Below, piece after piece: positions 1 to 64,000 of a stretch of DNA of 64,000 nt. Position 1 is the stretch's first letter. Each line of letters begins with the position of its first letter. The notes under the pieces were generated by a model. It ran no database searches. It was not told the origin of the DNA and worked only from the letters and a program-made list of their open reading frames with translations. The DNA is taken from positions 201,001-265,000 of the forward strand of contig NC_081817.1 of assembly GCF_030704535.1 (NCBI RefSeq), read 5' to 3'. The translations under genes and the position numbers were made by a program. Source of the DNA: Vitis vinifera (Eukaryota; Streptophyta; Magnoliopsida; Vitales; Vitaceae).

Positions 1-827
1 CCTTGAAGGCTGGCAGGGAATACTTTGCATAATAATGCATCGTTGCCAATATCGAGCGTCATAAGCTATCAATAGTGCATGATGTGATCGAAGGGATCGT
101 TGGTCCCATCGTATGTGGAAAACTTTGGTACGAGGAATCCTCTTGGGGGCTCGTAATGGGTGATATGAGAGCAAAAGGGCGTGGAGAGCATGTCATCCAG
201 CCTTTTGCTGATGGAGCCAATGGGTGGCTCGTTTGGGAGGTTTCTCCCAGCTGGTCGTTCCGCTAGGTGTGAATGAACGTTCCGCATCGCTAGGGTGACC
301 ATGGGGTCACGATGCGGAGGTACGTTCTGCACCATGGGAGCGATCATAGGATCGGGGCGTGGCGCCCGGGTTGTGGCTGCTGGTGGCCTTGATCTCCCAG
401 GCTCTTGTGGGCCTAGTCTTGCGCGCATAGAACTTGACAACTGTGATTTTCTATCACGCTGTCTTTTTGCTGAGAAATGAGTGGAATCTGAGCTTTCCTC
501 ACGGGGAGCTCGAGGCATGGGTGTGCGTGGCTCATGGGGCCTTGCGTTGTACGTTCCTGGGATAGCTCCTGTTGACCCAGGATATATTGATTCTGGCTCT
601 GGCTTTGAGTTTGCCACCTAGCCTTTTGAGCGCTGACGACGAGGAGGTCCTGATGTTGAGGCTTGAATGCGTAACACAGCGTTTTCTTCCCTTAACCTCT
701 CCGTCTCCTAGAGGAGAGCTTTTAGCTGTTTTTCGCTTGCCAACTGTCTTTTTTCGATGGCTTGACGCCATTCGTGATTATCTTCTTCCTCTCTACCAGA
801 TGATCGACTTTGGGAAGGTGTGGCCAT
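1..827 (-). pseudogene. Ty3/gypsy retrotransposon gag, 5' part, broken by stop codons
   Basis: This is the N-terminal half of a plant Ty3/gypsy gag (capsid) gene, running off the left edge of the window. The likely start is the ATG whose complement lies at 825-827, 40 bases from the primer binding site. The frame then runs to the window edge through four in-frame stops: TAG at 708-710, TAG at 618-620, TGA at 69-71 and TAG at 66-68. The longest open piece (about 182 codons, 69-617) is rich in Pro, Arg and Ser and ends in the conserved block around KFSTYDGTNDPFDHI that opens the plant gypsy gag domain. Each stop is one C-to-T change from a Gln or Arg codon, so the copy looks dead by deamination rather than by frameshift. 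The protease, reverse transcriptase and integrase region would lie to the left, outside the window. Confidence 0.85.
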
Positions 828-866
828 CTTTGCCAGTGACTGAATCAAAATAAAAAGTAAAAGTTT

Positions 867-882
867 CCCACAGACGGCGCCA
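867..882 (-). other. Primer binding site of the gypsy element
   Basis: The minus strand reads TGGCGCCGTCTGTGGG, starting two bases inside the LTR end. A TGGCGCC start complements a tRNA 3' end (CCA included) and is a common primer site in plant Ty3/gypsy elements. Its place between LTR and gag fixes the element's orientation as minus. Confidence 0.8.
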
Positions 883-1290
883 ATGTTGTCGCCTCGCGTA
901 TCCGATGGTCCACGTTGCTGCTATATGGATGGACACGTGATTCTCAACACACAAGGGGTTCTTGATTCAGTGGTTGCACCTGCAAAAGGCATCCGGACAG
1001 GGTGTCCGGACGCACCCTCCGATGGTTTTATTAGCCATGGTGAGAAAGAGATATATAAATCAGTTGGCCTTTTTCTAGGTATCAAGAGGTTACCAGGAGA
1101 TCCCCTTTCTTCTTCGTGCGAAGGTATATATATCTAGCTTCAGGGGTACTGTTCCTCTCATTAATGGTGAGGAGATCTTTTCTGTTGTGATGATGACAAT
1201 AGGTGTTAGTAGGAGCACTATCATCCTATGAATGGCTGTCAGAGACTATGGTAGGTGATGCGGCCGTCAGAGATCGTGGGAAGCGATTAT

Positions 1291-1346
1291 GCAGAATGAT
1301 CGTGGGAAGTGACTTGCTGTCACTTCCTCTTGTCTTCTCATTCTGC
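1291..1346. repeat. Nested inverted repeat (hairpin) inside the LTR
   Basis: An outer 9-bp arm GCAGAATGA (1291-1299) pairs with TCATTCTGC (1338-1346). Inside it, GGAAGTGAC (1305-1313) pairs with GTCACTTCC (1319-1327) across a 5-base loop. Both stems are perfect. Its role, in RNA (packaging or polyadenylation) or as a DNA palindrome for a factor, is unknown. Confidence 0.75.
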
Positions 1347-1626
1347 AGGTGATGGGATGTGGGCCATGGCTGCTTGTTGTGATTGCGTGTAAGACTCGCT
1401 TTACTTTAATTGACCATCCAGAAGATTTATATCCGGATGGCTCATGCTGACTATCCGGATGTGTTGTGGAGACTATCCGGATGTGTACGCTCTGCCAGCG
1501 TCGTTTGCTCTTCCTTGGATAGGAGAAGATGAAACGTCGTTTGCCTTTCCTTGAGGCGGTCCGGATAGGATGTCTACACCATGCATATCCTTAGGGGAAT
1601 CCGGATAATGATGGTCCGGCTGATAA

Positions 1627-1663
1627 CACGTGCCACGCGTCACTATGAGCTGCGTGCCACGTG
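1627..1663 (-). promoter_or_regulatory. Pair of G-boxes in the U3 end of the LTR
   Basis: Two CACGTG cores (1627-1632 and 1658-1663) lie 25-60 bp inside the transcription-upstream end of the LTR. Both are in ABRE/G-box context (ACACGTG, CCACGTG). Such motifs bind bZIP and bHLH factors, so this LTR may once have been stress or light responsive. That response is inferred. Confidence 0.5.
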
Positions 1664-1688
1664 TTTCCCAAGGGGAGGGGTCCCTACA

Positions 1689-3005
1689 GCAACGACTTTA
1701 TAAATATATAATTATGTATTTATTAAAAAATAATAATTTGGAAGAAATTGAAATATACATTAAAAAAAATGAAAAATTTTAATAATATTTCATTTTTCAG
1801 CTTTGATATATATTATTCTAATAAAAACATATTAATACTTTCGATTTTATTAAATAAATAAATATGTGTGAAAATATATTAGAAAGTTTATTATTCTGAG
1901 TTACAAACAAAGAAAAACATCCCATTCTTTGGCTTAAAATCATAAAATGGGAATCAAACGGGTCAAACACTTGTGCAAAAAATCTGTGAAAGTTCAAATA
2001 CAGCGAATCTATAAATATATATTATGGTAGTAGAAAACAATGAACCCAACTACAAAGCCATGACATAATGTGTAGATGATACCATTTATGTGATGGTACT
2101 TTTTTGGATAGGTAAAGAATAGATGTTCCAACCAAACCGAAGACTTCCCTCGTCACATTACATCGACCCATTATGGGCTAACCGGGAACGTGCTCTTTAT
2201 TTTGAAACAGTCCAACTACCGTCGTTGCCAATTTGAGATGGACCACCCATCACATTTCATTATTAATCAGCAACTTTCTCTAAGTTGGGTGAACAAAAAT
2301 GTGCTTAAAACACGTAAAATTGTGATATCCCACTCCTGCATTGACCTGACCATTCCACCCACTTTGAATTGGGCGTGGGAGGCTCCTTCTTCCCCCCTTT
2401 TATATTTAACAGCTCATCACTTCCATTTCTTTAAATAATAACCTTCTTATTTCTAGTAAAACTTTAGTCTTTTAATTATTTTTCCTACATGTTTTAAATA
2501 ATTATAAAAATGATGAAGAATATTTCAAATCAAAATAAGACTGTTTCTAACAACTATTTTCAAAATATTACCAAACTCTAAACGTATCCTTACTTTTGAT
2601 AGGATGTGAAAGTAAGGGAGATGTCACCAGGTGGTGGAGGATTGGACTTTAGTTTTACTTGCAACGAAATCAAACCTGGATTTTTTGTTACAAGTGATCA
2701 TCCATGAGCTTTCAAAATTACCATCTTTAAGAATGATATATAGAATATTTTACAGGTGAAAAACAATATCATACGTTACAAGTAATAGAATTTTCAATTC
2801 AAGCCTATAGCATCTGGGAAGAAAGGAAAAAGAAAAGAAAAAGAAAATTAAAAGAATAAATAATGTCTTCTTTCCCACGTATGTGCGTATGTTTTGCAAA
2901 TCCAAGTTTGGTCACTCGATGCTGTGACTCGGTATGAATGACACAAGGGTCCAATGAGTTGACTCCTCGGAGAAGCCGAGTCAAGCCCCCCCCCCCCACC
3001 TTTCC
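1689..3005. other. Intergenic, no gene seen
   Basis: AT-rich DNA between the LTR and the 3' end of HSPRO2. ORFs here are short, lack homology I can recognise and have no splice-compatible partners. A run of 12 C residues lies at 2986-2997, just past the HSPRO2 stop, and may fall in its 3' UTR. Confidence 0.6.
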
Positions 3006-4436
3006 TCATTTCCTAGCTCGACCTGATCTATTGGAAGCGTAGGTGCCATGTTGATGGTCCCAGAAGTCTCCCAAAAACGTCTTCGCCGCATCCAAACTGG
3101 GATAATATGTGGGTTCCATGAAGATTTGAGACAACGAGTCCGTTGAATCGGAACTCAACAGTGGCCGGCTCACCCTCGCTTCCGAACTTCCCATGACCAT
3201 CACCATCACTTGCTTATATGCATAGAAAAACCTCTTCAATGCTGATTCAATCGCCTGCAAAGCCTGAAGCAAATGAATCTTCTCCGACCCTACCTTTTCG
3301 CGGTACAGCTTCATCACTGCCTCCTGAACCCTTGGCCCTCCCTTTGGATCCACCTCAACGCCCAAGAGGTAGGGAACCTTGTGTTTCAGATCTTTTGACG
3401 ATTTCGTGATCTCAACGAGTCCTCGTGATCTGAAGCAGAATGGTTCTGATTCCGGCGAGGATTTGATCGAGAGCTGCTTCTTCAGCCTGAGAAAATCGTC
3501 CGGGTCCATTAGGAGATGGAGGTCTTCGATGTCTGCCAGAAGTTTCCAGATTCGTTCCAGCAACCAACAGTCGCTTGAGGCTTTTTCCAAGTCTCTCTCC
3601 TCGATTCTCTCTGCTATCCGTTTGAGAAGCTGTTGCGCTGTGTAGATCCATGACTCCAAGATCTGGGAAGTGGTGTACAGCGTCTGGTTCTCATAGTTCT
3701 CGACGTGATCGTACGGATTCCTCTTCAGAGAATGAAGCTCTGATGGCTTGCAGACTAGGTCGTACTCCAGGTTTGGCTTCCCTACGAGGTTCGGTTCTCC
3801 CAGACCTAGCGTGTACGGACACCCTCGCATCTCGCATTCAATCGAGTACATGATTTTCTGTGCAATATCTTCCGATTTCGGCCACGTGGCCAGCCTTGGA
3901 AGCAAGCTCGCTTCGCTGGTTCGGCTCACCACCGGTGTCGCTCCCGGAACCTTCCAAACCTCCGCGCAGCTCCCATCGCGAGCCAAAACGCCGTTCGATA
4001 AGCTTAGATCAGAGATGGGTGCAGTTCCACGCATCTCCCCTTCTTCTTCCTCCTCCTCGCACAAGATCGCTACGAGCTGAATCTGATTGGTCGTCAAGGA
4101 CTCGAGCCTCCGCTTCCACTCTCGACGATTTGCGTACGGTCTGGGGTCTGACAAAACGGTGGAAACGAACCGGAAGGTGAGCTCCAACGCTTGCAAAGCC
4201 GGCCTGATAAGAGACTCATTCTTCCAATTCGGAAACTCTCTCGAATCCCATAGCTTCTTAAGCTCCGACAGCCGGAGGTAGTACTCGTACGCTGAACATT
4301 CAGGCGAAGGAGCGGACGATAAATCACCGGCACGAAACGCAGAGGGGATCGAAACCTGAAGCTTATTTGAAAATTTGGGCGACTTTTTGGGCATATCAGG
4401 TGAGACCATTTTCGCTGTGCAATCTAAATCAACCAT
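3006..4436 (-). CDS. HSPRO2: Nematode resistance protein-like HSPRO2 (Hs1pro-1 family)
   Basis: An uninterrupted ORF encodes 476 residues, the usual length of plant HSPRO proteins, which are also intronless. It starts MVDLDCTAKMVSPDMP, like Arabidopsis HSPRO1/2. The Hs1pro-1 N-terminal region (about 1-180; contains SAYEYYLRLSELKKLW) and C-terminal region (about 190-470; ends near TYYPSLDAAKTFLGDFW) are both complete. The family is related by sequence to sugar beet Hs1pro-1; the Arabidopsis members are stress induced, interact with SnRK1 kinase and affect basal resistance. The open frame extends 48 codons upstream to 4580, but that stretch crosses a good TATA box at 4519-4527, so the ATG at 4436 is preferred, leaving a 5' UTR of roughly 50 bases. 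No transmembrane segment is seen; an acidic run (EEEEEEGE) lies near residues 125-135. Whether the grape protein acts against nematodes cannot be told from sequence. Confidence 0.95.
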   Translation of the reverse strand: MVDLDCTAKMVSPDMPKKSPKFSNKLQVSIPSAFRAGDLSSAPSPECSAYEYYLRLSELKKLWDSREFPNWKNESLIRPALQALELTFRFVSTVLSDPRPYANRREWKRRLESLTTNQIQLVAILCEEEEEEGEMRGTAPISDLSLSNGVLARDGSCAEVWKVPGATPVVSRTSEASLLPRLATWPKSEDIAQKIMYSIECEMRGCPYTLGLGEPNLVGKPNLEYDLVCKPSELHSLKRNPYDHVENYENQTLYTTSQILESWIYTAQQLLKRIAERIEERDLEKASSDCWLLERIWKLLADIEDLHLLMDPDDFLRLKKQLSIKSSPESEPFCFRSRGLVEITKSSKDLKHKVPYLLGVEVDPKGGPRVQEAVMKLYREKVGSEKIHLLQALQAIESALKRFFYAYKQVMVMVMGSSEARVSRPLLSSDSTDSLSQIFMEPTYYPSLDAAKTFLGDFWDHQHGTYASNRSGRARK

Positions 4437-4518
4437 GTTTAGGAATAGAAGTGAATGAAAACCGTCGACAACTTGTATTATCTGGTTTGCTCTAATTGAG
4501 GAGGCGAAGAGATGGAGG

Positions 4519-4527
4519 TATTTATAG
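4519..4527 (-). promoter_or_regulatory. TATA box of HSPRO2
   Basis: The minus strand reads CTATAAATA about 83-91 bases upstream of the chosen ATG, the expected place for a TATA box with a short leader. It also argues against using the longer in-frame extension as protein. Confidence 0.7.
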
Positions 4528-4854
4528 GGGCAAAAGAGGGTCGATGAGAAAAGCGTGTGAAAACTGGAAAGAAGGCTCACGAAGAAGGAGGAATTTCAAA
4601 GTCGCCGCGCAGTGAATAGAATTAAAAATTAAATAAATAAATAATAAAGCACCTGATGCTTATCCATTAGCCATGCATCAAGATGCTTGTACCTTGATCA
4701 CCAAACTACCCTTGTAGGATGCCGTCAAGGTTTGCACCCTGCGGATTGAATCGTTGAACTTGGACCATGATCATCTTCAAAATTAGTCCGCCGAGGAGGC
4801 AAGTCACTAACCACACTCGTTCGGATTTTTCCTAAATCTCTAATCACATGGCGA

Positions 4855-4860
4855 CACGTG
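4855..4860. promoter_or_regulatory. G-box/ABRE upstream of HSPRO2
   Basis: ACACGTGT context about 420 bp upstream of the HSPRO2 start. It fits the stress-induced expression known for this family, but one motif is weak evidence. Confidence 0.4.
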
Positions 4861-5893
4861 TTAGGCCAATGGTGTGGTTCCCATACTCTGGTGTTTTCCT
4901 GGGATGATTCCGCAATCCTCAGTGTTCCACAATCAGTCCATTCGTTGAAAGGTCACAGCTGACTGACCCAATTAGGGATATAAGTGCCCCTGATTCTCCC
5001 CCATAATTACAGCTTTGACAGTGTGGGACTCCGGTGCGTCCGCCCTTTCAGGGGAAAACGACCTGGCGTAAATGGTTAAGAGAGGAGGGGAAAATTGAAA
5101 TTTTACCGCAGCGCTTAAAGAGCCTAATTGAATTCCTTAGAAGTTACTTCATTTGTTGAATTATTTCTAAGGAAGATATGCACCGTGTGTTACATGAATA
5201 CCAATTCATTTATGGTCTTGTTAATTAATGATAAATGATAATTGATAATTGATAGAAAGTTCAAAAGAGACGTTGGTGTTTGGGGTGGAATCACAACAAT
5301 TCTCATGCTTGTTTGACCACGATAAATGGCTTAATGGAAGGCGCAGTTGGCTGGTTTTGGTAAGTTAATTTGTCGACCAAGCCATCCTCCTAAAAAGCAT
5401 CAAATCTAGCACAACTCTGTTTTCACTGCCGCACAACATGGCACTTGCAGTGGACTTCACCCACTATGCATGAATGTGCGAGTGCAACATCCATCCACAT
5501 TAAATGCATCGTGATTATTGACTGCCTTTGGATTGTCAAATATTACGTCCAATATCATGTCCGGATTCGTTCTAACTTCTAACAAGTAAATGCTGTTCAG
5601 CCTAATTGCCTAACCACGATAAAGGGTGGCTTCTGTTCCTGTAGATGATCCTTTGGTACAGTACTGATTTATGAAAAGTGACCATATATGGGTTACTATG
5701 CTGTGACTTGTTAAGTTGGGTTGGTGGGATGTGGATAACTCTCTAACTTTGTCTCCTTGCTGAAATTTCAGCCTTTCTAAGGGTGGCGGCAGAAAGAAGA
5801 TTCATTTCATCCTTCCCTGCTAATCCACTTGCTTGGACTCGTTCTCCGCGTTTACGCCTTCAAATTCGCTAATCCCTTTGCCATGGTTGGGGC

Positions 5894-6538
5894 CACGTGT
5901 CCTCATGATTCCTCTCTCGCCGTAGTGGCGTCCAACTCGGCATCTCCTCTCCGCCAGCCTATCACGCGGCCCAGCATGTGACCTGCTTCTACCACCGACA
6001 CCTGGCATCCCCTTCTCCTCTGCCCGCCCTTCTGTAGCTACTCTTCCACCTGTCTCCTGTCTGGATATATCTGGACACATCTGAGTCGTTTGGCGGTGCC
6101 ACCCAGCCGCTGCGATTGCGCCACGTGGATGCTACAGTCACACTCTCCCCATTATTTGGCTTCCACGTCTTCCGTTGCCCTCCAAAGCCACAATCGAATT
6201 AAATACAGAATTCTTTTTATTTTGATTTTTTTAAAAAAAAAAATACTGGTAAATGGTGATTTGACTATGAAGGCAGTCAAAGGCGAGCTGCACCGGTTTC
6301 CTAACGAGGAAGCAAGCTGGCATTGTGACGAAACATGGGGTGGGGGTGGGCAGCAGCGCTAACGTGCGCCGGTAAGTGATCAATCTCACCATCCCTCCCT
6401 TTTTTTTAATGTTATAGATGGAATAGATAGGGAAGAATCTTGAATTGTTCAATTTCTTGTTTATTTTGGTTTAGATAACTTGGAAGATTCCACGAAGCGG
6501 ATAATTTTACACGTCCGCAGAGTCCGTTGAACCACGTG
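5894..6538. promoter_or_regulatory. Cluster of three G-boxes in a GC-richer island
   Basis: CACGTG cores at 5894-5899, 6122-6127 and 6533-6538, all preceded by C (CCACGTG). The 5820-6360 stretch has open frames on both strands of 86-90 codons, without recognisable protein. It may be a distal HSPRO2 regulatory region (1.5-2.1 kb upstream) or a promoter of an unseen transcript. Confidence 0.35.
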
Positions 6539-9100
6539 GCAAAGTTATAAAGATTTTATTTATAGATAAAATTTAAATTTAAATATAAAAAATAATTTTT
6601 TCAATTAAATAATTTTATGTATAGTATAAATTTTTTTAAATATTTATCTTTTCAATTATTATACAGAAAAAAATCCTTATTGTAAAAATAAAATCTAATC
6701 TAATTTTACGAATAATTATTAAATAAATCTTTTCGGAAAAAAAAAAAAAAAAAACAATTTTGAGACTCCTTTCTTTCTCCTATCCCGGTTTTCAAATATA
6801 GAACAGGACATTCCATTTTTTGAATGATACCAAAATTATGCGTGGAGAATTCATTGTGTTGTCCCCGTCAATCTCTAGCTAATCCTAATATGCCCTTTTG
6901 TGCTGTGCTTAAAACACAAAAATTAACTACAAACCAAAAATAAAATAAAATTGAGAATATTGTTGAAAAATCCAAATCAGTTAGTTTGGTCATATCCATT
7001 ATTTTATGAGACACCCAAATTTAGATCCCATAAGTATTGACGGAAGGGAACTGGGTGTAGCCTGTAACCAACCATAGAGGGCGGAGAATGAAGGAAAAAA
7101 GAGAGGTATGATTCTACTGGTTGAATGTCCCCGTCACAACATCATACATAGAGTGTACGCAATACAATACAAGGAACATGATATGATATGATATTGAAGA
7201 AAGTAACGCAATCCTATCCTTTGTCCACTGTTAAGAGTTCATCGTCATCTCACAACTTACACCGACTTAATTTAAAATTATAAGAATTGTGCTATGATCG
7301 TGATTTCCTCGTAACCAATCCAACCTAGTCCTTCTAATTAATTCCAAAAGTCATGCGCACATTCCATATATAAATAATATGAAAGATTAAAGAAAGGAAA
7401 AGTCAGCGGCGGGCTTTGTGACACGAGTAATTGTCTGGTTTAGGTGGAGAAACAAGGGCGTGATGTTTGGAGTTTGACGACAATATTGAGGTAAAAATGT
7501 TTGAATTCAATTACAATATACATTCAATTCTTATCTGCAATTCAAATGTCATAATTTTGGGTATTATTATTTTTCTTTTGATATATAATTTTTATTTGAT
7601 CAATATCAATAACGTTTGGGTAGATGAACATTACCTATTAGTGATGTGACTTAAGTCCTCTCTATTTAAAGGTCAGAAATCATTGAAATGACGTTAATTT
7701 ATACCCATTGAAATGGAAATGGGAGCCATGTTTCAAGGTTTTGAAACACCCGCTCCATCCTTATCCACTTGCTTTACAAGTTCCGAGTACAAATTTCCTA
7801 GTTTTTTTTTGTCTGTACATACGCAAAATCTATCTTGATAGATATGATTCTATCTATGCGTGAAATAGGAAATAAGCATATCCCAACCCGCACCCGCTAT
7901 CTTCGTGTGGCTTGCAAGTAAGGGAGTCTCAAGTCGGGTGTGTGGAGTTGGTGGCTCAAGTGCCTAGGAAACGTAAAGGCTGTTTAGCCCCCATGAGTCA
8001 TGACATGAGTGGATGGTAGAGTTGCCACTTCCATACAGAACTCACGAATCATGATAAAACCGAAGATTAGATGTTGCTAAATTGACAACCACTTATGTTG
8101 GATATGCCTTACGTATTTGTCGATTTCAATGTAACCAAAATGAAAAATATGAGAAAATTGTTCTTGAGAGCCGATTTACCATTAGTTTCGAAAGAGAAAA
8201 TAGCTTTTATTATACATATATATCCAATTCCAATGCCAGGTCAACAAAAGAATTGGCGAGCAGAGTCAGGTTGGAACAAACCAAGTATGCACCCATCACA
8301 AAATTAATCAATCATGGTTAACGCAAACAAATTATTTGTTAATTTGAAATATCGAACATGCAAACCAACAATTCCTAACTACTCATATTAATCTACTCAA
8401 GCCCAAAGCCCAAATAAGTGTTAAAAATATAATAATATATATTTAAATTCATATTCACACCTAGTTCAAAAAGCAATTTACTCTGTTTACTCAGAGTGTA
8501 CCAGGGAGGCAAACTGGGTAGGATGCATCATCCAGTGCACAACAAAAAGGGAACAAATGCTTTCTTTTATAAGGTAAAAAACGTTCTAAAATGTACACAG
8601 CTCAGTGTCAGATCGAAGACACAAAACTCCAAACGCTCGATAAAAGATTAAATCATCACAATTTTACTGGGAATATTAGACTATTTTTTGTTATACAAAG
8701 TAGTAAAAAAATGCTGATTTATAAGGAAAATTGAATGCAATCAAAGTAATTAACAAATTTATGCATTTTTAACTTATTTAATCTTTATACAAAAAAAAAA
8801 GTGAAATAAATTTTAAAAAACATGAAAAATATCAATTCATTAAATTTAAATCCACTTTTCTTAATCAAATTAATTAACAAATTCATATATTTTTAACTTA
8901 ATGCTAAGGCATGACTAAGAATTCTAAATCAGAATATTTCTTAACAGCCAAACTAACATGATGCTATAAATTATGAGACAAAAAAATCTTCCTCAGGAAA
9001 GAAATCAACAAAAGCATAGTGATAGTAGAGCAAGACACGATATCAAAAAACAATAACGCAGAGTTCAGAATTGTCAAGTTTAACCATAACCATCATAAAC

Positions 9101-11118
9101 TTAGTCGAACAAACTGAAACCCATATCATCATCAGACTCTTCCTGTGGCTCTTCCTTCTTTTCTTCCTCCTTAGAAGCAGCAGGAGCAGCACCGGCATCA
9201 GACGCTGTAACCGGGGCCGTTGCAACAGCAAACTTACTAGGATCCTGCATTCATTTTCGCTCAAAACAGTCACTAAACTGCTAAAAACGATTTCAGGAGC
9301 AATAAATTTAATTGACAATAATAAACAATATCATTGCATACCTTTAAGTACTCCTTCACTTTATCTGCCTGAGGGAAGGAATACTCGGTTGCAACAGCGA
9401 CAGCAAGAACATTCTTGTATGCATTGATGAACATGTGGGGTGCAGCTGCTAGGGTTGGATATGAGATAGCCAATGAAAGTGAGGTAACCATGGAGACACC
9501 AGCTGCAAACTTCTCAATGAGATCCTCTTCTGTAAGATCAAGCACCTCAGGGCTGAAAACTGAGCCATTGTCATAAACAGACAGCACAACAAGACCATAA
9601 GAGAAGGGTCTTATCCCAAGCTTGGCAAGCAGGGCTGCTTCAGAAGAGCCCACCTTGTCACCCTTTTTGATAAGCTCCACAGGGGTGATAATTTCAACAG
9701 TACCCTTGTTAATCTTGGTAGGAATATTAAGCACCTGAAAAGAGGTAGGTTGCCTGAGAAACAACTCAGCCAGGCCAGAAGAAAACACAGAATTTTCATT
9801 GCTTGACTACAAACCTGGAAGAAAGAGGTCTGGGAAGGGTCGAGTCCAGTGTTACCAGGTGGGACAATGACATCAATAGGAGCAACTAATCCAACACGAG
9901 CAGGAGCTCCAACCTATCAAATTATAAATAAAACATGATAAACAGGTATCATAAGCACAAGAATTATACAGACCCACCAAATACACTGATGTTCATCAAG
10001 TGTCAACAGCATAAAACTAAAGAAAAAAGTGCAATAGTGCACTACTGTAGTTCCATATTTTTAAAATTTGTAAGCATTTATGCTATTCCAAGTACCACAA
10101 TCTACATCTTAATCACCATTCACTCATGTAAAGCAAAGATGTAACCCCAAGACATTATGATTGATCAGCTTTTGAGTAACCCACAAGTTGGCAAAACTGA
10201 AGCATAACCCACCTAGTATTAATAACTCATTTTTAGAAGCAAGATTACTCTAGCCAGAGTTCTACATTCCTCAGTATTGTCATTTCAGAAGAAAAGGCTA
10301 CAGGGGTTAATACACCAAAACAATCCGTCGCTATTCTAATTCTGCATTCAGGGTGAGTTTTGAGTAACAATTTTCTTCATTCAAATAGGGGTCCTGTTGT
10401 GTACCAATTCGTTATGTCCATAACGAAAGGCACCAATAAGCAAGTATTGCCTCGTGTGTAATTCAGGTCGATTGCTTTGTCGCTCATGTGGTGGTGCCAT
10501 TCTTTTGTACCTAGTCTCATATAATTGTACCTAGTCTCAAATGTTTGTAAACAGCCCAAAATTTAATCATATGCTATGAATGACCCGCATTTAAACTGTC
10601 CTTCGAATTGGTACTTATACTTATTCGGTAATTTAGATTTTTTCTCAAAAGAATATTAAAAAGAAAAAAAAATCAAGACACAGCACCAAAACTGCACCTT
10701 GTACTTCGCAACCTCTTCGCTGACCTCCTTCAAATCACCCTTTGTGAAAATCAGACCCACATTACCCTAATTGGAGAGAGAACAACAAGACAAACAAAAC
10801 TTAGTAAACAAAAAATCATTCCTAGGAAAAAGAAGAAAGACGACGATAGTGAAAACATACCACGAGAAGAGGAATGAGATTGAGGAAAGCCGTGTTTCCA
10901 GTCTTCTCAGCATGAAGCCTAATGGAACGCTTCATCATGGTATTCTTACCCATCAGAACAACAGAATCTCCACGCAGACCCTTGCGAATGTTCTGCAACT
11001 GGTTGGATCCAACATTGTCAGCGGCAGCGATCAGAATCTGACTGTACTCATCCAGAAGCTGGCACAGCTTCTGGTCGTATGCGATCTTCTTGTCGGCCTT
11101 GGATGGTTTCACCGCCAT
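9101..11118 (-). CDS. RPP0: 60S acidic ribosomal protein P0 (uL10)
   Basis: P0 anchors the ribosomal stalk: it binds 25S rRNA at the GTPase centre and carries the P1/P2 proteins that recruit translation factors. Five exons in transcript order: 11118-10861, 10766-10698, 9913-9815, 9734-9342, 9244-9101. All introns are GT-AG and all exons are whole codons, giving 320 residues, normal for plant P0. The rRNA-binding L10 domain is at the N-terminus ([19 protein letters not shown] onwards, roughly 1-110), followed by the P0 insert domain and spine helices. An Ala-rich hinge and the conserved acidic tail [12 protein letters not shown] end the protein. This tail is the shared P0/P1/P2 contact for elongation factors. 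The start is the first ATG of the conserved N-terminus; the upstream open frame is untranslated leader. It is transcribed divergently from SYP31. Confidence 0.97.
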
Positions 11119-11168
11119 TGAGGAAGACTCGAGAGTTTCAGATGAACTGATAAACAAACAAAAGGAAA

Positions 11169-11448
11169 AAACCCTAAGCAAAAACGAGGGCCAAGACGAA
11201 GCTCTAGCTCTGTCAAGGCGGACAGCAATACGACGCCGTCTCTTTAACCTCTCCCTACACAAGATCTACAGCCGCTTCTCAGAAACCCTAGACCTGGTTT
11301 TTGCTTGCAGTAGGGTTTCCAATGGACATCTCTCCACCATATTATACTCCGAAAATAAACCTAGATCCAACGGCTGATGTTAATATGGGCCTCAATGGCC
11401 CAAGAAGGCCCATGTAGCCGGGCCTGTGGGAGGATCTTTTGCTGGGCC
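11169..11448 (-). promoter_or_regulatory. P0 promoter and leader: site II elements plus telo-boxes
   Basis: Four site II motifs (TGGGCC or its complement) lie at 11386-11391, 11397-11402, 11407-11412 and 11443-11448. AAACCCTA-type telo-boxes lie at 11169-11176, 11283-11290 and, inverted, 11311-11318. Site II plus telo-box is the typical promoter grammar of plant ribosomal protein genes (TCP and telo-box binding factors). No clear TATA box is seen, which is also usual for this class. Confidence 0.75.
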
Positions 11449-11512
11449 TGCGACTAGTAGACACCTCTCTCCCTCCGGTGTTTATCTGACTATCGATCGT
11501 AATTCTCCGATG
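11268..11512. repeat. Promoter-region duplication, copy A (P0 side)
   Basis: This segment resembles 12122-12346 in the same orientation. Shared landmarks in order: a CAGC..CTTCTC.GAAACCC.AGACC.GG block, a GGCTG.TGTTA.TATGGGCC..CATGGCCCAA block with the site II motifs, a CCTCCGGT block, and a TGACTATC...AATT.TCCGATG block. Copies are diverged and contain indels. The duplication puts site II motifs in front of both P0 and SYP31. Confidence 0.65.
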
Positions 11513-12121
11513 GGAAAGAAGGGTGAATGTCTAAGTGGGTTAGTGAGAGAGTTTGTTTGAGAACCAAATTTTTGCTTTAGTAATTGCATCAAACAAAAGA
11601 AGATTCGGATTGGAAGATATGGTTTTTAGTTTTTACACTTTAGTTTGTTTTACTAGTGTAAATGTATTTTAAAATTAGCAATAATATTTATACTGAAGGA
11701 AGTAGGAAGTACTTTATTTTCTTATTTTTCATCTTGCTATGACAAATGTCATCAATCATCATGCCCACTTGAAAGCATAATTTTCACTTTTGAGTTTTGA
11801 CTGGCAAATAATCATCACCACTAATAGGCTCAACTAAGTCTCTACTATAGGCCCGAAATTGCATCCATCTCGGGTGCCCAAATGTGCCAAATTTTCCACC
11901 CATGAGGTTTAGGGGTCGAAGTTTTTTACCTTAAAAAGGGACAACTCATCTAATATCTACATACGCTATTGAAGTCATCAGTATTAGTGTGCTTAAAAGT
12001 TAAATCACACAACACCACATTTCCTAAATTATTTTGAAATAATAATAGATACTGAAGTTATAATTTTGATTTTTATTGGGTTGTGCCAATACAAAATAGA
12101 ATTCTTCCAATCTTAATTTGA

Positions 12122-12346
12122 ACAGCTTCTCCGAAACCCAAGACCGGCTCAAACGGGCCTCCATCCAGCACTCGGTGTTTAATGGCTGCTGTTAGTATGG
12201 GCCACCATGGCCCAACTATGCCCATATTTCATGGGCTCTGGCCTGCTCGACGATTTTTTGCTTGGTCCCGCTTTCTTTTTGTCATCGACGTCTACATTTC
12301 TCCCCCTCCGGTCACTGTGACTGACTATCCGTTGCAATTTCCGATG
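12122..12346. repeat. Promoter-region duplication, copy B (SYP31 side)
   Basis: Counterpart of 11268-11512, about 850 bp away in direct orientation. Its right end reaches the SYP31 start codon (CCGATGAC), where copy A has CCGATGGG. Copy A therefore may contain the remains of a duplicated SYP31 leader, or the reverse. Confidence 0.65.
12198..12237 (+). promoter_or_regulatory. Site II cluster upstream of SYP31
   Basis: TGGGCC (12198-12203), GGCCCA (12209-12214) and TGGGCT (12232-12237) sit 107-146 bp before the SYP31 start codon. This is a usual distance for TCP-bound elements of housekeeping plant genes. Confidence 0.55.
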
Positions 12347-15300
12347 ACATCGTCCGGAGTGTCTAGTTATCGAGATCGGACGTCGGAATTTCGATCTCTC
12401 TCTGGAAGAATGAAGAAGATCGGTGGAATGGCCGTTGCAAATCATGCTGAAGATGATCCAGCAACATCGAGATCATTGGCTTCGGCATCATCACGATCCG
12501 AATTCAACAAAAAGGCTTCACGAATTGGGTTAGGGATCCACGAGGCATGTCTCAAGATCTCCAGGCTTGCCAAATGTATGCCCATCGCCTTCCTTATTTT
12601 CCTTCCATTTGTTAGTTTCAATTGAATCTTTGATAATTTATCGTTTGTTGTGCGAGAAAACGAAAGCAGAGGCATAGGATTTTGAATTTTATCTTTTTTT
12701 TGTTTTTCTATGTTTTCTTAGCAACGAAACGCCTTGCATAAAGAATCCAATGATTTGCTTGTCTTATTTGAGAATTAAGCTAACGAGAGAATCTAATACA
12801 AAATTTCAATCCCTTTTTGGTGAAGTTAGAGAAAAGGATGCAAGAATTTATCAACTATACCTCACTTCCAACATCCAAGCAGATTATGACGAAGTAAATA
12901 AATAAATAAATAATCTATCTTGGGATAGAGGTTTGAGCAATCTGCAGAACTAACCTAATTCACATGCTGGGGTAGCAATTTCCATCGCCGCCAGCAAGCC
13001 AAGTGGTTTGTACCGGGTGAGGCAAATCAGCAGATTGAGACTTACCGGTGTATGGATTGGGGTGAAAATAAGTGCTAGCATTACAAGCTCAAGATGTCAA
13101 TCAGTGAGCTACAAACCTGAAACTAAAATATCTATTTTATTAAAACCGAACTTCAAATAGTAGCTGCTGCTCTTGTCTTACGTTGAAGAGTTGGATCTCA
13201 GGGCTACCTTACTCTGCATTTTGTATCATCATGTGCAATTTCCCTAAATCTTGTTTTCATAGGCCATATTTTGGAGTTGTTATTTCAAAAAGTCTGACTC
13301 ATTAGGTTTGATATTGGGCCTGGAAAGAGTTCAAATTATTTCTGTTACATGTTGTTGTGCTGACATTAAGTTTTGTGTTTTACATTTGCATCAACTTGCA
13401 GTGGCAAAAAAGTCATCAATGTTCAATGACCCAATCATGGAAATACAGGAACTAACTGCCTTGATAAAAGATGATATTACTGCACTCAATATAGCAGTTT
13501 CAGATTTGCAAACCCTTCAAAACCTTGAGATAGCTGATGGAAATTACTCTGATGATAGAGTCGTCCATTCAAATACTGTTTGTGATGACTTAAAGAACAA
13601 ACTTATGGGGGCTACTAAACAGCTCCAGGATGTGTTAACAACTAGAACAGAGGTTAGTGCTGAATGGAATGGTGAATGTTCTTTGTTTTGCTTATCAGTT
13701 TTGCTTAGCCTTTTCTTACTTGTATACAGCATTTCTATCATCCTGTATACCTTTTTTTTACAGAATATCAAGGCTCATGAGAATAGGAAGCAGATTTTTT
13801 CCACAAATGTATCCAGAGAAAACCCTTTTCAGCAGCATGCAAAGACTGTGACTGAGCCACCTCCTTGGTCAAGTTTATCTAAGACATCTGGGAATTTGCA
13901 ACCATCAGTGTGAATATTTCTTCTTAATTCAACTTTTTTTTTTAATAAGCAAAAAGAATACTATTAACAAAGCCTAATCAAAAGCATTTCTTTGAAACTT
14001 TATATTTTATATATATATTGATAGGCAAAGATGAAATATATTAACAGAGCCTAACAAAAGGGCACACAAAAGCATAAATGGTATATTCAAGGGCGCCAAA
14101 AGGCCCAAAAACAGCAGAACTTTATGTTAGATATATGTTTTACTGCTTTAGCATGAATTACGTTTTCTTTGTTCTTCCTTTGCTATCAATGTCAAAGACA
14201 AGATGGTTGCATGAGTTTTTGTTTCATCTTTGTTCCACTGGGGATGAGATAATCCTTTGTGTTCTTTCATGCTGCCATATCATTCATTGTTTTTATTATG
14301 TAAAGAAGTAATGAATGTTTTCTTTTTGTTGTTCCTTTCCTGTCTTTCTCTGACCAGGTTGTCGTCAAATGGAGTTCAAGTTGGCAACCAACTGAGGTAT
14401 GTTTTATGCCATTATTCATGCCCTAGTCATACCAAGATCAGTTTTAATCTTCATATTTTTGTTAGTGGAGCATGCATTCTGTTGCTTGACCATGTACTCT
14501 GATTCGGATGCAATATTATCATAGTATCTTTCTGAAATATGAATCATTAACTTACAGAAACTCAATTTTTCCTATTGATGTTCCCATTGTTTTGAACATG
14601 TCTGAAAAACTTATTTTGTATCTCTGGTCTTATATTTATTTATTGTCCATCTTCAGTCAACAATGATATGACTGCAAATTTCTGATACTAGTGCAACCTA
14701 AGTTATCTGACTTCAGAACTAATTAAATGGATTTAATTTGTGATTTGAATGTTCCATCTCTTTGTGTGCTTGTTACTGGATGCTGGCAGAACTCACTCGA
14801 ACTTTCCTGCATTCACCTGAGCATTTAATTTCCTTTTGATTTACCGAATCCATTTGTTCAGCCCTCTGATGGAATTTTATTTGGATCAAGTTGGAGAAAA
14901 ATATGGTACTTTTTTTTTTTTTGATAAGTAAAAGAAGTATATTAAACGAAAAGAGGAAACACCAAAAACCGGTGCCCTCTAGGTATACAGGTAGTATACA
15001 CACTACCTTCCCTAACTAGGAGCCTATCCAGTCTACAAAACTTACAAGTGAAGAATGACTCTCTGCTAGGGAACCCCTGACCCAAAACCAAAGATTACAT
15101 ACAAAAGAATATTTCAACCTTTGAAGCGAAAGGTTCTCATCCCCAAACGCTAACCTATTTCTCTCCTTCCAAACTGACCAAAAAATACATAAAGGGGCCA
15201 TTTGCCAAGCCTTCTTGCGTCTTTTCTCCACAAACCCTCCATTCCACCCAAGAAGGGTTGTCTTAACTGTACATGAAAGAGTCCAAGATATTCCAAAAAG

Positions 15301-18300
15301 AGAGAAAAGGAGGTTCCATAGGACCCGCGTCTTGACACAATGCAGTAGAAGATGATCCACTGTTTCTTCTTCAGATAGACAGAGGAAGCACCTGTTTGCC
15401 AAAGAGAAACCCCTCCTTTGAAGTTGCTCCTGTGTTAAAATTTTACCCCAAGAAGCCTCCCAAGCAAAGAAAGCTACCTTGGGAGGCACTCTTGCCCTCC
15501 AAATTCTTTCACTAGGGAACAAAGAAAGGCCCCCCTGCTCCATCATAGAATAAAGGGATCTAACAGAGAAGGCCCCATTTTTTGAAGCTGTCCATATCAT
15601 TTTATCTTCCTCCTCCCTCTGAACCCTGAAAGCTTGGATCTTCTGCAACAACCGCTCCACTAGATCAATCTCCCAATCGTTAAACGCCCTTGCAAAGAGA
15701 GGAGTCCATCCACTCCCATCACCAACAGGATTCCACACCTCCGAAACCCAAGCATTCTTCGACATGGACATGGAAAAAAGAGATGGGAAGGACTCACAAA
15801 GAGGCCCATCACCACACCACTTGTCTTTCCAAAATTTCACTCTTTGCCCATTACCCAAATGGAAAGCTACCCTGCCATCAAACAGCCCCCACTTCTTCCT
15901 AATTGCTTTCCAAAGACCAACACCGTTTCTTCCCATCACATCCCGAGTACACCAGCCCCCCTCCTCTACGCCATACTTGAGGCTAATTACATTCCTCCAC
16001 AACGCATCTCTCTCATTAGCAAACCTCCAATTCCACTTACACAAAAGGGCGTTATTCATCAAAGATAAATTTCTCACCCCTAGTCCACCTTTTCTTTTCT
16101 CCAAGCATACCAAGTTCCATCTTACCAGGTGAGGTTTATGGGCTAAAGTTCCCCCACCCCACAGAAAATCCCTCTGAATTTTCTCTAACCTCAACCTCAC
16201 TTTTCTAGGCAAATGAAAGAGAGACATCAAATAAATAGGCATACTGGACATAGTGCTTCTAATTAGGGTGAGTCTTCCCCCCTTAGATATGTACTGCCTC
16301 CTCCACATAGCAAGCCTTCTACGAAAACGCTCTTCAACTCCGTCCCACACCGCCACAGAGTTGAAAGCTGCCCCAAGGGGCATTCCCAAATAACTAGAGG
16401 GTATCCCTCCCACTTTACACCCCAACTCCAAAGCCAAACCATCTATATTCAGCACCCTTCCAACCGGAATCATCTCACTCTTCTCTAAGTTAATCCTCAA
16501 ACCCGAGCACGCCTCAAACCACATAAGAAGCCAACTTAGATATGTCATCTCGTCTGAAGATTCTTCACAAAAAACCAACGTATCATCCGCAAACAACAAA
16601 TGCGATATATGCATCCCCTCACCCCTCCCTCCACTCACCTTCCACCCAGATAAATACCCCCCACTAATAGCCCTTCTCATCATACTGCTAAAAACCTCCA
16701 TGGCGATCACAAACAAATAAGGTGAAAGGGGATCTCCTTGTCTTAGCCCCCTCGTACTTTGGAAGAAACCGGAGGGAGACCCATTAATTAACACGGAGAA
16801 CTTCACTGTTGAGATACACCAATCAATCCACTTTATCCATCTCTTTCCAAACCCCATCTCTTTAAGAACAGCCAGCAAAAAGCTCCAGCTAACACGGTCA
16901 TAAGCCTTCTCTATATCCAACTTGCACAACACCCCTCCCACATTGTCTTTCAATCTTGAGTCCACAGCCTCATTTGCAATCAGCACTGCGTCCAAAATCT
17001 GTCTACCCTCCACAAAGGCATTTTGAGACTCTGAGATCACTTTCCCCAACACCTTTTTAATTCTATTGGCTAACACCTTGGCCAGCAGCTTATAGAGGCT
17101 GCCTACAAGGCTGATGGGCCTAAAATCTTTCAAATCTTCAGCTCCTCCCCTCTTTGGGACTATAACAAGGAATGTTGCATTTAGAGATTTTACAAATCTG
17201 CCCCTCTCGTGAAATTCCTTGAAAAAGCCCATTATTTCAACCTTTACTAACTCCCAACTGAACAACCAAAAGGCCATGGTGAAACCATCCGGGCCGGGGG
17301 CTTTATCCTTGCCTAGATCTGAAAGTGCCGCGAATACCTCCCCTTCCGTAAAAGGAATTTCCAGCCCCTCAGCCTCACAACTGTCTAATCTCATGAAGGA
17401 CAACCCCTCAACCCCAGGACGCCACCCCCCTTCTTCAGTATACAGATTTTTAAAAGCACCCACCACACTATTTCTTAAATCTAACTCCTCCGTATGCCAA
17501 CAATCATCCACTTTCAGCCTAGACAACCAATTCCTTCTGCTATGCGCGTTCGCCATCCTATGAAAGAATTTAGTATTATTGTCCCCCTCCTTCAACCACA
17601 ATTCCCTTGATCTCTGTCTCCAAGAAATTTCTTCCCTCAGCACCCATGTCTTATAAGCCTCCTTAGCCTCCTTCCTGGCTTCACAATCCTCCAAACTCAG
17701 AGTTGATTGATTCTCCACTACATCCCAGTACGCCACCTGGCTAAGAGCTTCTCTCTTCTTAGCCTCAATTACCCCAAAAACTTCTTTATTCCAAGTCTTT
17801 AAGAGCCCTTTTAAGGCTCTTAATTTTGCATCCAAAACGAAGCTGAAAGACCCAGTAAAAGATAAGCTGCCCCACCACCTCTTCATCTGATCCATGAACC
17901 CCCTTTCCTCCAGCCACATATTCTCAAATCTAAAAGGTGACGGACCCCTCTTCAAACCTCCACCTTCAAGGAGGATAGGATAATGATCAGAAACTGGTCT
18001 AGCAAGAATCCCCTGCATGGCTCCAATAAACATTCTGTCCCACTCATCTGTAACTAGGAACCTGTCGAGCCTAGATTGAGACTGATTGTTTAACCCCCCT
18101 CGCCAAGTAAAGAAGCCCCCCTGTAAGGGGTAGTCCTTGAGCTCCAGATCCTCTACCACTTCATTAAATCTCCTCATTGATGCAGATAACTCACCCCCCC
18201 TACTGCGCTCTTCCGGGTATCTGATCATATTAAAGTCACCCCCCACACACCAAGGATCTCTCCATAACCCTTTTATAGACCCAAGCTCCTCCCAAAAAGC

Positions 18301-21300
18301 CTCCCTCTCCCTCCTGCACACCGGTCCATACACTCCGGTGAATACCCACCTCATCCCATCTATACAATTCTTGAACAGACAAGACACCGAAAACATCCCT
18401 TCTTCCACCTCCAACACATCAACCACTCTGTTGTCCCAAAACACCAGAACACCACCAGCTGCCCCCTTAGAGTTAATTGCTCTCCAATCAATGTGTCTTC
18501 CCACCCCAAGGCTGCGGACAATCCCCGTACTCATATCCTTGATTTTAGTCTCCTGCAGGCACACCACGTCCACCTTGTTGGATTTTATTATGGACTTGAT
18601 GATTTTCCTCTTTTCACTATCATTTGCCCCTCTAACATTCCAAGATAAGATCTTTATCATCATTTAATCCCTGATCCTGAAGCCCCTCCGAACTTGCCTT
18701 CATTGGATGCCAACTTAGCTCTTTTATAGCTTACTGTCCATTCCAGCTTCTTTAATTCCCTGCTGGATTTTGACACCGATGACTTTGTCTTTTTATTCTC
18801 CCTATCCTGATTTTTCTTTTCAATTCTCCCCCTCATTCTCCTCAACAGGTAAAGAATTTCTTCCTCAAAACCAACTGTCGGCATACCCAAGCAGTGACTA
18901 AATTTTGCAAGGCAACTGGAGCTCCATTCTTCCTCTCCGTCCCCCACTTCCACCTGAAGGGCCATCGTCTCCACTAATGGGCTTTCTAAAACCCCTCCAA
19001 AAGGAACAATGGCTAGATCAGACCCATTTGCCTCACCACCCGATGCTCTCGGGGACAAGTTCCTATCTTCGAGGACCGAGAGGTCTACCATCCACTCTTC
19101 ACGCGGAGAGTCTCTGCTCCTCGTTTCTTCCACGGCCTCAACCAGACCACTGTTAGCCCTCACCTTCCCCAACACATCATCATCCGACCCCAAGAAAGGA
19201 GAAGAAGGAGAAGAAGCCCCAAACCCCATAGAAAAGATAGGGAGTTTGAAGTTACGGGGGTACCTAGAAGCTTCATTCAAAAGCGCGTCGTCAGTGGACT
19301 TCAGGTGGCCGAGGGGTGGCTCCACGCCGCCGACGCTACCCGCGACCAGAGGATCCTTCTCCAGCTCCGCACGAGCCCCGACAGTCTCAGTGGAAGCCCT
19401 AGAAGGGTCGGGCTCCCTTAAAAAGTCCAAATGGGCCTCAGGCTTTAGAAGCCCAATATGCTTCTCATGCCCCTTGGTCCAGCCCGCTGACTTATGGCAG
19501 AGGGGAGACGGGCCCTCGGCCCAGCTCGCGTCTTCCTTTGTAAGCAGCCCACCAACTCCTTTTAAAAGAGCCCCTTTGCCAGCCATGGGCCCAGGCCCAT
19601 TCCCTGAACAGCCCACTGCAGGGACAGCAGTCTGCCTGCCCCAATCTCTGTCCACTTTCCTTGTTTCACTGCCACACGCCACCTTCCCTTCAGCCCCCCT
19701 TTTTTGAAAATCAGCATGGGGCTCCCGTACTCCAGATTCAGCGCGTGAAGCTCCCCCACCTTCATCCCTAACCTCCCGCTCACTTCTCGTCTGCATCCTA
19801 GAGCTGGACCCAGCCTGCATCACCCTCGGTATGGCTTCCCACCACAAGCAAAGCTCCCACCTCGAGTTACCAGCCTCCACCTGCATCGACCCTAACCATT
19901 TCATTCCCGAATCTTTAACCATAATCCGAGCCCACTGCAGCTGAGAGAAGAGAGCCGTTTCCTCATCCACGGCTACAAACCCCCCACAGCAATCTCCAAT
20001 ACGCTTGAAAACCTCCCTACTCCAAAGATGAAGAGGAAGTCCTACAACTCTTACCCAGACTTCCTTAGCGTGGTTCTCTTTCCAAGTGCACCCCACTGCC
20101 GGTCCCCACCTTTGCAATATAAATTCTCTATCCTTAAAACGACTGCTCCCTCTAAGTAGCACCATATCAGCTTCCCATTTATGTTGAAACTCAAACAGCA
20201 CCAGGGCCCCACCCAACCTGGATATTCTTAACTCCCCTTTCAGCAACCAAACCTCATACGCCCATCTCTTCAAAGAAGGCAATGACGGGATAGACTCAGG
20301 ACTACCACCAAAACAACCCACCAGGCAACGCCCAAGCTGTTCCTCCCTATACCTTATTTCCTTTTCCCCTAGGTGCACCCTCATAGAGTCCACTGGCAGA
20401 CCTTTCTTCCCTTTAACAACTTCTGCATACGAATCTGTCTCATTTTCTGAGGTATTGGTATTGCTTTCCTCCTTACCCATGGATGATACACACTGATAGC
20501 TATTCCTCACTTCTGTGGAAGAGACCCCAAGAGCCCTCAAATTCTTAGCCAACAAGAACCAACCCCCTACTAAGCCATTTCCTTCAGGAAATACTAGACA
20601 AAACTTTTTCCTTTCCACATCTCTTACCGAGCAGAGCAAAAATCTCCCAGCCACGTTAGAGCGACATTCTAGACTGAATTTTCTTGCACCTTCATCCCAG
20701 ACTTTTAAAAGCTTGGAGTTAGATTCTCCTCTGCACCAAGCTTCCACCCCTTCCAACAGAAGGCTTAAACCTTTTTCTCCAAACCTTATCCAAGAGGAGA
20801 AGCCTTTACTCCTTTCCCAAATAGTTCCTCTCAACCTTCCTCTAACCTCTTCAATGGAAATTTCGAAAGACTTAGATTCAACAGCAAACCAACACTTACC
20901 TCCCTTCGAGACTCCATTGGAGTCCCTCACTCCCATACTCTTCAAAATTTTTAGACAAACCGAGGTCGGTTTTTAATCTCTAGAATTTCTTCTCAACAAT
21001 AAAATATGGTACTTATTGATGTAAATAACTATTTATAGATAGATGTGCTCTGATGCCATGGTAACAGCTTGTATTAAACCTTGCCAAGCCAGACGAAGGT
21101 TAGCTGTGGACAACACACCATCCAACCATATGGAAGTGTCCATGTTACAGCAGGTGGTTCCACGACAGGAAAATTATACACAAAGCCGGGCATTGGCTCT
21201 TCAGAATGTCGAATCCACAATTTCAGAACTAAGCGGAATCTTTACTCATCTGGCTACAATGGTTGCACAGCAAGGGGAATTGGCGATCAGGTCTGCTCAT

Positions 21301-21642
21301 CTTAGTTATGCATATGTTTCCTTTTTACACCCAAATTTTTTTTATCTGGCTTTTGAGGTCAACTAAAAGAAACTCCCTTGATGGATGGCATTTTTGAACT
21401 AGTGCCTGCTTACATATGCTGTACATCAAACTACATTGTTTTAAGCTGCTCTGTATTAATACCGCATGAATAATGTGATCAGGATTGATGATAACATGGA
21501 TGAGTCGTTGGCAAATGTTGAAGGTGCTCAAAGTGCTCTATTGAAGCATCTAAATCAAATATCATCGAACAGATGGCTTTTACTCAAGATCTTTGCCATA
21601 TTAATATTTTTCCTGATGATATTCATCTTCTTTGTGGTTTAA
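12344..21642 (+). CDS. SYP31: Syntaxin-31 (SYP31), Golgi Qa-SNARE, Sed5 type
   Basis: Membrane-anchored Qa-SNARE for fusion at the cis-Golgi. Exons: 12344-12575, 13402-13652, 13764-13909, 14358-14396, 21093-21290, 21483-21642; phases agree and give 341 residues. The N-terminal peptide DRTSEF (residues 11-16) matches the SLY1-binding peptide of Sed5. An N-terminal helical region follows, containing SEFNKKASRIGLGI and KLMGATKQLQDVLTTRTE. The SNARE helix spans about 250-312 with the zero-layer Gln at 283 (AQQGE), and a C-terminal anchor covers 321-341. The ATG at 12344 gives the family N-terminus; the frame is open further upstream through promoter motifs. The exon 3 donor is slightly ambiguous (13908 or 13910); only 13910 keeps frame with exon 4 and its family match. 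Intron 4 is 6.7 kb because a LINE has inserted in it antisense. The ORF appears intact, so the gene is probably functional if the intron is spliced. Confidence 0.93.
13929..14107 (-). mobile_element. LINE 3'-end relics in SYP31 intron 3
   Basis: Two similar stretches (13929-13987 and 14013-14107) share AATAAGC/GATAGGC, then AAA-G-A-TA-TATTAAC and an A(A/G)AGCCTAA-CAAAAG block. This resembles the antisense 3' end of the intact LINE (a T run, then GATAAGTAAAAG). They look like short, old 5'-truncated LINE copies, one next to the other. No target duplications were resolved. Confidence 0.45.
14898..14911. repeat. Target site duplication, left copy
   Basis: AAAATATGGTACTT, identical to 21001-21014. 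The right edge merges with the LINE poly-T run (14910-14922), so the true length may be 13-14 bp. Confidence 0.9.
15016..18663 (-). CDS. LINE ORF2: endonuclease/reverse transcriptase
   Basis: A continuous 1215-residue polyprotein that nicks target DNA and copies the LINE RNA at the nick. The N-terminal EEP endonuclease (about 1-235) shows LSWNVRG, the QETK glutamate near 38, GDFN at 142-145 and the catalytic SDHYP at 225-229. The reverse transcriptase (about 450-760) shows KAPGPDGF, FRPISLVGSLYKLLAKVLANR, AYDRVSW, GLRQGDPLSPYLF and the active-site FADD at 691-694. A C-terminal zf-RVT region (about 1030-1130) contains IWRARVPPKVAFFAWE and a Cys/His cluster (CFLC...HLLLHC). All visible catalytic residues are present. 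Its ATG overlaps the ORF1 stop in the tetranucleotide ATGA (18663-18660), which suggests termination-reinitiation. No RNase H domain is seen. Confidence 0.95.
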   Translation of the reverse strand: MMIKILSWNVRGANDSEKRKIIKSIIKSNKVDVVCLQETKIKDMSTGIVRSLGVGRHIDWRAINSKGAAGGVLVFWDNRVVDVLEVEEGMFSVSCLFKNCIDGMRWVFTGVYGPVCRREREAFWEELGSIKGLWRDPWCVGGDFNMIRYPEERSRGGELSASMRRFNEVVEDLELKDYPLQGGFFTWRGGLNNQSQSRLDRFLVTDEWDRMFIGAMQGILARPVSDHYPILLEGGGLKRGPSPFRFENMWLEERGFMDQMKRWWGSLSFTGSFSFVLDAKLRALKGLLKTWNKEVFGVIEAKKREALSQVAYWDVVENQSTLSLEDCEARKEAKEAYKTWVLREEISWRQRSRELWLKEGDNNTKFFHRMANAHSRRNWLSRLKVDDCWHTEELDLRNSVVGAFKNLYTEEGGWRPGVEGLSFMRLDSCEAEGLEIPFTEGEVFAALSDLGKDKAPGPDGFTMAFWLFSWELVKVEIMGFFKEFHERGRFVKSLNATFLVIVPKRGGAEDLKDFRPISLVGSLYKLLAKVLANRIKKVLGKVISESQNAFVEGRQILDAVLIANEAVDSRLKDNVGGVLCKLDIEKAYDRVSWSFLLAVLKEMGFGKRWIKWIDWCISTVKFSVLINGSPSGFFQSTRGLRQGDPLSPYLFVIAMEVFSSMMRRAISGGYLSGWKVSGGRGEGMHISHLLFADDTLVFCEESSDEMTYLSWLLMWFEACSGLRINLEKSEMIPVGRVLNIDGLALELGCKVGGIPSSYLGMPLGAAFNSVAVWDGVEERFRRRLAMWRRQYISKGGRLTLIRSTMSSMPIYLMSLFHLPRKVRLRLEKIQRDFLWGGGTLAHKPHLVRWNLVCLEKRKGGLGVRNLSLMNNALLCKWNWRFANERDALWRNVISLKYGVEEGGWCTRDVMGRNGVGLWKAIRKKWGLFDGRVAFHLGNGQRVKFWKDKWCGDGPLCESFPSLFSMSMSKNAWVSEVWNPVGDGSGWTPLFARAFNDWEIDLVERLLQKIQAFRVQREEEDKMIWTASKNGAFSVRSLYSMMEQGGLSLFPSERIWRARVPPKVAFFAWEASWGKILTQEQLQRRGFSLANRCFLCLSEEETVDHLLLHCVKTRVLWNLLFSLFGISWTLSCTVKTTLLGWNGGFVEKRRKKAWQMAPLCIFWSVWKERNRLAFGDENLSLQRLKYSFVCNLWFWVRGSLAESHSSLVSFVDWIGS
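18660..20936 (-). CDS. LINE ORF1: DUF4283-type nucleic acid binding protein
   Basis: A 758-residue ORF starting at the ATG whose complement is 20934-20936 (MGVRDSNGVSKGGKCWF); the frame is open three codons further upstream. A first globular region (about 1-145; KCWFAVESKSFEISIEEVRG) is followed by a DUF4283-like domain (about 195-345; WVRVVGLPLHLWSREVFKRI is its hallmark). A long low-complexity linker rich in Gly, Ser, Glu and Pro follows, and a highly basic C-terminus (about 690-758, with KKNQDRENKKTKSSVSK). DUF4283 proteins are the usual ORF1 of plant L1 elements and probably coat the RNA. I see no CCHC zinc knuckle. The frame is uninterrupted. Confidence 0.85.
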   Translation of the reverse strand: MGVRDSNGVSKGGKCWFAVESKSFEISIEEVRGRLRGTIWERSKGFSSWIRFGEKGLSLLLEGVEAWCRGESNSKLLKVWDEGARKFSLECRSNVAGRFLLCSVRDVERKKFCLVFPEGNGLVGGWFLLAKNLRALGVSSTEVRNSYQCVSSMGKEESNTNTSENETDSYAEVVKGKKGLPVDSMRVHLGEKEIRYREEQLGRCLVGCFGGSPESIPSLPSLKRWAYEVWLLKGELRISRLGGALVLFEFQHKWEADMVLLRGSSRFKDREFILQRWGPAVGCTWKENHAKEVWVRVVGLPLHLWSREVFKRIGDCCGGFVAVDEETALFSQLQWARIMVKDSGMKWLGSMQVEAGNSRWELCLWWEAIPRVMQAGSSSRMQTRSEREVRDEGGGASRAESGVREPHADFQKRGAEGKVACGSETRKVDRDWGRQTAVPAVGCSGNGPGPMAGKGALLKGVGGLLTKEDASWAEGPSPLCHKSAGWTKGHEKHIGLLKPEAHLDFLREPDPSRASTETVGARAELEKDPLVAGSVGGVEPPLGHLKSTDDALLNEASRYPRNFKLPIFSMGFGASSPSSPFLGSDDDVLGKVRANSGLVEAVEETRSRDSPREEWMVDLSVLEDRNLSPRASGGEANGSDLAIVPFGGVLESPLVETMALQVEVGDGEEEWSSSCLAKFSHCLGMPTVGFEEEILYLLRRMRGRIEKKNQDRENKKTKSSVSKSSRELKKLEWTVSYKRAKLASNEGKFGGASGSGIK
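21001..21014. repeat. Target site duplication, right copy
   Basis: AAAATATGGTACTT, directly after the 5' end of the LINE (minus strand) and 79 bp before SYP31 exon 5. The insertion therefore sits close to the acceptor site without disturbing it. Confidence 0.9.
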
Positions 21643-24600
21643 TATGTTGTACTAAGAACTCACACTTGCATTTCTGCATGGGGTATCTCACCTTTCTTTA
21701 CCATCAACAACTTGCTTGTCAGGCATAGGTTTCTCCATTATGGGGAGCAATTACGGTGCCCCATACCCTGTAAATTTAATTGGCACTCCCATTTTTCACT
21801 TATGTCTATAGCTTTCCCAGACATCTTTAGGGAAATACATAGCAATATCTATGGGGTTGCAGCCATATTGGAAGCAACTTTTACCCATCTAGTGAGCAAA
21901 CTTTGATTCTATTTGTTACTGCATGTAATCTTGATTCTGAGTTCTGCAATATTATTTTGATAATCATGACTGCTCATCATTATTCCTTTTCTTTACTTTT
22001 CTGAGGAGTGTGTCCCCTTCTCCATTGAGTGTGGATGTATGCAGTTTGTGTATTTGCAAGCATTAATGACTTCAATTAAGTTGGTGTTTGGGCTTCGGAA
22101 CCTTTAATTTCTTGCGCTGCCCCATGAGGATGAAATGCAATGGTTTGAATCTCCATGTATCCATTGACTGTTTTGCTATGGAGGGTTCAGGGCAGGAAAC
22201 ATCTGGCTTTGATTCAGATTTGAGAGCCAAAACCAAAATTAAATACTGTTTCCCCATCTTGAGGGAGGTGTTTCTCTAGTGGAATATCTATCCTAGCATG
22301 CATGCCTAGGTGACTTATTTATAGTTGTGGAGCTAGTTTTTTGGACGAGTGCATAGGCTTTAAAATGTGGAAAATGAACAAGTAGAATATTACATTTGTG
22401 CATGACCCATTTCCCACAACAATTTTACTGGTGCTGAAAATCATTGTCCAGAATTTTTGGACTGCCATACTTTTATGGTTAAGATCATCTAAAAGTCAGT
22501 TTTGAACTGCTGTAATAGCAAGTTTTGAGGTTGTTTACTCATGGAATATTTTCCCCTTTATCACTGATCTGAGTTTTCTCCTTTTTATATTATTTTCTTG
22601 TGTGTGGTCGGGGGTCTGCTTTGGTGCTGGGGAAGAGAGAACTCATCTTTAGTTGTATGCCCTCAAATAGGCTGCCTAGGAACAGTCTATCGAAGGGAAA
22701 AAAGGCAAACAAATAGGAGCGTAGGAACCAAGTCTTTCTGTCGGCATTTAGGTGAGAGTGTGTGGTTACGTCATTACACACCATGAAAAATTATCTGCAT
22801 TGTCAAATACCTCAATCTATATGCATTAGGACGTCTTAAAAAAAACAAGGAAAAGGAAATGCCGTATCTCCTTTCCCTCGTTCTTTCTGAGATTCAAAAG
22901 GAAGCCTAAAGTTCAATTGGTTGGATTCTTATTTGGTCTGTGTTTTTCATGTGTATGTATTAGTTATCAATTATGGTTTGTGGATTAGATTCCATTTAGT
23001 ACACTACAATGGTTGGTGTTCTAACTGGGTGTAGAAGATAATTAGTGCCTTGATCTCTACCCTAACAAGCCAAAGACTCGATGAAAACAGAATTTACGTG
23101 AGGAGTGCCTTAACCTCTACCCTTGTAGAAAATTGGTTGAGATTTCATATCAAGATTCACATCAAAGGAGAAATTATGGCACAAGGTAGGTGACCCTAGT
23201 GTAAGAATGTGATAAGAGTGACTACAATATTTTCAAGATTGATAGAAATTAGAATGATTTCTGATATGCAAAAGTATCTTGTTCATCTAGTTTGTTTATT
23301 ACGTTAGTTGTACATACCTTGACTATGAATTGCCAAGTTCCTATTGCTTTAGACTGGTATAGAGACCAATGAACTAAGAGAAGGGAGGGGGTGGTTGTGG
23401 CAGGATGGAAGGATAGGGATGAGTCCTTGTTATTGTTAGGATTTTCAAAGCAAGTCCTCATCAATCATACTCGAGCTGATAGTACTTTTATGTCAAAAAA
23501 TAAGGTGGGTTGGTTCATGGAATCATGGTAGGATGGTATTGGTAAATGCGTTCATACATCGTACAACACAAGAAAAGAACCTCTATAATGATGGGGCATA
23601 AGTATCCAACTTAATTTAGGTGGCAAGTTGCTTTCAGAAAATTGGCTGGTTATACATGCTTCATGTACTAGAAAATAAGGCACCAGTAACATATTAATGC
23701 TTGGACTTGATTTGAGCACTTTAAATTAAAAGGCTAGGTTATCTTGAATTCAGATTGAGGGTTTCTTAATTTAAGTTGGATGAATCACTAATTCAACCCA
23801 ACCCGGTCGGGTTGTAGCCCTAGTTACCATATGTTGTTTGGCACATCCCTCTTATTCCGGAAAGTAAAGGAAACTAGAAGGGAAAATGAGAGACAAATCA
23901 ATAAGAAATTTGATTGACTCTGTCTGGGGTGGTAAAAGAGATCTCTTTACATGATAACACCCCTGATGCTCCTTTCTTTTCTTCCTCTCAGTTTCCTTCC
24001 AATCAAGCAAACATCAAGACAGGATGGTTAACTCAGCCTTGCTCTAGCTTGTTTTCTTTATAACAAAGAAAAATAGCCCTAGGTTAGATTTTCTTGGCAT
24101 CTCTCTTCCCAAGCAATGTATTTTACTATTTTTGCTTACAAAAGGGAAGGATAGCTTTGCTTATAGGAGATAAGAGACTGTAGAGGAATGGACTAAAAGC
24201 TGGAAATAAAGGAGAAAGTAGATTTTCTTTCACATGTGAAGATGGGAAAAGAAAAAAGTTCCACTTTTCCTAGTTTTGCAATACCCATGTTTCATTCCTA
24301 CTAATATGACGTCCCACACTAGCAAGAATCTTCATTCCCACGAAATCTCTCAACAGGCTAAAGATAAAAGCAGTTGAAGCCTTTCTTGTCTGGTAATGTC
24401 TTTCCCTGTTTCTTGCCCAAAACATGATCTCCCATTTGTGTGACTCATATCCAAATCCTCTGGGTAAACCCCATGTTAGGATGTCCCTCAAAGGAGCCCC
24501 ATGTCATCCCTACCTCTCTCAAAATTACACTTGTAAGGCCTCCTCACCTGTGATTATCATTTATCCCCCAGAGAGAGAACCCTGATTAGAGTGTTCATAG

Positions 24601-27488
24601 CACATGGATATGGAGAGAGTTTCAAACTCCCCCATGCACCTTGATGTAATGGGGTCGTTTGTTTTTATTTAGACTTTTAACTCCAGCCTATCATTTAGTA
24701 TAAAGAGAATGAGGTGTTGTTAAATGCAAGTGATCTCAAACAAGATGGCTACTAGGGGCTTTGTCCATCCATTCCAAAATGGCTGCTAAATTGATTCCAA
24801 TTGCACCCCAGGTCCATTAATTTGGACATTCTTTTCATTATCATAATGCTTCTTTAATAGAAAGCATATACGTTTTTACTTTTTAATGGACCTGTGAGTT
24901 GTGAGGGCAGGGCAAGACCATAAGTTTATTTATTTATGACTCTCTTTTTGATGGTCTTGTGTGCTTTGTTATCCATGCGCTGATCAAATTTGACATTCTT
25001 TCTTTTGACTATGAGAAAATTAGAGGCCGATGTTAAATCCTTGTATCTTTTCTCGCTTCATTCTTCACACCCATCTTTTCCTTTTAAATTTTTGCTTTAA
25101 TGAGGTGGGTATGGTGAGAGGAAAGATGGTGTATTTAACCACACCCAAATCAAATTGTTTCCTTATTCTTTCACACAATCACATTACTTTTGAAATGGGC
25201 AAGTTTTTCCTTACCATTTTTTGATTGGGTTTCAGGACATCAAGTGCTTGGGTTTAATTGAATGATATTATCTTCTGGCATCCTCAATGGCCCTCTTAAA
25301 GTTTTTATGTCCCTGTATATACGCCTGATGATGTTACTGTGCCTCGGTTTTGTTCTTAAGCAATGTAGGCCATTTTTGGGCACTTAGCTGAAATCAATCC
25401 TTTCAATTTATTAACTACTCCAATTAATTGGAATCATTACACCTATCACATTAGACTATGCTTAAGATATGAACTTAGCTCAAATAATCAATGTCATTAC
25501 ATGATTTCTTTCCTATGACTCATCCAAACAACCCCTTATTAAATAAAACCGTGGGGTACATGGGAGAACCCTTTTTTCCCCAAAAATAAGTAATTTTCAT
25601 TTTTCCATTGCATTAGCATTTGAAGCAATATTTAATTTCTGTCTTGTGGGGTGCCTGAATGCCTTTAGTTATCATGAGTGTGGACCCTTCTATTACGTAA
25701 TGACTATTGAAAAAAAACTTAAAAATTGGCATGCTTAAATAAGTGATTCTCTATGTATTTTATTTCATCTTTTTTTTTTTTATTAAACTAGATATTTAAT
25801 TATATCAAGAGGAAATTATTAAATCAATTCTGATTCGGAGTTAACATTAATGAGGAAAAGATATTACCAATTTGATATATTCATTGGGTTTCCTTCGTAT
25901 TATGTTTGATTTGGGGTCTAAAGCCGACAACAATGTTGCTATTCTAGAAAATAACAATTGAAAGATAGGATTGCAATTTGGATGGTACCAACCCATCCAA
26001 GTTGTATTTATTTCAATGCTTGAATTAATATTGACAATGTTTGAATGAAAATATTAGGGTTAGCGTGTTTTTAAAGTTTTAAGTAACCCACTGATATCTG
26101 AAACAATAATATTATTTATTTATTTTTAATTATGAAAAAGTGAAAATGATAAGATAAAACATATACTTTTTAGTTTTTAATTGTATTAAAGTTTAAGTTT
26201 ATCATTTTTCTATAATTATTAAGTTATTTTTTATAGTAAAAAATTAAGTTTATGAATAATTATGATGTTAAATTAGGAACTTATTATTCATTTTATGACT
26301 TTGAAATATATAATTTTTAATATCTTATTTGATGATATGACTTGTATGTGATAGGCCCTAAAATAATTATTTTATTTAATAACTTGTGGAAATTCAAATT
26401 GCTAATGTGATTAACTTGAATTAGAAGGTTGGATATATTGATAAATGGATTTGATGCGAGAAAACTTCCTAACCAACAAAAAATGATCATTAGGCCACAC
26501 CGTCAATCTCAAGATGAGTTAAGGTATGTATCATGTAGGATGGTTGTATCTTTGGATGCATATGAATGAATGTGACATTAAACCGCATAAAAAAGATAAA
26601 AATTAACTTGACTTCACTGATAGTCAATTAATTGTTAAATAAAATAGCTAAATCTTTTATCATAACAACAAGAAAACACTAGAAAATAAAAACAAATTGT
26701 TAAAAAAAAATATTATATTTGATTTATCCTTGAAAAAAATCAAATATAATTAAACTTGTTAGGAAAGTGATGTATTTTAAAATTATTTAACTTTCTATAT
26801 AAGGGAAGAAAAATAATGGAATGAGTTAAAAGAAACAACTTTAAATTTATTTCTTATATATATTTTCTTGGTATGTTCTTGCCACGGACCCTTGGGAGCC
26901 AAACATAAGATAATATTAGAATTCAGTTACTTTAAAGGTTTCCCATTTATGATTACTTCCCCAACAACCCTTGGTCAAAAAACTTGATTATTGAAAGTAC
27001 TCCGGTACTTCGGAAAGGAAAAAGAGTGGTGGGTGGGGTAAAGGGTGTGTTTGGTCCGAGAGAAAGTTGTTGATGCATACCCATATGATGGAGTTTTGTA
27101 TTAATGTTTTAAAACAAGTAGATTGGATATGGTAGGTGGAGATATAGTGAGAGAAATGCCCCCACTAAGATAATAATAAATATGGGGACCCAAGCAATTT
27201 ACCATGAATTATTATTAGTCAAGGATCATGGTGAAAGGGGGAGACAGAGAGGGCATATCATGAGAAATTTTCTAAAGGAGGGAGGAGGGACCCCTCCATC
27301 CACTATGTGGATTTATTGTGCTAATCATAAGATTTTTCATTTTAATCATATTTATTTTTATGATTTCATTCTTTTCTTTAGCCTTTCATATTTAGTTATT
27401 TATATCTACTGGTAATTTTCATAACTCTCTATTGATTTTAATGCTTGCTTGATAAAAATAATAATAATCCAAGATTTTAAAAAGGATT

Positions 27489-27664
27489 ATTTAGCATTAT
27501 GAGTGATGGCCATTAAAATTTTAAAAAGGATTATTTTAATGCTAAATTTACCATTAAAAATAATAATAATTCAATTTTTTTTTTAAAAAGGATTTTTTTT
27601 TCTAGAAAGAAAAGTGGGTGTTTAATAATTTAGCATTATGAGTGATGGCCATTAAAATTTTAAA
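27489..27664. repeat. Pair of 37-bp direct repeats
   Basis: 27489-27525 and 27628-27664 are identical (core TTTAGCATTATGAGTGATGG), 139 bp apart. The spacer is A/T homopolymer-rich and contains a partial inverted echo (AATGCTAAATTTACCATTAAAA, 27538-27559). This could be a local duplication or the scar of a small insertion. Confidence 0.7.
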
Positions 27665-28795
27665 TAAGATTATAGTAATCAACAAGAATTAGAAGATTAT
27701 GTAATATTTCTTTTAAAGAGGAATTTTTGTTAGGAAGCAAGAGTAGATGATTAGCATCATGACATTTGGTATATATTACAGCAAAGGTATGATTATTATA
27801 TACATATATTGTTTAAAATGTAGCATTTCTGTCCAAAATTTATTAATAGTCACCAAAAAATTTCATGAATAAGAAAAAAAAAAACTTGAAAATATATACA
27901 GAAGAATTATCAATTCAGAATTCAAACAACGTATTTTAATTTTTTTATCGTAAAAACTAAAAAGGCTATATATGGTGGAAGGTATAATAATTATTTAAAA
28001 TCTAGCACTCATGTCCAAATATTTATTATAATTAGTATTAATAGGCATACTAATGATTTAAAATCCAACACCTACTCATGCCCAACATTCATTATAACAA
28101 GTATTAATTAATATCATAGGTAAAGGAAAAAAAAATCTTATCAGATACTTTTGAAATTAATTTTCTCTCTATAAATGCTAACTTCTAATTTTGCTTTCTC
28201 TTTGTGAGCAGATACTGACTTCTATATATAAAGGTTTAATTCCCTTAATTTACTTTCCATTTTAGCTGTTTAATTTCTAATTTGATTTGATTTGTCTTTG
28301 AAATTTGAATTAACAAAATTCAATCAAAATCCATGAATAAAAAATACAAATTGACCATTTAAAAATAAATACTCTGATTTAGAAATACATGGTAATTTGA
28401 AGAATAGACGGTCCATGGTTGTTAATACGAGTGACACTTTTAATTTCACATAAACCTATGATACTTATAATTGAGACGTGGAAAGAAGAAATAAATTCCA
28501 AACTCCTTTGAAAAGACTAGCATGTTCCTTGTAATTTTCCTTTTTTCCAACATGAATTGACACGACCCACATAGACTGGAATTAAAATTAATTATGACAA
28601 CGATTTCTGGGAGAGCTACTTTTACGGGGATTTTGGCCTGAGCATCAAAGCCCATGTTAAAAGGGTTGATGAGGGTTGAAGCCTCCCAGGTTCAGTCTTA
28701 ACTCTTAGGAGACGGCAGCTAAGCTATCTCGCTCTTCTCTGTACACTCCATGAAGTACTAAGTCGTAACAACAACAAAAACAGAGACCTGAGAAA

Positions 28796-28945
28796 CAGAT
28801 ACGAGAAGCCAAAGAGAGAAAGGGAGAGAGATTTCGTGTAGCGTTGTTTTCTCTGTTTCCCAAAAAGATTAGGCTGTTGGGTTTGTGGGTTGAGACTTGA
28901 GAGGGAGAGAGAAGCAAAGAAAAAGATAAAGAAGAGAAAGATTGT
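28796..28945 (+). promoter_or_regulatory. GA-rich tract upstream of LAX
   Basis: A purine-rich stretch with many GAGAGA units about 500-640 bp before the LAX start codon, probably in promoter or leader. GA repeats are targets of plant BPC/GAGA-binding factors. A possible 5' UTR intron (donor near 29297, acceptor near 29417) would join this leader to the coding exon; it is not proven. Confidence 0.4.
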
Positions 28946-29437
28946 TTAACCAACATCGGAACTGCTGGTTCTCATGAGATAAGATCACATTTAAGAGGAT
29001 ATACGTTTTGTTTTGGAAAGGTCATTTAAGAGCCTGCCAAGCTTGATACAAAGGAGGATTTTTTACTTAGAAATTTTTGTAACGTCTCTGTGTGAGCGGT
29101 GCGTGGTCTGCTGCCACGACCCCCTTATCTTCGTTTCTTGCTAAAGCAAAACGAGAGAAGCGTTCTCCCCCTCTATAAAGCAGGTGCAAAGCAGCTGATT
29201 TGGGGGTATATCAAGAAGCAAAAGGGGTTTCTGGTTGGGTTTCTACTTCTCTCCATTATATACATATATATATCTGAAAGAGACCTCTCGAACCAGGTAC
29301 CAGAGAAATGGTTTTGATTTCCTCGAGAAAAAAAAGAAAAAGAAAAACCAGCTTTCGTTTTCTAGGAGTTGGTTCAGTTTTGTCTCATGTAAATATTTTT
29401 TCTGTTTTATATTTCAGATCTGCAGGTTGGTGAAGCA

Positions 29438-32400
29438 ATGCTACCTCAGAGACAAGCTGAAGAAGTCATGGTCTCCGGCCTCAACGAGACAGAGGGTGAT
29501 GAGAGAGAGGAAGACAAGGGAGACGAGAGCCAGCTCAGCCTCAAAACCCTTCTCTGGCATGGTGGGTCTGTTTACGATGCCTGGTTCAGCTGTGCGTCAA
29601 ACCAGGTATACTCATTTCTACTACTATACTCTATAACCACACGCAAATCCCTCAAAAACACCACTCATGTTTGGAAATGGAAATACAGGTTGCCCAGGTT
29701 CTGTTAACGTTGCCATACTCCTTCTCTCAATTGGGTATGCTCTCAGGAGTCATTTTTCAGATCTTCTATGGCATTCTCGGAAGCTGGACTGCCTATCTCA
29801 TCAGTGTTCTTTACATTGAGTACCGCAGCAGGAAGGAGAAAGAGAACGTCAGCTTCAAGAATCATGTCATTCAGGTTTTCAAATTTCGACAACAACCTTA
29901 CCTTACCCATCAAAAATTCTGAAAATTTAAACATCTTTCCATTCCAGTATCATCAGCTAACAGAAAAAAAATGAGTTATCAATTGTTCTTCTCTTATTTG
30001 CAGTGGTTTGAAGTGCTGGATGGTTTGTTGGGTCCCTACTGGAAAGCAATGGGATTGGCCTTCAACTGTACTTTCCTCCTTTTTGGATCCGTCATACAGC
30101 TGATTGCTTGTGCAAGGTCAGTTTCATTTTCATTAAGAATGGTAAAAATCAGAAATCTGGGGTGGTGGGGAGGATTAATCTGAGGTGGTGATGAACTGGT
30201 GGGATGTTTACAGCAATATATACTACATAAATGATCGACTGGACAAGAGGACATGGACCTACATCTTCGGAGCTTGCTGTGCCACAACTGTCTTCATTCC
30301 TTCATTCCACAACTACAGGCTTTGGTCTTTTCTTGGTCTTGGTATGACCACTTACACTGCCTGGTATTTGACCATTGCAGCCCTGGTTCAAGGCCAGGTA
30401 TTCTTCATTTTTTCTTTCTGGGTTTTTCACTCCTTACAATCATCCTTCACTGGATAAACGAATCACTTTCCTTTTATCTTTTGTAATCTCAACGGAAAGC
30501 CATTGACTTTGGATGGTTTTTACTGTTTTACAGGTTGAAAATGTGAAGCACACAGGCCCTACTAAGCTGGTCCTGTATTTCACTGGGGCCACCAACATCC
30601 TCTACACTTTCGGCGGACACGCCGTCACTGTGTGAGTGATTTTCCCATTTCTCAACTCCATCTCTCTTATATTTTATGCGTTTATTTTTAGTTTTTTCAT
30701 ATCCATATTTGTTTGAACAAAAATTGCAAAAAAAAAAAGAAAGAAAAGAAAATAGAAAATGTTGCAGCTTTTTCTTACCATTTCTGGGTCTTGACAGAAA
30801 AATCATTAAAAGCAACTTTTCTGATCCTTTTCAAGGAAGATTAAACTAAGAAAGTGACAATCTCTCTGAGCTGCATCTTCCATGCGTTTTTTCAATAAAT
30901 ACACTGACATTTTCAATGGTCTATTCTGCTTTTAAAACCACCTATTCTTCAAAGTGCTTTGTTGGAGAAGATACAAAATATTTATGTTCCAACATTTTTT
31001 TAAAGGGAGCACTTGAGCTCCGTATAATATTCCATTGATCGAGAGAAGTTCCATATGCAGAGAGCAAGCAAACAACAGAAAAAATAAGTATATATGGCAT
31101 ATGATTTCTCCCCCATACCCCGCAATCAATGGTATATCAAGTATAGCTTAAACATGGTACTGGCCCTACTGGCCCTACTGTCATTACTCATTCTTGGTCA
31201 CTTGCCGAGTATGAGTGCCAGCTGGGGATATAATTGCATCTCACCCTCTAGTACAGTTGCGTTTTCTATGTAGTTTATAACTAGCTTGTGTAGTTTACTA
31301 CCAGTAAAGTTCACTAGCTTCTCAAGAATATAACTGCCCATTTCAAACCAAGGGAAAGGGATGTGTCATATGACCAGTCTCATTTGAAGTGTCCCAAATG
31401 TCAGAACATGTACCTTTTGATGATTTTATTATTTATTTTTTAACATTCAATGCTATGCAAAAACCTGGACCCATCAAGTCTTTGAATTTGAAAATTTTCA
31501 TACTGACCTCGTAAGATTTTGATGGCCATGGAGTAAAAGTGAAGTTTTTCATGGTGGTCCTTATTTTAGATTGACTTCAAGGATATCAGGGCAAAAATGA
31601 ATTCATTTGTGATGGTCCTATAAGATTTTACACACTATTGCAGACAGGTTATTCCAATTATTAGCATTTCTCAACAAACTAATTGGGGTTCTGGGTTTTC
31701 TTTCGTTTTTTTTTTCTTCTAGGGAAATCATGCATGCAATGTGGAAGCCTCAAAAATTCAAGTACATATACCTTGTTGCCACCCTATATGTATTCACCCT
31801 AACAATTCCATCGGCTGTTGCGGTATACTGGGCCTTTGGGGACCAACTCCTCGACCATTCCAATGCCTTTTCGCTCCTTCCCCAAACTGGATTCCGTGAT
31901 GCTGCTGTGATCCTAATGCTCATCCACCAGGTCTCTATATTCTTTCTCCCATTGCCCATACTATTTAACATCTTGCTCAAATTGGTTATATATATCTTAT
32001 TGTCCTGTGTGTTGCAGTTCATTACATTTGGATTTGCTTGTACACCCCTGTATTTTGTGTGGGAGAAGGTGGTGGGGGTGCATGATACAAAGAGCATATG
32101 TTTAAGGGCACTCGCTCGGCTGCCAGTGGTCATACCGATATGGTTCTTGGCCATCATATTTCCTTTCTTTGGGCCCATTAATTCAGCTGTGGGGGCTCTT
32201 TTGGTCAGCTTCACCGTCTACATCATCCCAGCTCTTGCCCATATGCTCACTTACAGAAAGGCCTCAGCCAGAAAGGTAAATGGCCCTATCTTTTCTCCAC
32301 CTCTTATCTTCACTTTTACTGGCATTATCTATTACCCACACTCACCACGCTTACTTTCTGGCCCTTAATGACCCAGATAACCTTTATGCATACACATCTG

Positions 32401-33856
32401 CTGGTTAAATAATGGTGCCAAATTGTTGTTTATGTTTGATATCTGAGGGACATATTGGTCAATAGAGCGTGCTTGAAGTAGGGTCACTATATTGATTTGC
32501 CAACCGGATCAGTGTAATCTAACCTATTCAGCCATTATACATGCATTGAATTGTGGGGTGAAGGTGATGGATATATATTTAGTGGGTCATCATAAGCCCC
32601 ATTGTAATATGCTGGTAGGTACCACCATAGATTCTCTAATAGATTTCTTATGTCTTTGTTTGATTGTGCTGTATTTTTTTGGGCCAATTATGGTGCTAAA
32701 TTGTGGATGAGTTTGAGAAGGGTTAATCACTAGGACACTCCCTCTAGTTTGAATCAATAGAGAGGAAAAGAAAAAGGTCTTTGTAAGGCTCCCCAACTCT
32801 TACATTTTGCCAGTATGTTACTGATGGAAATTCAGTTTGGGTTTCGATATTGCTGATGCAAAATCCTTCCTATAGAGGTTGCTGCAGGCAGGACATTTAG
32901 ATGAAGTAGGCATTCTAGGATGCTAATTTTCCTCTGCTAAACTCCTCCACTAAAGAGGGAAAGTAGATGTACATTAATACAGTGGTGTGAAAAACATTAT
33001 TCAGAAAATAAGGCTCTATTTGAACCTAGAATTAACAAGAGAAAGGAAAAGAGATGGAGGGGATATCAGTTGTATTCTTTGATTATATTAGAAGATAAAT
33101 TCAGTAAAGAAATTAAATGGGTTGGGGAAAATTTGAAAAATTTTCAGACCCCCCTGTTCTATGTTTAAAAAGGTAAGACAAGTTGGAAAAAGAGTGGAGG
33201 AAAAACTTACTGATTTCAAACATAGTTTCTTTTTCCTTCACGCCTCCTTTCCTCACAATTCTTTTGAAATCAAACTAAGACGAAAGAAACAATTAATCCC
33301 AATGAAATTGTACTTGGTGGATGTGGTTTTAGCTTTTGCATTTAGCTTTGAAGTGATTTTCCATGCCTCAGCATATGCCTACCAACCATGGTGTCCAGTG
33401 GTTGGGATTTTGGAAATTTATGGGACAAGGTTGAGGTTGGTGGTATTTCCTTATCATTCAGTTATATGCAACAGTCTCTCTCCAGTCTTGTAGTAATGAC
33501 TTAATGATCTGACTAACTGACCACTGATTGGAAGGAGCTGTGTAACTTAACCTATTGAATGAACACTACTAATATTGATCACCTCCTTGATCAATTTATT
33601 TCATCATCATCTCCATTCTATTCCTAGCTTTCTAATCTAATTTTCTTAAATGCAGAATGCAGCAGAGAAGCCCCCATTCTTCCTCCCAAGCTGGTCAGGA
33701 ATGTATATGGTAAATGCATTTGTAGTCATCTGGGTCTTCATAGTTGGCTTCGGCTTTGGAGGGTGGGCTAGCATGAACAACTTCATCAAACAAGTCGATA
33801 CTTTTGGGCTCTTTGCCAAGTGCTACCAGTGCCAACCCTCATCACCCCATCGTTGA
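29438..33856 (+). CDS. LAX: AUX1/LAX auxin influx carrier
   Basis: Plasma-membrane proton symporter that imports IAA and shapes polar auxin flow. Exons: 29438-29605, 29689-29874, 30004-30116, 30214-30397, 30534-30631, 31723-31930, 32018-32275, 33656-33856. All are GT-AG with agreeing phases; 471 residues against about 470-490 in the family. The hydrophilic acidic N-terminus (MLPQRQAEEVMVSG..., Glu/Asp-rich to residue 35) precedes the invariant core WHGGS, DAWFSCASNQVAQVLLTLP and QLGMLSG. About ten or eleven membrane segments follow, with TGATNILYTFGGHAVTVEIM, FITFGFACTPLYFVWEK and FGFGGWASM. The tail ends DTFGLFAKCYQC plus a short Ser/Pro end. The body (KSICLRALARLPVV, HMLTYRKASAR, NAAEKPPFF) is closer to AUX1 than to LAX2, so it is probably AUX1-clade. 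No broken motif is seen. Confidence 0.95.
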
Positions 33857-36800
33857 GCGTTGACCTTTTTTTTTTTTTTTTGTTAAATTCTCTTTATAAA
33901 TATTGAATGATTGGTCTTGTATGATGGGGATTGATCCTTTGGTATGAAATCAATATGAGTATTCTGTGTCTCAAATAAATACAGAAGCTACTGAATATAA
34001 TCATTACTTGCTTCATATCCAAGTCTCAGAAAAAGCTTAAATGGTATGTGCTTCACATGGCTCTAGCATCCAGCCAAGTTGCATATCTATCCACAAAATC
34101 TAAACCAAGCCCCCCCCACCTTGACTACCTCTTTTGTTCATCAGTCTCATTCACATGAAACCTGTAGTATGTGTTGTCTTGCTTTAGATATTTTTTTTTC
34201 CCTCCTATTGACTGGTCAAAATTAGAAGGATGATCTCCTTCTGTTTGGGTGAATTGATAGGCCAACATTGATGGTTTCCTTTGTGTGTGTGTGTGTGGTG
34301 TTTATGGCTTTCATCTTTATTCCCCACCCTGGAAACATGTATTGTCGATTTTCCTGCTTCTTTTGTTTCCATTTTGGCCGTACGATAAAGGTGGATTTAC
34401 ACACAGGCAAGAAGATAGAATGATGAAAAATTTTGTTTTAGCTGCAGGGAAGCAAATTGCTCCACTGATAACGTATTTTTGCAGAAAAACTTTGGCCTAG
34501 TTGAAATCTGGTTTTGATAGAAAATAATTCTTTGAGAAATGGTTTTGAAAACATGTTAGTTTTTAAAAACAAAGAGAGCCTTCATTTTTACTGTTCCTTT
34601 GAAGCTGCTTCTTGTTGTAACTTGTAAGTAGGACATACTGAAATTCAACAAATGGGTATCAGCTTTCTCTTATTTTCTAGCTGTTCAATTCAACCAGACA
34701 GAAAAACAAAGGAAAGGAAAATAAAAATGGGTCTTGCTTGCTTTTGGCTTTTGGTTTAGAAAAGAAGGGTGTCCAGGCAATTTAAAATGGATATCTAAGT
34801 GTAAGGTGGGGTGGGAAGCGTTTTTTGAGGGGTGGGGGGGGGACTACCAAAATCTGTCCTTAAAAGCCATCAATCTTCTTTGCTTTTGTTCGGAATTGCA
34901 TCACCAGCTTTGGAAAAGGCATTTGAGGGGAATGCACTTTATAACGAAAAAGAAGGCAGAGAGATCTCACACGTTTCCTCATTTTTTTTTCTTTTTTTTC
35001 TTTACAAATTATTGTATTTTTCCTGTCAATTTAGAGTATGTATCCAGTGATTTTGTGATCTTAATATTTAGAAGCTGTCCCATAAATAAATAAAAAAGAT
35101 CACCTTTTTGGATGTTATCAAAATATTTTCTTTTAGAAGTACATCTTTTTTTTAAAAAAGAAAATTCTCACATTCAAAACCGCTTTCAAACTTGTTAAAA
35201 AGAAACACTTTATCCCCGATTACAAATCTTTATTAAAATCATAAAAAAGAATATATATATTTACTTCATGCTTTTTTAAACTTGGAATTACCTTTGAATT
35301 AATAAGAAAAATTTTCAAACACTTTTGAAATAATATAACCACCATTTTTTATTTTTTATTTTATAGAGATGTTCCCATTATACATTTTGATTTTCGCATT
35401 TGAAAATTTTTATAAAAAAAAATTATTTTCAAGTATTAAAAGGGTATAATAAAATAAGTTATAAAAGTATTTCTAAAAAATCACTTTCAAACTTCTTGGA
35501 CAGTAGAAATGAGAAAGTTGTGGTTCCATAAGTTGCATTTGATGATAGGGTCATGATGCCCATTTGTTATTGGCTTCGTTGAAAGCATTTTCGCTTTTGA
35601 CCAAACAATACTTATCTCCCTCACTTTAGATTTTAAATTCGAATGCGTTATGATTAATATTTGGATGAGGATGTTTATCACCCTGCCCTACCTCCCTTTA
35701 CTTTTGGTGAGGAGTGCTTTGGGCTTTGATACATTTCATGGTTCAGACCGCTGCCTAAAAGTGTAAAATCACTCATGGTTTCTAGAGAAGTCCTAAATAA
35801 TATATGTATATATTTCATTAAAATTATTTCAAATTTTATGTATTTTAAAATTATTTACTTTTTATATAAAATTGAAAAAAGAAAAAAACTCGAGAGCTTG
35901 AAAAAGTATGTAGATCATGAAATTACTTGAGAAAAAACTTAATGCTTAACTCTTAGTATTTATCGACTTAAGATGATTTAAGTAAAATTATATTTATGTA
36001 ATTGAGTTAAAATTTATTATTTAATTATTATTTTAAATATCGTAAAATCATAAATTTTTTTCTAAACTATTGAATTAATACATGCACCCATATTGATACA
36101 ATGTGACAGAGTAATGAGAGAAATGAAGGAGGAAATAAACATAGAGGGCAAAAGTTATTTAAGATTTAGAAAAAATAATTATTTTAATTAAAATTTAAGT
36201 TATTTTACTATTATTTAAACATATTTAATGATTTAAATTAAATTATTAAGTTAATTTACCAAACACCCAATAATAAATGAAAATTAGCATATGTTTGCTT
36301 ACTAAGAAATAAAGATTATGTTTAATATATATGGTATTTTAATAGTGTCAACTATGTCTTTTGGATGTTCTTAGTCATTCAATTTTTGGTTGGAGTAGAA
36401 TTTGGGTGAATCCGTGACTAGGAGAGAAATTTTTTATATTTTTTAAAATATAATTAGTTTGATTTATGTAAATGCATTTTAAAATCTTAAATTAAAAATA
36501 GATGTCTTGATTAATCCTCATATTTTTTAAAACATTTTTTGATATTTTTATGCTTTGAGAATTGAGATGCAAAACAAGCTTTATAGTTGTTTGGTTTCAA
36601 ACTAGAAACATCATCATAAGGGTTTAGGATCCAGAACCAACCACCTTAGGACCATTATTGTCGGAAAACAATTTTGATTTTGTTTTGGGCCTGGCCGATA
36701 GAAAATAAAGGATTCTAATGGGACTCCTATCAGTGAGTGGAAGTGGAAATGATTGGGTGAAGCAAGTGCTTGTTTTCATCATTGGCCCAATGAAGTTCAG

Positions 36801-37593
36801 AATTGGGCCCAATGCGGTTGCTTCATCCTTGTCACCTTTGGCTGCTAACTCACAATTTCACTTCTCCATCCACTCTCGTCTCGTATTCACCTCTGTTCAT
36901 GCCCCATCTACTCCGCTTCTTCCCGCCCCGGAATTAGTATAATTCGTTTAATATAACCATCTTATTTGAAAATAATTGTTAGTATTAGTATGCAATAATA
37001 CTTTTCTATGGAAAAATATATATACACATGTTGAGATGAGTGTATAAGGTAAGAGATACACAGGGTTTGAAATAGGTGTATTGTGTAGAATGCTCATTAT
37101 GTACTTTAAGTCCGAAGAGAGTGTATAAGGTGGAAGGTCGTTAGACACCGTATCAGCGCCGGGGAAGACTCATACCCATTTATTACAAAAATACAACAAT
37201 ATCATTCTATAATATAAATATATAAATAATTCAAAGAAAAATCTCAGATGCTAATACCTATCAAATCTCAAATCCGGGTCAGGTCGTTCAAGGTGGGAGT
37301 AATCCATGTGTATGAATGTGTAACTTGTAACTGGAAGATGGCTAGGCTGCGGTATAAGTATCATATGAGTCATTGCACAGGTGGTTTGAGGCTAATTGAG
37401 TAATTGATGCTGCCGTGAATCATATGCGTCTGATGGGCTTTCCTCACGATTGCATCGTCCATTTGTACAACCCTAGAGCTCGTTCCAGCTCTGCTATCCG
37501 TCTCTGTTTTTTTTTTTCTCAGGAAAACGCGAGAAAATTGCGTTGCTCATTCCTTGTACTGATAGCAGCAACGTTCAGTGCTAGTGTCTGAGA
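33857..37593. other. Intergenic between LAX and the WIYLD gene
   Basis: LAX 3' UTR at the left, then AT-rich DNA with short GT (34282-34297) and homopolymer tracts. ORFs here are short and unsupported. 36603-36920 is GC-richer and promoter-like. 35100-36600 is extremely AT-rich and may hold old MITE remnants, which I could not delimit. Confidence 0.5.
36683..36812. promoter_or_regulatory. Orphan promoter-like segment with site II motifs
   Basis: TGGGCC near 36686, GGCCCA near 36784 and TGGGCCCA near 36806 lie in a GC-richer island (36603-36920). The next gene starts about 800 bp downstream, which is far for site II elements. No recognisable ORF follows directly. Confidence 0.35.
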
Positions 37594-40500
37594 ATGCCGC
37601 CCAGAAGTAGGGCTAATAAGGTTGGCTCTTCCACATTTTGCATCCCCATTTTCCACAAATTTTCGTCTGTTTTCTGATGTGCTCTTGCTTCTCTCTTCTG
37701 CCCGGGATAACTGTGAAGGTGGGTCTCAAGCGAATGGACGCAGCCGTTGAAAATATGCGTCTTTTAGGGTTTTCAGATGAGTTGGTTCGCAGTACCATTA
37801 AGCGACTGTTGGAGGTTAGTACTTTTCTGTCCTAATTGTTCTGTTTGGTTGCGTGGAAAATGTGGGAAAGCTAAAATGAAACAGCAACTCCAGTCAAATG
37901 GTTGTAACGTCGCGTTTGGCTGCTACTTGCCGCAAAATGAAAGGAAACGAGAAGGGAAGAGAAACGGAACTTTGGATGCTGTGCTTTTTATTGTTTTGTT
38001 CTCCACAAAAATAGTATTCAACCCGCCTCACCCAAATGGTCTTTTTAGTTCTCAGACTCAGACTCATTCCTGGAAGGTGAGTTTGCCTTTTACCATTCTC
38101 AGGATCATGTTTGGTCGCTGAGGAAACTGAGGTTAATGGAAGAACAATGAAATGTTGAAAATATTATTTGTTATTTCACGAAAAATTTAGTGAATGTTTT
38201 GTTTGTTTGAGTCTTAAACAATGAAATAGCTACCTTTGGATCACTGAAAAGTGAGGGAAAAGACCAGGGAAATGAAAAGGAAAGGGAAGAAAAAGTAGGG
38301 GAAAATAAAAGTTTTAAGTCCAATTTTATTTTCATTTTACGGAAACAAAGACAAAAATTTAATACCTAAAGTTTAATTTTCAGTATATTTTTGTTTCTAT
38401 TGACATCAAACGTTAAAATCTTAAGACATTTTTCTATATCTTTTGCTCTTTCCCTATAACTTTTCAAGATTTAAATGGAGTGTAAGGGAACCAAGGTGAT
38501 AATTGGGCCAGAATGGGGTGAAACACCAACCCCGATGAAGGCATAATTCAATACAAAGTCTTTGGTGCAACTCCTGAAGGGTGGAGACTTTTTCAACAGG
38601 CCAGTTGCTAATTACCCTTTTCTCGCATTTTTGAGGCAGCCAAATGGTTGATGAATATCTATTTGTGGTTTGTGTTTTGTTTGACCATTAATGGGGCTTC
38701 CTTTTAGGTTTATGATGGAGATGCTGGGTGGCTTTTCATTGAAGAGGGTTCTTACAAGCTCCTAATTGACACCATTCTTGATGAACAAGAGAATGGTTTG
38801 TTGAAGGTAATTTGATTATTGCTCTGTAATTTGTTTTCAACTTTTCCTACATGCTTGGTTTGATTGCTAGAATGCTGTGGAGAAGAAAAATAAAGCTTGG
38901 GTTTCAATTTTTCTGTCTTCTTGGCAACTAAAATGAGGCATCCCGAATAGTTTTTATTTTTTATTTTTTTATTTATGGAAACAACATCTGGAAAAGAGGT
39001 AGACATGAAGTGTTGGATCTAGAGCATATCGTGCCATTCTCTTTTTTAAAATGTAGACAAAGGGACTGAATATCCAGAAAGAACATGACAGAAGATAGAC
39101 TAAGATATTATGTGATTTGCCCACACCAGGGTATGCCATGGGCAAAGATGATCTATGAATTTATGTAATTAACATTGTAAGGCAATTTTTTTATTAGGAT
39201 TTTCAAAGCACTTCTATTACTTTTAAAAGAAATGGTATTGATTTTAGGTTTTAAAAGTGAGAAAAATAGTTTCAAACTGCTAACCAAACAGTAGCTAAGT
39301 GCTTCAGTGTTGCCAAACACAAATGAAAAATACCGACATCCTCATCTTGGAACTATTATATTCACCAACCTTGGCTTTGAAACCCTTGGTCTGAAAATTA
39401 GTCTTTATCGAATCTCCCAATTTGATATGTAGTACACACTTTCAAGTTGCAATAAATCAATGTTGATATTTGGTACAAATGCCTATGGAATTCGGTTTAG
39501 TTGAAGTGCCAGCAAGACAGCTCTTGCTGTGCTGTGTGACAAATTTCTCCATTCCCCATATCAGCATTAGGTGGGTCTCATACTTTGGTGATATGACACC
39601 CATGTCCGCTCCTGTCCAATGTGGTTTGGACAATAGTAAGTTACTTCAAAAAGGCTGCAGAATGATTTTTTTTTTTTTTTTTTTTTTGTTCTGGGTTATT
39701 GGGAAGGAGAAGACATAACTTTTGATGGGTGGAGTGATTGAAGTTGATTGTCCAAGAATCAAAGCTTTGTTCACATGCTTCTGCAGTTCAATCAGGAATA
39801 CTAATCTTTGCTTTCTTGGGTTTGTTGTAAGATTGGGTTTGGGTTTGGGTTTGTGTTTGGCCACTGGGAGCTCATACTTTGTTTTTCTTTTGGCTTTGGT
39901 GTGCCGTGTACACTTCCCTTGTTTTTGTTTGCAACCCATTTTGTTAGGCCCTCTCTTTACCATAGGAAAAAAGTAGAAGAGCACATGGAACTAAAGGAAG
40001 GTCCTTGGAATGGATTCCTAGTTCTTTGATAAGAATGAAAACAAGATATAAACTCATTAATTATATGTTTCTTTTGTGCTATAACTTTGCTGAAAAACTT
40101 GAATCCAATATAGTACAATTTATTGTTTGAACTGTGCAACTTTCTTTATCTATTTCACATTCTTATTTCAATGACCAATCCTTGTTGTAGATAGACCAAT
40201 AAAAGGTGATACATGGTTTCGTTATCGATCCATTATTAATAACATGTAGTAGAGATCAAAGGACATTTGATGATGACCATATGATGCATAAAAAAATGAA
40301 AAATGATGTGAAGTAAAGATAAATAGGAGCATGTGATTTACAAATAGAACTATTTTGTCACCAGGCACCATAGTGAAATGAAGTGTAGCCAATTTAGGAG
40401 CATGTACAAAATGCGGTTAACAATATTTTACTATAGGCAACAAAGAGATATAGGCAAGCTTTGGAGGTGTCATTTCTCTGTTCTATTTTCTTTTGATCCA

Positions 40501-43435
40501 AGAAGTCTTTGGATGTAGCTCCAACATCATTATTTGGCTTCATAGATTGTTTGAGTCCTTACTAAGATTTTGGTATTGGTTTGTTGATCCCCATAAGGCA
40601 CTCTTAGCATACTTCCAGTGTATGATGGTTGTGCTCCTTTTGTTAGTTGAAATTTCTAATAAACTCATTCTTGCCTATTAAAAGAAGTATAAAAGATATT
40701 GGGGAGAGCCCAACAAAAGGTGGGCTTGATGCTCTATAAGAAAGTTTATAAAGAAGCCAACAAAAGCAAAAACTAAAAATGAAAACAAAAGGCAGAAACC
40801 CAGCCTTAAACCTCCCCAAGCTATCTAAAATATAAAGAAAAAAAGTAGAATTCTAAATTCCGACTAGAATCCCTTAACAGGGCTCTAAGAAAGAATGTTC
40901 AACTCCAATGTGGAATGCTGCAAATAAAAAATCTAACCATTCTGCTTTTATGCACTAGAACATATATAGAAGGGCAAACTTCTGCATTCTCCTTCCCTTA
41001 CCAATATAAGTACAAGACTCACAAACCAGGAGTCTTTAGTCTACTAAAGACTAAGTGAAGATCCAGAAGGAAGACCCCAAGCCACTCTTAACATGGTGAA
41101 ACTCAAATTTTTTTTGATAGGTAACATAGTAAAGATCATTGACCACAACAACACACAGAAATGCAATGCAATCATAGGGTAATAATCTTCTTCTCCTTAT
41201 GCACCCCAATACTTAATGCATCTCTGGATTTGTGGCAGGATTTTGAGGATCCAAAGATATTTTGGACTAGGTGTCAATTTTCTTAGTTGAGGTGGTAGAA
41301 TTTTGCCACTTGTGGCTGAAGTGGGATGGCTTGGTGGTTCTGGCTTGGTGGCTGGAGCAAGACTAACCGAGCTAGTTGCATGTTCTATCCCATAGTCAAA
41401 ATGGATCATTTTCTTGCCTCGATCCTCTGAAGGGAACAAGGGCTGAGTTTTGACACTTACACAATTTTGTTGTATTTTACCTTGGACATGTGTAGGGTAT
41501 TTATTAGCTCCTAGTAGGAATCTTCATAGCGAATATTGGTCATAGAGTTGACATATCAAGTTTTAAATGGTAACTGTCAACTTTTTTACAAATAAGCCTC
41601 TCTCAATCAAAGAAAAGCACTTTTGGAAATCCATAGGGAAACTTTCCCAAGTTCTGATGATCTTTTAGAACTTTTCTGAGAGAGGCTTTATTATAATGAT
41701 AAGAGAAAGAGAGGGCCTTAATGTCTTTATGTTGAATCCTACATTCTTTACCAAGAAGGCTGAAGACTTGGAATACAGTTCAAAGAGTTCCATGACAACC
41801 TTCAAACCAAAGAAGTCAGAGATCTCAAAGACAGTCCATTGTTTTCCTCATAGCCTTCCCACTACTTTCTCCCTTGGATATTCTTCCCTCAGTTGCTTCA
41901 TTCAGTTCAAGTTGAATATCCTTATGTTGTTATGTCACCTATTCATTAACTTGAGAATGTTCTTGGGCATTGATTTCTATGTTAACTTTTCAAAGAGAAG
42001 AACCCTGGAAACACAGATTTTGTCAAAGGTTCATATTAGAGTCTCTTTCCAAACCTTCTTGCATCTTTTCCCACAAAGGATCCATGCCACCTTAACACTT
42101 GTACATGCCATCCTTGCTCTTGATATTTAAGGGAACCATGTTGGATAAAAGGAAAGGAAACCACAACTCAAAGATTGATAAGTCGAAAAAATGCATTATT
42201 TGCTATGGATTGAATGACACTTTATAATCTAGTGCATTTAAATTCAAAAGATCAATTTCCTGCTTCTGCAAAGGGTGGAAGGAAAAGACTCATCTGCTCT
42301 CTTCAGTTAAGCTGTCCATGACACGAATGCCTCTTTCCTGTAAATATCTATTCACCATTTCCTGGTCTTGTTTCCTCTAATAGCAGTCACATCTAGAATA
42401 TGGAATCTAGCTCATAGTTGGTCTGTCCAACCCCTCTTCTGTCTGATGAGAATCGGGAATACCTTGCTAGCGAAGTAAGCAAGAAAAGAGATGCCATTAG
42501 TTTAATTAAAAGGCACCCTTCTATTTTCTCGCCTGTTCCTGATGGCAATTTAGGATACTGGAATTCCTTATTTATATATTTGTTTTTAAATTTGATTCAT
42601 TTTTTTTTTTTTGGTGGCATAAGATGTTATATGGCTTACTTTATGGCTCTCTTGTGCACGACTGAGTGAACAAGTGGTGGACAATATGCAAAGTCCTGTC
42701 ACTGGTAAAAAAAGAGAAATAAAAAAACAATGCCAAGCTAACATTTACTTTTTGTTTGAATGATTCACTTTTGAAGGGTGATTCATTAGAAGGCAATGCA
42801 AGAGATGATAATGACACGTCATCTGCTGCTATGCCCTCGACTGGAGTTGAAGACGCAACATCACAGACCAATGAAATAGGTAATTTGGACTAGATGCTCA
42901 TCTTTTCAAGTAATTGTGTTAAATTTTATCTGCAGTTGGTGCAGCCCTTGTAATCTTTATTGGTTTGCATCTTTGACAAGAATGTTAACTCCTTGTTTTC
43001 AATTTTATTGTACTCAACCAAACAACAAAAGTTAACATATTTGACAAGAATGCATTTCCTTGAAACAAAACCGAAAAGAGTGCATCCAAAGTTCAAACAG
43101 CCTCATATGACCATCATTTTTACTGCAGTATGAGCACTTGTTTTGCAGGAAGTGAAGACTGTAATCCACCAGCTGCAGAAGAAAGAACCAATGAGAGAGA
43201 CATCAGTTTGGACCAAAACCCTCTTCACACACCTCCACACTTGATCAGCTCCTCAGCACCAATAGATAGTCTTCTAATGCAAAGGCGCAGACGTTTCTGT
43301 GGGTGGATCAGTGATAATGAGCCTAATGACATTTGTACCAAGCAACTCATACCAGCTACAATGTTGCAATTGGAAAAGCTGATACGTGGTACGGATACAA
43401 ATAGCAAAAGCAGGTGGGATGAGAAGCCAGAATGA
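37594..43435 (+). CDS. Small WIYLD-domain protein
   Basis: Exons: 37594-37620, 37719-37814, 38708-38806, 42777-42879, 43149-43435; phases agree, 203 residues. Residues 10-70 form a WIYLD domain, named for W49, I52, Y57, L60 and D62 here (GWLFIEEGSYKLLID). WIYLD is known at the N-terminus of SUVR1/2/4 histone methyltransferases, where in SUVR4 it binds ubiquitin. This protein has no pre-SET or SET domain. The rest is Ser/Asn/Glu-rich and probably disordered, ending in a basic-hydrophobic block (RRRRFCGWISDNEPND) and a short helical tail. A nuclear ubiquitin-reading adaptor role is inference. Exon 1 is only nine codons (MPPRSRANK). Intron 3 is about 4 kb and contains transposon relics; an extra exon within it cannot be excluded. 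Confidence 0.8.
39667..39853. repeat. Poly-T tract and TTTGGG hexamer repeat in the WIYLD intron
   Basis: A run of over 20 T residues begins near 39667, and 39833-39853 is a short TTGGGT/TTTGGG hexamer array of about 3.5 units. The hexamer is not the plant telomere unit (TTTAGGG). The poly-T may mark the end of an antisense retroelement fragment. Confidence 0.5.
40680..41160 (-). mobile_element. Probable LINE-like relics in the WIYLD intron 3
   Basis: Two stretches resemble antisense LINE 3' ends seen elsewhere in the window: 40680-40800 (AAAAGAAGTATAAAAGATAT, then GAGCCCAACAAAAGG) and 41107-41160 (T run, GATAGGTAACATAGTAAAG). No coding remnant or target duplication was resolved. Confidence 0.35.
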
Positions 43436-44901
43436 AGACCCTTTTGGTTGTTCAGTATCTTTTTTATGTTTTCTTTTTCAGTAGAAGATGACTATTATAT
43501 TTTTTTGTAGCTTTTTTAGATGAATGTTAGTATGGTTCCAATGGAGAAAGGTGAAAAAAATATTGACAATAGGAGGAAGGAAAATAATTTTTTTTATTTT
43601 ATTTTTATTCGTCCTCTAAAAATATCCTGGAAAATTTAATTTTTTTTTTGGGACATTTTCATGGACAATCAAACAAAGAGAACAATTTTTTGAAAACCAG
43701 AAAAATGTAGGGTGTACAAGAAGATGCTTTGGAGAATGTCTGAAATGTAGGAGGAGATGGCTCAGAGAATGCTTGGAAGGTTGAAATATGGAATGGAAAT
43801 GACAACCAAACCCACTATTACTTCTCTCACAAGCCACGTGCACCCAAGATAAATGACACATTAGAATCATGGGGAATAAAACGTAAGCCACTTTCCTTTT
43901 TTTAAGAAAAAAAACTTAGGATTTATATGCAAATTGTTTAAATAATAGTTCTTATTATTTAAAATAGAAAAAAGTATTTTTACTTAGAAAATATGTTTAA
44001 TAATTCTTTTAGAAGATAAAAGAATGATATGAGAATTTGTGTATTGTATAAATGTATAGTTTCTTTTAGGGAAAATAGGTCAATAAATTGTTTTTTCATT
44101 ATTTAAGTTCCCAACAAAGAATTTTTTTTTTTTTTAAGGTTTTGAAAAATTTCACACAAAAATAATAAAGAAAAAAGAATTCCTATAATGATTAAATTAT
44201 AGATGAGGAAAATTTCTTAGTCCTTCTTCTCTCTTTTTATATTTTTTAATTACATTATTTTTGCATTATCCAAATATAATTTCTATCAAAAAACAAACAT
44301 AATTTAAATAATTAGAAATTTATTTCAGCTTATATTAACAAAATTTGTACATATTAAGAATAAAAATACTACAGAAAGAGTTAAAATATGATAAAATTTA
44401 CTTTCTCTAAATACAGTTTTTACTTTTTAACTTTATATCTCAACTAAAATTTATTCCAAAGTTTATGATGTGTCAAAAAATCTCAAATTTGTAAAAATAT
44501 ATATCTAAGTAGTAACTAATTTTTAATAAATATAATGAGAGAATAGAGAATAGACTATTTCTCATTATAATTTAAAATAACAAACTGAAAATCTAGAAAT
44601 TTAGAAAAAATCTAAAAACTACCATAGCCGTTTAATCTGTGCAGCCGTCACATGTGTCATAAGCTGATTGGTGGAGCGAGGTTCGCAATTCGATGAGAAA
44701 GTGAGATTAGGCGGGGCTAGAAGCACTACAACGAACAAAAGCGAACGGATAATTCCATTTGAAGTCCCGAAAACCTGCAAATCTCTATTCTCTTCTCCCT
44801 CCAAAAACCCTAATTTCTTTAGTCTCTAATAATCCCTAGAATTCAGAGCTTCAATGGTGTCCATTTCTCTGTGAACTGGAGCTTCTTGTGAACACAAAGC
44901 C
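43436..44901. other. Intergenic between WIYLD gene and EGY2
   Basis: The left part is WIYLD 3' UTR and A/T-rich DNA with many homopolymers. 44620-44901 is GC-richer and forms the EGY2 promoter and leader. No further gene is seen. Confidence 0.5.
44805..44813 (+). promoter_or_regulatory. Telo-box in the EGY2 promoter or leader
   Basis: AAACCCTAA about 90 bp upstream of the EGY2 start codon, within a pyrimidine-rich stretch typical of a plant leader or start site. Confidence 0.45.
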
Positions 44902-47900
44902 ATGAATTTTCCAGCAACTTTTCGCGGGAATTTCAATCCCTTCTCGCACTGCAGTTCTTGCTGTGATCTTCGCTTTCAGCCCTTCCTTTCTTCTCCGATT
45001 GTCTGGCGCCAGAAACGATGTCGTATCAGCAATTTGCAGGTGCACCAGGTTTCAAGGTAGCATTTTTTGTTTTTGTGTGTGTTTTTAGGTGCTATTGATG
45101 GAGAGTGCTGTTGCCAGAGTATTTCGGTTGGTTCCGGGGTTGTTCGGAGTAGGTGATTGGATATCCGCACGTGAGAAACGCTGGAAGGAACAAAAGTAGC
45201 TCTGGCAGTAGCGCTGGCAACAATATCCTGATTTGAATGATGGTTTGGTTTCTGATATTATTAGGTTAGGTTCTCGAAGGAGGCCAAGGATTGTTTGCGG
45301 TGTGACTGAGACAGAAACGGAACCGGAAAACAATAACGATGAGGTAATTTCAGTGCATTTCTTATTTTGAGGCGTTCTTCAGTTTAATGAGTCATTTTCC
45401 AACCTTGAATGATCCTTTCTTTCGGTTTAGTTCAGTCATAGATGTAGGGATCGTTTGGATGTCTCATGGTGTCCTTCAATTGTATGAGTTACTTTCTCTG
45501 AATATCATGTTTTGAGGAATTCTTCAATTTGATGTTGATTCGTGGCTCTTTTTTTTTTCCCTTCACATTTAGTACATTATCACTAATATTGAATCATATC
45601 TCCAATTTTCCAGGAAAAAGCACATGAAAATGGAGGAATGCCACCTTCCATTGATTCAACTGTGCAAAATGACCCACAGCTCGATTCTCAGCCTCTAGTG
45701 GCTGATCAAGTAATTTCTTTTTCTTTCTAACTTCAACTAGGTTCTGATTGTAAATTCATGAATTTTTATTTGGAATTTCTACATGTTTATGATTTTTTTT
45801 CCAGGACAAAGACCAGTTTGTACATAATGCGATGCTTAATGGGGACAACATGGTAAATAGTGATAATCAGGAAACTGAGGCCCAAGGCAATGTCCAGGTA
45901 TTTCTGTTTTATTTCCTACATGACTGCAGCTAGAGGATGTTGGAGTTCCTAGATTTAGTCTTTTTAAAGTGATGAAAGAGGTGTGATGTCTAGACCATAT
46001 AATAAGATAAAATAGTTTCAACATCGACTGCTTTTGGTTAGAATTGATACTTGTGGCAATAACCCAACTTGATTATTTTTCATATATGGTGTGAGAAACT
46101 ATGCTTCCTTGAAGTTGCTTTTGCAACAATAATCAAAATGAAGGGTACAGACTGTATTCAACAAAAGTGTTTCTAGGTCATTGCATTTTGCTCTTTTTTT
46201 TTTTTGATAAGTAAGAGTATTGTATTATGAAAAGGCGCTAAATTAGTGGCTTAAGATGCACAAGAAAGAGACACTCACCCCCTTACAGCTGAAACAAAAA
46301 AACTGTCCTACAAAATGTACAAAAAACGACCCTTCCCTCGACGGGTCATTGCATTTTGTCCTCTTAAATGTGAAAGTTTGGTCCATTAGCCTGCATTCAT
46401 GTTCTATGGAATAAAATTAGCTACTTAATTGTTCATGTGAGACTTGCTATCCATTGACGGTTCTGCATGGGAATCCTACCATGAATCATCAGCCTTTAGG
46501 CTGATAAATAGCAACACCCAAACAGTTGAGGCTGTCTGTTCGGAGAGCAAGGAAACCAACTTTCATTTGGTGGAAAGGGAATTCAACTGTATTTCCTCTA
46601 GCACTAATTGCATTAAGGTTTTGTTTGAAACAGGATTCTGAGAATTTAGAAGTTGCAAGTGGATCACCTCTTCCAGGTGTGAAGGTGATTATGATTTTAT
46701 CTGTGACGTTCTTTGTATTGGAGAACCTAAAATTTTGTCTCTTCTTTATAATATTGACTACTACTATATTTTTCTTTTATTCTGTTTTTTTATTTTACCA
46801 GCCACAGGTACTGGATGAATCAATCCGGATTCCTAAGGAGACAATTGATATTCTCAAGGATCAAGTGTTTGGGTTTGACACTTTTTTTGTGACAAATCAG
46901 GAGCCATATGAGGTTAGTTGATAATGTGGATTGGTTTGTTTTATTTGCTTCTCTTTTCCCATTTATCTTGGAATTAAATGATGAACTACAAGCCCATGTT
47001 GATGATTAACATTTATAAAGAACCACCTTTTATTATTCGAGTAGGAAATCTAAATTGGGTTACTCATATAGTCATATGTTTGGAACTCCTTTGGAAAGGA
47101 AGCTTTTCTCGGCACTTCTTATAGTTCCATTTTCTAGTTTACTAACATTTCTTGATCTTCATGGTTCAACTCTGAGAAAACATAACAGAAAAAGATAAAA
47201 CCTTTTTTATTTGCTCTTTTATCCAACAGCATTCACACCATTATCTATTAGAATCTAGGTTGACATGTTACCATTTAGTATTTTGATTAAAATCTTAATG
47301 CTGTTATGAGCTTCTGGGTTTGCTATGTTACTTCACCAGGGTGGAGTATTGTTTAAGGGAAACCTCAGAGGGAAGGCTGCTAAAAGTTATGAAAAGATAA
47401 CAATAAGGATGCAGGTATCTGTATGAATGCTTCTTAATGTATACAGAGATTTATGATTGAGGCTTCTTTTAATTCAATTTCGATGCATTTTATATACAGG
47501 ACAGATTTGGAGATAAATATAAACTTTTTCTTCTTATCAATCCAGAGGATGATAAACCAGTGGCAGTTGTGGTTCCTAGAAATACCTTACAACCAGAGAC
47601 AACTGGTACTTATATATCTCTCACATTGGAAACCCCTTCCACTATTTTTGTTAAAGGATCATCCAATTGTTGGAGGATATGGGGCAAATATCACCATAGA
47701 TGAAAATAAGCACTATAAACTGGAAAATGGCTAGCCTATCAAAAAAATAAACTGGAAAATGACTATTTTGATATAATTTCTGCAGCTGTTCCAGAATGGT
47801 TTGCAGCAGGGGCTTTTGGATTAGTAACAGTGTTTACCTTATTTCTCCGGAATGTGCCAGCATTACAGTCAAATTTATTGTATGTGGTTCATTTTATTAT

Positions 47901-50117
47901 GTTTTCCTTTTCGTCTTCTATTTATATTCATATTGTAGAATTGCAAACTAGTATTTGTCCTCAACCTGGAGAAAAGAGTATAGCAGAACAATTTCGCTGT
48001 AGTTTCTTAATGAGAAATTAAAGTTTATAATTCTATTATGCACTCATGATTTTAGAGGTCCAGATGTTCTTTTCTTTTCACTTGATGATTGAGAGTTTCT
48101 TTTCTAGTTCACCCAGGCATGCTTTTGAGATTATTTATTTATTTATTTTCAGTGAGGAGATAACATCCAGATGGTTTTGTTTTGCCTTTATTTTGTCCCT
48201 TCTTAGCTCTTTTGAATGATTCTGTCAGAATATGATGCATGTTGTGGGTCCAAATCTTGACAGCTTAAGTTTTTAGAAAAGTTGATCACCCTGTATGGTA
48301 TCAGTCAGAGCTCTAGCTAACTGGAGGTCTCAAGTTCAAATAAGAATCCTCCCCCATCGATTCATCTGCCAGCTCTCTTCACGTGCAACTACCTTAAGCT
48401 TTTAGATAGTTGGTAGTTCAACAATTTCTTTTATTTTAAAAACCTTGGTCAATTGTGCTCCTCAGTTTACGTTTTTTGTAAATTTGTCGCTATGTTTTTT
48501 CGATCTGTCGTGGGTCCTTATGTGCTTTGAACTGTGAGATTTTATTGTCAGACTATTTTGTGATAATTCCCTCTAACACTGAATATTTTAATGTCCCAGA
48601 TCAGTGTTTGACAATCTAAATTTGTTAATGGATGGCCTCCCTGGAGCCCTTGTAACTGCACTTGTTTTGGGTACACATGAGATCAGCCACATTTTAGTTG
48701 CAAGAAGCACTGGGATTAAGCTTGGAGTGCCATACTTCGTTCCTAGTTGGCAGGTAAGATATATGGTTGCTTTGCAATAATTTTTTAGAGGGGAATTGTT
48801 TTCTTTTATCTTCTTTCTTTCTTTCTTTATGTTTATTTTTTTCTTCTCTTTTTATTGGTTGGATTCAGTAAGGCTAAATATTTGCTGCCATACAGGAGGC
48901 AAGTCCCCTCTAGGGTTCACAAAACAATAACTCGTTTGAGCTTTGTTATTAAGGATAGCCTTTTTGGAATCTTAAGATGTACCTGACACCAACTAATTGG
49001 TTTCTAACTACCACAAGATTAATGTCTAATGTCCTGTTTGGACATGTATGATCTTTGTATTTTTTGGGATTACTTGCCCTTCTTTGTTCCTAACACTTCT
49101 ATTGAGTTATTTTGTTCTTGTGCAAAGGTGCATTGAAATTCTAATGTGCTATTTTGGTGGCAGATAGGCTCTTTTGGTGCTATCACAAGGATTTTAAATA
49201 TTGTTCCCAACCGTGAGGATCTTCTGAAGGTTGCAGCAGCAGGACCTATAGCTGGCTTCTCCTTGGGACTTGTTCTTTTGCTTCTAGGATTCCTTTTACC
49301 ACCCAGTGATGGTATTGGTGTTGTTGTTGATGCTTCTGTGTTTCACGAGTCACTTCTTGCTGGGGGTATTGGTAAGCACTTTATGCTTCATATATTTGCA
49401 TCTGTGCATTTGTGCAACCAAGGAAGGACCTTCTCAAGCTTGACTGATGTGGAATATGTCATCTTTGATGGCTCAATATGTTGTTACTACTCTAGGTTGG
49501 CTCCCGCTTTATTAACCTATGATCATAATTGAAAGTGAGTTTTCCTTTTATTTATGCAGCAAAGCTTCTTCTTGGAGATGTTCTCAAGGAAGGGACTCCC
49601 ATATCTGTTAATCCACTTCTAATATGGGCATGGGCTGGGCTTCTCATCAATGCCATCAACAGCATCCCTGCTGGGGAACTAGATGGGGGCAGAATTTCTT
49701 TTGCCATATGGGGAAGAAAGGTAAACGGGTGCCAATCCTTTAGGAAATCTGATCTTGCTCCTGGCTGTCTACAGAAAATAGAAGGATAAAAACAGAAGAA
49801 AAAGAAGTCTTTTAAGTCTTAACAGAATTGGGGTGTTATATATAGTAATCACACATTTCATGTGGCAGGCTTCAGCTCGCTTCACAGCTGCCTCAATTGC
49901 ACTTCTAGGACTATCCTCACTGTTCAATGATGTGGCATTTTATTGGGTGGTGCTGATATTTTTCTTACAAAGAGGGCCAATTGCTCCACTCTCTGAGGAA
50001 ATTACTGATCCTGAGGACAAGTATGTTGCCCTTGGAGTTGTAGTTTTACTCTTGGGACTTTTGGTATGCTTACCCTACCCCTTCCCTTTCACAAATGAAG
50101 TCACCGTAAGTTTCTAG
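44902..50117 (+). CDS. EGY2: Chloroplast site-2-protease-like metalloprotease EGY2
   Basis: Intramembrane zinc protease of the thylakoid, S2P (M50) type. Exons: 44902-45056, 45265-45343, 45614-45709, 45805-45897, 46634-46684, 46802-46912, 47340-47414, 47500-47605, 47786-47879, 48600-48753, 49164-49371, 49560-49720, 49869-50117. All phases agree, giving 543 residues, close to Arabidopsis EGY2. The N-terminus (MNFPATFRGNFNPF..., Ser/Arg-rich) is a chloroplast transit peptide. An acidic linker (about 55-170) and the conserved KETIDILKDQVFGFDTFFVT block follow. The membrane domain has the zinc motif HEISH at 313-317 and the second motif NSIPAGELDGG with N441, P444 and D449. The active site therefore looks complete. 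The C-terminus ends a few residues after LLVCLPYPFPFTNE; a good GTAAGT donor overlaps this end (50106), but the next plausible acceptor leads at once to a stop. Intron 4 carries a LINE fragment. Confidence 0.93.
46191..46343 (-). mobile_element. 5'-truncated LINE copy in EGY2 intron 4
   Basis: A 153-bp insert starts with a T run and TTGATAAGTAAGAGTATTG on the plus strand, matching the antisense 3' terminus of the intact LINE. It is bounded by the 15-bp duplication GGTCATTGCATTTTG (46176-46190 and 46344-46358), identical on both sides. It is a classic target-primed, strongly 5'-truncated insertion, antisense to EGY2. Confidence 0.85.
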
Positions 50118-51290
50118 CTCTATGTTCCTAGTACAGTTCATTGTATAGTATCTCATAGGGATATCGGAGACTCCAGGCTACCAATATGCGTCAAAGAAAA
50201 TTGTTAAAATTTGATTGGCTTATGAAGTGGCTGACAGGTAGTCCATGTCATATGGATAATTTTTGTGGGTTGTAATAAAATCAATGAACGCCTGTCATAT
50301 ATGTTGCCTGCCTATATTTGTGGAAAGTTTGAACAGTACATAATAATTGTTTCATTGCTGTTCTTCTCAACAAAAACCACTAATTAGCGAGTACTTCACA
50401 CACCCTCCTCTGGTTACAAAACCAACTGTTGGATGAACCGCACAGGAAAGCCTCAAAATTAGGTGAACTCAGGGATTCAAACTTAACAACTGAGTCTATA
50501 ACTCGAGACGGCAAGTGACTTCGATTTTTGATATTATGTCTTGGATAATGTCATTTAAACTTTGAAGCTATATGCTTGATGATGGGACTAGTTCATTGAA
50601 GCTTGGGAAACTGAAATTTTTATGCTTTTTCATTGACATGTTCGCCTTACCATGTATGTATATATATATCAGAGCTCACAGCTTGTACAGAACATGGTAA
50701 TTAGTATTATGAAATCTCTTCCACAGTAGTTCTTGGTATATATATGCATACATGTTTCTGGTTTCTGCAGTAGGTATCGGTTTCAGTGGGAATAGTATAG
50801 CAATGGGTTAAATTGAAAGTGAATACTTCGCCAGATTGCAAATAAATGGGCATACAGGGTCAAGATTATCCAAATGTGTCATTCATCTGTCTCCAGAGCT
50901 GCGTAGTGGACTACCATTAACCTACCTCACCCAAGCTCATAAATTGGAAATGGCCCTACATTACTTTTCTGCCTTTGTTAACCTTATCTTTGAATCTGAA
51001 ACCAAAGGAATGGCAAATAAGGAACTTAGGCTCTGCAGTCTGAATGAAGTCTCTGGTAAACTTTGTAGGAATGCTTGGTGTTTGCTGCTTAGCACTCATA
51101 TTCGCGAGATGCTCTTATAGTGCCTGTTGAAGCCACAGCTCTCCAAGCCTCCTCATGCAGCATAACGCAAGCCCATATGATTCTGCTTTGTTACTTGTAT
51201 TCTCAAAAGATTTGCAACCAAAGGAGAAGAAAGAGACAATACACTTTCATGTTCTAATCTTAAAGCCATGGGCCATCAAATTTTATGTGG
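49838..51290. repeat. EGY2 last exon and 3' flank, parent unit of a tandem duplication
   Basis: This segment holds exon 13 and about 1.2 kb of 3' flank. It matches 51438-52723 in direct orientation over most of its length. Shared landmarks: GGCAGGCTTCAGCTCGC, GAGGGCCAATTGCTCCACTC, CACACCCTCCTCTGGTTAC and CCATGGGCCATCAAATTTTA. Confidence 0.8.
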
Positions 51291-51437
51291 AACTGAACAA
51301 AACACGGAGGAAGTTGGTACCCGATGTTATTGGCAATTAAAGGCAGTGAAATAACCAAAGACTGAAGTACTTTGGAAGTTGTTACTGACCAGTGATGGCA
51401 AAATTTGGTCAATAGTGAATATGCCTTGAAGAGTGAT
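51291..51437 (+). repeat. Fragment shared with intron 3 of the ASA gene
   Basis: This stretch resembles 57825-57990. Both contain GAGGAAGTTGGT/GAGGAGGTTGGT, then CAACCAAAGAC-GAAGTACTT with TGGAAGTTGTTACT, and AAAATTTGGTCAATAGTGAATATG. It lies exactly between the two units of the EGY2 3' duplication. The ASA intron copy has an extra 30 bases or so in the middle. Direction of copying is unknown. Confidence 0.7.
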
Positions 51438-52723
51438 ATATGGAAATCACAGTACTTTTCACTTGGCAGGCTTCAGCTCGCTTCTAGGACTATCCTCACA
51501 GTTCAATGAAGTGGCATTTTATATCTTTCTTACAAAGAGGGCCAATTGCTCCACTCTCGGAGGAAATTACTGATCCTGATGACATGTATGTTGCCCTTGG
51601 AGTTGTAGTTTTACTCTTAATTAGGAGTTTCGGCATGCTTATCCTACCCCTTCCCTTTTCCAAATGAAGTCATTGCAAGTTTCTACCTAGCTATATGTTC
51701 ACAAACAATTCATTGTATGGTATCTCATAATCAGGTAGTCCACGTCATATCGATAATTTTTGAGGGATGTAATAAAATCAAGGAACGCCTATCATGTATG
51801 TTGCAGGCCCTAGTGTATATTTGCGGAAAGTTTGAAGAGCACATAATAATTATTTCATTGCTGTTTTTTCAATTAAAACCACTAATTGCCAAGTAATTCA
51901 CACACCCTCCTCTGGTTACAAAACCAACTGTTGGATGAACTGCACAGGAAAGCCTCAAACTTAGATGAACTCAGGGATTTAAACTTTTAGTACCTGGGTC
52001 CTTGATATTATGTTTTGGATAATGTCATTTGATCTTGGGAGCTATATGTTTGACGATGGGACTAGTTAATCAAAGCTTGGGAAAAAGGACTGTAAAATTT
52101 TTTATGCTTTTTTTTATACATGAGACCTCTTCCACAGTAGATTCTGTAGTAGGTACCGGTTTCGGTGCGAAGAGTACAGCAATTGGTTCAATTCAAAGTG
52201 AGTACTCCCCAACCCTGCCTCACCCAAATGGGCATGTCTATATATGTATGTACAGATTGCACATAAAGGGAATCCCGGGTCAAGATCATCCAATGTGTCC
52301 TCATTCATCTGTCTCCAGAGCTGCTTATTCACTGCCATCAACCTACCTCACCCAAGCTCATAAATCGGAAGTGGCCCTACATTACTTTCCTGCTATTGTT
52401 TTCCTTATCTTTGCATCTGAAACCATAGGAATGACAAATATGGAACTTAGGGTCTGCAGTCTGAATGAAGTCTCTGGAAAACTTTTGTAGGAATGCTGGG
52501 TGTTTGCTGCTGAGTACTCGTGTTCGTGCAGATGCACCATGGCCTGTTGCAGCCACAGCTCCCCAAGCCCGATGCAGCATGATGCCCATGTGATTCTGCT
52601 CTGTTACTTGTATCCTCAAAAGAGTCGCAACCAAAGCTGAAGAAAATGACAACTGTTTTCACGAATGCGAGTATCTACTCTCAGGTCCTAATCTTAAAGC
52701 CATGGGCCATCAAATTTTATGTG
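51438..52723 (+). pseudogene. Degenerate tandem copy of EGY2 exon 13 and 3' flank
   Basis: From 51438 the sequence repeats the acceptor region and exon 13 of EGY2 (GGCAGGCTTCAGCTCGCTTC...), but about 23 bases after GCTCGCTTC are missing. Further indels break the frame, for example in the block that encodes VVLIFFLQRGP. The following flank parallels 50118-51290. Without the twelve upstream exons it cannot encode a protease. Confidence 0.8.
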
Positions 52724-55700
52724 AAAGCAGGAGCATCGCCCTTTATGAGCACCCCCCGCTAAGCCCACCAGCTCAACCGCAACCCATCCTCACCATTTAT
52801 TTGTTGGCAGCATTTGTACCTAAAATTTTATTCATTTGATATCCTCCATTAATGTGATGGCGAAGGAGCTCGGTGATTGCAAAGGGCAACTGGGTCATGT
52901 GACCATAACTCCACCACCTACACTTTCTTATTTATTCTATCCTGTGAAGTACACATGAACATAGTCAAGACTCATCAGCCTAGCTAGCAGGGCTATTACG
53001 GGAAGCTGAGGATGTGGATAGCGCGTGATTATGTTATGTGCGGGTGAGGTGTGACTTTAATTGTGGAATTAGAAAGAGGGTATCTTCGGATGTATGACAA
53101 ATTCCGATGTGGGGTATCATGTGAAACGTGAGGTGTCATTTCATTTCATTTCAATTGTCAAATTTTTTTATGGCCAAACTTTTTATGTTCTCTCTCCAGT
53201 CTCCACAGTCCACATGAAGATTGTGCTTCATTATAGACTGAGGAAATGTAGATTTATTTAATAATACTCATTTTAAATTTAAAACATTCTCGTCTTCCCA
53301 CATCACTTTCTTTGAATTTGGCCTCATCGTTCCTCTTTCCTTTTATATTGTCAATGTTAATGAGGCGTCTTTTCCACAAAGAATCCAGCACTGAAGAGTT
53401 AAAAAGAATTTGGATGACAAAAAATATTTTAAAGTTTTGTGCTAGAAAGGAATGAAAGAGAACTGATATTTTATAATTTAATTTGTGCCACGAATGCACT
53501 GTCTCATACCCTGAGTCTCAAGTTAGGTGGTGAAGGCTTAATAATAATATTGAATGGTGGTTCGTCTTTTATAATAGTGACACATGGATCAAGGCAGGGA
53601 AAAAACATTACCAACTAACTTCCATCCTACTAGAAAGGCTTTGAAATTAGCCTCATTATTGGTGCTAGAATATGTTAGCTTTAGAGTTTGGTTCATTTCT
53701 ACTCAATTTGGCTTGCTGTATAGGATTCATATCCTCACGCCTTCCTTTGTAAATGTTCTTTCTACCCTTAGTATCCATGCATCAACGGAGCCGCCTTCTT
53801 CACCATTTTTTTTGGTTCATCTTGTCCTTCTCAGGTATGATGACAAACTCTATCATGAAATCAATTAGCACTTGAGATATAACTGTGGTCTCATAAGGTG
53901 TAGCATATCTTGAATTCACTTAACTCTATAGGTCACTTTACCATTCATTTGAAGAGGGTGAGCTTGGACCACTTTACCATTCATTCGAAGAGGTTGAGTT
54001 TGGATAGGTCGATTCCATTACCATAATGGTGACAATTGGTTTACATGGGTTGGTGTTGTGTTAAGATTAAAAAAAAAAAATTCATAAAATTTAATATATT
54101 TGAGCATGAACCTTTTAATAATTGTGCTAGATTTACTTTTTGACACAAATGTGACATGTTTAATAATCATGTTAGGCTAACATGGTACAATTCATGTTAC
54201 CTATTTCATAAATAAGTCGAATCGAATCATATAGAAATATAAATTATCATAAAAATTGTATAAATAATCCATTTAACCTGGATATGATTATGATCCATGC
54301 ACCACAATTATGAGTCAGTTACCATGATAAAACTTTGTGCAACCTATTTAATAAGTAAGTCAATTTGGATTGAGTTAAAGTATATTAAATAAATATGAAA
54401 ATTACATAAACACCTATGTAACAACATTATGAGTTGTTTAATTCCTTCAAAGCTTTAAATCTACATTAGGTTATTTTTCAAAATAATTATAAAAAATAAT
54501 AAAATTTGCAACTATGTGAATAAGTGGTTATATATGGTCTGATGTATAATTGCATTGATATGACATTACAAATTACACATGAAAACAAGTTGTTTTCATA
54601 CTAAAGATTTAAACTCAAATACAACCAACTTAATAAAATAGATTAAGTGAATTGACATAAATATGATGCAAATACGATTAAGTTCAACTGAAACCCATTA
54701 ATTTTATATTGTTTACGGGTAGTGTTTACCATTCATGTTAAAATTTACAACCTCTACCTTTTTCTTTCATAGTATTGGATTTTTTTTGAATGTTTTCAAA
54801 GATATATTAACTTCATTTAAGTAATATTGTAAGTACACAATCTAAAATTTAATATCAAGATTTGGCCTTACCTAACATTGTAGTGATGGGGGGAAAAAGA
54901 TTTAACTTGATTTCCATTTGATATGTTGCTAATCAATTATACAATCAACTTGACCATACACAAATTTGGAATGAGTTAGAAAGAATGCCACAAAATTTTC
55001 TATTGGCCAATCTTTTTTTCATTTTTAATTTAAATTTGGATGGGGGCTTCCTATAGCAAATTTCAATTATAAATACTTAAAAAGAACTTACAATATATCT
55101 CATTACTTCAAATTGAAAACCTTTTACTTTCAAAATTTGATGATAAAGATTAAAAAGTTAAGTGAAATAAAGCCTTTTTATTTCCAAAATGTTTATTTTT
55201 TTTAAAAACAGAGAATTTAAGGGGAATTTTTTAATTTTTTTTTTGAAAAATAGATTTTAAAAACTAGTTTTGAACTTGCTTGTGTGATTTAAAAATATTT
55301 TTTCATTTTTAAAAATAAAAAATATTTTTAACAATTTCTAATATTATTTGGTTTGTTGTTATCTGAAAACAATTTTTAAAAATAAAATAAAATAAAAAAT
55401 AATTTTTAGAGAATAAGTAAAAATCATTTTCATCAGTTTTTAAAAATAAAAGAAAAATATGTGCTCATTTGATGATATTTTTTAAAATTTATTTTTAAAA
55501 ACTGTTTTTAAGAACTCAAACAGGATAAATTATTTTTCAACTTATTTTTTTTTATGATATATACAATGCAAAAGTTGATCAGATATGCTAAATTATCAAT
55601 TATTGTTAAAAAAGCTTAAAAAGGAATCATATTTATTGTAAAAATAACATATTTTTAGTAAAAAATTTACCCACCAGACAGATTGTTTAATATTTTTAGA

Positions 55701-56154
55701 AGCTAATAATTTGGTGTTCCAAAACACCTTATCAAGTATCTGGACAGATCATAATTTGTTGCTAAAAAGGACGCAGGTTTGAATCTCTTATGGATTGTAA
55801 ATAATAAATATACCTAACATTTATATCTCTATTATCCATTTTAAAATAACAAAAAAGGACAAAAATCCAGTAGCTTTTTATTTTTTTAAAAACAATTATT
55901 TCAACGACAACGGAGACAATTTTTATTATGTTTTTTAGTCTCTCATGGTAAATTGCAAGAATGCAAGGGTGATACGGTGGTGACCTGGCGGATCCTTTCC
56001 CCAAAATGGACGCGCGGGCCGCGTGAACATGACACTGCATAAAGACCAGTCAGAGGTTTTATTACAGATACGAAGCCGTCTCGCACTCACCAGTTTTCTC
56101 CATTTTCCATCTCTCCAAACACTACTTTCCCTCCATTTCCTCTGCTTTCTGACG
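52724..56154. other. Intergenic between the EGY2 pseudo-copy and ASA
   Basis: Mostly AT-rich. ORFs under 95 codons have no recognisable product. 55200-55560 is a very AT-rich segment of A and T blocks that may be a MITE, but I could not define termini. The last 170 bases are GC-richer and form the ASA leader. Confidence 0.5.
53934..54005. repeat. 36-bp tandem duplication
   Basis: Two adjacent 36-bp units (53934-53969 and 53970-54005), beginning CACTTTACCATTCATT, differ at four positions or so. They do not lie in a recognised gene. Confidence 0.75.
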
Positions 56155-59100
56155 ATGGAAACCCTAGCAGTTTCTTACCGTTCTATGCCTTTCAGTGACC
56201 GGATATCGCATGTTCTTCTCGCCGGAGTTTCTACTAGAAGTTCCGTCTCGGTTCCGTGTCAACGTGCTTTCAAATGCCTGTCTCTGGCTGCTCCCTCACT
56301 TGGTATTGATGTCTTGTGGTGTTTTCAGCTATGTTTGGATTCAGAGAAACTGAGGGAAACACTAGGAAGTGAAATTTTCGAATATGGATGATGTGAAGAA
56401 TGGTTTAAGATGCGGAGTCTGATTTCTCTTGTTTTTGTTAACTTTTGTCGGCACCCAAACGGAGCGTTGCGGGTGTTGTGAGATCGGAGCTGCGCGCCGT
56501 TTGGTTGAGGATAAAATGCGAGGAAGAAATAAAGAAATTCTGTTTTTTGGACTCGTGTTTTTATGTTGTTTTTGTTTTCTGTGTTGATGGAAAACTCAAC
56601 TCAAATAAGCCAAACAGTTGCCCAAGGCTCAGTTTGGCCTAGTTGAGTGGAAGTTTTTTCCTCTTTCGTTTCCTCTGTTCTCACAGCAGAAATAATGGAA
56701 AGTTCTGAAAAATTCAATATTGATTTTGTATTGTTATTTCTCCTGCATTATCTTAGCAAGCAATCGGAGCTTTTATTCTGAGTGATTTTGTTGTTCTGTT
56801 TTGGTTTCTTCAGTGAAGGACAATCCAGTGAAGTTCAAAGAAGCTTCTAGAAATGGAAATATTGTTCCGCTTCACGCCTGCATATTCTCTGACCAGCTGA
56901 CTCCAATCCTGGCTTACCGCTGTTTGGTCAAAGAAGGTGATCTTGAGGCTCCGAGCTTTGTTTTTGAATCAGTGGTTCCCGGCTCTCAAGATTCAAGTGT
57001 TGTAAGAGCCCTCTCATTCTTTGTATCGCATATGAGAATCCCTGTCATTGCATAGATGATTGAACATCGATTTTGCTTCTTGGTTGTTTTGTATACGTCG
57101 TGTATACTTTTAAATTTTCAATACAATTGCTTTTACCTATGAAAAAAAAAAAAATTAGATGACTGAACATCGAGATGATGGTATACTATTAGGGACGCTA
57201 CAGCGTGGTAGGAGCACAACCATGCATGGAAATTGTGGCTAAAGAAAATAAAGTTATCACAATGGACCATGAGGAAGGGCTGAGGACTGAGGAATTGGTC
57301 GAGGATCCAATGGTGATTCCGAGAAGGATTGCAGAGGGGTGGAAACCCCAACTTCTTGATGAACTTCCAGATACATTTTGCGGTAAGAGGACACTGTTAA
57401 TTAATTATATGTTTGTTTATGATTCAGTTTAAATTATTTGAAAACCAATGACTCAAGCTGAATATTACTTGTGCATTAGACATGCTTTACCTGGAAATTG
57501 TCTTGAAGTGAAGAACCAATGATTTTATCAAACCGACTGTTGTTTTCTTTTATTATATGTTGTAATGCCTGCAAATAGTGATGTTGCCTAAACATGCGGA
57601 TCATAAGTTGTTTGAATTTTGTGTGAAAGTTGGGTAGTCGTAGGAGTGGTTGGATCAGTTAAATAGATTTACTTTCTCCAGTCAAATGGGATAGGATGCT
57701 GTAATTGGTTCTATGAATTGCTTTCTATAATTTATATTGGTAAAAATATATATACAGCAGCTGTAATTATTTCATGTACTATCATTCAGAGTTTTGTATT
57801 TCTCATTGTCACCGGTGAAACCAGAAAATGAACTAAACGCTGAGGAGGTTGGTGTATCAGCAATTAATGCCAATGAAACAACCAAAGACCGAAGTACTTT
57901 GGAAGTTGTTACTTACCATTAATGCCAAAATTTGGAGATAAAAAGCTTTGAGCGCTTAAAGGGAAAATTTGGTCAATAGTGAATATGACTTACAACTTTA
58001 ATTCTATTACTATTTTTGGTCGTTGAGTTCTGAAACAAGTTTGACTGACTTCTGCAAAGGAGTGAATATTTTGAGATCTGAAATTTCATCTCTATTTTGT
58101 GAAGCATTGGCTTTTGAACGTCTTAGAATATATAGCAAATCCATACTAATCTAAAAATTACCACAGGATGATTCTAGTGAAGAAATTTTATTTCTAAATA
58201 ATAATCTTGTTGCAATGTTCTTTAACTATCTGATTGGAAAACTTTCTCCTATTGAGCGCTTTCATCCAAAGGAACAAGCAAGAAATTAGATAGTCCTCAA
58301 TGATCTCATCATCCTATTTTTATCCATATAGATCTTTCCAGTTAACTGTGATTAAGAATAAGATGGTTGAGATTGTGCACTCTTTGATTTTATCCTATCA
58401 TAGTTTGATGGCTAAAAATATTTTAAGAAAGTGGATAACAAAGTTCTCAAAACCTAGATGGGCAAGTAATTTTCAATCATGATAGCTATCATTCTTGGAG
58501 TCTTTAATTTTGACTTATATAATTCCCAAATATGGTGCTTTACAACTTTGTCATATTCTGTGCATACAAACAATAAATTTTAACACTAGACTATGGCATG
58601 CCATTTGGAAATAGTCGCAGCAAGGGTCATCGAAAACGCAACTATGGAGTGTACATGCCCAAATGGATGTTCTTCTCTGAACATGGATGAAACATGTGAT
58701 GTTGCAGGAGACTTAACACCTTTTGGCAGCTTGAAGGGTAGATTTAATTTGGATTAGGCAAGAGCGGTGGTGAAGTTGAAAATGAATAACTAAAATTCTA
58801 TTGATGCAAATATGACATTAAGATATGTGAAAATCTTGAGGCAGGATGACATTTTCCCTATCTTTAATATATCCTCAATTTAGATGCTGTCCCCAATACA
58901 TCCTCACTTGGTCACACATCCCTCAATATGTTAGACCACTAGGATAGATAACAATTCTCATAAACATTCCTTTAATTATGTTCACTAGTAAGGTTAGTGA
59001 GGCAAAGCAGGTGGAGAAAAGAGAAATTATGAACTATCTACTCCTGCAAAGAACCACAATTACTGAATGCTGTATGTTAAAGATGAAATTAAATAGAGGG

Positions 59101-62100
59101 CCTATACTCCCAAGAATGTACAATTCAACAACTAACCTCCAATTTTCATATCATCTGTGCTTTGTTGGTGTAGGTACACATGCACACACTGTAGCAAAGT
59201 TGATAATTGTTATATAGAAAAGCTAACTTATGGCATTTAATTGTTGATGCATGGTATATTTGTTACATTTGCATTTTGCTGTTAACAAGTCACTACTAGG
59301 ATGCATTATAGGCTGTGGATCTGTAGAAGTAGAGATATGTGGGTTATGTTCCTTATTGTATTCTTGATCAATACTGGTTCCTTTAAAATATGAAAATCCA
59401 TGCTTAGTAATTAACTACCGTTTTAAATAGGTGGATGGGTTGGTTTTTTCTCATATGATACGGTTTGTTATGTGGAGAAGAAAAAGCTGCCATTCTCAAA
59501 AGCACAAGATGATGACAGAAATCTCGCAGACATTCATCTAGCCCTATATGATGATGTGATTGTGTTTGATCATGTGGAAAAGGTACTCTTTTTTGGTTGG
59601 TCATCAATGTTTGTTCTCTTAAACAGTGTATATCATTGAAAATCCTCCCTTCTACCACTTTCCCTGCTTAATTCAACACTTGGAATGGATATTCTCCTAT
59701 TTCCAATTCTTGATGTTGGAGAAAAGTTGTTTTCAATCTCTGGCTCCTTTGACATGCAAAGACTTTATTGGAAAGAAGTACATGGTTGGATGACCAAGTC
59801 ACTGAGGCATAATTAGGATATAGCTGTGAAGACAGATATGTCAGATAATTAGTGTTTTACTTTTTCGAAAAAAACTAATTTCCCATTTTAGTGCTTCGAA
59901 ACTTGTCCCATATAATTTGCAAGAAAACACCTGTAAGAACCACGATATTGATTCCCTTGCTACAAAGCATTTTTATCACAATGATTGAGCACTCATTGGC
60001 ATTCTGTTCACTCCCAGAAAGTACATGTCATTCATTGGGTTCGGCTAGATCTGCACTCCTCTGTTGAGAAGGCATATGTTGATGGGATGAAACGCCTGGA
60101 AATATTGTTGTCTAGAGTACAAGACATTGACCCGTGAGTGACTATTATGCTGTTTAGTCTACACCAGTATAGTCTTGTGAAATTAATTCAATTTTTAATC
60201 GGATTTCAATTGTGCTAGACCTAAGCTATCTCCAGGTTGTGTAGAGTCACACATTCAAAGTTTCAGTTCTTCCTTGAATGAGTCAAACATGACAAGTGAA
60301 GCATACAAAAAGGCAAAAGAACATATTCGGGCAGGGGATATTTTCCAGATAGGGTTAAGTCAATGTTTTGAACGCCGAACATTTGCTGACCCATTTGAAG
60401 TTTACAGGGCATTCAGAGTTGTGAATCCGAGTCCATTTATGGCGTACTTACAAGTATGTGTGTGCTCCTCTACAAATACATTATTGTACTACTTTTACAT
60501 GTATTTTTTTAGTAGTTCTGGGTTTGTAATTTTTTATATTTATCTTCTATTTCTCAATCAGGCTAGAGGATGTGTCCTTGTTGCTTCAAGCCCAGAAATT
60601 CTCACGCATGTAAAGAAGGTTAATTGATAGAACTATTTACATATATTACTTTGATTTGATGTTGTTGATTGAATTGATTCCTCAGCTTAGAAATGATTTT
60701 TCTTACTCTATACGAGCAAGGTTGTGATTTTAAGATTCCTAGTTCACTAAGTATAATGTTGATAACTTTTACGTCCACCAACAGTGAAGTTCAATTTATG
60801 GGCAGAATAACATTGTTAATCGACCATTGGCTGGAACTGTTAGAAGAGGGACAACGATCCATGAAGATGAGATGTTGGAAGGGCAACTGCTAAATGATGA
60901 AAAACAATGTGCAGAACACATTATGCTGGTTGATCTGGGGCGAAATAATGTTGGAAAGGTTTCTCTTAACCAACTTCCTTTATGAAAACATCTATTATGT
61001 AGTGTTTAAAGCTTTAAGCCCATAGCTTGCTCGTTTGGTGTTTCTGCTGAATTCTATCTCTCATAATTAGCTGGTGCATGTGATCTTTCACCATAATACT
61101 ATCTTTCCTCTTGTGTCATCTATGTTGCCTTAGGTATTGTTTGTTTTGGATATTGATTTTCAGAGAATTGAAGTGCCATATCTGAATTTTTAAAATCTCA
61201 AATTAATCGATAAATGGCAATTGGCTAATATAAAATAAGGTAGCATTCTTTAACTGAGCCATCATACCCATCCTCTATACTGTCACCAGTTGCTCTTAAC
61301 TACTTAATTGCTTTTAGTTTGTTGTTAGAAATTTCAAATTCAGAGATCAGGTATTTCACTGTGCCAAGTTTTGTTTAGAAAACTTCCTAGATATTTTGTC
61401 TTGTGTTTGTGTTTATTGCATAATGAATATAGGATTATGGATTTTCCTTGTTGGGATTGCTGTCTTAAAGATATATTGCTGAAGAAGTGAAGATTATGTT
61501 GAATTTTTGTCATTGTATGTAGACATTTTTTTCTGTTCCATGGATTGGGGTGCTTTTCAGCTTCAGTCTTGGGTGGAGAAAGTGAAAATAATAAGTATTG
61601 GTTTTTCTTTTCCTCTGATGAAAAATGGACTAGTAATATATATATATATATGTATGTATATATGTATGAATGTATGTATGTATGCATATATATAAAGGAA
61701 AGATGAGATGTCCTTCAAGCTATGAAAAAGTACGGGAAAAGAAACATTAAAGGTCCTAAAGAAGCAACTGAGATCTGACAGCCTCTTCCCTTCCATTGCT
61801 AGAACAAATCTCACGTACCTAGCAAGATACCACTGAGGGACGCCCTAGAAAATTGCTTGCATACAAACATCCCAAAGGAAATGACATGGCATTTGCTATC
61901 CCAAGAATTATCCGCTGATTTCCTCCTATACTTAAAGATCCTGGCATTTCACTCAAGCCAGATAATCCAAGCTGATTGGAATAGCTTCCCCCACAAAGCT
62001 CTCCCTTCAGGATTTCTCTCCAACCTCTGAAAGATTTTGTTAAAGTGAACAATATCCCCATAACCTTAGTGCACAAGGGCAATGGAGGAGAAGGTGGTCC

Positions 62101-63677
62101 AAATAATGCCCACTCTCCAAGAATAATAAGCAACATTCAGAGCTAATTGTTCTATAGGGCTTCAAAAAACATTACCATTCACCTCTTATCAACCACCAAT
62201 CAAGCAAAGGCTCTGACTTTTGGAGTTGTCTTAGCTAACCATATAAATTTACCATGAGGGAAATGAGGAATGCCTAAATCATTTCTAAAGAGCGCAGGAA
62301 AAGGATTTGGATGAAAAACTACCACCAGCAGACAAACCTAAACAAATCTCATCTGCGTTTGGGGATTGAATGGGTTTCTTAGCAAGACAATACGGGAAGA
62401 GAGGTCATCTATTCACTATTCCAAAGGCTTCCCCAAAAATGAAAATTCCAAGAGGAGTCATTAGTCAAAGAACAAAGTTAGAAACAGGGGAATCTCTTAA
62501 TCTAGACCAGCTATGAAGAGGAGGTAATAGGATGCTAGAAGTGCTGGTTTCCTCATCAAGTATCCTCCCAAAATTGGATTTGTGAACCATCACCAACATT
62601 GTGTGGTAGGACTTGATTGAAATTATAAGATCTCAAGATATAAATGGTAGGATGTAAGAATCATGGGATTAGGTTTGAGAGGTTTTTTTTATTGGGTCTG
62701 CTCATGATTGAACCAAGTTATGATTGGATCAGATATGTGACTATGTGACCAATGGTACTTCTTGTTTCTTTATTTTTATTAGGCTTATGCAATGGCATTT
62801 TTCACTTCTGTATTCCTAGGTCAATACTTAATCTTGTGTTCCTTTTTCAAATTATCACATGTCATATGCCACAAAGTCAGCTTAATGTGTCTTTGCCCTC
62901 ATTATATAGGTTTGGGCAGAGCTTTAATGCAGATGCTTGAGGTCAAATTAACACAAACTCTCTTAATCTCAGTTAGATGGAATAGACATACCAATCTAAG
63001 AGAAGACAACATCAGGGATATGGGATTCCTACAATTTGTCATTACAATTTAACAGTACTCACTCTTTACATGTTTATTTCTTTTGAGAAAAGAAATTCAT
63101 TTAATGAAACACATTCTATCCTAAAAGGAGATATGTTAATAACACGGAGGCAAGTTACTGCATGGTTCTTTTCAGAATCCAATTTGATGAGGAAAAAGAA
63201 CTAATTTGAGTGAGTATCAAAATCCCTCGTGCTTAAGTTGCTGTTATCTTCCTAGGAACTTTGTTGTATGATGGTAAATTAAGTATTGCCAATTTCTTAA
63301 TGCCATTTTCTGTTAAAAGAAAAAAATCATTACCTATAAATATAGAAAGAAAACTTCTTGTGTTTCGAAGCAATTTATACCATTGTTACACAAACTTGTT
63401 CCCACACAATCTGGATGGATTTCAGGACTCCTCTATATTCAAGCATGTGCCCTTAACTAAGTATTAATTGTTTAGTAAACGAGTCTTTACTCTTTTTTCT
63501 TTGATAGGCTAAACAAGTCTTTATTCTTGCATGTACCTCAGAATTGTTGTGCATTCTTCTTTCAAAGCATATATTGCATGACAAGTTTTGTTGCAGGTTG
63601 CCAAATTTGGCTCTCTGAAGGTGGAAGACCTGAAAGCTGTTGAATGTTTTTCACATGTAATGCACATCAGTTCCACG
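56155..63677 (+). CDS. ASA: Anthranilate synthase alpha subunit, chloroplastic (3' part outside window)
   Basis: First enzyme of tryptophan synthesis: converts chorismate to anthranilate with a glutamine amidotransferase beta subunit, in plastids. Exons: 56155-56302, 56814-57001, 57193-57382, 59431-59582, 60018-60133, 60219-60453, 60562-60618, 60806-60958, 63597-63677; phases agree over 440 codons. More exons must follow, since the catalytic C-terminus (TGEL..., GxVSGAPK) is missing. Residues 1 to about 50 are a Ser-rich plastid transit peptide. The Trp-sensing region around PSFVFES (about 95), [10 protein letters not shown] (113-122) and NPSPFMAYL (chorismate/Trp pocket) are recognisable. 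Odd features: Cys at 188, 314 and 430 and Asn at 410, where the family has Arg and Asp as far as I recall, and a likely 4-residue deletion at about 296-298. The frame and splice sites are intact, so this is either a functional divergent paralogue or an early pseudogene. Confidence 0.88.
61634..61695. repeat. TA/TATG microsatellite in ASA intron 8
   Basis: A compound (TA)n and (TATG)n tract of about 60 bases. It borders the 3' side of the antisense LINE relic and may derive from its tail. Confidence 0.8.
61696..62640 (-). mobile_element. Decayed LINE ORF2 3' fragment in ASA intron 8
   Basis: On the minus strand near 61880-62050 a frame contains [16 protein letters not shown], then NARIF and later FSRASLSGI. 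This matches the tail after the zf-RVT domain of plant L1 ORF2 proteins (...WSIWLERNxRIF...). A TGA stop interrupts it directly after WLE. The remaining upstream part (62140-62640) is GC-richer than intron DNA and probably continues the relic. It is antisense to ASA, like the other LINE copies here relative to their hosts. Confidence 0.6.
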
Positions 63678-64000
63678 GTAAGGATATCAGAATGTGGGTT
63701 ATGCGTGTATTGTGAAGCATTACTGTTTCTCCTACAGAAATAATTTTCTGCATAAAGCAAATATCTGAACTTATGATAATACCTGGCATCTTATAACTTC
63801 ACCTATATATATGTGTGTGTCTTTTCTGTTGTAATAGATCTTCCTTTAATAGAAAGAATTTTACTAATATGAAGAGTAATTTTTGTGCATATCATTGATG
63901 ATCAAAATTCTTTGGTCTGATATGAGTTTGACTCATACATCCACATAGAGGTGGATTAGCATACTACTATTTTATTTAACAGCTATCAGAACGGCTATGC
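63678..64000 (+). other. Start of ASA intron 9
   Basis: After the donor at 63678 the sequence is AT-rich with no exon that fits the expected continuation (a block starting V-TGEL). The window ends inside this intron. Confidence 0.6.

Follow-up and report, generated by a model that had tools for sequence, protein, structure and literature searches.

Comparison of the copies of an L1-type LINE in Vitis vinifera shows a lineage that apparently inherits no 5′ UTR. In 22 full-length copies drawn from four subfamilies, sequence identity ends 0–9 nt 5′ of the ORF1 ATG.

The window copy is an apparently complete L1-type LINE

Coordinates without a contig name are positions in the window, a 64,000-nt stretch of NC_081817.1 (201,001–265,000, forward strand). 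The segment at 14912–21000 holds a young and apparently complete L1-type LINE, which reads on the minus strand. It is bounded by a 14-nt target-site duplication (TSD), with the left copy (14898–14911) on the 3′ side of the element and the right copy (21001–21014) on the 5′ side. From its 5′ end, the element consists of a 64-nt leader between the TSD and the ORF1 ATG (20937–21000), ORF1 (758 aa, 18660–20936), ORF2 (1215 aa, 15016–18663), a 3′ UTR ending in TACTTATC(A)n (14923–15015) and a poly(A) tail, read as a T-run on the plus strand (14912–14922). The 3′ UTR was recognized by motifs common to sister copies: among the 17 copies listed, TACTTAT occurs in all and TACTTATC in 14. An earlier note on this DNA had claimed two uninterrupted ORFs, endonuclease and reverse transcriptase motifs and a perfect 14-bp TSD with a poly(A) tail, and we found the same: both frames run without breaks, the repeat is exact over 14 nt, and the motifs are borne out by Pfam domains and by alignment to human L1 ORF2p.

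Within ORF2, Pfam placed an endonuclease domain (PF03372, EEP; aa 6–227, 17983–18648), a reverse transcriptase domain (PF00078, RVT_1; aa 502–732, 16468–17160) and a zf-RVT domain (PF13966; aa 1032–1116, 15316–15570). In the alignment of ORF2p to its human counterpart, the endonuclease stretches NVRG, QET, GDFN and SDH and the reverse transcriptase stretches DIEKAYD and FADD, all of which we take to be catalytic blocks, lie opposite their human L1 equivalents. The alignment covers residues 3–887 (8sxt, E 7.7e-44), and human L1 ORF2p is the best solved-structure match, ahead of R2. ORF1 carries a DUF4283 domain (PF14111; aa 217–340, 19917–20288), the sole Pfam family found in it at E up to 1; we saw no zinc-knuckle in ORF1. 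The element thus combines traits of L1-type plant LINEs (endonuclease and reverse transcriptase in ORF2, zf-RVT, a DUF4283 ORF1, and a poly(A) tail with a TSD within 10–20 bp) with those of an autonomous LINE, namely two open ORFs with their catalytic blocks kept. A 5′ UTR common to the copies, a usual but not defining trait of the class, is absent.

The ORF1 stop and the ORF2 start overlap by 4 nt in the sequence ATGA (18660–18663), and AATGA was observed at this junction in 23 of the 23 loci, out of 30, whose ORF2 start lies where expected. SART1 and similar LINEs use stop-start coupling, in which the ORF1 stop overlaps the ORF2 start, and the grape LINE shares this overlap with them. Judging by the overlap alone, ORF2 might be translated by termination-reinitiation at ATGA.

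The ORF1 reading is supported by codon comparisons as well as by its open frame. Over codons 1–154, dN/dS was 0.066–0.131 between the window copy and L005, L007 and L010, and 0.178–0.315 among these three. By these ratios, ranging from 0.066 to 0.315 over six pairs, the stretch is under purifying selection, and therefore ORF1 probably does begin at its first ATG. A later start, at the next in-frame ATG (codon 153), is unlikely, as dN/dS lies below 0.32 in codons 1–154 in all six pairs. By eye, the in-frame N-termini differ between subfamilies ahead of a common GVSK/GAPK block, as expected if start codons get renewed at the 5′ end.

Identity within the family begins at the ORF1 start codon

In the group-A copies, the boundary of identity falls at the ATG in 12 of 12. 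L016, L017 and L018 are 99.7–99.8% identical over 5.3 kb, and their alignment starts 1–2 nt before the ATG; that of L029 and C18 starts 6 nt before it. The longest common run adjoining the ATG is 9 nt (22 copies, 231 pairs), and the 140-nt upstream pieces of these copies were no more alike than shuffles. Short runs before the ATG are common to L042, L044 and L045 (GAGAGT), to L047 and L048 (GAAGGA), and to the window copy and L003 (TTGAAGAGT), and a few nt are therefore inherited. We scored 40 places out of 168 candidates; nine of 20 fetched junctions (L049, L050 and L054–L060) were kept out of the 22-copy comparison, either as old copies with a doubtful start or, for L049, as a truncated copy.

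The borders drawn in the earlier note imply that the 64 nt upstream of ORF1 are a 5′ UTR of the family. This does not hold, since the 64 nt are private to the window copy save for the last 9 nt, which are common with L003. Nor is the window copy a 5′-truncated one, because the compared sisters reach no further than 9 nt before the ATG.

Full-length copies have extra nucleotides where truncated copies have none

Between the TSD and the ATG, 5–137 extra nt, largely private to each copy, are present in all 14 full-length copies whose TSD is clear, whereas none of the five truncated copies with a clear TSD has extra nt (p=8.6e-5). The contrast persisted (12/12 versus 0/5, p=1.6e-4) without L007, whose TSD is a microsatellite, and L029, whose TSD needs gaps. 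These 14 came from 24 full-length-looking copies, the others having an unclear TSD (L003, L005, L012, L046 and L058) or a 3′ end or A-run outside the fetched piece (L042, L044, L045, L050 and L052); among nine truncated copies examined, the TSD was unclear in four (L008, L011, L020 and L028). We set the TSDs and leader limits by hand, not blind, and leader length varies with the TSD end chosen: 52 or 55 nt for L016, 14 or 17 for L051, and 5 or 12 for L029. L029 may have no patch past 5 nt.

Some leaders match distant genomic loci

We searched the genome with five leaders or upstream pieces, and two of them each matched one unlinked locus. Nucleotides 1–109 of the L004 leader equal C10:12628426–12628534 (100% identity), and the 52-nt L016 leader equals C14:28256512–28256563 (98% identity). 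A single ectopic donor can be named for these two only, because the window 64-nt leader and the L005 leader gave no other genome match in a search that may miss matches, and the L012 piece matches an abundant repeat. The 43 nt of this repeat in the piece, tRNA-like by eye, occur in at least 39 other places and may be target DNA, since L012 lacks a clear TSD.

Other sources of the leaders found no support. An origin as spliced host exons is unsupported because the donor locus reads GCTCAAAAG after the L004 patch, with no GT where the patch ends. We detected no tRNA or small-RNA chimeras with ARAGORN (11 loci) or Rfam (20 loci, E up to 1). Among 13 leaders checked as self-copies of the element, L003 alone stood out: it repeats 12 nt from the 5′ end of the element, a match length reached by 11 of 200 shuffles as well.

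Possible routes to a new leader

In the reading we favor, and consider probable, this LINE lineage passes on no 5′ UTR: its RNA begins at the AUG or close to it, and a new leader is acquired when a copy inserts. As far as sequence alone can suggest, the RNA would start at the AUG or a few nt before it, giving a leaderless or very short-leader mRNA, and the promoter would therefore have to be within ORF1 or in the neighboring DNA. Reverse transcription would reach the RNA end, and the enzyme or the repair machinery would then add a patch, copied from another nucleic acid, before target joining. Truncated copies would end inside the RNA and be joined bluntly or by microhomology, without a patch. 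More tentatively, and with less than even confidence, we propose a leaderless-mRNA LINE whose leader is lost in each cycle and regained by template jumping, so that host sequence would supply a new leader and, at times, a new start codon and N-terminus.

Transduction at the 5′ end, which we judge rather unlikely, would have the RNA start in host DNA upstream of the parent, so that the daughter leader is the parent's flank, the parents being different or missing from the assembly. It is the published reading for extra nt on full-length human L1 (PMC2912911), and the L004 leader, in which 28 nt are joined to an unbroken genomic stretch of 109 nt, could alternatively be the flank and own leader of a parent absent from the assembly. 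However, the near-identical L016, L017 and L018 have at most 2 common aligned nt upstream of the ATG, which counts against transduction because siblings of one parent should have its flank. Among the 22 copies, no leader matches another copy's 140 nt beyond chance and the 9-nt run; the unmatched leaders of the window copy and L005 also speak against it, as does the finding of no LINE of the compared set within 2.6 kb after the C10 donor.

Chance 5′ truncation at the ATG, combined with selection for start codons and loss of the ancestral 5′ UTR in all sampled copies, draws on the facts that LINE truncation is common and that daughters are possible only from copies keeping ORF1. We consider it improbable: 22 of 22 copies have at most 9 common upstream nt, and selection would not have filtered most sampled copies because such copies need not be parents. 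The extra nt at full-length junctions and their absence from truncated ones also argue against it. If the 64 nt were the family 5′ UTR of an ordinary full-length LINE, this would explain why the TSD directly adjoins 14912–21000, but the 64 nt are unmatched in the genome while downstream of them L003 and L004 show 99.6% and 99.5% identity; we give this reading almost no credence, and it is already contradicted in this assembly.

Comparison with known LINEs

The poplar Celine LINE has a 635-bp 5′ UTR in the published example, and members of its family cluster in centromeres (PMC11288735). The grape element resembles Celine in its length of ∼6.1 kb, its two overlapping ORFs, its DUF4283 ORF1, its endonuclease and reverse transcriptase ORF2, its short poly(A) and its TSD (mean 15 bp in Celine, 14 here), but the grape family lacks a common 5′ UTR and the window copy lies in a gene intron. 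In human L1, an internal promoter lies in the 5′ UTR (PMC3286893); extra nt occur on its full-length copies and more microhomology on truncated ones (PMC2912911, PMC4245944). The grape LINE is like human LINE-1 in its endonuclease-reverse transcriptase protein, its TSD, the extra nt on full-length copies and the greater microhomology on truncated ones, and unlike it in that the inherited part starts with the ORF1 ATG and leaders are up to 137 nt long.

The literature searched, through titles and abstract openings and with subscription journals thinly covered, contained no description of a LINE family without a 5′ UTR. If our reading is true, a successful lineage of this kind raises the questions of where the promoter lies, how a leaderless or short-leader RNA gets translated, and whether every insertion is a small experiment in host-leader capture. 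The family also provides a natural plant data set on two 5′-joining routes, those of full-length and truncated LINE insertion.

Age, sister copies and host intron

A genome search for near-identical copies, as the earlier note had proposed, found three that are 99.49–99.74% identical to the window copy (DNA, over 4.6–5.3 kb), and ORF2 gave at least 39 scored matches across the genome. The window copy has five private substitutions in 5241 nt, which suggests an insertion age of 0.04–0.9 Myr. Together with the two open ORFs, these data agree with its description as young and intact, and the open ORFs fit a potentially mobile copy. That such a copy is uncommon stands in part: L005, L012 and L025 are broken, but five of nine sister copies read (L004, L007, L016, L018 and L029) are also without a stop in the ORF1 parts or ORF2, with ORF1 of L016, L017, L018 and L029 read in two pieces, each on its own. 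Every one of the five private substitutions is either C>T or G>A, a bias compatible with methylation.

The host intron (14397–21092, plus strand, gt/ag borders by eye) belongs to a syntaxin-type SNARE gene, named SYP31 in the earlier note. It spans 6696 nt between the end of exon 4 (14396) and the start of exon 5 (21093), and the element lies in it antisense to the host gene. The SNARE domain PF05739 (E 5.9e-15) was found in one of three host pieces scanned, the other two giving no Pfam match, and the joined host exons matched syntaxins weakly (best E 8.4e-5); these matches support the placement in a SNARE-gene intron. The element with one TSD (6103 nt) makes up 91% of the intron, in keeping with the claim that it forms most of 6.7 kb. 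It does lie close to exon 5, although the right TSD ends 78 nt, not 79 bp, before the exon. This insertion is a possible presence/absence marker.

Anatomy of the element and its host intron

The LINE, on the (-) strand of the window (14912-21000), is flanked by 14-nt direct repeats without mismatch (14898-14911 and 21001-21014) and ends in a poly(A) tail, seen as T at 14912-14922. Both reading frames, ORF1 (18660-20936, -) and ORF2 (15016-18663, -), are uninterrupted; target duplication, tail and open frames are as the earlier note had described them. Pfam identified a DUF4283 domain in ORF1; the domains identified in ORF2 are endonuclease, RT and zf-RVT. Human L1 ORF2p, with solved structures, aligned with the ORF2 protein of the window (E 7.7e-44), with blocks in register that we take to be the catalytic blocks. 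At 23/23 loci (among 30) whose ORF2 start lies where expected, the ORF1 stop overlaps this start in the sequence AATGA, and the TGA of this overlap closes the ORF1 frame at all 12 loci examined.

The element lies antisense to a syntaxin gene and occupies 91% of an intron at 14397-21092 (borders by eye), both splice borders of which are intact. A SNARE domain was found in one of three host pieces scanned, the other two giving no Pfam match, and the joined host exons matched syntaxins with a best E of 8.4e-5, in support of the proposal that the LINE makes up most of a SNARE gene intron. Exon 5 starts 78 nt beyond the end of the right target-site duplication (TSD), correcting the 79 bp given previously.

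Young and intact copies

We searched an assembly of 495.6 Mb in 21 contigs (the window being C13:201001-265000) and obtained at least 39 ORF2 matches genome-wide by tblastn, the last two of which are pieces of a single copy on contig C11. Three other copies were close in DNA sequence: L002 (99.74% identity over 4623 nt; 5'-truncated), L003 (99.64%) and L004 (99.49%, each over 5252 nt). Compared with these three, the window copy has five private substitutions, all C>T or G>A, in 5241 nt that leave out the 5'-most part of the element. Assuming between 2.5e-9 and 7e-9 substitutions per site per year, the insertion is ∼0.14-0.38 million years old (0.04-0.9 million with Poisson limits), in agreement with the earlier note's view of a young element. 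In Pinot clones, the available text of one study names LINEs as the most abundant mobile elements and Gypsy elements as more polymorphic (PMC3299709).

The same note had called an intact copy uncommon, which held only in part. Stops interrupted ORF1 of L003 (codon 49) and L017, ORF2 of L010 and the examined portion of ORF1 in the C18 copy (whose ORF2 was without stops among the tblastn matches), as well as the frames examined of L005, L012 and L025. However, five of nine sister copies examined (L004, L007, L016, L018 and L029) had no stop in ORF1 parts or ORF2, with ORF1 of L016, L018 and L029 read as two separate pieces; thus, intact copies are not rare in this genome. L028, L029, L030 and C18:32285789-32289430 form a more distant subfamily with the 3' end GCCAAT(C)(A)n. 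The mutual identity of L028-L030, 99.9% over 5.3 kb, points to equally recent activity.

Shared sequence starts at the ORF1 start codon

BLAST alignments of the window copy with its sisters reached 9 nt (L003), 5 nt (L004) or 3 nt (L005, L007 and L010) upstream of the ORF1 ATG. Its 64-nt leader, the sequence between TSD and ATG, had no other match in the assembly in a search skipping very common words. Using the initial 200 nt of ORF1 as query, we scored 40 of 168 candidate places; among these, 12 at ≥89% identity start at the ATG, and upstream of it all 12 copies and the B-type L047, L048, L051, L052 and L053 differ, bar a few nucleotides. Where the query edge was independent of the ATG, the mutual alignment of L016, L017 and L018 started 1-2 nt before it, and that of L029 and the C18 copy, the two full-length copies seen of the L028-L030 subfamily, 6 nt before it. 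Among 22 copies (231 pairs), the longest run shared next to the ATG was 9 nt (window and L003), followed by runs of 5-7 nt (GAGAGT type, GAAGGA), and local similarity of their 140-nt upstream pieces was no higher than in shuffles.

For ORF1 codons 1-154 (after the first ATG, another follows in frame only at codon 153), dN/dS against the window copy was 0.066 (L005), 0.131 (L007) and 0.107 (L010), and 0.178-0.315 among these three, indicating that this region is translated under constraint. By eye, short in-frame N-termini vary by subfamily (MGVRDSN-, MDSS-, MEESS-, MAAFSEGE-) ahead of a common GVSK or GAPK block, a pattern that fits a 5' end at which the region of the start codon is replaced.

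Leaders on full-length copies

All 14 full-length copies with a clear TSD carry extra sequence between TSD and ATG: 137 nt in L004, 64 in the window, 52-55 in L016, 43 in L010, 37 in L048, 36 in L013, 30 in the C18 copy, 26 in L007, 23 in L014/L053, 17 in L017, 14-17 in L051, 11 in L047, 8 in L018 and 5 (or 12) in L029. In contrast, all five such truncated copies (L002, L006, L009, L026 and L030) were joined directly, with 0-10 nt of overlap (Fisher p 8.6e-5; 1.6e-4 without L007 and L029; five full-length and four truncated copies lacking a clear TSD were left out of the counts). Among the copies compared there is no inherited 5' UTR, leaders being found on full-length copies and none on truncated ones.

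We think that the LINE RNA may start at the AUG or a few nucleotides before it, and that a patch would be added once reverse transcription runs off the RNA 5' end. Alternatively, leaders could be flanks transduced from parent copies, which would explain the two-part leader of L004 too; however, transduction predicts leaders common to siblings, and we saw none beyond 9 nt.

We searched the assembly with five leaders or upstream pieces (window, L004, L005, L012 and L016; L005 and L012 are without a clear TSD). Nucleotides 1-109 of the L004 leader matched C10:12628426-12628534 at 100% identity, and the 52-nt L016 leader matched C14:28256512-28256563 at 98%. The L005 leader had no other match in the assembly, and the L012 upstream piece contains part of an abundant repeat. 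A spliced host exon as the source of the L004 leader gained no support, the C10 donor locus having no splice donor at the patch end. No LINE of the compared set lies within 2.6 kb after this locus; a 57-nt LINE-like 3' tail lies upstream of it. The L004 target site (C14) has TTGAGTGTAGGCAAC in common with a stretch at C10:12627840 (in L081), 0.6 kb upstream of the donor. On the 5' side of L003 (L032, contig C2), a second GGATGGGAGTGAGG at the 5' end precedes what is left of the leader, as though the enzyme had passed from one LINE RNA end to another.

Comparison with other LINEs

Human L1 shows a related contrast, as far as the available portions of two reports go: full-length copies often have extra nucleotides, ascribed to upstream transcription start (PMC2912911), and truncated copies have more microhomology (PMC4245944). 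In cultured chicken cells, 76% of full-length human L1 inserts were joined directly, according to the same part of the latter report (PMC4245944). Among the elements compared, poplar Celine is the closest described, similar in domains and overlapping ORFs in the accessible text, but it has a 635-bp 5' UTR (PMC11288735), whereas the window family has no inherited one. The titles and abstract starts searched described no LINE family devoid of a 5' UTR, most subscription journals being outside the search.

Other genes in the window

A 529-aa open frame at 3006-4595 (-) has both Hs1pro-1 domains (PF07014, PF07231), frames at 9273-11265 (-) have ribosomal protein L10/P0 domains (PF00466, PF17777), and a frame at 31613-32368 (+) has an amino-acid transporter domain (PF01490).
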